Positions 1-35,627 of a DNA stretch of 35,627 nt are shown here, piece after piece. Origin of the DNA: Gemmataceae bacterium (GTDB taxonomy: Bacteria > Planctomycetota > Planctomycetia > Gemmatales > Gemmataceae); NCBI GenBank assembly GCA_025055215.1, contig JANWYO010000109.1:1-35627 (forward strand), in the 5' to 3' direction. The position numbers and the translations under genes were made by a program. The notes beneath the pieces were generated by a model. That model made no database searches. It saw nothing but the letters and a program-made list of their open reading frames with translations, and had not been told where the DNA came from. Each line of letters starts with the position of its first letter. Positions within the stretch are counted from its first letter, which is position 1.

Positions 1-2
1 AG

Positions 3-140
3 GTTGCCGATGAGATACCTGCCGCGAACGCCACAGCCGTTGCGCGGGCCGCGCTGGGTGTCGCTGGGCGGGGGCCGGCGGGCCCCAGCCCAGCCCCCGA
101 GACCGGCCGCCAGCGTCGCCAAAAAACCTCGGCGTGTTAA
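3..140 (+). other. Left-edge open frame, possible 3' end of a truncated gene
   Basis: A plus-strand frame is open from the window edge to a TAA at 138-140. It would encode an Ala/Pro-rich tail of 45 residues that I do not recognise. A second frame is also open to position 165, so this may be chance in GC-rich DNA. If real, it is the end of a gene convergent with the TIM-barrel gene that stops at 162. Confidence 0.2.
63..94. terminator. Strong GC hairpin at left edge
   Basis: Inverted repeat with 14-bp arms at 63-76 and 81-94, one mismatch, and a 4-nt loop. It lies about 70 bp past the stop of the minus-strand gene ending at 162. No U-tract follows on either strand, so a terminator role is inferred from position only. 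Confidence 0.4.
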
Positions 141-161
141 ACCCATGGCACCACCCCTCGC

Positions 162-1238
162 TTAAAGCTTCAGATGCTCCCGGGCATATGCCAGGCTTTG
201 GGTGATATTGGTGTCCTCCAGGGCAACCTGTTTGTCCAGCGGCAGCGCGCTGACTTGCTGCAACTGGCTGGCCGGGTGCCGGCGGACCCAGGAAAGCCCC
301 CGCGCCAGCTCTCGAGCAGGCACCTGCGGCATCGTCGCCCAGTAAGCCTCCGTCAGGCACGGCACACGCAGGGCGTCGCGGGTGATGACTTCCAGCACCA
401 GTCGGATGTTCGGCTTCGCCTTGCGGAGCGTCCCCACCATCCGCGGCAAGTCGAAGCATCCCTGTCCCAGCGGGATGTCGCCGAGGAGAAAGCCATCGTC
501 GCACTCGCGCACCGCCTGGTCCTTGAGATGAACGGTGAAGGCATAAGGGGCCAGGGCTTCGATGGTCTCGTAGGGGTCATCCAGCAGGGCCACGTTGTTA
601 CCGGTGTCCACGCAGGCACCGATGTACTCGCTTTTCACCCGCTCGTACAAGGCCAGGCGCTCGTCGAGCCGCTGGTCTTTGTGGTTTTCAACAGCCAGCC
701 GGACGCGATGCTTCTCAACGATGGGGCGGGCCAGCTCGAGCATCCGCTGCCCGCGGGCAGCGGATACGCGGAACTCCGCCAGGGTCTTGAACTGCTCATA
801 CCGCCGCCCGGGGATGATCACGGTGCGGACCGCCAGGGCGCCGACGTCGGCGGCGGTGCGGATTTCGGCCTCGAAGCGCGGCAGGTCGGCCTCGTCCTGC
901 GGCGGATTGACGATACCCTCGATGAATAGCCCGCGTCGCTCCGCGTAGGATCGCAGGGCTTTGACCTGGCCGCGGTCGAGCGTGCCCAGGGCTGCTTGCA
1001 TACCTCCCGCGCCGCGTTGATGGCAGTGTCGCAGGAATGTCAGCGGCTCGAACAGGTCATCTTTGGGATTCCGCATCAGCTGCGCCCGGCGGCGCAGGCC
1101 ACAGCTGTAAATGACCAGACCGAGGCTGGATCGCGGCATATCCTGCGACGGCGCCGTTCCGGGCATCGTCAGCGAGGCCGCGGCGGCGCCTGTCATGCCC
1201 GCCAGCGCCTGCCGCCGGGAGAGGCGATGGTCCATCAT
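162..1238 (-). CDS. Tat-exported sugar phosphate isomerase/epimerase-like TIM barrel protein
   Basis: A 358-residue protein of the xylose-isomerase-like TIM-barrel (AP endonuclease 2) superfamily. The start is ATG 1238, which overlaps the sulfatase stop as ATGA; AAGGAG lies 11 nt upstream. The open frame extends further upstream but only through the sulfatase gene. The N-terminus has a twin-arginine motif (SRRQALAG, residues 7-14) and an Ala-rich hydrophobic stretch, so export is predicted. Four candidate metal ligands sit in family-like contexts: E184 (AVENHKD), D211 (VDTGNN), H237 (TVHLKD) and E283 (LEVI). The family isomerises or epimerises sugars or related polyols; the substrate cannot be read from sequence. 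As last gene of the six-gene operon it may process what the sulfatase releases, which is inference. Confidence 0.85.
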   Translation of the reverse strand: MMDHRLSRRQALAGMTGAAAASLTMPGTAPSQDMPRSSLGLVIYSCGLRRRAQLMRNPKDDLFEPLTFLRHCHQRGAGGMQAALGTLDRGQVKALRSYAERRGLFIEGIVNPPQDEADLPRFEAEIRTAADVGALAVRTVIIPGRRYEQFKTLAEFRVSAARGQRMLELARPIVEKHRVRLAVENHKDQRLDERLALYERVKSEYIGACVDTGNNVALLDDPYETIEALAPYAFTVHLKDQAVRECDDGFLLGDIPLGQGCFDLPRMVGTLRKAKPNIRLVLEVITRDALRVPCLTEAYWATMPQVPARELARGLSWVRRHPASQLQQVSALPLDKQVALEDTNITQSLAYAREHLKL

Positions 1239-2839
1239 GGCTGGGCCTGCTCCTTTTTCGCTGCTTCGGCGATCCGCTCCATAATCCGTTCCCGCGGCAC
1301 CACGCCGACCCGTTGTTCCCACGCTTCGTACTGGGCCCGAAGGCGAGCAGCGATGTCCGGGTGTTTCTCGACAAGGTTGCTGCGCTCGTTCGGATCCGTC
1401 GCCAAGTCGAACAACTCCCATTTCCCGGTTCGAGGGCCGAAACTGACTTCCTTCACCCGGCTGTCGTTGTAGTAGCGCACCAGTTTCCATCGGCCTTCAC
1501 GAACGGCACTATTGCCCATGCGCTCCCAGAACAGCGTTGGCCGATATTCCTTGTTCGGATCGAGCAGGAAAGGAACGAGACTATAACCTTCCAACGGAAT
1601 TAGTCTGCGGCCTTGGTAGGTTTCGGGATAGGTCGCGCCGGCCAGCTCCAGGCACGTGGCCATGATGTCTTTGACATGTCCGTAGCGACGCGTGTCGAGG
1701 ACACCAGCGGGGATGCGCCGGGGCCAGCAGGCGATGAACGGCGTGCAGATGCCCCCTTCGTGGACGAAAAGTTTGAACAACCGAAACGGCGTATTACCCG
1801 TCTCCGCCCACTCGATGCCATAAGTAGCACTCGAGGCCCAGGCGCCGTTGTCGCTGAGAAAGAGGATTAAGGTGTCTTCCCGGATGCCTTGCTTGCTCAA
1901 GGCCTCGAGTAATCTGCCGATGTTCTGATCGATGCGATCGACCATCGCGGCATAGATGGCCATGCGTTCCGCTAGTTTGAGTTGCTCCGGCGAGCCGGTC
2001 CAGGGCTGGCTCGTGGGATCGCGTTCAGGCAAGGCGAGGTCCTTAGGCCAGAAGCCGAGTTCCTTCTGACGTGCGAAGCGGCGTTCCCGGATGACGTCCC
2101 AGCCGACCTGGTAGGTCGCCTTGTATTTGGCGATGTCGGCCTCGTGAGCGTGAAAGGGAGCATGAGGGGCGTTGTAGGCCAAGTAGAGGAAAAACGGTTG
2201 CTCTTTCTTCTCGGAAATGAATTCGATGGCCTTGGTGGTGAAGGCATCGGTTGCATGGAAACCCTGCGGCACCTCTTTGACCGGCTCGTCGTCCAGATAC
2301 AACGATCGCGGCTTCCAATAGCTGTCGGCCCCGCCAATGATGCCGAAGTAACGGTCAAAACCGCGATCGCGGGGTCGTTCTCCGGCGCGATAGCCGAGGT
2401 GCCATTTGCCGACCATGTAAGTGCAATAACCCGCGTCACGCAACAGTTCGGCAATCGTCACCGCGGAGCGACTCAGATGGTCGCTGTACTGCGGGCTGTT
2501 GGCGTGTTGGCGGATCAGGTCGGAGTGCGGATCGATCATGTCGCCGATGCCAGCCTGGTGCGGATAGAGGCCGGTCAGCAGCGATGCGCGCGTCGGACAG
2601 CACTGAGCGGCATTGTAAAAGTTGCGCCAGCGCATTCCCTGAGCCGCTAGACGATCGAGATTGGGCGTGTGAATTTCGCCGCCATAGCAACCCAGATCGG
2701 CATAGCCGAGGTCATCGACAAGGATGAGAACGATGTTCGGCCGGCGGGCGGAGTCCGGCGCGCCGGCCCGCGAAGCTGGCACACTCGCCAACGCGACCAA
2801 GGCGCACAAGGCCCCGCGCCAGAGACAACCGTGATTCAT
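1235..2839 (-). CDS. Secreted type I sulfatase (arylsulfatase family)
   Basis: A 534-residue formylglycine-dependent sulfatase that hydrolyses sulfate esters. A signal peptide spans about residues 1-26. The metal-binding DD pair (residues 42-43, in LVDDLGYADLG) is followed by the core C-x-P-x-R motif at C80-C81-P82-T83-R84 and then ASLLTG. C80 should be converted to formylglycine by a maturation enzyme not encoded here. Downstream are the MVGKWHLG and FLSDNGAW motifs usual for the fold. Start ATG 2839 overlaps the upstream stop as ATGA, with GAGAGG just before it. It is the fifth gene of the run and translationally coupled on both sides. Substrate is unknown: planctomycete sulfatases commonly act on sulfated polysaccharides, but this one could also act on small aryl sulfates. 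Confidence 0.95.
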   Translation of the reverse strand: MNHGCLWRGALCALVALASVPASRAGAPDSARRPNIVLILVDDLGYADLGCYGGEIHTPNLDRLAAQGMRWRNFYNAAQCCPTRASLLTGLYPHQAGIGDMIDPHSDLIRQHANSPQYSDHLSRSAVTIAELLRDAGYCTYMVGKWHLGYRAGERPRDRGFDRYFGIIGGADSYWKPRSLYLDDEPVKEVPQGFHATDAFTTKAIEFISEKKEQPFFLYLAYNAPHAPFHAHEADIAKYKATYQVGWDVIRERRFARQKELGFWPKDLALPERDPTSQPWTGSPEQLKLAERMAIYAAMVDRIDQNIGRLLEALSKQGIREDTLILFLSDNGAWASSATYGIEWAETGNTPFRLFKLFVHEGGICTPFIACWPRRIPAGVLDTRRYGHVKDIMATCLELAGATYPETYQGRRLIPLEGYSLVPFLLDPNKEYRPTLFWERMGNSAVREGRWKLVRYYNDSRVKEVSFGPRTGKWELFDLATDPNERSNLVEKHPDIAARLRAQYEAWEQRVGVVPRERIMERIAEAAKKEQAQP

Positions 2840-3762
2840 CGCCTCTCTCCCAATTTCAGATATTCGATCGCCTCGGGGCTGGCCCATTTGAGCAAGCCGC
2901 GGCTGTTGGGAGTGCCGAGAATCTCTGCGGGCGCCGAGGTCGTGATCTCGATGCCGGGATGGTCCTGCCGAAGCTTTTCGACATCGGCCGGCAGCACCAG
3001 TGAGCCTTTGAAGGAGATGGCTTGCAACTGTCCCTTGAGAGGCTTCAAGTGTTTCAGGCCGCCGTCATAGGTGAGGAAGGTCTCGTGCAGGTTCAGCCGT
3101 TTCAGCTTGGGCATGGTGGCGAAGGTCGGCAGGCATTTCTCCGTCACCCGATCGGGGCGGGCTTGCGAACTGATGGTGAATTCCTCCAGGTTCGGGTGTC
3201 TGGCCAAGTGAGCGATGCCGGCATCGGTGACGAAGCTGTGACAGATGTCGATGCTCCGCAAAGACGCGATGCCGGCCAAAGCGGCCATACCACGATCAGT
3301 AAAAGCATGACCAATGCGGACCTGTTCCAGCTTGGAATGTTTCAAGGCGCCGAAACCGGAGCCATCATAAAGTTGCCGATCCACGTTCGAGGCGGGCGTG
3401 TTATGGTCGATGCGGATGCCACGCAATTCCGGCAGGGCTGCCAGCCAGGTCAAGGCGTCGTTGCAGAGCAAAGGTCCGTTCCCGCGCAGATCCGTGACCC
3501 GTCCTGACGCATCGTAGATCACCAGCAGTGTGTGTCGCGGGTTGTCCTTGGAGGAAAAGCGAACGCCCGTTTCGCCCGGGCGTAACGGCCAACCCTTGGG
3601 CTGGCTGTCTGCGGGGGCATCCAGCTTTTCCCGCTCCACGATGCGCAGGATGACCTTCAGGTCGTCTGGGTGGAGGGGCAGCTCGGTTTGGGGCCCCTCG
3701 GCAGCGGCGACGAAGAAAGCGCCGACTACGCTGCCAACACGGAGGCTACGGAGCAGTTTCAA
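2836..3762 (-). CDS. Exported leucine-rich-repeat-like protein (TTG start)
   Basis: A 308-residue protein, probably exported, with irregular leucine-rich repeats of the kind common in planctomycetes. No ATG in this frame fits: the open frame runs back into the DUF1552 gene. TTG at 3762 gives a clean signal peptide (MKLLRSLRVG, then hydrophobic to about residue 21) and has AGAGGA 6 nt upstream, inside the 13-bp gap after the DUF1552 stop. Repeats with the pattern L..L.I....T/D.G...L cover about residues 110-260. The C-terminus (ASPEAIEYLKLGERR) is not repeat-like. The stop overlaps the sulfatase start. No catalytic motif is seen; protein or glycan binding at the surface is a guess. Confidence 0.75.
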   Translation of the reverse strand: MKLLRSLRVGSVVGAFFVAAAEGPQTELPLHPDDLKVILRIVEREKLDAPADSQPKGWPLRPGETGVRFSSKDNPRHTLLVIYDASGRVTDLRGNGPLLCNDALTWLAALPELRGIRIDHNTPASNVDRQLYDGSGFGALKHSKLEQVRIGHAFTDRGMAALAGIASLRSIDICHSFVTDAGIAHLARHPNLEEFTISSQARPDRVTEKCLPTFATMPKLKRLNLHETFLTYDGGLKHLKPLKGQLQAISFKGSLVLPADVEKLRQDHPGIEITTSAPAEILGTPNSRGLLKWASPEAIEYLKLGERR

Positions 3763-3774
3763 GGTGCATCCTCT
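3762..3774 (-). promoter_or_regulatory. Ribosome binding site deciding a TTG start
   Basis: On the minus strand AGAGGA lies 6 nt before TTG 3762, in the gap after the DUF1552 stop (3776). An ATG overlapping that stop (3779) is in another frame and cannot be used. This supports TTG as the initiation codon of the leucine-rich-repeat gene. Confidence 0.6.
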
Positions 3775-3775
3775 G

Positions 3776-5077
3776 TCATGCCGACTCGAGGCCGGGGATA
3801 CTCGTTGCCGTACTGGAGCCGAAGCGGTCGATGTCCACGCCCAGATGGCGGGCGATGTGGACGAAGAGGTTGGCGAAGCGGGTGTTGTCGAAGCCGCGGC
3901 CGCCGGCCACCAGGTGCTGCCCGTGGCGGAAGCCACCGCCGGCCAGGATGATCGGCAGGTCGCGCCAGCTGTGGGCGCTGGCATTGCCCAGATTGCTGCC
4001 GATAAGCAGCACGGTGTGGTCGAGGAGGGTCTTGTCCCCTTCGCGCACCCCCTTGAGCAGGCCGAGGAGCCGATTGATCTCGCGGAACTCAGCCGACTCG
4101 ATGACACTCAGCTCCTGGATCTTTTCCGGGTCTTGGCCGTGGTGGGACAGGTCGTGCCAGCCGGTATCGACGCCCGGGATCCGAGGGACAGGGTTGAAGC
4201 CGCCGGCGTCATAGGTGATGATTCGCGTCGAATCCGTTTGCAGGGCCAACACCATCACGTCATGCATCAGTCGGGTGCGAGCGATGATGTCGTAGCGGTC
4301 GGCGACGTCCACGGGCGGGGCCACGGCGACCTTGGGCCGGGGACGCTTGACCCATGCCTGGGCGGCTTGCAGCTCATTTTCCAGCTGCCGGACACTCGTG
4401 AGGTATTGATCGAGCCGCTCGCGGTCGGGGCCGCCGAGCGTCGCTGCCAAGCGTTGGGCCTCGCCCTGGACGGCGTCAAGGATGCTTCCGCCCCGCTGGA
4501 GGTCGCGCAGCTGCCGCCGTACTTCCGCGGGCGTCCCTTCGAGAAACAGCTGCCGGAAGATCTGAGACGGAGAGTTCAACGCGGGCAAATTGACCCCTTG
4601 GGCGTTCCACGACAAAGAATCGAGCCCGCCCACGTTCAAGGCCAGGTACGGGAAGCGCGTGTCGGGCCGCAAGCGCTCGACCAGCAGTTGGTCGAGGGAA
4701 ATCGTGTTGCGGAAGCCCGGCAATCCCGGATGCCGTGCCGAGGTCAACCAGGTCAGGCTTGAGGAATGTCCGTTGGCGCCGTTCTGCTCGGCGTGCGACA
4801 GGCCGGAGATGATGCTGAAATCACGGCGGTGTTCCTTGAGGATTTCCAGATAGGGGGTCAACTCATAATCCGGGCCTGCCTTTTTGGGGAAGAGAAACGG
4901 TGCATGGAAGCCGAGGCCATACATGAAGGCCATGAAGCGGCGTGGGGGCGTTGCCACTTCGGCACCCCGGGCCAGGGCAGGCGTCATGGCGTCGAGCCAG
5001 GGCAAGGCCAGGGCCACGCCCGCGCCACGGAGGAAGGCCCGCCGCGACAGGTGCTTCTTCGAGATGATTTCAAACAT
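3776..5077 (-). CDS. DUF1552 family Tat-exported protein
   Basis: A 433-residue protein of the DUF1552 family, typical of planctomycetes and some other phyla and normally encoded beside a DUF1592-type cytochrome, as here. Start ATG 5077 is chosen because GGAG lies 6 nt upstream and the N-terminus then begins with a twin-arginine signal (KKHLSRRAFLRGAG, residues 8-21). Recognisable stretches are the N-terminal RRFMAFMYGLGFH, the YDAGGFNPVPRIPG region and the C-terminal SNLGNASAHSWRDLPIILAGGG, resembling the alkaline-phosphatase-like core of the related DUF1501 family. The biochemical function of DUF1552 is not established to my knowledge. The 46-bp gap from the cytochrome gene implies cotranscription and a shared periplasmic process. 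Confidence 0.9.
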   Translation of the reverse strand: MFEIISKKHLSRRAFLRGAGVALALPWLDAMTPALARGAEVATPPRRFMAFMYGLGFHAPFLFPKKAGPDYELTPYLEILKEHRRDFSIISGLSHAEQNGANGHSSSLTWLTSARHPGLPGFRNTISLDQLLVERLRPDTRFPYLALNVGGLDSLSWNAQGVNLPALNSPSQIFRQLFLEGTPAEVRRQLRDLQRGGSILDAVQGEAQRLAATLGGPDRERLDQYLTSVRQLENELQAAQAWVKRPRPKVAVAPPVDVADRYDIIARTRLMHDVMVLALQTDSTRIITYDAGGFNPVPRIPGVDTGWHDLSHHGQDPEKIQELSVIESAEFREINRLLGLLKGVREGDKTLLDHTVLLIGSNLGNASAHSWRDLPIILAGGGFRHGQHLVAGGRGFDNTRFANLFVHIARHLGVDIDRFGSSTATSIPGLESA

Positions 5078-5123
5078 TGGCGTCTCCAATCGTTGAAGCA
5101 ACGCGCTTCCTCGGGTTGCGGAC

Positions 5124-7523
5124 TTACTTGGTTCGGAACAATTCGCTCTGCACGACCTCGTGGATCAGTTCGCGGAAGACGTATCCCCTGGCCGCCACGG
5201 CGGCGACAATCCTGGCGATCTCGGGACGGTCGGAAAACCCCATGCCACGCCCCGTGGCGTAGGTGGCCACCTTCTCCACCAGGGCCCGGGTGATTCGGTC
5301 CTTGTCAGCCAGCAGGATCTGTTTGTATTCGGTGAGGTCGCGGAAGGTCTTGCCGTCCGCGGTTTGTCCCGAGGCGTCCACCTTGGGCCCCACGCGCCAG
5401 GCGACCCTCTTGCCGAACGTCTCTTCCAAGGGAGGGCTGGGGAAGTCTTTGTTGAGGGTGCGATAGTGGGTGCGCCAGCCCCCCATGACGTCGTAGTTTT
5501 CCAGCGCAAACCCCGGGGGGTCGATGTGCTTGTGGCAGCCGGCGCAGGTGGCGAGGTTGCGGTGCTTATCCAAAAGCTCGCGCAAGGTGGAAGCCCCGCG
5601 GATGTCTGGCTCGACTCCCGGGATCCCCGGCGGCGGTGGGGGTGGTGGTTCGCCCAGGATACGGTCCAGCACCCACGCCCCCCGCACCACCGGCGACGTC
5701 GTTGTGCCGTTCGCCGACACCCGCAGCACGCTGGCGTGGGTCAGAACACCCCCCCGATGGCTGTCTTTGGGCAGCGTTACCTTGCGGAATTCCAACCCCT
5801 TCACCCCGGGGATTCGGTAGTGCCGCGCCAGCCGCTCGTTAAGGATCGTCCAATCCGAGTCGATGAATTCAAGCAGGCTGAGGCGTTGGTGCAGCACTTC
5901 GTTAAAGAATCCTTCGGTCTCCCGCACCATCGCGTTGTGGAGCAGTTCGTCGAATTCGGGATAAAGCTGCTTGTCGGGCATGGTGAAATCAATGTGGCGG
6001 AGATCGAGCCACTGCCCCACGAAATGCCTGGTGAACCGCTGGGCCTTGGGGTCGTTCAGGAGACGCTCGGTCTCAGCCCGCAGCACCCCCGGCCGGCCGA
6101 GCCGCCCCTGGCGGGCCAGGTCGAGCAGCCGGTCGTCGGGCATCGAACTCCACAGAAAATACGAAAGGCGGGAGGCCAGGGCGTAATCGTCAAGCTTGCC
6201 CGGCTTTTCCACGCGGAAGAGGAAATCGGGGGAGCAGAGCGCTGCCAGGTAGGCCGTGCGCATGGCCTCTTCAAAGGAAGCGCCTTGCTGCCGCTCCGCC
6301 TCGAAAAGCCGGAGATATGTGTCGAGTTGTTCCCTGCCGACGGGACGGCGGAAGGCCAACGGCAAAAAGCTCGCCAGGAGCCGTTTGGCGTCCGCGCTCG
6401 GATTCTGGGAAACAACCTCCCCCGCCGGTCGAGGCAACTTTTTCTTCGTTGCCTCGGCTTGTCGAATTTCCAAGTCGCCGAACAGACGCCGATGGCCGAT
6501 GCCCGGCCAGTCGTCGAGGATCGGGCCGTCGATCTCCACCTCCCGGATAGCCAGACCTTGCCCCGAGTATTTTTCGACCCCGAGTCGTCTCAACTCCGGG
6601 TAGTTGACGGACTCTAACTGTGGGACGAGCCGGAGCGTGGCGCCGCGGCGCAGTCGCGCGTTGATCTCCAGCGTCTGCGGTTCGCCGGGACGGAGGACAA
6701 AAAAGCCCAGCAGGTCCAGCCGCGCCTCCCGCCCGCTTTGCACCGAGTACAGGCCGAAGGTAACAGGCTCCTGAGATTGATAGGCCTGGCCAACGATCCG
6801 GATGGCATACAGGCCATCGGCCGGCGATCGAAAAGCCACCAGCTGCGCGGGAGGAAATCGACCGCCAAAGATGACAATGGCCCCATCGGGTTGCTTGAGC
6901 CAAGCCTTTCCGACGTATTCCTCATTTCGGCCGTCGGCCAGGGAATGGCGGCTTGACTTCCGCTCGGGGCGCGGCCCCGTGCGGATGGCGGCGTCGAGGG
7001 CCTTTTCGCCCGCCTGGAGGTAGCGCTGCATCTGCACCGAGGAAATCGCCAAGGCCTCGCCGACCGTGTCGAAGCCGTGGGCCTTGCCGTCTTCGGGGAG
7101 CAATTCGGCCAGCTCCACGTCGATCCCAAGCAGATCGTGCAGCGTGTGTTCGTACTCGATGCGATTAAGTCGGCGGATCACGGCGGTCTTTCGGGCCTGA
7201 TCCGCCTTCGTCAGGTCGGCGCTGAGGATGCTCAGGAACGACGCCTTTTCATCGGCCGGCACCTTGCCCCGCGGCGGCATCTCCCCCTTGGCGACCCGGT
7301 CGTGCACCCGAACCCATTTGGCCATCAACTGCGGCTCCGTGAGGTTGCCGCCGAGGCTCGACAGGTCCAGGCCACCTTTCTTCTGGACCCCGTCATGGCA
7401 ACCGAGGCAATGCTCCTCCAGAAAGGGCTTAAGCCGCTCCGGCAAGTCTGCCGCGGGGGCCGGCATCCCTGAGAAGGCCGTCAGAACCAAGGCGATACAC
7501 AGCCGATGAGTCCGCAAAGCCAT
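5124..7523 (-). CDS. Planctomycete-type cytochrome c protein with DUF1587/1592/1588/1585 domains
   Basis: A 799-residue secreted multidomain protein. After a signal peptide (about residues 1-25) comes a cytochrome c-like domain with haem motif CLGCH (39-43), then DUF1587, a carbohydrate-binding-like middle (about 190-330), DUF1595/DUF1592, and DUF1588 containing a second haem motif CAGCH (660-664), ending with DUF1585. The start could be ATG 7547, but nothing like a ribosome site precedes it; ATG 7523 directly precedes a signal sequence. Family function is unproven. The paired haem sites suggest electron transfer coupled to oxidation at the cell surface, probably with the DUF1552 partner encoded next. 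It follows the GntR regulator by about 60 bp, so it is probably the first structural gene of the operon. Confidence 0.92.
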   Translation of the reverse strand: MALRTHRLCIALVLTAFSGMPAPAADLPERLKPFLEEHCLGCHDGVQKKGGLDLSSLGGNLTEPQLMAKWVRVHDRVAKGEMPPRGKVPADEKASFLSILSADLTKADQARKTAVIRRLNRIEYEHTLHDLLGIDVELAELLPEDGKAHGFDTVGEALAISSVQMQRYLQAGEKALDAAIRTGPRPERKSSRHSLADGRNEEYVGKAWLKQPDGAIVIFGGRFPPAQLVAFRSPADGLYAIRIVGQAYQSQEPVTFGLYSVQSGREARLDLLGFFVLRPGEPQTLEINARLRRGATLRLVPQLESVNYPELRRLGVEKYSGQGLAIREVEIDGPILDDWPGIGHRRLFGDLEIRQAEATKKKLPRPAGEVVSQNPSADAKRLLASFLPLAFRRPVGREQLDTYLRLFEAERQQGASFEEAMRTAYLAALCSPDFLFRVEKPGKLDDYALASRLSYFLWSSMPDDRLLDLARQGRLGRPGVLRAETERLLNDPKAQRFTRHFVGQWLDLRHIDFTMPDKQLYPEFDELLHNAMVRETEGFFNEVLHQRLSLLEFIDSDWTILNERLARHYRIPGVKGLEFRKVTLPKDSHRGGVLTHASVLRVSANGTTTSPVVRGAWVLDRILGEPPPPPPPGIPGVEPDIRGASTLRELLDKHRNLATCAGCHKHIDPPGFALENYDVMGGWRTHYRTLNKDFPSPPLEETFGKRVAWRVGPKVDASGQTADGKTFRDLTEYKQILLADKDRITRALVEKVATYATGRGMGFSDRPEIARIVAAVAARGYVFRELIHEVVQSELFRTK

Positions 7524-7585
7524 CGCATCATCCAATGAGCTGATCATGGGGCCGTTTGACCTCGAGTCGCGGACGGCTTGTTCCG

Positions 7586-8365
7586 TCAGAGAAGTTGCCG
7601 CAGCGCTGGCTTACCCACGAGGCCGCCCAGGCGATTGCGGAAGACATAAGCGTCGGCCCGGTACAGGGTTTGTTCCCACCACAGCGGCACCTCACCCGCA
7701 ATGAAACCCGTGGACTCGACCAGCAACGCGGCCGAACCCGGAGGGACTTGCAACAACTTGGCCTGATCGTCCGTCAGATTCACCGCTCGAATGGTTTCAT
7801 CCGCGCCGACCAGACTCAACCCGTACTTCTCCGTCCACACCGAATATAAGGAACCGGTCACGTCGGCCCGGCTCAAACCCGGGCAATGTCGCGAATCGAC
7901 ATGACGGCGTTCGTAAATCACGGGAAGGTCATCGGCCAGCCGCACGCGTTCCAGGTAGATCACTACGGCGTCATCCGTCAGCCGCAATGCGGCGCGGGGA
8001 GTGTCTTCAATTTCCCGGAGGCTGAGCGTCCTGAACGTCAGGACTTTGGTCCGCGGGCGCTTGCCCTGCGCTTGAGCTTGCTGAGTGAAACTGACCAGAT
8101 AGCGCAGGTCGTAATCAAGCACCTCCTCACGCACGAAGGTGCCCACTCCCTTACGGAATTCGAGAATTCCTTCGCTGACCAGACTCGCAAGGGCCTTGTT
8201 GGCCGTCGGCCGACTGACTCCGAAACGCTCGGCGATCTGTCGCTCGGTCAGGAAGCGGTCACCCGGGCGGAATTCCTTGCAGCGGATCAGGTCGCGGAGG
8301 CGATCGTTGAGCTGCTGGTACACCGGATCGCGCACCAGCCGCGAGTCGCTTGTCCCTAAAGGCAT
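7586..8365 (-). CDS. GntR family transcriptional regulator, HutC subfamily (UTRA domain)
   Basis: A 259-residue regulator. The N-terminal winged helix (about residues 15-80) contains PVYQQLNDRLRDLI, the recognition segment ERFGVSRPTANKAL and the wing GILEFRKGVGTFV. The rest (about 90-250) is a UTRA effector domain, as in HutC-type repressors that bind sugars, amino-acid derivatives or other small acids. I place the start at ATG 8365, with GAGGAG 12 nt upstream; a TTG at 8368 would have better spacing. The open frame continues to 8425, but that stretch contains a promoter and palindrome and so is unlikely to be coding. It leads the operon on the same strand, so it probably represses its own transcript and the five downstream genes until an inducer binds. 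Confidence 0.9.
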   Translation of the reverse strand: MPLGTSDSRLVRDPVYQQLNDRLRDLIRCKEFRPGDRFLTERQIAERFGVSRPTANKALASLVSEGILEFRKGVGTFVREEVLDYDLRYLVSFTQQAQAQGKRPRTKVLTFRTLSLREIEDTPRAALRLTDDAVVIYLERVRLADDLPVIYERRHVDSRHCPGLSRADVTGSLYSVWTEKYGLSLVGADETIRAVNLTDDQAKLLQVPPGSAALLVESTGFIAGEVPLWWEQTLYRADAYVFRNRLGGLVGKPALRQLL

Positions 8366-8403
8366 CAACAGAAGTTGCTCCTCACTCTTACCTCGGGCAC
8401 TAA

Positions 8404-8418
8404 AGTGGCTAAGCCACT
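8404..8418. promoter_or_regulatory. Perfect 15-bp palindrome, candidate GntR operator
   Basis: AGTGGCT and AGCCACT arms flank a single central base (8411). The site covers the expected transcription start and overlaps the -10 box of the promoter upstream of the GntR gene. HutC-type regulators bind short palindromes of about this length, so autoregulation is the simplest reading. Binding itself is inferred. Confidence 0.6.
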
Positions 8419-8444
8419 CTATCAAGCGAGAGACTGGACGTCAA
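8416..8444 (-). promoter_or_regulatory. Sigma70-like promoter of the GntR-sulfatase operon
   Basis: On the minus strand TTGACG (8439-8444) is followed after exactly 17 bp by TAGAGT (8416-8421). The start point would be near 8409, about 45 nt before ATG 8365. The -10 box overlaps the palindrome at 8404-8418. Bases 8366-8721 hold no gene: this promoter, hairpin element A and one further hairpin are what I see there. Confidence 0.55.
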
Positions 8445-8508
8445 CGCCGCGGGGTTGCACCTGTCCGTTTGGGTGCACCGACGCTTCACCCCGGCGGGCC
8501 GATTGCTC

Positions 8509-8640
8509 GTTTCGCGCTCGGTGAGCGCGCCGCGGCGCGAAACGATGAATCTTCCGGCGGACCCGGCGAGCGCCTGACGTCTTGGCGCCAGCGCGAACCG
8601 GTCAATCCTTTGACGCCGGTGCACCCTTGCTCCGCCGAAA
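8509..8640. repeat. Hairpin element, copy A (downstream side of dabBA)
   Basis: An intergenic block of about 132 bp that aligns, with small gaps, to 13101-13232 in the same orientation. It opens with a hairpin: 11-bp perfect arms at 8507-8517 and 8535-8545 (TCGTTTCGCGC and its complement). Shared stretches after the hairpin include AATCT, TGGCGC, GCG.GAACCG.TC.ATCC and TGCACCC. It has no convincing open frame. It may be a dispersed non-coding repeat, a small RNA or a processed RNA boundary. Similarity is judged by eye at roughly 70 percent. Confidence 0.6.
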
Positions 8641-8652
8641 CCTGGAGCGACA

Positions 8653-8671
8653 CCGCCGCGCAGCGCGGCGG
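8653..8671. terminator. Perfect GC hairpin downstream of dabA
   Basis: Perfect 8-bp arms (CCGCCGCG and CGCGGCGG) around a 3-nt loop, about 50 bp past the dabA stop on the minus strand. There is no U-run after it, so it may only mark or stabilise the 3' end of the transcript. Confidence 0.4.
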
Positions 8672-8721
8672 CTAGTGCCGGTGTGTCGGATCACCAATAG
8701 GGACGCGGCCAGGCGACCGTC

Positions 8722-11274
8722 TCACGCCGCGTGGCGGCAGGGCAACTCTTCCGCCCAGCGGCCATCGTCGGCGAGGCGGTAGACCTGATCGTGTTCCAGG
8801 GCCAGAAGCGTCAGCCAGCCGCCGCAGGCCAGCTGGCGAATGGCCGGTTGACGGCCGAGGACCGCGCTGACCAGGGATCGAGGCGCCTCCACGAGGACTT
8901 GCAGGCGCAGGGGGGGATGCTGGTAGACTTGGCCGTCGTGAACGGATTGCCACGGTAGACCGATCCGCAGGTCGCCGCCGTTGCCTTCCCACACTCCCAG
9001 CAGGCCAACGACGTTGTGCAAGACCTTATTGCCGCTGCCGAAAGCAGCGTTATCAACCGTGGAAGCATAGTATTGCAGGTTGATCCAACTGGCGACCACG
9101 ACCGGCGCGGTGAGGATGAGCTCAAGAGTACGCCCATCCCCGTCGTCGCGATAGTCGTAGGAGTGCAAGAATGCTCGACCATCGAGGGCAAGTCCGTAGG
9201 TCCGAGAGCGGGGGGCAGCGATGAAGGCAGCGTTGCCCGCCAAACCCCACTCTGGGCGGACTTCGGACCAATCGCGACCGCGGCGAAACGCCAGCCGGGC
9301 GGAGGACGGGCCGTGCCGGCCATGCCGGCCGGCCCGCTCAGCGCGGGCGCGCTCACCGGCTCGGCGTGCCCAGTCGCGCAGTTCGCCGAAGACGCCGACG
9401 TGACTGGTCGGCAACAGGTCAAGGTCGGTGAAGCGGATTTCGTCGGTCGTGGTGTTGTGGACCGCTGGCAGAAACCATGTGTCCGACGGCAGGTCGAGGC
9501 CACGTTGCCGCAAGCCGTCGCGCACCGCGGGATCGTTCAGCAGAGCGGCGGCCAGCCGTGCGTTGGCCTCGCCCGAGTGCCCGCCGCATGCTCCACAATT
9601 CAGCCCGGCACGGTAGGGATTGTTCACGGTTTCGCTTTCATGGCCGCAGAAGACGACCACCGGGGCCAATCCTGAGGTAAGGCCAACTTGGCGCAGGAGC
9701 CGATCGGCCAGGTCGATGCGCGTCCCCAGTTCCAACTGTTCGCCGTCGGTTGTTGCCCACGCCGGTTTCAGCCGGTGGCGGTGCTGGCGGGCCACGCCAT
9801 CGAATCGCGGGTCGCGCCGACCCCAGAGCCGGAGGCTGTCGGCCAGGAGGTTCAGGAGGAAGGTCGGGCCCATCGTTTCCACGAAGGAAAAGCACGACGC
9901 GGCTGATGTCTGGAACGATTTCCAGACGCGGCGGAACAGGCGCCGGCCGCGACGCCGCTGTAAGGCCCGCATCCGCGCCGCAGGATGGACGTCTCTCAGT
10001 TCCTCGGCAACGCGGAACGCCGGCTGCAACAAGGCCGGGCATTGGGCGGAACCAGCCGTCTCTCCAAATGGCACCCACTCAAAGGGCAGGCCGAAAAAGC
10101 CGGCAAAACCAAAGGTTTCGATCGCCTCGCTGATCGTCTCCAGATGTCGGCGAATGATCTCGGACCGGGTGTCGATGCAGAAAACCATCTGCACCTTTTT
10201 CCGGACCGCTGACCGTGCCGGCCCCGTCGGGCGGGCCACGAGCCTGCCTAGGAGGCGGCGTCGGTAGGCAATTTCGCTGGCCACCTGCAAGACATACCGC
10301 GCCCAGGTGGCGTCGCTGATCGGGGCGATGTCCGCCACGCTCCCCGCTCGGAGCGCCACCACGACCCGAGCCGAGGCTTGGCCGCCGGCAACCAGCCCGG
10401 CGTCATAAGCCAGCCGGATGGCCAGCAACCCCACGAGATCGTCTTCGTCGGCGCTCGACGGTCCTGCCTCCTGGCTGCGGCGTCGCAGGTACGAGCCCCA
10501 GCCCGAAACCGTCCCGAGTTCGCACAATAGCAGGTTGCGCCATCCGTCGAGCGGGACTTGCAAGGATTCGGTCAACAAGAGATGGATTGCCGCACGCGGC
10601 GATTCCGGCAAGCGAGCCACGAAATTGCAGAACCGGCGGACACCGAGTTTTTCCAACCGTCGATCGACACGCGCGATCCGGCACCAGGCAGTGTACAGCG
10701 GCAAGCCCCGCCACGGACTGGGCCAAGCCGCCTGCCCCAGGTCGAAGTGGGCCGCGCAATGGCGGGAAACCTCGTGCCTGATGGCATGGGACCAGTCGGT
10801 GCCGGTTTCCTGGTCAATCAGCTCGGCCACCGTCCAACAGCGCCGGTCCGCAGAGCCTCGGTCCGCACCGGCACCGCCGGTGCGGGCCCACCAGAGGATG
10901 CGATCCGCCGTCAGGGTCGCACGGTCGTGCAAGCCCGCCTGCCGGCATTCATGCAGAGCGGCGCCAATGTCCTCGCGGCTTACCTCACCCCGATCGAGTA
11001 GCTCGTGAAAATACTCCCAGGGCATCAGGGTCTCGACGTCCCGAAGGTGGCGCAGCTGCTGGCGCGCCTCCAGGAAATGACGCCGCGTCATGCCCAGCAA
11101 GGGATTGACCGCCACAAAGTCCGCCAGCGGCCAAAGCGGAGCGATGCTGTCGGTCACCTCGGTCAGGAGCGCGTCGAGCGCGGCGTAGCGACCGGTGTCG
11201 GCCTTGGCCAAGCCGACGACCTCCGCCCCTCGCTCGGCGGCCTCAGGCCGCTGCCCGGCACTCGATCTCACCAT
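8722..11274 (-). CDS. dabA: DabA: inorganic carbon uptake subunit (DUF2309, beta-carbonic-anhydrase-like)
   Basis: An 850-residue member of the DUF2309 family, the soluble half of the DAB bicarbonate/CO2 accumulation complex known from Halothiobacillus. Zinc-site residues are in place: C366 and D368 (in FCIDTRSE), H545 (in CGHESETV) and C560 (in GLNCGACGG). The 15-residue H-to-C spacing matches the pattern I recall for the characterised protein. The family turns CO2 into bicarbonate one-way at the cytoplasmic face, energised through DabB. Start ATG 11274 gives the expected length and overlaps the end of dabB by 32 bp; longer frames only extend further into dabB. It forms an operon with dabB, order dabB-dabA. 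No RuBisCO or carboxysome gene is nearby, so the bicarbonate probably feeds carboxylases of central or lipid metabolism (inference). Confidence 0.93.
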   Translation of the reverse strand: MVRSSAGQRPEAAERGAEVVGLAKADTGRYAALDALLTEVTDSIAPLWPLADFVAVNPLLGMTRRHFLEARQQLRHLRDVETLMPWEYFHELLDRGEVSREDIGAALHECRQAGLHDRATLTADRILWWARTGGAGADRGSADRRCWTVAELIDQETGTDWSHAIRHEVSRHCAAHFDLGQAAWPSPWRGLPLYTAWCRIARVDRRLEKLGVRRFCNFVARLPESPRAAIHLLLTESLQVPLDGWRNLLLCELGTVSGWGSYLRRRSQEAGPSSADEDDLVGLLAIRLAYDAGLVAGGQASARVVVALRAGSVADIAPISDATWARYVLQVASEIAYRRRLLGRLVARPTGPARSAVRKKVQMVFCIDTRSEIIRRHLETISEAIETFGFAGFFGLPFEWVPFGETAGSAQCPALLQPAFRVAEELRDVHPAARMRALQRRRGRRLFRRVWKSFQTSAASCFSFVETMGPTFLLNLLADSLRLWGRRDPRFDGVARQHRHRLKPAWATTDGEQLELGTRIDLADRLLRQVGLTSGLAPVVVFCGHESETVNNPYRAGLNCGACGGHSGEANARLAAALLNDPAVRDGLRQRGLDLPSDTWFLPAVHNTTTDEIRFTDLDLLPTSHVGVFGELRDWARRAGERARAERAGRHGRHGPSSARLAFRRGRDWSEVRPEWGLAGNAAFIAAPRSRTYGLALDGRAFLHSYDYRDDGDGRTLELILTAPVVVASWINLQYYASTVDNAAFGSGNKVLHNVVGLLGVWEGNGGDLRIGLPWQSVHDGQVYQHPPLRLQVLVEAPRSLVSAVLGRQPAIRQLACGGWLTLLALEHDQVYRLADDGRWAEELPCRHAA

Positions 11275-12880
11275 GTTCTTGGTCTCTCTGGGAAAGGAGC
11301 GCGATGGGCGCGGTTTGCGGTTGACTCCACAAGCGTTCGACGATGCGGCGAGCGACGACGTCGGCATAGAAGCCGTTGGCCACGTGCACGTACAAAGAGG
11401 CCAACACGCCTCCACGGCCCCAGTGGGGCAGCATCAGCTGCACGACCAACAACCCGAGAAAGCCGGCGAACAAGCCCGACGCGAGGAAGGGGCCCACGAC
11501 AGGCGTCAGGCGGGCAGGTGGGAGGGACTCGCTGATGAACCGGTCCAGGTGCTGCCCAACGGCATGGTACGCCAGGCTGACTGCCGCCGCGGCCACCAGG
11601 CCGGCGGCGGCCACGGCGCCGTTGGCCGAGCGGAACGCCTGCCACAGCAGGTGGGTCAAGGCCAACACCAGGACCAAGCCGAGGACCCATGCCCCGGAAG
11701 AGGCGTGATCGGCAGGGCCGCACAGCCAGGTTGCGGCTGCCCAACATCCCAAGGCCGCCAAAGCCGCCCCCGCCAGGGCGAGCAGGTCGGCGCTGAAGCG
11801 GGGCTCCGGCTTGGGGCCGAGGCGTCGGCCGGCGGCGGTCTCCAGCACGCTGCCCGAATTCAGGAATGCATGCGCCTTGTACAACGAGTGGCCGACAACA
11901 TGGAGCAGCGCCGCCGAGAACGCTCCCAGGCCGCACTGAATCATCATGAAGCCCATCTGGGCCACTGTCGAGTACGCCAAAGCGCGTTTGATGCTGGTCT
12001 GCGGCAGCATCACCACCGCCCCCAGCCAAGCCGTCACGGCGCCACCCAGGGCCAACGCCTGCATGGCCGGTGACGAAAGTCCGATGAGCCAAGCCAGGCG
12101 AATGACCAGAAAACCACCAGCATTGATGATTCCCGCATGCATCAGGGCCGATACCGGCGTCGGCGTTTCCATCGTGTCGGGTAACCAGCTGTGCCAAGGA
12201 ACCTGGGCCGACTGAGTCATCGCCGTCAGCACGTACAGTGCCGCCAGCAGGTGCGTCAACCCGGTCCACGCTCCCGTCGCCATCCTCTCACCGGCCCGGG
12301 CTACCAACTCATCGATGGCAAGGGTGCCGAATTCCAGGTAGGTCACCGCCACTGCTAACACGAGGAAGACGTTTCCAATCCGACTGATGACAAGTTTTTG
12401 ACGGGCGGCCCACACGGCCTCGGGACGGTCGTGGTAATGCATCAACAACCGATGAAGCCCCAGGTTGGTGAGCATCCAGGCCACCGTCAAGACGACCAGA
12501 TTGCCGGCCAGGATGAGGAGCAGGACGGCCCCGACCGTAAAGGTCGTCCAGCGGAGAAAGCGTCCCTGAGTGGGATCGCCGTCGAGGTAACGGATGGCGA
12601 ACCGTGTGACGATCACGCCGATGAAGCCGACCAGCAGCATCATGACGGCGGCGAGGTTGTCCGCGTACAGCAGCGGCATGCCGCCGAGCGGAAGGCGGAC
12701 CAGGCCGGGGCCAGAGACGGCGACCAGTCCAAAGCCCGCCGACGCCAAGCCGAAGGCCGCTCCCATCAAGCCGACGACTCGCGCCCGCCCGCGGCCGTCC
12801 GGTCTGGGGGCCAGGAGCCAGCCGCCGGCCAGTAACAACGCCGGTGGCGCCACGATTACCAGCGTCAGCACCATTACCAT
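11243..12880 (-). CDS. dabB: DabB: NuoL-like membrane subunit of the DAB inorganic carbon transporter
   Basis: A 545-residue polytopic membrane protein of the complex I NuoL/MrpA (proton-conducting antiporter) family. Characteristic segments are PWHSWLPDTMETPTPVSALMH with the following GIINAGGF, and SIKRALAYSTVAQMGFM with its conserved lysine; these belong to the ion-translocating helices. On its own this could be called NADH dehydrogenase subunit 5, but direct overlap with dabA identifies it as DabB, which couples ion flow to carbon uptake. Start ATG 12880 has GGAG 6 nt upstream; a second ATG at 12874 is nearly as good. It is shorter than typical NuoL, as DabB proteins are. The stop lies inside the dabA start region, implying translational coupling. 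Confidence 0.9.
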   Translation of the reverse strand: MVMVLTLVIVAPPALLLAGGWLLAPRPDGRGRARVVGLMGAAFGLASAGFGLVAVSGPGLVRLPLGGMPLLYADNLAAVMMLLVGFIGVIVTRFAIRYLDGDPTQGRFLRWTTFTVGAVLLLILAGNLVVLTVAWMLTNLGLHRLLMHYHDRPEAVWAARQKLVISRIGNVFLVLAVAVTYLEFGTLAIDELVARAGERMATGAWTGLTHLLAALYVLTAMTQSAQVPWHSWLPDTMETPTPVSALMHAGIINAGGFLVIRLAWLIGLSSPAMQALALGGAVTAWLGAVVMLPQTSIKRALAYSTVAQMGFMMIQCGLGAFSAALLHVVGHSLYKAHAFLNSGSVLETAAGRRLGPKPEPRFSADLLALAGAALAALGCWAAATWLCGPADHASSGAWVLGLVLVLALTHLLWQAFRSANGAVAAAGLVAAAAVSLAYHAVGQHLDRFISESLPPARLTPVVGPFLASGLFAGFLGLLVVQLMLPHWGRGGVLASLYVHVANGFYADVVARRIVERLWSQPQTAPIALLSQRDQEHGEIECRAAA

Positions 12881-12918
12881 CTTCCTCTCCGCCGCTCCCC
12901 CGGCGCTCGGGGGGACGC

Positions 12919-12960
12919 TGTTTAGTACACGAAGCAAATTTCGTCAATGCGGATTCGTCA
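12919..12960 (-). promoter_or_regulatory. Candidate dabBA promoter with direct repeats
   Basis: On the minus strand TTGACG (12942-12947) is separated by 17 bp from TAAACA (12919-12924), putting the start about 30 nt before dabB. On the plus strand TTCGTCA occurs twice, at 12940-12946 and 12954-12960, a 14-bp period that overlaps the -35 box and could be a regulator site. Bases 12881-13413 hold no gene; besides this they contain hairpin element B. Confidence 0.45.
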
Positions 12961-13100
12961 GTTTTCTATCGTGTGTGTGGGACCGGCGCTTGAGAAAACC
13001 TCAGTCACGGCCCGCCGGTGGCCGGGTGCGTCTGTCGTTTAGGACGGGGTTGCAGGCCCCACGCGGCGTTTTTTCCCAGCCCCCGCCGCGCTGAGTCACT

Positions 13101-13232
13101 GTTTCGCGCTCGCTGGGCGCGCAGCGAGCGCGAAACGACAAATCTCCTGGATCCCGCGCACGGGTTTCTCCTCCTGGCGCGCGCGGGAACCGATCGATCC
13201 CTCACTGCAGTTGCACCCTCGCCGCGTCGAAA
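13101..13232. repeat. Hairpin element, copy B (between dabB and the winged-helix gene)
   Basis: The second copy of the element at 8509-8640, same orientation and nearly equal length. Its hairpin is stronger: perfect 15-bp arms at 13101-13115 and 13122-13136 around a 6-nt loop. Differences from copy A within the stem are partly compensated, which suggests that structure rather than exact sequence is kept. No open frame of interest overlaps it. Confidence 0.6.
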
Positions 13233-13400
13233 TCCGCAGGCACACCGGCACACCCGGTTGGCAGATTCGGAATTGCAGGATTGCTCCCGTGCGGTTAGGA
13301 TGCCTCGGCGCTGCCGGCGCACGGTTGACGCGAAACGGAGGGTTGGAGACCCTCTGCCGAGGTTGCGGCCCCTGACTTGGTCGGCCGATGGGGCAATCCC

Positions 13401-13406
13401 GGAGGG
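13401..13406 (+). promoter_or_regulatory. Ribosome binding site supporting ATG 13414
   Basis: GGAGGG lies 7 nt before ATG 13414. It favours the long start of the winged-helix regulator even though the first 35 or so residues are Pro/Ser-rich and look unstructured. Confidence 0.6.
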
Positions 13407-13413
13407 TTGACGC

Positions 13414-13794
13414 ATGCCCCGAAGCCCGTCCGCGTTTCCGACGCCCCCTCGTGCGGAGTCGGTTCCCGCGCCATCATCAGGCCCGGGGCCAAAACACTCG
13501 GTCCCTCGCGGCGCGCCTGACTCACCACGGTGGACCTTCCTGACAAATCATTCCCACGTCTTGATCCTTCTGGCGCGCGATCCCACCATGCTGCTCCGCG
13601 AAGTGGCTGCGCGAATCGGCATCACCGAGCGCGCCGTGCAACGGATCGTGGCGGAGTTGGAGAAAGAAGGCTACATCGAGCGCCGCCGGGTCGGTCGCCA
13701 GAATCGGTATCACATTTTTCCCGACAAGCCGTTGCGGCACCCGATCGAAGCCCACCGGACCATTGGCGACTTGCTCCGACTCATTTGGAGCTGA
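13414..13794 (+). CDS. Winged helix-turn-helix transcriptional regulator (MarR/ArsR-like)
   Basis: A 126-residue small regulator. A Pro/Ser-rich leader of about 38 residues precedes one winged-helix domain: helix start [18 protein letters not shown], helix-turn-helix [23 protein letters not shown] and wing [17 protein letters not shown]. No separate effector domain or metal-binding cysteines are seen. The start ATG has GGAGGG 7 nt upstream. The gene is divergent from dabBA across about 530 bp and convergent with prpC. By position it could control dabBA, perhaps via the direct repeats near 12940-12960, but that is inference; the family is widespread and its signals are mostly unknown. Confidence 0.8.
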
Positions 13795-13901
13795 CGCGCT
13801 GGCACCGGCTGGCTCCCTGGAGCCGTCACGCCCCGCGTCGGGCCGCGGTCGCCCCGAAGGCGCCGGTCGCGGCGCCGCTCGGTCGTCTGCTCCCAGCCAA
13901 T

Positions 13902-15008
13902 TTACGGCACGGTTCGTGCAGCCGGCCCAATGTACCGGGCCCGCGGCCGAATCAATCGATTGTTCGCCAGCTGCTCCATGATGTGAGCGCACCAACCGGA
14001 AATCCGGCTGATGACGAAGATGGGCGTGTACAGTTCGGGCTCCAGGCCGAGGACGTGGTACAGCCGGCCGGCGGGCCAATCGAGGTTGGGATAGAGGTTT
14101 TTTTCCTGGGCCATCAGCCGCTCGATGATCTCCGCGGTTTCCTCCCACCGGGTCTGTCCGGCGGCGGCGGCCAGCCGGGCGACGTGCTCCTTGAGGATGC
14201 CGGCGCGGACGTCGCCGGTCTTGTAGACACGGTGTCCAAAGCCCATGATGCGCTCCTTGCGCGCCAGGGCGGCGCGAAGCCACGCCTCGGCCGTCTCCGG
14301 ACCACCGGCGGCCCGCAGGAGGTCCATGACCTTTTCGTTCGCCCCACCATGCAGCCGACCTTTGAGAGCCCCAATGGCCGCCACCACGCCCGAGTGAAGG
14401 TCGGACTCTGTCGACACCACGACACGGGCGGTGAAGGTGGAAGCGTTGAACTCATGCTCGGCGTAGAGGATCAGGGAAACGTCAAACGCCCGAACGTGCT
14501 CCGGCGGGGCCTCGACCCCGCGGAGCATCCACAAGAAATTAGCCGCCTTGGACAATTCCTGCCGTGGCGGCACCAGCGGTAAGCCGCGGCTGAGGCGGTA
14601 TTGGGCGGCAATGGCTGTCGGAATTTGCGCCAGCAGTCGCTCCGCCTTGCGTCGGTTGGCCGCCGGACTGTTGTCCGCCACGTCGGGGTCGAAGTGCGCC
14701 ACAATGCTCACCGCCGACCGCAGCGCGTCCATCGGCGTGACGTCACGCGGCAAGGCACGAAGCAGGTCGCGGAGCGGCTCCGGGAGGCGGCGTGCGGCCG
14801 CCAGGCGGTTATGGAAGTCGTCGCGCTGGGCCGCCGTTGGCAAGTCCCCATGGAGCAAGAGATACGCTACGTCCTCGAAGCAGCACTTCGCCACCAGCTC
14901 GCCCACCGGATAGCCGCGATAGCGCAGACCGCCTTCCACCGTCGAAATCGCCGTTTCCCCGGCAATCACCCCTTCCAGCCCGGGAGAATAAATCTCGGCA
15001 GTGCTCAT
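13902..15008 (-). CDS. prpC: Citrate synthase family enzyme, probable 2-methylcitrate synthase
   Basis: A 368-residue citrate synthase of the short type II-like class that includes 2-methylcitrate synthases. Catalytic residues are present: H220 (RLHGGANE), H259 (MGFGHRVYK) and D310 (PNLDW); H185 lies in AEHEFNAST. The C-terminus retains TPIFVISRISGWCAHIMEQ. Start ATG 15008 has AAGGAG 6 nt upstream; the frame is open further but without support. It condenses oxaloacetate with acetyl-CoA or propionyl-CoA. Sequence by eye cannot decide between the two; the methylisocitrate lyase gene just upstream on the same strand favours the methylcitrate cycle of propionate oxidation. If the genome has no other citrate synthase, it may serve both roles. 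Confidence 0.85.
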   Translation of the reverse strand: MSTAEIYSPGLEGVIAGETAISTVEGGLRYRGYPVGELVAKCCFEDVAYLLLHGDLPTAAQRDDFHNRLAAARRLPEPLRDLLRALPRDVTPMDALRSAVSIVAHFDPDVADNSPAANRRKAERLLAQIPTAIAAQYRLSRGLPLVPPRQELSKAANFLWMLRGVEAPPEHVRAFDVSLILYAEHEFNASTFTARVVVSTESDLHSGVVAAIGALKGRLHGGANEKVMDLLRAAGGPETAEAWLRAALARKERIMGFGHRVYKTGDVRAGILKEHVARLAAAAGQTRWEETAEIIERLMAQEKNLYPNLDWPAGRLYHVLGLEPELYTPIFVISRISGWCAHIMEQLANNRLIRPRARYIGPAARTVP

Positions 15009-15131
15009 CCGACGCTCCTTGGTGTCCGATGCAAACTCCTGTTCCTCCCATTTCGGGAGAGCAGCCGCGCGACCCATCCCAGCCCGGCTTTCGTCAATGG
15101 CAGCCGACCGGGAACACAAGCCAGGCCGAGG

Positions 15132-15155
15132 CCCGGCCCAGGGGCCGAGGCCGGG
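15132..15155 (-). terminator. Hairpin directly after prpB
   Basis: Perfect 7-bp arms CCCGGCC (15132-15138) and GGCCGGG (15149-15155) begin one base past the prpB stop. No U-run follows. It may attenuate transcription into prpC or protect the upstream mRNA. The rest of the 148-bp gap shows nothing else clear. Confidence 0.4.
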
Positions 15156-15156
15156 T

Positions 15157-16041
15157 TCACGAGGGTTTCCGAAGTTCGAAGTAAGCGCGATCGCGTTCCT
15201 CGTAGGCAGTGTAGCCGAGCAAGTCGTACAACTCGGCGCGGGACAACATCTGCGGCAACCGGTCGCGCTGGTGGCCCTTGGTGAGCAGTTCGTGTAAGGT
15301 CTGTCGCGCGGCGTACACGGCGCTGCGGAAGGCCGTCAGGGGGTAAAGCACCATGCGGTAGCCGAGCCCGGCCAGATCCGCAAAGTCGAGATTGGGACTG
15401 CGACCGAACTCGGTCATGTTGGCCAACAGCGGCGCCGCCACGGCTTGGGCGAAGGCGGCGAACTCGTCCCGGCTTTCCAAGGCCTCGGGAAAAATCGCGT
15501 CGGCCCCTGCCTCCCGGTACAGCCGCGCCCTGGATACCGCCGCGTCGAAGCCCTCGACCCCGCGTGCATCGGTGCGGGCCACGATGACGAAATCGGGATC
15601 GCGGCGGGCGGCCACCGCCGCGCGAATCTTCGCCGCCATCACTTCCGCAGCTACCAGGCTCTTGCCGGACAGGTGGCCACATCGCTTCGGAAGTTGCTGG
15701 TCCTCCAGGTGGATGCCGGCAGCGCCCGCGGCTTCCAATAGACGCACCGTACGCTCCACATTCAAGGCCTCGCCGAAGCCCGTATCGGCGTCACATAACA
15801 GGGGCAGCGACGTCGCCTGGGAGATTCGGCCGGCTTCGTCCACGAACTCGGTGAGAGTCAGCAAGCCGACGTCCGGCAGGCCGGCGGCGGCCGACAAGGC
15901 CGCGCCGGACAAGTAGACGGCGGCGAACCCCAATCTTTCCGCCATGCGGGCCACCAACGCATTAAAAACGCCGGGCACCATGATGGGCCCGGCCTCCCAA
16001 GCCGCTCGCAGGCGGCGCCCGGGACTCGGCGCGACCGGCAT
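15157..16041 (-). CDS. prpB: Methylisocitrate lyase (isocitrate lyase/PEP mutase family)
   Basis: A 294-residue member of the isocitrate lyase/PEP mutase superfamily, the usual size for PrpB. Visible signatures are YLSGAALSAA (43-52), the metal-binding LCDADTGFG (82-90) with D84 and D86, HLEDQ (111-115) and the catalytic loop PKRCGHLSGK (118-127) with C121. This loop is what distinguishes lyases such as PrpB from PEP mutases. The enzyme splits 2-methylisocitrate into succinate and pyruvate. The next gene downstream is a citrate/methylcitrate synthase, supporting the assignment. prpD and acnD, needed for the middle of the cycle, are not in the window. The ribosome site before ATG 16041 is weak; the upstream gene ends only 12 bp away. 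Confidence 0.87.
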   Translation of the reverse strand: MPVAPSPGRRLRAAWEAGPIMVPGVFNALVARMAERLGFAAVYLSGAALSAAAGLPDVGLLTLTEFVDEAGRISQATSLPLLCDADTGFGEALNVERTVRLLEAAGAAGIHLEDQQLPKRCGHLSGKSLVAAEVMAAKIRAAVAARRDPDFVIVARTDARGVEGFDAAVSRARLYREAGADAIFPEALESRDEFAAFAQAVAAPLLANMTEFGRSPNLDFADLAGLGYRMVLYPLTAFRSAVYAARQTLHELLTKGHQRDRLPQMLSRAELYDLLGYTAYEERDRAYFELRKPS

Positions 16042-16053
16042 GACAAGGTCTCG

Positions 16054-17028
16054 TCAGTGCTCCAGTATGATGCGGTAAACTGGCTTGGGGCCGACGACAA
16101 TCTCCGCTTTGACGGTAGAGCCAAGCGGCAGGGCGAACGGCGCTGCTCCGATCAGTGCCCGCGCGCGAAACTCCCGCTCCTCGTCTGTGCCGTCGTCAGC
16201 GGGTCTCCCCCACGGGTCCAGCCGCTGGACGCGCCCCTCAACAATGCCGTGGATCCGGTGATTGAACACATTGGAGAAAATCCGCACCGTCTGCCCCGGT
16301 CGCACGTCACCCCAGTGCCGCTCCTCCACCGCCAGATCAGCCACCAAGTCGAGCGGCTGCCGGCTGCTGGGGTCGATCGGCACCACGGTAGCGATCAAGT
16401 CACCGGGATCCACGGCTTGCCCGGAGCGGACAGGCACTTCGACGCACATCCAGGCCTCCCGCTGGTTGGGAACGTGCAGGACCGCTCGGCCCAGGAGTTC
16501 CCGCAATCGGTCCCGCTCTCGCACCAGCGATACCTTGGTCGTTCCCTGGCTTTCCAGCTCACGAATCTGGTCCTCGACGGCCCCTAATCGGTGTTGCAAC
16601 TCGTCGGAGCGAATCCAGCCGATGACTTGGCCTGGCCAGAGTTCGTCGCCCGGCTCCAAGCGGTGGAAACGAGTGTCGCGAACCGCCAAACGCTGCCCGT
16701 CGTCGTCCAGTTGGTTGTGCCAGACGTTTCGCCACGCCGCCGCATGGGGTTCGATGAGGCCGTTCCCATGCCCGTCGAGCCGCACGCGCAGGCTCTCGCC
16801 AACCGGTCGCTCGATGGTCCCCTCAAACCAGCCGAGTTCGATGAGACCGGCCAACGGCGCGCGGAGTTCGCATAAGTCTTGGGCGCTGATGACCCCGTGA
16901 GCGGGAACCACCGCCTCCAGGCTGACGCCGAACAGCAGCACCATCAGTCCCCCGACGATCAGGGCGAGGCTGATGGCGAAGACCCTTAGGTGGTAGGTCG
17001 CTTTCGGCGGAACCCAGGAAGAGGTCAT
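16054..17028 (-). CDS. HlyD-type periplasmic adaptor (membrane fusion) protein, orphan
   Basis: A 324-residue protein with one N-terminal transmembrane helix (about residues 15-37) and a large extracytoplasmic part. The section around residues 40-60 (VVPAHGVISAQDLCELRAPLAGLI) resembles the biotinyl-lipoyl-like half motif of membrane fusion proteins. A short coiled coil lies near residues 145-180, and the beta-barrel-like PGQTVRIFSNVFNHRIHG segment is at about 240-257. Such proteins bridge an inner-membrane exporter and an outer-membrane channel. No ABC, peptidase or outer-membrane partner is encoded nearby; it sits between an aldolase and prpB with gaps of about 24 and 12 bp. The coiled coil is shorter than in typical secretion adaptors. 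Its partner and cargo are unknown. Confidence 0.75.
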   Translation of the reverse strand: MTSSWVPPKATYHLRVFAISLALIVGGLMVLLFGVSLEAVVPAHGVISAQDLCELRAPLAGLIELGWFEGTIERPVGESLRVRLDGHGNGLIEPHAAAWRNVWHNQLDDDGQRLAVRDTRFHRLEPGDELWPGQVIGWIRSDELQHRLGAVEDQIRELESQGTTKVSLVRERDRLRELLGRAVLHVPNQREAWMCVEVPVRSGQAVDPGDLIATVVPIDPSSRQPLDLVADLAVEERHWGDVRPGQTVRIFSNVFNHRIHGIVEGRVQRLDPWGRPADDGTDEEREFRARALIGAAPFALPLGSTVKAEIVVGPKPVYRIILEH

Positions 17029-17052
17029 GAGCGTGCTTGCCCTCGGCGGGTT

Positions 17053-17934
17053 CTACAACAAGCCGGCTTGCTGCAAGTAGCCTCGCATTTTCTGGAGTTT
17101 GTCCGGGGGGAGTGGGCCCACCGGCGAGCGGCACGGCCCGAGGGAACGCCCGAGCAGTTGCAGCGCCGCCTTGACACCACCCGGGGCCGTCCCCAACGAC
17201 AGGCTCAGGCGCACGGGGTTGAGTTTTCGTTGGGCTTGAAGGGAGGCAGCCAAGTCACCCCGCTGGAAGGCCTCGTAGATTTCCACGGCCAAGGCCGGGA
17301 CGATGTTGGCCGTGGCTGGCACCGCCCCTTTGGCCCCCAGTTGCAAGGCCGAAAAAATCAGGGTGTCCCGCCCCATCAGCACCGCAAAGTGCTCCGGCAC
17401 CAGCCGGATGCACTCCATGGTGTTCTGCAGGTCGCCGCTGGAATCTTTGATGGCGACGATGTTGGGCACCTCCGCCAAGCGGGCCACCGTCTCCGGCTCG
17501 ATCCGGACGCCCCCGCAATGAAACGGGTTGCTGTAAAGGATCAGCGGCAGCGCCGTCTGCTCCGCGAGGCGGCGATAATGATCCACCAACTCGCTTTGCG
17601 TCGGCTGGATGAAGTACGGGGTGATGACCGAGATGCCGTCCACCCCCTCGCGCTCGGCCATTTTCGTCAGGCGGATGGCCTCGCGGGTCGTTTCCGCTCC
17701 GGTACCCGCAAAGACCGGGACGCGCTTGTTGACGTGGGCCACCGCCGTGGCGATGACCTCCTGCTTTTCGCGCTCGTCCAGGGCGTAGCACTCGCTGTTC
17801 GTCCCGAGCACGAAGACACCATGTACCCCCGCCGCGATCAAGTGGTCGAGGAACCACTTCAACCTCGGGATGTCGAGGTCCTCGTTGGCCTGCATCGGCG
17901 TCGCCACCGGCGGAATGATGCCCCGAATCTGCAT
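17053..17934 (-). CDS. DapA/N-acetylneuraminate lyase family aldolase
   Basis: A 293-residue class I aldolase of the dihydrodipicolinate synthase family. The Schiff-base lysine is K163 (VAIKDSSGD) and the proton-relay tyrosine Y134 (ILYSNP). The substrate loop usually reading GTTGE is GTNSE here (44-48), and the arginine that follows the tyrosine motif in true DapA is missing (NPFHCGG). It is therefore probably not the lysine-pathway enzyme but an aldolase for a 2-keto acid. Beside glycolate oxidase genes, a 4-hydroxy-2-oxoglutarate or similar aldolase yielding pyruvate plus an aldehyde acid such as glyoxylate is possible (inference). I prefer ATG 17934 because GGAG sits 9 nt upstream; ATG 17943 is directly preceded by that GGAG, too close. 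Confidence 0.82.
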   Translation of the reverse strand: MQIRGIIPPVATPMQANEDLDIPRLKWFLDHLIAAGVHGVFVLGTNSECYALDEREKQEVIATAVAHVNKRVPVFAGTGAETTREAIRLTKMAEREGVDGISVITPYFIQPTQSELVDHYRRLAEQTALPLILYSNPFHCGGVRIEPETVARLAEVPNIVAIKDSSGDLQNTMECIRLVPEHFAVLMGRDTLIFSALQLGAKGAVPATANIVPALAVEIYEAFQRGDLAASLQAQRKLNPVRLSLSLGTAPGGVKAALQLLGRSLGPCRSPVGPLPPDKLQKMRGYLQQAGLL

Positions 17935-18033
17935 GACGCTCATCTCCGCAAAACACCGGCATGGCCCGATCGTCGCACCTTGAGGCGGGCAAGGGCCGAC
18001 GCCCGGACGGCCCTGCGAATACCGTTCGCGGCC

Positions 18034-19374
18034 CTACCAGGCTTCGCCGCTGTAACTGGCCCACAGCACATCAATGGGATGCGCGACCCGCACCTCCGGC
18101 CGGCACGGCCGGAGGTAGCGGCCGATTTGCAGGAGGCACCCCACGTTCGCGGTGAACACCGCCTCGGCCCCCGTCGCCAAGATGTGGCGCACTTTCCGCT
18201 CCCCCAGGCGTTGGGCCATCTCAGGTTGCGTTAGATTATAGCTGCCGGCAGCGCCACAACATATTTCTGACTCGTCGAGCGGCACAAGGGTAAGCTCGGG
18301 GACCCATTCGAGCAGCTGCCGCGGCTGGCTGCGGACCTGTTGGGCGTGGCAAAGGTGGCAGGGGTCGTGGTAGACCGCTCGCAGTTTGACGGGATGCGTC
18401 GGCCGCTGCGGTTTCAAGTCGACGAGGAACTCGCTGATGTCCCGAACCTTGCGGGCCAAGGCCCGACCCGCCGCGGCATGGGCCGTCGGCCCCAGGACGT
18501 GGGCGTAGTCCTTGAGCATGGCGCCACAACCAGCGGCGTTGACGATAATGGCGTCCACCGTCCGTTGGCCAAACACCGCACAATTGATCGCCGCGAAAGC
18601 GCGCGCCTTCACTTCCTCGGCGGCATGGTAGTGCAGTGCCCCGCAGCAGACCTGACCGCGGGGCACCCAGACATCGCAACCGAGACGTTGCAGCACCCGA
18701 GCGGTGTTCCAATTCGTTTCCGGAAAGAAGGCAGCGCCGGCGCAGCCGGTGAACAGGGCCACGACTTTCTGCTTCTTGCCGTGGGCGGGGAGGAACTCGG
18801 GAAGTCGGCCTCGGTAGCGCCGCCAGCGGGGCAGCATGTCGTACAGTTGGCGAAGGGGCGGGGGTAACCAGTCGAGCAGACCGCTTCTTTCCAGGAGCCG
18901 GTCGAGTCCGGTTCGTTGCAGTAAGCGGGCCGGGGCCAATGCCAGCCACAAGCGCTCCGCATAGGGTGTCACGTGAAACAGGGCCCACCGCTGAAGCCGA
19001 CTCAACCGATCGATTGGGCCAGGCTCGTTCCCCTGGGTCTTCTTCATGTACAGGCGGAACGGCTCGATCAGCCGGCCATAGCGAACTCCCGACGGACAGG
19101 CCGATTCGCACGCCCGGCAATCGAGACAGAGGTCGAGATGGCGGCGAACGTCGGCTTGGAGGTCGAGTCGGCCATCGGTCACGGCCCGCATAAGGTAGAT
19201 GCGGCCACGGGGGCTGTCCATTTCGGTGCCCAGTTCCACGTAGGTCGGGCACGCCGCGGTGCACAGCCCACAATGGACACAGTCGAGCAGCAGTTCGTAG
19301 TCGATGCCGGTGTTGCGCGGCGAGGGAGGAACAACCGGCAGGGAGGTGCGAGCAGGCTCGGCGATGGTGGCCAT
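18034..19374 (-). CDS. glcF: Glycolate oxidase iron-sulfur subunit
   Basis: A 446-residue GlcF-type protein. Two four-cysteine [4Fe-4S] motifs are present: C32-C35-C38-C42 (CVHCGLCTAACP) and C83-C86-C89-C93 (CLDCRACESACPSG). Two cysteine-rich CCG-type domains follow, recognisable by VCCGALHYHAAE and ICCGAAGSYN. The subunit passes electrons from the flavin subunits to the quinone pool. It is the third gene of glcD-glcE-glcF, 19 bp after glcE. The homologous lactate-utilisation proteins also carry CCG domains, but co-occurrence with both flavin subunits makes glycolate oxidase the best reading. Confidence 0.93.
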   Translation of the reverse strand: MATIAEPARTSLPVVPPSPRNTGIDYELLLDCVHCGLCTAACPTYVELGTEMDSPRGRIYLMRAVTDGRLDLQADVRRHLDLCLDCRACESACPSGVRYGRLIEPFRLYMKKTQGNEPGPIDRLSRLQRWALFHVTPYAERLWLALAPARLLQRTGLDRLLERSGLLDWLPPPLRQLYDMLPRWRRYRGRLPEFLPAHGKKQKVVALFTGCAGAAFFPETNWNTARVLQRLGCDVWVPRGQVCCGALHYHAAEEVKARAFAAINCAVFGQRTVDAIIVNAAGCGAMLKDYAHVLGPTAHAAAGRALARKVRDISEFLVDLKPQRPTHPVKLRAVYHDPCHLCHAQQVRSQPRQLLEWVPELTLVPLDESEICCGAAGSYNLTQPEMAQRLGERKVRHILATGAEAVFTANVGCLLQIGRYLRPCRPEVRVAHPIDVLWASYSGEAW

Positions 19375-19393
19375 GATGTCGCTGTTTGGGGTC

Positions 19394-20647
19394 TCAAATA
19401 CCGTCGAGGAAGCGCCCGGGATTGAATACGTGGTGCGGATCGAGCGCCTTTTTGACCTGCCGCATCAGCCAACCGTCGCCGCGCGGCGCCCCCCAGACCG
19501 GCAACGAGGCCTTCCACGACGGTGGGCAGCGGACCACGATCAGGTTGCCCCCCGCCCCGGTCGCCGCCGTCCGTAACATCGTTAGCATCGGCCCGGCCCG
19601 TTCGAGCGTCAAGTCGCCCACCACGTGGCCGATGACGATGCCGCTGCCAGCGTGTGCCTGGATCAGCGGCTGTTCCAGCAGGTCGTTCGTCTCTCGACAA
19701 AAGGCCGCCACGGCGTGCGGCAACAGGTTGGCCTTGAACGTCATGACGGGCTCCGGTCGAGCGACAAAGTCGACCAGGCCCTTCCAGACCGCGGTCCCGG
19801 CCGGGCCGTCGATCACCTCGGGGTGGTATTCTGGGCAGCAAGCCAACTCTTGCCCAAGCCGGTCTACCTGCCATCGGACCACCTCAGCATGGTCTTCAAA
19901 GCCAACCACGACCAGCCACGGAAGGCTCGGCTCGCTGCCCAGCACCAGCCGCGCCGCGGGAGCGTTCAGGACGTCCACGGCGATGGGCCGGCTGCGCGAG
20001 GCGTGCAGCTGGTCAAGGAGCGTTGGCAGCGTCGCCGTGCCACAGCCTACCAGGACCAGGGCCTGCTGCTCCGGCAAGGGGCGGACCTTGAACGTCACTT
20101 GGGTGATGATGCCCAAAGTGCCCAAGGCGCCGATGTGCAATTTGCACAGGTCGTAGCCGGCAACGTTCTTGACGACTCGGCCACCCGCTTTGGCCTCGTG
20201 CCCCTGGTCGTTGACGACAGTGATGCCGATGACGTAGTCGCGGAAGGTGCCGAATCCCAGGCGGCGCGGGCCGCTGGCGTTGACTGCCAGCGCCCCGCCA
20301 AGCGTCGCTTGCGCGGCGCAGGGCACGTCCACTGGCAGGCGTTGCCGCTCGCTGGCTAACAGCTGCTGCAAGGCGGCGACGCTCATTCCGGCCTGGACGG
20401 TGACGGTCATGTCGCGGGCCGGGTAGTCGATGATTTGGTTCAGGCGGCGCAGGTCCACCGCCCGGCCGGAACGCGTGGGGGGCCGACCGAGGTGGAGGAA
20501 CGTCCGGCCACCCAGCGGGTAGACAGCCTCTCCCTGGGTGGCCGCCTGCCGGACGATGTCGCCGAGTTCAGCGGCGCTGCCGACGGCCAGCAGGGGGATA
20601 GGGCCGAAGTCGTCGATGGTACAGGTCGGAACGTCCACGCGAGGCAC
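19394..20647 (-). CDS. glcE: Glycolate oxidase FAD-binding subunit GlcE (GTG start)
   Basis: A 417-residue FAD-binding type 4 (PCMH/VAO-like) protein. Visible elements are YPLGGRT near residue 43, PVDVPCAAQATLGGALAVNASGP (about 105-127), and RVVKNVAGYDLCKLHIGALGTLGIIT (about 157-182), characteristic of GlcE. The C-terminal half is less conserved and ends with the common FNPGRF motif. The initiation codon at 20647 is GTG with no obvious ribosome site; a second GTG three codons on is an alternative and no ATG fits better. It lies 45 bp after glcD and 19 bp before glcF and forms the heterotrimer with them. Confidence 0.92.
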   Translation of the reverse strand: MPRVDVPTCTIDDFGPIPLLAVGSAAELGDIVRQAATQGEAVYPLGGRTFLHLGRPPTRSGRAVDLRRLNQIIDYPARDMTVTVQAGMSVAALQQLLASERQRLPVDVPCAAQATLGGALAVNASGPRRLGFGTFRDYVIGITVVNDQGHEAKAGGRVVKNVAGYDLCKLHIGALGTLGIITQVTFKVRPLPEQQALVLVGCGTATLPTLLDQLHASRSRPIAVDVLNAPAARLVLGSEPSLPWLVVVGFEDHAEVVRWQVDRLGQELACCPEYHPEVIDGPAGTAVWKGLVDFVARPEPVMTFKANLLPHAVAAFCRETNDLLEQPLIQAHAGSGIVIGHVVGDLTLERAGPMLTMLRTAATGAGGNLIVVRCPPSWKASLPVWGAPRGDGWLMRQVKKALDPHHVFNPGRFLDGI

Positions 20648-20692
20648 CGGGGCGAATGTTTTTGAGGGCCACTGCCTCTGGTCCCATTACTA

Positions 20693-22120
20693 TTACAGGG
20701 CCGCTCGCCGACCGGCCTTGGTGGGTTCGATGCAGGCCCCGGCGGTGGGCAGCATTTTGGCGGGGCTACAGCGGTTGTCGGGGTTGAAGGCCGAGCGGAG
20801 TCGAGCCATCGTTGCCAGGTCTTCGGGGCTGAAGAGCCGAGGCATGAAGTTGATTTTTTCGACGCCGATGCCATGCTCGCCGGTCACGCTGCCGCCGCAG
20901 CGCAGGCATTCGTCGAGGATGTCGTGGCTGGCCTGCAACACCCGCTGCACTTGCTCGGGATCGCGCTCGTCGAACAAGAGGATGGGGTGGATGTTGCCGT
21001 CGCCGGCGTGGAAGACGTTGGCGATGCGGAGGCGGTACTTTTCGCCGATGCGCTGAATTTGCCGCAGCATGTGCGGCAATTGGGTGCGGGGGACGACGCC
21101 GTCTTGCGTGCAATAGCTAGGGGCCAGGCGGCCGACGGCCCCGAAGGCCTGCTTGCGGCACTTCCATAGCAGCAGGCGTTCGGCCTCGCTGCGGGCTTGG
21201 CGGACTTCCCGGGCCCGGTTCTTCCGCGCCATGGCGGCGATGCGCTGAGCGTCGGCGTCCAGGCCCGCCTCCAGGCCATCGACCTCCATGATAAGCACGG
21301 CCCCGGCATCGAGCGGAAAGCCGAAGTGGAAGGCTTCTTCGACCGCCTGAAGGATGAGCCGGTCGAGCATTTCCAGGGCGGCCGGGACGATACCGGCGCC
21401 GATGAGGTCACTGATGGTGTTGGTGGCATCGTCCACGGTTTCGAAGACGGCCAGCAACGTGCGGTAGGCATCAGGGTTGCGGGTGAGACGCACCCAGACT
21501 TTGGTCACGATCCCGAGCGTTCCCTCGGAGCCGACGATCACGCCCGTGAGGTCATAGCCTGGATTGTCTTCGGCGGGGCCGCCCGTCTGCACGACGCGGC
21601 CATCCGGGAGGACCAACTCCAATCCCAGGACGTGGTTGACGGTCACGCCGTACTTGAGGGTGTGAGGCCCGCCTGAATTGGTGGCCACATTGCCGCCGAT
21701 GGTACAGGCCCCTTGGCTGGATGGGTCTGGGGCGAAGTGGTAGCCGAGCGGTTGCAGGTGGCGGGTGAGCCAGAGGTTGACGACGCCGGGTTCAACGACG
21801 GCGTAGCGGTCGCGGGTGCTGACTTCGAGGATACGTTTCATCCGCGTCAGGGCAAGGACGACGCCGCCGCCGACGGGGAGGCAGCCACCGGCGAGGCTGG
21901 TGCCCGCGCCGCGCGGCAGAAAGGGCACCTTCAGGTCGTTGCACACCTCAACGATGCGGACGATCTGCTCGGTGGTGGTCGGGAAGACGACCACGTCGGG
22001 CTTGTTTTTCTCAATGGTGTAGCCGTCGCATTCGTAGACAAGGAGGTCGCTGGGCGTGGTGAGGATGGCGTCGGGGCCGACGATGTCGCGGAGGCGGTCG
22101 CTGAGGGCATTGGGGGCCAT
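20693..22120 (-). CDS. glcD: Glycolate oxidase catalytic FAD subunit GlcD
   Basis: A 475-residue FAD-linked oxidase. The FAD-binding pattern is clear: FLPRGAGTSLAGGCLP (67-82), APDPSSQGACTIGGNVATNSGGPHTLKYG in two parts (about 138-166) and IVGSEGTLGIVTKVW (about 194-208). The C-terminal catalytic domain has NVFHAGDGNIHPILLFD and GGSVTGEHGIGVEK, with the histidines typical of D-2-hydroxyacid dehydrogenases. It oxidises glycolate (or D-lactate) to glyoxylate. First gene of glcDEF, so glyoxylate is the likely product. Start ATG 22120 has no ribosome site, but a TATACT box ends only a few nt upstream, so the transcript may be leaderless. Confidence 0.95.
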   Translation of the reverse strand: MAPNALSDRLRDIVGPDAILTTPSDLLVYECDGYTIEKNKPDVVVFPTTTEQIVRIVEVCNDLKVPFLPRGAGTSLAGGCLPVGGGVVLALTRMKRILEVSTRDRYAVVEPGVVNLWLTRHLQPLGYHFAPDPSSQGACTIGGNVATNSGGPHTLKYGVTVNHVLGLELVLPDGRVVQTGGPAEDNPGYDLTGVIVGSEGTLGIVTKVWVRLTRNPDAYRTLLAVFETVDDATNTISDLIGAGIVPAALEMLDRLILQAVEEAFHFGFPLDAGAVLIMEVDGLEAGLDADAQRIAAMARKNRAREVRQARSEAERLLLWKCRKQAFGAVGRLAPSYCTQDGVVPRTQLPHMLRQIQRIGEKYRLRIANVFHAGDGNIHPILLFDERDPEQVQRVLQASHDILDECLRCGGSVTGEHGIGVEKINFMPRLFSPEDLATMARLRSAFNPDNRCSPAKMLPTAGACIEPTKAGRRAAL

Positions 22121-22125
22121 GAGGG

Positions 22126-22131
22126 CAGTAT
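22126..22131 (-). promoter_or_regulatory. TATACT box directly before glcD
   Basis: On the minus strand TATACT ends about 6 nt before ATG 22120, so a transcript from it would begin at or next to the start codon. No good -35 hexamer is seen at 17 bp. The same hexamer precedes fabD at normal distance. Confidence 0.3.
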
Positions 22132-22156
22132 AGCGAGGCGGGAAAGAGGCGCCGAT

Positions 22157-22181
22157 GGGGGCCGGCGCAGGGCCGGCCCCC
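22157..22181 (-). terminator. Terminator-like hairpin after the copper-monooxygenase-like gene
   Basis: Perfect 10-bp arms at 22157-22166 and 22172-22181 (GGGGGCCGGC and its complement) with a 5-nt loop, 11 bp past the stop at 22193. CATCGGCGCCTCTTTC follows on the minus strand, so the U-tract is poor. It probably separates this gene from glcDEF. Confidence 0.5.
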
Positions 22182-22192
22182 GGCCGCCTTTG

Positions 22193-24049
22193 TCACTTCG
22201 CCCGCGCCGGCGCGTCTCGCCGCACCTTGATCCGCCCCGGCTGGTCGGAGGTGGCCCCGAAGAAGACAAAACACATCTCGTCCGTGGTCTGCTCGCCGAA
22301 CGTGACGATGCGGGGCGGACGGTTGGGATTGTTGGGGTTTTTGTCGCTGTTGTCGTAATACGCTTCCACGTCGAGCCGGGTGCCGGCCTTGACCTTCAGC
22401 GGCGTCTGGAAGAAGTACGTTTCCTGCCAGTTGTAGTCCCACGCGGGGATGTGGATGACGGTTCGGCTCGGCCCATCGGGGGGCGTCAGCGTGACCTTGA
22501 TCTCCTTGCCGAGCAGGTGCATGTGCGGCATCACCGAGTGCAAGTCGCAGTCCTGCTCCACCCAAATGCTTCCCGTCACCGGATAGCGCTCCCGCCCCGG
22601 CGGAATGAAGAGAAACCGGCCTGGAAGGACCACGCTTTGAAAGCGTTTCTGCACCGGGCGCTTGGCGAAGTACAGGCCGATGGCGGTGCGGTCTTTTTCG
22701 AGTCGGCCATCCCGATGGTAATGGACCTGCATGACGACATCCGCTCCCTTGGGGAGGTAGTAGCCCGTCCCCTCTGGAAGGAGATGAGGCATTTGCCCCG
22801 GCGCCCATCCTCCCAAGGCACCGCGCGGGAGGAAACCCACGCCCATGGCCACCGTGTAGCCCGGCCCGCGGTCGAGCACGTCATCTCCTTTCGGTTTTTC
22901 TCGTTCCTTGGCCTCCAGCTGCCGGGCTTGGCCCGTAGTATCGATGAACAACAAGGCGTGATGCACCACGCGCGGGTTCGATGGTCGCACCTCCACCGCC
23001 TGCACGTACACGTCCTCGGGCAGGTTCGTGGGCAAAACGAAACAGCGGAAGAGGTCGCGTCCACTGGGGCCGAGCTGGAAATCCTCCGTCGGCGTCAGGA
23101 TCAGGTCCGGGGTGCCCAGTTGCCAGCCTTGCGGGAAGCGGCGCGGCGGCGGGGCATCCTTCGGATCCCCCTCGGGAGCGCCCCCGTCCACCCAGGCCGC
23201 CAAGACCGCTATTTCCTGGTCGGTCAATTTCCGCTCGTCGCGGAAGGGAACGCCATCGGCCGGCTTCCACGGCGGCATCTGCCGGCTCTGCGTGTACTCC
23301 TTGATGTCGTGAGCCCAGTTGAGGGCCTGCTTGTAGGTCAGCAGCGAAAACGGACCGACCTCACCGGGGCGGTGACAGGTCTGGCAGCGCTCCCGGAGGA
23401 TTGGCAGCACGTCGCGGTAGAAGGTCACTGGCCCCGTTTTGGGGGCTGCCTCCTCACGGTGGATCGGGCAGCCGATGGCTTGCGTGGCCGGCTCGGCCAC
23501 GGGCCGACCGGCCAAGACCGCGTCGATGGCGTCCCGCAGGTCAAACCGCGTCGTCTGTGGCTTGCGCCGCAGCCGCGCCGAGTAGGTGTCGTCGATCCGG
23601 CCTCGGTAGCGCACCACCCGTTGCCGATCCAGCACAAACGCCTCGGGTGTCACCTCGGCTTTCAGGGCGTCGACCGCCTTGAACGCCGGATCGGCCCACA
23701 CCGGGAAGGGAAGGCCAAAATCCCTTGCTTGCTGGGCCGCGGCCGCCGACGTTTCGTCGCTCATCGAGATCCCGAGGAAGCGCACCCCCTTTGGCTCGTA
23801 TTTCTGCGCCAGCTCGGCCAGCACCGGCGAATACTCCTTCGATAGCGGGCACTCAAACGACAAGAACACCACGACGATGGCGTTTGCCCCCTTGAAGCGA
23901 TCGAGGCCCCACGGCTTGCCGTCGGCGTCGGTCAGGGTGAAGTTCTCGATCGCTTGACCCAACCGGGCCGTCGATGGCCCGTCCGCACCGGCCGCCAGTC
24001 CCGCGGTAAGCACCACCCACACCGGAAGAAAGCCGACAACTGAACGCAT
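22193..24049 (-). CDS. Redoxin-cytochrome c-copper type II monooxygenase-like fusion protein
   Basis: A 618-residue exported protein with three modules. After a signal peptide (1-22) comes a thioredoxin-fold AhpC/TSA-like redoxin domain (about 30-185) whose active-site region is FLSFECPLSKEY, with one cysteine, C67, and no CxxC. A c-type haem motif CQTCH (222-226) follows, with candidate distal methionine M258. The C-terminal part (about 310-600) resembles copper type II ascorbate-dependent monooxygenases: H363-H364 for one copper and H443/H445 with a methionine in MPHMH (507-511) for the other. GGAAGGGGAAAG precedes ATG 24049. The combination suggests periplasmic oxidation with internal electron delivery; the substrate is unknown. 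Similar fusions occur in planctomycetes and acidobacteria to my knowledge. Confidence 0.85.
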   Translation of the reverse strand: MRSVVGFLPVWVVLTAGLAAGADGPSTARLGQAIENFTLTDADGKPWGLDRFKGANAIVVVFLSFECPLSKEYSPVLAELAQKYEPKGVRFLGISMSDETSAAAAQQARDFGLPFPVWADPAFKAVDALKAEVTPEAFVLDRQRVVRYRGRIDDTYSARLRRKPQTTRFDLRDAIDAVLAGRPVAEPATQAIGCPIHREEAAPKTGPVTFYRDVLPILRERCQTCHRPGEVGPFSLLTYKQALNWAHDIKEYTQSRQMPPWKPADGVPFRDERKLTDQEIAVLAAWVDGGAPEGDPKDAPPPRRFPQGWQLGTPDLILTPTEDFQLGPSGRDLFRCFVLPTNLPEDVYVQAVEVRPSNPRVVHHALLFIDTTGQARQLEAKEREKPKGDDVLDRGPGYTVAMGVGFLPRGALGGWAPGQMPHLLPEGTGYYLPKGADVVMQVHYHRDGRLEKDRTAIGLYFAKRPVQKRFQSVVLPGRFLFIPPGRERYPVTGSIWVEQDCDLHSVMPHMHLLGKEIKVTLTPPDGPSRTVIHIPAWDYNWQETYFFQTPLKVKAGTRLDVEAYYDNSDKNPNNPNRPPRIVTFGEQTTDEMCFVFFGATSDQPGRIKVRRDAPARAK

Positions 24050-24232
24050 GCACTTTCCCCTTCCACCAACGCCGGACGATCTTCGGGTTCCCGATTTCTT
24101 CACATAAATACACTGCCGGGCCGCCCAAGGTTTCAACGGCTAACCGGGGCGAGGCCGGTCGTCGGCCGGGCGACGGCTCCACGGTTGAGAAGTTCTCGCC
24201 TTTTCCGAGCTTTCCAGCAAGACTATGCCACT

Positions 24233-25576
24233 TCACGAAAGATACATCGCCCACGTCAACACGGCTACCAAGCCCACCAACAATGGCCCGGCGACGCGAC
24301 GGCACAGCGCCAGCGGATGGCACTCAGCCAGCGACGCCGCCATCAGCGTCACGGCGGCCACCGGCGACAGGGTGCGGCCGGCGGCCGCCGCTACCGCCAC
24401 CATCGCCCCCACATGCGCCGGATCGATCCCCGCGTGCTCCGCCGGACCGACGAAAAACCCAAACAAGCTCTGCGTCGCTGCCATGCCCGAGCCACTCAGC
24501 CCGGCAAAAGCCAGAGGAAGCAGCCCGGCCAACGGCAGCAGCAACGCCGGCACGTCGTCGATCACGGCCCCCACCAGCGTCGCCAAGCCGACCAGCTCCA
24601 CGGCTTTTCCGAAGCACGCGGCCGTCACGATCAAGGCGATGATGTGAGCGAAGGCATATCCCGCTCCTTCAAAAAACGCCTGGGCCGTGCGGGACAGATG
24701 GCGTGGGCTGGTCAGGGAGGCGACGCCGACCCCCAGGAGCATGGCGGCGCCGATCAGCCGACTGTCGAAATGACTCGCATCTTCCGGCTGGCTCACGTCG
24801 ACCAACCAGCTTCGGGGAATGGACACGATCGACAGCGGCTGCGACGTCAGAAAGAGCACCAGTAGCGGTACCAGCGGCACGATGGCCTTCAAAGGGTTGG
24901 GACGAAAGGCCGGCGTCTTGGGCGTGACCTCAGATTCGCTACCAGCCGCCGCCTGCTGCTCGCGGCGGCGGCTCAGCAGCCAGAAGACCGGCGTCGCCAC
25001 CGCCAGCTGCACGAGCACCAGCGGCAACACGCGTGCCACCACCTCCGCCGTCGGAATGCCCACCGCCCGACTGACGGTTTGCAGCTCGGGCGCCCCCGGA
25101 TTGAGCAACTCGCCTCCCAGCGACGAGCCCAGCAGCAGCGCCGAGCCGACAGTCGCCGGCGAGTAGCCCGCCGTCCGCAACAGCGGCACGAGCACGGCCC
25201 CGATGGTGGCGGCCGTGCTCGTCTGGCTGATGATCGGGATGTTCACGAGGAAACCGATACCGACGGCTCCGGGAACCAACAGGCCCCGGACGCGGCGGAT
25301 CGGGCGCGTCAACAGCTGCACCAAGTGCTGGTCGCAGCCGGTGTGCCGCAAGACGTAGGCAAAGCCCATCGCGGTGCAGATCGGCACGACAAATTTCTCG
25401 TCGCTCAGGGTAGCGAGGAACTTCTGCACAACGGCCATCGGTTCGCCGGCGAGCACCCCCAGGCCCAGGGCTGCCACCAGCAGCGCCAGCCGCACATCGA
25501 CCTGACGGACGACCGCGTAGATGGCGGCGGCAATGATGGCCAAGCTGGCAGTTGCGGGAAACCAGCTCGTTTCCAT
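24233..25576 (-). CDS. DcuC-like C4-dicarboxylate transporter
   Basis: A 447-residue integral membrane protein with about 11-12 predicted helices, of the DcuC/ion-transporter superfamily. Recognisable segments are VPICTAMGFAYVLRHTGCDQHLV, the re-entrant-loop-like VNIPIISQTSTAATIGAVLVPLL with a second GELLNPGAPE, and GLSGSGMAATQSLFGFF near the C-terminus. DcuC proteins move succinate, fumarate or other dicarboxylates. A charged loop near residues 205-225 separates two halves. AGGAG lies 8 nt before ATG 25576. It heads the minus-strand run of organic-acid genes but is about 180 bp from the next, so it may be its own unit. Substrate assignment rests on family only. Confidence 0.82.
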   Translation of the reverse strand: METSWFPATASLAIIAAAIYAVVRQVDVRLALLVAALGLGVLAGEPMAVVQKFLATLSDEKFVVPICTAMGFAYVLRHTGCDQHLVQLLTRPIRRVRGLLVPGAVGIGFLVNIPIISQTSTAATIGAVLVPLLRTAGYSPATVGSALLLGSSLGGELLNPGAPELQTVSRAVGIPTAEVVARVLPLVLVQLAVATPVFWLLSRRREQQAAAGSESEVTPKTPAFRPNPLKAIVPLVPLLVLFLTSQPLSIVSIPRSWLVDVSQPEDASHFDSRLIGAAMLLGVGVASLTSPRHLSRTAQAFFEGAGYAFAHIIALIVTAACFGKAVELVGLATLVGAVIDDVPALLLPLAGLLPLAFAGLSGSGMAATQSLFGFFVGPAEHAGIDPAHVGAMVAVAAAAGRTLSPVAAVTLMAASLAECHPLALCRRVAGPLLVGLVAVLTWAMYLS

Positions 25577-25645
25577 GCGGGTGTCTCCTGTCGGTGCTGA
25601 AGCGTTGACCGGGCGCGGCCTGGGAAGGCACCCGGCCAGGCTTGG

Positions 25646-25673
25646 TTGACCCGGCGGCGTCGGCGACTATAAG
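25646..25673 (+). promoter_or_regulatory. Sigma70-like promoter of the RNase HI-like gene
   Basis: TTGACC (25646-25651), a 16-bp spacer, then TATAAG (25668-25673), placing the start about 27 nt before ATG 25707. GGGGAG lies 6 nt before the ATG. Confidence 0.5.
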
Positions 25674-25706
25674 TTGAGAAACGCCCAAGGCCCAGGGGAG
25701 AAACGT

Positions 25707-26330
25707 ATGAGCAAGGCTGGCACCATTTACACCGACGGCGCCGCCCGCGGCAACCCGGGACCGGCGGCCTATGCCTTCGTCATCCACCGCCCGGAATCCC
25801 CACCGATCGAAAAAGCCGATTTCCTGGGCCACGCCACCAACAACGTCGCAGAATACACCGCTCTGGTCAAAGCGCTGGAATACGCGACCCGTCTCGGAAT
25901 CCGCCGGCTGCTCATCCACAGCGACAGCGAACTCCTGGTGCGGCAAATGAACGGTCAATATCAGGTGAAAAGCAGCGACCTTCGGCCCCTATTTGAGCGG
26001 GCCAAACAGCTGTGCCGCGCCTTCGACACCGTGTCGATCATCCACGTTTCCCGCGACCAGAATCGGCGCGCCGACCAGCTGTGCAACCAGATCCTGGATC
26101 AACGCGGCGGTGCCGGCCGACCGGGACCAGCCAAGCCGACCCGTCGCAAACGAACGGCACTCCGCACCGGCGGGTGCCCCACGCGCGAGAAGGCGATCGA
26201 CTGCCTTCGGGCCGCGGCCGCGGCTTGGGCCAGGGGCAACCCCAGCAATCCCAGCCCCGAGATGGTGTGGGACCAGATCTGGAGCGTGCTGGAGGAAGAG
26301 GGGCTGGTCCGTCGGGCCTCAGTCGATTGA
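25707..26330 (+). CDS. RNase HI-like protein with C-terminal extension
   Basis: A 207-residue protein of the RNase H fold. The four catalytic acidic residues are D10 (YTDGAARGNPGP), E49 (NNVAEYTAL), D73 (HSDSELLVRQM) and D123 (NRRADQL). It resembles the bacterial/archaeal 'RNase HI/reverse-transcriptase-like' group lacking the basic protrusion handle. The family cleaves the RNA strand of RNA-DNA hybrids. After a basic linker (about 137-160) there is an extra helical region (about 160-205) that I do not recognise. ATG 25707 is chosen over an upstream in-frame start because GGGGAG lies 6 nt before it and the promoter's start point falls in between. It is monocistronic, flanked by a divergent and a convergent gene. 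Confidence 0.87.
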   Translation: MSKAGTIYTDGAARGNPGPAAYAFVIHRPESPPIEKADFLGHATNNVAEYTALVKALEYATRLGIRRLLIHSDSELLVRQMNGQYQVKSSDLRPLFERAKQLCRAFDTVSIIHVSRDQNRRADQLCNQILDQRGGAGRPGPAKPTRRKRTALRTGGCPTREKAIDCLRAAAAAWARGNPSNPSPEMVWDQIWSVLEEEGLVRRASVD

Positions 26331-26367
26331 AGCCCGGGTGCCCCGCACCAGAGACGGCGGGAGCACA

Positions 26368-26393
26368 CCCTTTTCCCCGGCCGGGGAAAAGGG
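26368..26393. terminator. Perfect 26-bp palindrome, bidirectional terminator candidate
   Basis: Two 13-bp arms (CCCTTTTCCCCGG and its complement) meet without spacer; the stem extends three more pairs after one mismatch. It lies 37 bp after the RNase HI-like stop and 7 bp after the stop of the giant gene on the opposite strand (26401). A transcript from either side forms the same hairpin with an A/T block within the stem. Confidence 0.6.
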
Positions 26394-26400
26394 CGTGAGG

Positions 26401-29400
26401 TCATTTCTTGTCGGGGCGCTTCATTTTCGCCAGCCCCTCGGTGAATTCCCGGTAGGCGTCGCGCAGTTCCGGCGGGGGCAACGCCGGGCCAGAGGTCGAA
26501 ACGTTCTTGACCTCGGTCCCCGAACCTTGGACTTGGCGTGGGCCGAGGTTTGGCAAGGGACCGCCGCGCTGAGGCCCGGTCGGCTTGTCGGACGGTGCCG
26601 CCGGGGGCTGACGCTGGAGCACGGCCTCATAGGAACGGAGGAAGCGCTCGAAGTCCTCCTTGGTCATCTTGAGTTTTTCCAGCATCTCGGGGGTGACCTG
26701 GTCGCGGAAGCGCTGGAGCTGCAATTCGCCCGGCCGTTTGGCGTGGCGCGGGTCGGGCGGCTCCGGCGGCCCCGGCTGGTCGCCCGGGCCGCGGCCGGAG
26801 GCGTCATCCCGCCGGTCCCCGCCACCACCCGGGGCACTGCCGCCAGGTTGCTGCGGCGTCCCTGGCTCGGTCCGCTGAGACCCATTCGGCTGGCCCGCGT
26901 TCGCTCCGCCGCCAGTCCGCGGCATGCCACCCTGGGGGCCGTTCGGCTGTTGTTCCCCCCTCCCTTGGCTAGGCTCCATGCCCGATGTCGGTGGCTGCGC
27001 GATCGCGTCGGCTAGCTCCTGGAGCGCCTCTTTGTCTTTCGGATCGCCCGATCGGGCCATCTCCTCCAGGGTCTTTTGCACCTTTTCCCGGTCGCCCGCC
27101 TCAATGTCCTTCGCCAAGTCCCCCTTGTCAGCCTTTCGGGTGGCTTCCGCCAGGCGCCGTCGCAGCTCGTCTCCCTTCGCGAGATCGGTGTTTTTCCGCA
27201 GCTCACCCAACGTGTGAGCTAATTCGCGGATGGCTTCCTTGCGTTTCTCCGCGTCGTCGCTCAGCAGGTTGCGCTTGAGGGCATCCGGATCCGTCGAGTT
27301 GGGCCCCTGAGAGCCTGTCGCCGTCTTCTTACCGACGCCCGGATTGTTGCCGGGCGTGGCGGAACCGCTCGGCTCCTTGGCCTCGCCCTTGACGACACCG
27401 CTGCCCGCCTGACCCGGGGCACTGCTGTCTTTCGCCTCGCCTTTGGGCGTCTGGGCCGATCCGCGGGGCGTTCCGGTGCCTTTCGGCTCGCCCTCGGGTT
27501 GCGTCGGCCGATCGCCCCCTTTGCCAGCATCCTTGGCCGCGGCCTTGGCGGATGCCGACGGCTCGCCTTTGGCCTCGCCCCGGGGGCGACCCGGTTTCTC
27601 CGCCACGTCCGTGCCCGCCCCCTTGGGCTGCCCCGGACCGTCTTTCATCGGACCCGGTTTACCTCCGTCTTTACTTTGCCCGGGGCGGCCGGCCTCCGGC
27701 TTCGGCCCCGCCTTGGCCTGCCCCGAGGAAGCATCACCCGGCTCGCGAGACGGGTTGGCCGAGGGCTGCTCTTTCGACGCCCCCGCCGCCTGCTCCCTAC
27801 CGGGCTGCGGCTTACTATCCCCGCTCCCTTCCTGGGGTGTCGATTTTGCGCTGCCGGGCCGGTCCTTGGGCTGCCCCTTGCACTGGCCGCAGGCCGCCTG
27901 GTCTTCCGGTTGCGGCTTGGCTTCGCCCGAGGGTGCCGGTTTCGGCTCGGGCGCTGCCTTCGCGTCGCCCTTCGGAGTCGGCTGCGGTTCCTCCTTGGCT
28001 GTCCCCCGCGCCTCTGGAGTCTGCCCCTTGGTGTCTTGGGACTGCTGCTTGTCCAGCTCCTCTTGAATCCTCCGTGCCTGCTCCTCCAACTCCCGTTGCT
28101 GCTCCCCTTGCCGGGCATCGTCCGGTCGAGCCTCGGGCTGCTCCGGCGTCTTGGATGTGGGTCGGTCCTCGGGCGTCGGCTGGTGCTGGGCGTTCTCTTC
28201 GTCGAGTTTCTCGTCCTGTTTCTGGGCGTGCTGTTGCTGACGCTGCTCGGCCTCCTTCTGTCGCTTCTCCTGCCGCTGGGGATCGTCAGGCTTGGCGATT
28301 TGCACCCGTTGCGTCTGGCTCCGACCGATGTTCGCCTCGGGATAGTCGCAGTTGTCCACCGCCTCCAGCCAATACTCCAGGACCATGCCCGGCTGGAGCG
28401 GCTTGGGCCGACCCTGGGCGTCCTGGAGCTGGTCCAACTTGACGAAATCCTGGTAGTCGAGGGTCTGGGGATAGGTGCCGTCGTCGAAACGGAACGACTT
28501 CCCTTCGCGGTAAGGTTTGGCTGCCAACTCGTCGCCCCCCTCGACCCGCAGGCGCAGCTGGAGTTTGGTCAGGCCAACGTCATCGACGGCCAATCCCTCC
28601 ACCTCCAAGACCCCGTTCGCCGGCAGGGAAATCTCCTGCTCCGGCTTGGTGATCTGCACGCGCGGGGCGGCGTCGCGGATGACCTTGATGCGGTAGGGCA
28701 ACGGCTCCGGGTTCTCTTCACCTTCCTTGGAGGTGAAGCGGATGACGTACTGCCCATCCCTGTCCAGCACCAGGCGGAAAAGCAGACTGTCGGGCCGATC
28801 AGGGAGTTTCTCGGCCAAGATAGGCGGTCGGCCCTCGATCAGCAGTCGGCCTTCAGCCACTTGACGGTTCGTCCGCGCGAGGATGGTGACGGCGGTGCCG
28901 CGAAGCCCTTCCAAGTTGGGGTCCCGAGTGACGACGTCGCGCCAGCGGAGGTAAGGGCGGTAGTGGTAGGTGACCTCGTAATCGGTGACCAGCGGGCCGG
29001 AACGCACCTGGACGCGGTACTCCGGCGTTTCAAAGTCGCCGCCGGTGATCTTGTACCAGAACCCATTATGCACTTGATACGCGGGCAAGCGTGTCCCCCA
29101 TTCCCGCTGCGAGTGGGGGTTGAGGAGTTCGAGCGGTCGTTCCTGCCACACTAGCTCCGACCGGGCGTAGCGGAACCGAAGTTTGAGGGCATCGGGATGG
29201 CGCGGGTCCGGCACCTTCCCCTCGACGCGAACGGCAAAATTCACCGGCTGATGAATCGGCACCACGGCGTCCCCGCCGGCCGGCTCGAGCAATTGGATTC
29301 GCGTTCGTGTGAGGATGGCCCCTTCGCGGAAGGGGACGAACGTCCGGGCCAGCAAGGAGAAAAACGGCGCAGGACGGAGGATTACGACGGTGCCGATGGC

Positions 29401-29901
29401 GGCGGCCAAGAGAGCCGCCGCCAGCCCCAGCGCGGCGAGCACCCGTCGGCTGCTGACCGCCTCCTCCACGTCGGCCTGAGCCAGGTCCCGGGCGGCACGC
29501 TGCCCAATCGCCACGCGAATCGCGGCCGGCAGCCGTTCGTCGCGCAGGTCCAGCCAGTTGACCACGCTATTCTTAGCGTCGGGCACCGTGCGCTCCAGCT
29601 CCCGGGCCGCATAGTAGGCATTGACCCGTCGGCAAAACGGTCGAATGACGCCCATCGCCAGGTAGGCTCCCGCCGCGACCACGAACGCCAAGAGCGCCGC
29701 TTGCCGCACCCCCGCGGGAAGGACCAACGAATGATCGAGAAAGATCAGGGTCAGGGTGAAGGCGAGGAGGCCCGCCAGGAAGAGCAAGACGGCCGTGGCC
29801 ACGTCGTACAGCCGAATCCGCTGCCGGACACGGGCCAATTCTGCCTCGATGTACGCTTCGTGCCGCGTTGCAGGCTTTGCGGGCTCGGCGACGACGGCCA
29901 T
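26401..29901 (-). CDS. Giant planctomycete membrane protein with low-complexity tail (DUF4175-like layout)
   Basis: A 1166-residue protein. Transmembrane helices lie at about residues 35-58, 66-87 and 153-174; a beta-rich extracytoplasmic part follows (about 180-530). Then comes a Gln/Glu/Lys coiled-coil-prone stretch (about 540-640), a Pro/Lys/Gly/Glu/Ala-rich linker to about 867 with one isolated CGQC, a charged helical segment (about 868-967), a Gly/Pro/Asn linker and a short ordered end (VTPEMLEKLKMTKEDFERFL). The topology recalls DUF4175 proteins. Homologues I recall in planctomycetes lie near MoxR/DUF58/VWA genes, none of which is here. GGGGGAG is 5 nt before ATG 29901 and a TATAAT box lies at 29945-29950. 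Function unknown; a cell-envelope scaffold is a guess. Confidence 0.8.
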   Translation of the reverse strand: MAVVAEPAKPATRHEAYIEAELARVRQRIRLYDVATAVLLFLAGLLAFTLTLIFLDHSLVLPAGVRQAALLAFVVAAGAYLAMGVIRPFCRRVNAYYAARELERTVPDAKNSVVNWLDLRDERLPAAIRVAIGQRAARDLAQADVEEAVSSRRVLAALGLAAALLAAAIGTVVILRPAPFFSLLARTFVPFREGAILTRTRIQLLEPAGGDAVVPIHQPVNFAVRVEGKVPDPRHPDALKLRFRYARSELVWQERPLELLNPHSQREWGTRLPAYQVHNGFWYKITGGDFETPEYRVQVRSGPLVTDYEVTYHYRPYLRWRDVVTRDPNLEGLRGTAVTILARTNRQVAEGRLLIEGRPPILAEKLPDRPDSLLFRLVLDRDGQYVIRFTSKEGEENPEPLPYRIKVIRDAAPRVQITKPEQEISLPANGVLEVEGLAVDDVGLTKLQLRLRVEGGDELAAKPYREGKSFRFDDGTYPQTLDYQDFVKLDQLQDAQGRPKPLQPGMVLEYWLEAVDNCDYPEANIGRSQTQRVQIAKPDDPQRQEKRQKEAEQRQQQHAQKQDEKLDEENAQHQPTPEDRPTSKTPEQPEARPDDARQGEQQRELEEQARRIQEELDKQQSQDTKGQTPEARGTAKEEPQPTPKGDAKAAPEPKPAPSGEAKPQPEDQAACGQCKGQPKDRPGSAKSTPQEGSGDSKPQPGREQAAGASKEQPSANPSREPGDASSGQAKAGPKPEAGRPGQSKDGGKPGPMKDGPGQPKGAGTDVAEKPGRPRGEAKGEPSASAKAAAKDAGKGGDRPTQPEGEPKGTGTPRGSAQTPKGEAKDSSAPGQAGSGVVKGEAKEPSGSATPGNNPGVGKKTATGSQGPNSTDPDALKRNLLSDDAEKRKEAIRELAHTLGELRKNTDLAKGDELRRRLAEATRKADKGDLAKDIEAGDREKVQKTLEEMARSGDPKDKEALQELADAIAQPPTSGMEPSQGRGEQQPNGPQGGMPRTGGGANAGQPNGSQRTEPGTPQQPGGSAPGGGGDRRDDASGRGPGDQPGPPEPPDPRHAKRPGELQLQRFRDQVTPEMLEKLKMTKEDFERFLRSYEAVLQRQPPAAPSDKPTGPQRGGPLPNLGPRQVQGSGTEVKNVSTSGPALPPPELRDAYREFTEGLAKMKRPDKK

Positions 29902-29944
29902 GGCTGCTCCCCCTGAGTTGGCAGGTCTGGAACCGACCTTCCTA

Positions 29945-29950
29945 ATTATA
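29945..29950 (-). promoter_or_regulatory. TATAAT -10 box of the giant membrane protein gene
   Basis: A perfect TATAAT on the minus strand, 43 bp before ATG 29901, in an otherwise GC-rich 124-bp gap. The -35 position holds GGTCCA, far from consensus, so activator help or a different sigma factor is possible. Confidence 0.45.
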
Positions 29951-30025
29951 CCCCGCTGACTGGGGCGTGGACCGCGAAAAGGTTGAAGGTGCGGCGAAGG
30001 CAGGAACCTGTTGGGCTTCCTGCTC

Positions 30026-31483
30026 TCACGTCTTCAAGATGGCCCGCATGTTTCGCCGATACACCTCGCCCCCCGATTGACTGTAGGGATTCACGCCCAT
30101 CAGTCGGCCTTCGATCACGGAGGCCAGCATCAGCATTTGCATCAGCTGGCCGATGGTGTGTTCAGAGAGGGTAGGGAGGACGAGATCGGCCGTCGGACGG
30201 GCAACATCGGCATAAGCGGTGTTGGCCCCGCGCAAGGCGGCCGACAACAAGTCGGGCAAGGTCTTGCGATTGAGGGCGTTCAGCTCGTCCTGGTTATAGT
30301 CCGACATGCTGATGGCCAATGGCGGCGTCCGCGGCGTGCGGAGGACCAGGTTGTTGATGACCTTATCGCGGGCGCCCTCTTGCAGCAGTTGTCCGTGGGT
30401 GTGCAGGTCGCGGGTCTGCACCAGCGTCAGCGGCGTGGGGCCGCGGCCATGCTTGCCCAAACTCTCCGCCACCAGCTGGGCGTACCAGCGTCCCAAGGCC
30501 TCCAACTTGCTCGACCAGACCGCCAGCACGCGAATGCTCTTGCCCAGCTCCTCGGTCATCAGGTAGTTGACGGCGGCGAATTGCAGCACGGGATTGCGGT
30601 CGAACGGCTCCTCGAGGAAGCGCCGCGTCATGGCTGCCGCCCCTAGTAAGAGGGCCCGCACGTCCAACCCCATGACCGCCGCCGGCAGCAGGCCGGCCGG
30701 CGTGAAGACCGAAAATCGGCTGCCGACCCGCTCGGGGATGGTCAAAATGTCCTCCTCGGCCACACGGATGGCCCGGGCGAGGTTGCGCAGCCGGCTGTTC
30801 TCACCAGTGATGGGCACGATCAGCCGGTGCAACAGGTCGGAGCGTGCCCCGTAGAACTTGGCCGCCTCCTTGTAAAACACCCGGAAGGCGACGCTGGTCT
30901 CCAGCGAATCGCCGGATTTGCTGATGACGATAATTCCCCAACGCTCGTCGCGCAGCTCGGAATCAACGCAGGTGGCTTCCAAGAGATCGACCAACTCCTG
31001 GAGCGCGTCGGTGTCTAGGTTGTCGCCTTTGAAGTAGACCCGGGGCACCCCCAGGCGGGCCTTGAGCGGAAGCTCATTGTGGTGCGTATGGCACAGGGCC
31101 TGGAACAAGGCCTGTGCTCCCAAGGTCGAGCCGCCAGTGCCGAGGACCAGGACCCGATCGACTTGCTCGCGCAGGCGCTGGGCCACGGCGAGCACGCGGC
31201 CAAGCTCGCTCGCCTCACCCCGGCGGCGGTGCATGTCGAGCAGCCGCTGCGGCAAGTCGATGAAGCCGGAGTCCAGCGGCTGCATCTCCAATGGCACCTG
31301 CTGCAACTCGCGCTCGATGGCGACCTGACTCTTGACCTGCATCAGCTGCGGCACCAAGGCCTTCAGCCGGGCGGCTGCCAGGTAGTGCTTGGCACGCAGT
31401 TCGGCGACGGCATTCCACTCCTCGTGAGACGGAATGAGCAGGGACTGATATTCATAACTGACGGCTTCATCCGGGAGTTGCAT
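30026..31483 (-). CDS. pgi: Glucose-6-phosphate isomerase
   Basis: A 485-residue phosphoglucose isomerase that interconverts glucose 6-phosphate and fructose 6-phosphate. Signatures in order: LVLGTGGSTLGAQAL, the phosphate-binding VISKSGDSLETSVAF, VGSRFSVFTPAGLLPAA (PGI signature region), YAQLVAESLGK with the catalytic glutamate, and TRDLHTHGQLLQEG with a histidine where the ring-opening His lies. At the C-terminus the segment usually reading GVEAYKKNM is GGEVYRRNM, so the conserved catalytic lysine position appears to be R476. It may be active with Arg, or be a divergent paralogue. The ribosome site before ATG 31483 is weak. Divergent from apgM across 140 bp. Confidence 0.88.
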   Translation of the reverse strand: MQLPDEAVSYEYQSLLIPSHEEWNAVAELRAKHYLAAARLKALVPQLMQVKSQVAIERELQQVPLEMQPLDSGFIDLPQRLLDMHRRRGEASELGRVLAVAQRLREQVDRVLVLGTGGSTLGAQALFQALCHTHHNELPLKARLGVPRVYFKGDNLDTDALQELVDLLEATCVDSELRDERWGIIVISKSGDSLETSVAFRVFYKEAAKFYGARSDLLHRLIVPITGENSRLRNLARAIRVAEEDILTIPERVGSRFSVFTPAGLLPAAVMGLDVRALLLGAAAMTRRFLEEPFDRNPVLQFAAVNYLMTEELGKSIRVLAVWSSKLEALGRWYAQLVAESLGKHGRGPTPLTLVQTRDLHTHGQLLQEGARDKVINNLVLRTPRTPPLAISMSDYNQDELNALNRKTLPDLLSAALRGANTAYADVARPTADLVLPTLSEHTIGQLMQMLMLASVIEGRLMGVNPYSQSGGEVYRRNMRAILKT

Positions 31484-31531
31484 GGCGGAATCGGCTTTCG
31501 ACAGTGGCGGTGCGCTGGGACCGGTTCAGCC

Positions 31532-31558
31532 CGCCGCGTTGCGGGCCGCAACGCGGCG
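31532..31558. promoter_or_regulatory. 27-bp perfect palindrome between pgi and apgM
   Basis: Arms CGCCGCGTTGCGG (31532-31544) and its complement (31546-31558) surround a single base. It sits midway in the divergent intergenic region, about 50 bp from pgi and 65 bp from apgM. As DNA it could bind a dimeric regulator; as RNA it would form a 12-bp hairpin in a leader. Confidence 0.45.
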
Positions 31559-31623
31559 TCGGCCGGCGCGGCCTTCGGGCGATATTACTGTACTCCCACG
31601 GCTGACGCGGGTAAACTCCTGCC

Positions 31624-32829
31624 ATGAACATTCATGACCTGATCCGTGAGCTGCAAGAGCCCAACGACAGCAAAATCGTCCTCCTGGTGGCGGACGGCCT
31701 GGGCGGCCTCCCCCTCGAGCCCGGGGGCAAGACCGAGCTGGAGTCGGCCCGCACCCCCAACCTCGACGCCTGCGTCCGCGAGGGGGTTTGTGGCCTGAGC
31801 ATCCCCGTCCTCCCAGGCATCACCCCGGGCAGTGGTCCCGGACACCTCGCCCTGTTTGGCTATGACCCCCTCCAGTACCGCATCGGCCGCGGCATCCTCG
31901 AAGCCCTGGGCATCAACTTCGAGGTCGGTCCCCGCGACGTCGCCGTCCGCGGCAACTTCGTCACCGTCGACGACGCCGGCCGCATCACCGACCGCCGCGC
32001 CGGCCGGCCTCCCACCGAGCGCTGCGTCGCCATGTGCCGCAAGCTCCAGACCATCCGCGTCCCCGGCGTTGACATCTTCGTCGAACCGGTGCGGGAACAC
32101 CGCTTTGTCGTCGTTTTTCGCGGCGACCAGCTGGGCGATGCGGTCAACGACACCGATCCGCAACAAACCGGCGTGCCGCCGCTGCCAGCACGCGGTGCCG
32201 ATCCGCCGTCGGAAACTACGGCCCACATAGTCAACCAGTTCGTCGCCGAGGCCGCCCGTGTCCTGCGGGACGACGCCCCGACCAACATGGTGACGCTCCG
32301 CGGCTTCGCCCGCTATCCCAAGATCGCCACCATGCACGAGGTCTACGGCGTTCGACCGGTGGCCATTGCCGTCTACCCGATGTACAAGGGGCTGGCTCGC
32401 CTCGTGGGGATGACCGTGGCCGACGCCGGCAGCACCCTGGCCGACCAGGTCGAGACCCTCCGCCGCCTCTGGGACCAGTTCGACTTCTTTTTCCTCCACT
32501 TCAAATACACCGACAGCACCGGCGAGGACGGCAACTTTGCCGCCAAGGTGGAGATGATCGAACGGCTCGACGCCGAGTTGCCACGGATTCGCGCCCTGGG
32601 GCCGGACGTCTTGATCGTCACGGGCGATCACAGCACGCCAAGCAAGTTGCGCAGCCACAGCTGGCACCCGGTGCCGACACTCTTGTGGTCGCGGACCTGC
32701 CGGCCGGATGCCGTGACCGAGTTCGGCGAAACCTATTGCCTGCGGGGTGGCTTGGGTCAGATACCGGCCATGTACCTGATGCCGCTGGCCTTGGCGCACG
32801 CCGGCCGCCTCGGCAAGTACGGGGCGTGA
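31624..32829 (+). CDS. apgM: 2,3-bisphosphoglycerate-independent phosphoglycerate mutase, archaeal type
   Basis: A 401-residue ApgM-type enzyme of the alkaline phosphatase superfamily, interconverting 3- and 2-phosphoglycerate with two metal ions. Visible are the first metal motif LLVADGLGGLP (20-30), the nucleophilic serine in ITPGSGPGHLALFGYDP, the LHFKYTDSTGEDGNF region, and the second metal cluster LIVTGDHSTPS followed by HSWHPVP. Length and the GSGPGHLALFGYDP motif separate it from the ~510-residue bacterial GpmI. ATG 31624 begins at a typical distance before the metal motif, but its ribosome site is poor. It is divergent from pgi, so two glycolytic genes share one control region. Confidence 0.92.
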   Translation: MNIHDLIRELQEPNDSKIVLLVADGLGGLPLEPGGKTELESARTPNLDACVREGVCGLSIPVLPGITPGSGPGHLALFGYDPLQYRIGRGILEALGINFEVGPRDVAVRGNFVTVDDAGRITDRRAGRPPTERCVAMCRKLQTIRVPGVDIFVEPVREHRFVVVFRGDQLGDAVNDTDPQQTGVPPLPARGADPPSETTAHIVNQFVAEAARVLRDDAPTNMVTLRGFARYPKIATMHEVYGVRPVAIAVYPMYKGLARLVGMTVADAGSTLADQVETLRRLWDQFDFFFLHFKYTDSTGEDGNFAAKVEMIERLDAELPRIRALGPDVLIVTGDHSTPSKLRSHSWHPVPTLLWSRTCRPDAVTEFGETYCLRGGLGQIPAMYLMPLALAHAGRLGKYGA

Positions 32830-32854
32830 GGCGTGTCCTGCCCTGTTGGCTCGC

Positions 32855-34255
32855 TCAGCCGAAGACCCGGTGGATCACTTCGCCTCGACTGAAGGGAATC
32901 GGCCGACCGAGCGTGTCGTGAAGCTCGGTATCCGGAGGCAGGCCGAGGCAATGGAAGATGGTGGCGGCAAGGTCCTGGGGCTGGACGCGGCCATCGCGTG
33001 GCTGGCCGCCGATGGCGTCGGAAGCGCCGAGGACCTGGCCGCCGCGGACCCCCCCGCCGGCCAGGGCCACCGAGAAGACATGGCCCCAATGGTCCCGGCC
33101 ACCGTTCTTGTTGATCCGCGGAGTGCGGCCAAACTCGCCCGCCAGCACCACCAGTGTTTCGTCGAGCAGGCCGCGGTCCGACAGGTCTTCCAACAGCGCC
33201 GAGTATGCGGCATCAAACGGGGGCATCAGCTTTTGCCGCAGGTAGTATTCGTTCTTCCGGTGGGTGTCCCACATGGGGCTGGAGTCATCGTTGTCCTTGT
33301 CGCGAGTCCAATTCACTTGGACCAGCGAGACGCCAGCCTCGACCAGCCGCCGGGCGAGGAGCACGCTTTGGCCGAAGCGGTGTCGGCCGTATCGATCGCG
33401 GAGCTTGGGCGGCTCGCGTTCCAGGTCGAAGGCCTGCCGGGCTTGGGGCGACCGCAGGAGATCAAAAGCCTGTTGCATCAAGGCATCGTGCGGCAGCAAG
33501 GCCCCTTGACGAGACAGGGAGTCAAAATGGCGGTTGATCTGGGCCCACAGCGACTGCCGCTGCTGCAACCGCAGCGGTGGCAGCTCCGAACTGAGGGACA
33601 GGCCGGCGATTTGAAAGTTCGGCTCATTGGGGTCGCAGTGCAGCAGCCAGGGGTTGGCGCTCCGACCGAGGAAGCCGGCGTCCTGGCCGGGCCAGGGAAT
33701 GCCGCCGGTGTTCCAAAGGTGCTCCGGCAACGTCACGGCCGCCGGCAGCAAGCCGCGGGGTCGGCGTAATTTCCGGATCACCGCGCCAAGCGTGGGATGA
33801 TCGTTGGGTGGACCCGGCTTGGCGTTTTCCACGTTCGTCGGAACGTGGGGATACCCCGTCAACATCCAATAGCCGCTGGACGAGTGGGCGTTGTCGTTGG
33901 TCGAGACGGCCCGAAGGACGCAGCATTTGTCGGCGACCCGGGCGGTACGGGGCATCAACTCCCCGACATAAAGACCTGGAACAACGCTGGGGATCGGCTT
34001 GAGATCGCCCCGGATTTCACTCGGGGCGTCGGGCTTAGGGTCCCAAGTTTCGTGCTGAGGCGGCCCGCCGGTGAGGAACAGAAAGATGCACGCCTTGGCC
34101 TTGCCAAACGTCCGGTCGCCTGTCGCCGGGCCTCGGGCCGCCCGCAACAGGGTCGGCCAGGACAATCCGAGGGTACCGATGCCCCCGATCCGCAACATCT
34201 CACGACGCGTCAGCCCGTCGCAGAGACGCTGCCCGGTCGTTTCCAGTCGGAACAT
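32855..34255 (-). CDS. DUF1501 family Tat-exported protein
   Basis: A 466-residue DUF1501 protein, very common in planctomycetes, with an alkaline-phosphatase/sulfatase-like core. The N-terminus has a twin-arginine motif (LTRREMLRIGG, about residues 15-25). Recognisable stretches are IFLFLTGGPPQHETWDPKP, NDNAHSSSGYWMLTG, LVQVNWTRD, and VLAGEFGRTPRINKNGGRDHWGHVFS with its conserved acidic and His residues. AGGAGG lies 6 nt before ATG 34255. DUF1501 genes normally follow a DUF1549/DUF1553 cytochrome gene (PSD1 type); none is present here. It overlaps no gene and is convergent with apgM (25-bp gap). Molecular function is not established. Confidence 0.92.
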   Translation of the reverse strand: MFRLETTGQRLCDGLTRREMLRIGGIGTLGLSWPTLLRAARGPATGDRTFGKAKACIFLFLTGGPPQHETWDPKPDAPSEIRGDLKPIPSVVPGLYVGELMPRTARVADKCCVLRAVSTNDNAHSSSGYWMLTGYPHVPTNVENAKPGPPNDHPTLGAVIRKLRRPRGLLPAAVTLPEHLWNTGGIPWPGQDAGFLGRSANPWLLHCDPNEPNFQIAGLSLSSELPPLRLQQRQSLWAQINRHFDSLSRQGALLPHDALMQQAFDLLRSPQARQAFDLEREPPKLRDRYGRHRFGQSVLLARRLVEAGVSLVQVNWTRDKDNDDSSPMWDTHRKNEYYLRQKLMPPFDAAYSALLEDLSDRGLLDETLVVLAGEFGRTPRINKNGGRDHWGHVFSVALAGGGVRGGQVLGASDAIGGQPRDGRVQPQDLAATIFHCLGLPPDTELHDTLGRPIPFSRGEVIHRVFG

Positions 34256-34379
34256 GGGCGTCCTCCTGTTTGTGGCACTGGGTGAACTTATTCGTGCCGC
34301 GGGCGAGTAGCTCGGGGAACGTCGTGACGGCTTCGCGGTTGGCAGCGTTGGAGGGTTAGTTTGGCCAGACCACGCCTAT

Positions 34380-34408
34380 ATGCTAGGTCGTTGGCCGGAC
34401 CTGTGCAA
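34380..34408 (-). promoter_or_regulatory. Candidate promoter upstream of the DUF1501 gene
   Basis: TTGCAC (34403-34408) and TAGCAT (34380-34385) on the minus strand with a 17-bp spacer. The leader to ATG 34255 would be about 118 nt. In the rest of 34256-34567 I see no gene or strong structure. Confidence 0.35.
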
Positions 34409-34567
34409 GGAAAAAGCCGAAGTCTCTCGGCAGGTCGGCCAGCTCGGCCGGGGGCGACGCGGCGGGGCAGAGCCAGCGCGCACCAATGAATCAGCTCGGC
34501 GGAGAGGAGGGAAGAACCGCCACCTGCAACGCTCGACCCCACCTTTGGCGTTCGAGGTTCGCCCGAG

Positions 34568-35473
34568 TCAGGCGGTCACGTTTTGGCACTCGACCCTGCG
34601 CTGCACGCGCTTCAGCAATCCCGCGAGCACTCGGCCGGGGCCGATTTCGTAGAAGCGATCAATGCCAGCGGCCAGGAGGTTGCGAAGGATCTGCTCCCAC
34701 AAGACTGGTTGGACGACCTGCTGAACCAACAGCGACCGGATCTCCGCGGGATCGGTGTGGGGTTGGGCATCGACATTCGACCAGACAGGGATGCGTGGCT
34801 TATGGATTTCGACGCCGGCCAACGCCGCGGCCAGGCGCTCGTCGGCAGGTTTCATCAGCGGCGTGTGGAAAGCCCCGGCAACGGTTAAGCGGACCGTCCG
34901 GGCCCCCTGGGCCTCGGCCAGGCCGATGATCGCCTCGCACGCCGCCTGGGTTCCTGAGACCACCAGATTGCCGGGGCATAGGCGGTTGGCGATCTGGATC
35001 CAGCCGTGCGGCCGCACGGCCGCACATAACTCCTCGACCTGCTCCGGTTCCAGGCCGAGGATGCTGACCATGCCGCTGGGCTGGGCATCGGAGGCGGCCT
35101 GCATCGCTTCGCCGCGCTGCTGCACCACCCGCAAGCCGTCGGCAAAGGACAAGGCACCGGCAAAGACCAGGGCGGTGTACTCGCCGAGGCTGAGGCCGGC
35201 GGTTGCTTCACAGGCTTCGACAGTAGCCGGTTCCGTTTCTTTGAGCGATTCGAGGGCGGCGAGGCTGCTGACGAAGATGGCTGGCTGACTGACGACGGTG
35301 GAGTTGAGCCTTTCGGCGGGCCCGTGGAAGCAGAGCTGCGCCAGGTCGTAGCCGAGAATGGTCGCCGCCTCGTCGAAGAGCCGACGGGCGGCGGGGAGGC
35401 GGTCGCACAGGGTTTGGCCCATGCCGATGCTCTGGGCCCCCTGGCCGGGGAAGAGGAAAGCAATCCGTGGCAT
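34568..35473 (-). CDS. fabD: Malonyl-CoA-acyl carrier protein transacylase
   Basis: A 301-residue FabD that transfers malonyl groups from CoA to acyl carrier protein for fatty acid synthesis. Family elements: FLFPGQGAQSIGMG (7-20), the nucleophile S95 in AGLSLGEYTAL, the catalytic histidine in GAFHTPLM, ANRLCPGNLVVSG, and the C-terminal FYEIGPGRVLAGL. The residue before the nucleophile, usually His (GHSLGE), is Leu94 here. The start is ATG 35473 with AAAGGAG 5 nt upstream; the frame is open to the homopolymer at the right edge but nothing there is coding. Other fab genes are not in the window and may lie beyond the right edge. Confidence 0.94.
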   Translation of the reverse strand: MPRIAFLFPGQGAQSIGMGQTLCDRLPAARRLFDEAATILGYDLAQLCFHGPAERLNSTVVSQPAIFVSSLAALESLKETEPATVEACEATAGLSLGEYTALVFAGALSFADGLRVVQQRGEAMQAASDAQPSGMVSILGLEPEQVEELCAAVRPHGWIQIANRLCPGNLVVSGTQAACEAIIGLAEAQGARTVRLTVAGAFHTPLMKPADERLAAALAGVEIHKPRIPVWSNVDAQPHTDPAEIRSLLVQQVVQPVLWEQILRNLLAAGIDRFYEIGPGRVLAGLLKRVQRRVECQNVTA

Positions 35474-35503
35474 GGCGACTCCTTTGCGGGCGGGCCGAAG
35501 GGG

Positions 35504-35509
35504 AGTATA
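35504..35509 (-). promoter_or_regulatory. TATACT -10 box of fabD
   Basis: TATACT on the minus strand, 30 bp before ATG 35473, giving a leader of roughly 25 nt. Any -35 box lies in the GC-rich stretch toward the edge and is not recognisable. Confidence 0.4.
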
Positions 35510-35558
35510 GCAATGGCGGGGCGGCGAGGCTTGGGGTGGTGGGGCCGGCCGGGGCGGG

Positions 35559-35580
35559 CCCCCCCCCCCCCCCCCCCCCC
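35559..35580. repeat. 22-base C homopolymer near the window edge
   Basis: An uninterrupted run of 22 C, followed by further C/G-rich sequence to the end. Such runs at contig ends are typical of poly-G read artefacts, so sequence beyond about 35540 should not be trusted. Confidence 0.85.
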
Positions 35581-35627
35581 GCCCGGGGGCGGGCCACACC
35601 CCCCCCACCACAAATAGGTGGCGCCGG

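Follow-up and report, generated by a model that had tools for sequence, protein, structure and literature searches.

The closest described counterparts of the repeat considered here are short intergenic elements from other groups of bacteria. The Correia elements (NEMIS) of Neisseria are short and non-coding, with 24-bp terminal inverted repeats, a target duplication and size classes that come about through an internal segment, and RUP in pneumococcus and ERIC (or IRU) in enterobacteria are likewise intergenic repeats with terminal inverted repeats and a target duplication, presumed to be mobilised in trans (PMC2229807). Abundant intergenic palindromes of the REP/BIME type have been reported from Planctomycetes too, the single REP measuring 20–40 bp and carrying a GTAG or CGTC tag (PMC3733652). 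In the literature on MITEs or intergenic palindromes in planctomycetes we found no description of a family like the one below, which would give the Planctomycetes a MITE family that is well delimited and makes an 8-bp target duplication.

The window, by which we mean the whole stretch of DNA analysed (35,627 bp from a Gemmataceae bacterium), had been predicted from its sequence to contain two diverged copies of a hairpin element of about 132 bp on either side of the dabBA genes. We think it very probable (roughly 0.9) that this element is a new and probably extinct MITE family, and that the two copies in the window are among its decayed members. The features concerned are as follows.

8452–8655, plus strand: copy 1 of the proposed MITE, subfamily B-like (from the alignment of 29 copies, a profile match at 8488–8652 and the end positions)
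8507–8545, plus strand: central hairpin of copy 1, with 11-bp perfect arms
8722–11274, minus strand: dabA (PF10070), an ordinary gene between the copies
11243–12880, minus strand: dabB (proton antiporter-like subunit, PF00361/PF00662), an ordinary gene between the copies
13024–13247, plus strand: copy 2 of the proposed MITE, full length, subfamily B (81% identity to the consensus by BLAST, E = 2e-53; profile match at 13027–13244, 157.5 bits)
13101–13136, plus strand: central hairpin of copy 2, with 15-bp perfect arms
34471–34552, minus strand: third copy, partial, with the left part only (profile positions 8–88; profile match E = 2.9e-9, 34 bits)

The stretches 8509–8640 and 13101–13232 align from end to end in the same orientation with 72% identity (E = 1.6e-10 in a search of the whole genome), just as the original prediction had it, and we could equally confirm the perfect hairpin arms of 11 bp (8507–8517/8535–8545) and 15 bp (13101–13115/13122–13136), the common blocks GAACCG.TC.ATCC and TGCACCC, and, with a hexamer gene model, the non-coding nature of both stretches. 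Though the similarity itself stands, the extent given for it does not: the two stretches are the core of a longer repeat unit (about 8452–8655 and 13024–13247), and a wider-flank alignment of 29 loci shows homology reaching well past 132 bp on both sides. The idea that pairing persists although the two stems have different sequences proved wrong, as both copies have one stem sequence (GTTTCGCGCTCG / GCGCGAAAC), and the arms of copy 1 are shorter because the inner part of its stem has decayed, with loss of pairing there. Copy 1, whose left terminal inverted repeat has been shortened by a deletion, separates the 3′ end of dabA from gntR (5′ side), and copy 2 is found in the gap from which dabB and a small helix-turn-helix gene diverge. 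The partial copy, which the original prediction had missed, sits in the gap upstream of 34568.

The consensus unit starts with GGGTGCACCTATCGTTTGGGGCGGGG and ends with CCCCGCCGAAATCCAGAGGGACACCC. Read on the other strand this end is GGGTGTCCCTCTGGATTTCGGCGGGG, the counterpart of the start, and the unit is therefore bounded by imperfect inverted repeats of about 26 bp, present in the consensus of all three subfamilies that we could distinguish. The sequence for the element ends is GGGTGYMCCTMTSGWTTKSGGCGGGG, or in short GGGTG..CACCC. The subfamilies, defined from a profile of 81 copies and an alignment of complete copies, have consensus units of 206, 226 and 249 bp without coding signal, and they have their ends and spacer in common and vary in the number of palindromic modules (GATTCATCGTTTCGCGCTCGC and its reverse complement). 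Nested palindromes fill the space between the terminal repeats, and the consensus of each subfamily folds into strong hairpins with stems of about 20 bp. Two contigs of the same genome (C7, ending at 13313, and C15, ending at 3010) stop inside a copy of the element, near the centre of the hairpin (profile position 101), which suggests that its perfect palindromes break the assembly there. At another place (contig C283, 10760–10920) several copies of the inner motif GAGCGCGAACCGATCAATC form an array, both inverted and direct, outside a full element and without terminal repeats.

Further copies of the element were found throughout the genome, a 4.58-Mb draft made up of 347 contigs. Copy 1 as query gave 59 matches in it, and the 226-bp consensus at least 40 copies at E ≤ 1e-37 and 74–85% identity (the best 40 of 285 candidates). 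Allowing up to 3 mismatches, the inner motif GCGCGAACCGATCAATCC is present at 297 places and its reversed control at 2; as the motif recurs within some elements, the figure of 297 is not a count of copies. For an exhaustive sample we took 17 contigs nearly whole (730 kb, or 16% of the genome) and found 49 copies, against none in block-shuffled sequence. The density is approximately one copy per ~15 kb, and extrapolation gives about 300 copies genome-wide, with a slight upward bias owing to the fact that each sampled contig was known to hold at least one copy. At about 210 bp each, these account for about 1.4% of the genome, which would otherwise read as many unrelated hairpins, small RNAs and regulatory sites.

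All 49 sampled copies are intergenic, with genes called by the hexamer model. They are distributed over tandem (25 copies), convergent (3) and divergent (21) gaps holding 51.6, 9.3 and 34.6 kb of non-coding sequence, respectively, and this placement fits the available non-coding bases (chi-square about 1.3 with 2 degrees of freedom, calculated by hand), the few copies in convergent gaps being explained by the shortness of such gaps. Orientation is neutral, with 10 of the 25 copies in tandem gaps lying on the strand of the genes. Strand neutrality and mixed gap placement together argue against a role as dedicated terminator or as mRNA leader.

Evidence for transposition comes from the flanks. 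For 60 copies with both ends we compared all bases upstream of the left end with all bases downstream of the right end, and the only peak in the resulting identity matrix is the diagonal i+j=15, exactly eight positions long, where identity is 43–58% compared to about 28% elsewhere. These eight positions lie directly outside GGG...CCC. In this fixed register 20 of the 60 copies match at six or more of the eight positions, where 0.55 would be expected from shuffled partners, and perfect examples are found on contig 327, with GGCAGCTT on both sides, and on contig 18, with GAGCGCTC on both sides. The match is an 8-bp target-site duplication, and therefore the copies arrived by transposition; the element moved as a unit by a mechanism with an 8-bp stagger. 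Neither of the two main window copies has a clear duplication of its own, though only about a third of complete copies keep one. The suggestion of a mobile non-coding repeat in the original prediction was thus a good one, as the element forms a dispersed family of ~300 copies with terminal inverted repeats and the 8-bp duplication.

Copies are 80–81% identical to the consensus of their subfamily and 67–68% identical to one another, no pair exceeds 78%, and no near-identical copies were found. Such star-like divergence is as expected from one old burst followed by independent decay. Conservation is nearly flat along the element.

The element behaves as a MITE in the sense of the Correia, ERIC and RUP elements (PMC2229807), being short (below about 600 bp) and non-coding, with terminal inverted repeats, a target-site duplication of fixed length and a high, dispersed copy number. 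The likeness to Correia extends to the similar length of the terminal repeats and to the size classes, and that to RUP and ERIC to the intergenic location of the repeats. However, Correia and most bacterial MITEs have TA ends, as do ERIC and the 107-bp RUP, for which an IS630 partner has been proposed, whereas the present element has GGGTG..CACCC ends and an 8-bp duplication, and no partner was found for it; we therefore rejected a TA target duplication of the ERIC, Correia or RUP type. Compared to Correia by description and not by sequence, it is also longer, G+C-rich and built of nested palindromes.

An 8-bp target duplication and G-rich ends are features of certain insertion sequences, for instance of the IS256, IS1595 and ISL3 families. 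The present element is similar in both respects, but transposases of the IS256 type (PF00872), the IS1595 type (PF12762) and the ISL3 type (PF01610) were all absent from the genome. Searching for DDE_Tnp_1 (PF01609) gave three matches in the genome, two of them with internal stops, and none of the three is surrounded by matching ends. Altogether five transposase families were tried, and the draft genome yielded no autonomous element bounded by such ends. Likewise, we found no solo terminal repeats around a longer element in the sampled sequence and no similar sequence in a plasmid collection. The autonomous partner has probably been lost, or may belong to a transposase family other than these five, and the element family is presumably inactive at present.

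We envisage that the imperfect terminal inverted repeats of ~26 bp (GGGTG...) served as binding sites for a transposase supplied in trans, presumably of the DDE type, which would have cut out or copied the element and joined it to target DNA opened with a stagger of 8 bp, giving rise to the 8-bp duplication. One old burst would have carried it to roughly 300 intergenic sites, in three subfamilies that differ by inserted or duplicated palindromic modules, and later decay would have affected about 20% of each copy without visible selection on structure.

A MITE-derived element can also be put to work by its host, and copies upstream of genes or between divergent promoters might serve as insulators, protein-binding sites or hairpins that stop transcription. 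We consider this unlikely, though of the alternatives to a plain decayed MITE it fares best. A sample taken around search hits has 36 of its 78 copies in divergent gaps and a single one in a convergent gap. The strong preference for promoters and divergent gaps that this suggests is gone in the exhaustive contig sample, in which copies are placed in proportion to the non-coding DNA available. Conservation of the inner block GAGCGCGAACCGATCAATC is a little above that of the rest of the element (85–87% versus 80–81% in the contig sample, t about 1.6–2.5 per subfamily), an excess of ~5 points to be read in light of the facts that the motif itself served to find some of the copies and that conservation is in any case higher at CpG positions, which may account for it. 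Apart from this block the near-flat conservation argues against a function, as does the absence of excess compensatory change in the stems.

This last point bears more directly on whether the element is a structured RNA, the other possibility raised in the original prediction, be it a many-copy small RNA, a leader or something like a riboswitch. The strong hairpins that each subfamily consensus forms and the lack of coding signal are what such an RNA would have. However, pairing-restoring double changes in the stems of 74 copies are not above those in shuffled arms (7 versus 6.6, 5 versus 2.8 and 6 versus 3.5 for the three subfamilies), so that selection or correction acting on paired bases is unsupported; the arms of the hairpins decay independently. 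Rfam gave no matches at gathering thresholds and only irrelevant weak ones when thresholds were relaxed. Considering also the neutral orientation, the mixed gene contexts and the 8-bp target duplication, which ties both ends to one mobile unit, a structured RNA is highly improbable.

Equally improbable is a composite transposon or recombination cassette, in which the two copies, direct and 4.4 kb apart around the operon, would mobilise or excise dabBA. The longest run of identity between them is 12 bp, which is very short for homologous recombination, the 8-mer outside copy 1 on the left differs from the one outside copy 2 on the right, and G+C content is unchanged across dabBA. Close pairs are in any case frequent at a density of one copy per ~15 kb: in the contig sample 12 of 32 neighbouring pairs, including the one at dab, are within 5 kb, and 9 of these 12 are direct. 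The proposal that the dab module was inserted or could be excised thus finds no support; the bracketing is a chance neighbourhood, the element has no special link to dabBA, and an operon flanked by a pair of such hairpins should not for that reason be taken for a cassette. The closest DabA among relatives is only about 51% identical. A run of genes in one direction at 13902–22120 (minus strand), coding for a citrate synthase, a PEP-mutase/isocitrate-lyase-like protein, a DHDPS-like protein and an FAD/Fe-S oxidase, is possibly a small carboxylate-oxidation cluster adjoining dabBA.

A REP/BIME-type family moved by a RAYT (tyrosine) transposase can be dismissed as the least probable reading, since the likeness goes no further than the abundance of intergenic palindromes, while the unit is 206–249 bp long instead of 20–40 bp, terminal inverted repeats and the 8-bp duplication contradict it, there is no GTAG or CGTC tag at the foot of the stem, and a search of the genome for RAYT/Y1_Tnp (PF01797) gave 0 matches with positive controls.

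Returning to the MITE, its central hairpin is the one part with relatives elsewhere. In a search of 59 genomes besides its own, only G026 and G029 gave a match, solely in this hairpin. Of 398 genomes of the class only 4, all from one family, have the exact hairpin with 13-bp arms (none for a reversed control), and in the genome of the window it is found at three places, copy 2 being one of them. In the other three, related genera (genomes G003, G026 and G029) the hairpin stands alone and not within this element; in the window's own genome, 730 kb of sequence yielded no such stand-alone hairpin. It is conceivable, if rather doubtful, that a terminator-like stem-loop from gene ends was captured in this lineage by the transposable element, or was its source, in which case the ~300 copies would have carried a ready-made hairpin for stopping transcription into other intergenic gaps, and some of them may now insulate neighbouring genes. 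Alternatively, the stand-alone hairpins may be relics of older elements. A stem common to this family and to the gene-end hairpins of other genera offers a case in which the origin of a MITE's interior can be tested. The stand-alone hairpins (loci L061–L070, L085–L086 and L250–L257) have the stem GTTTCGCGCTCGC...GCGAGCGCGAAAC with GATTCATCG or CGCTTGCG as outer arm, and their position is as would be expected of terminators or 3′-end hairpins: 13 of the 14 cases read lie 7–46 nt behind a stop codon, and several fill convergent gaps.
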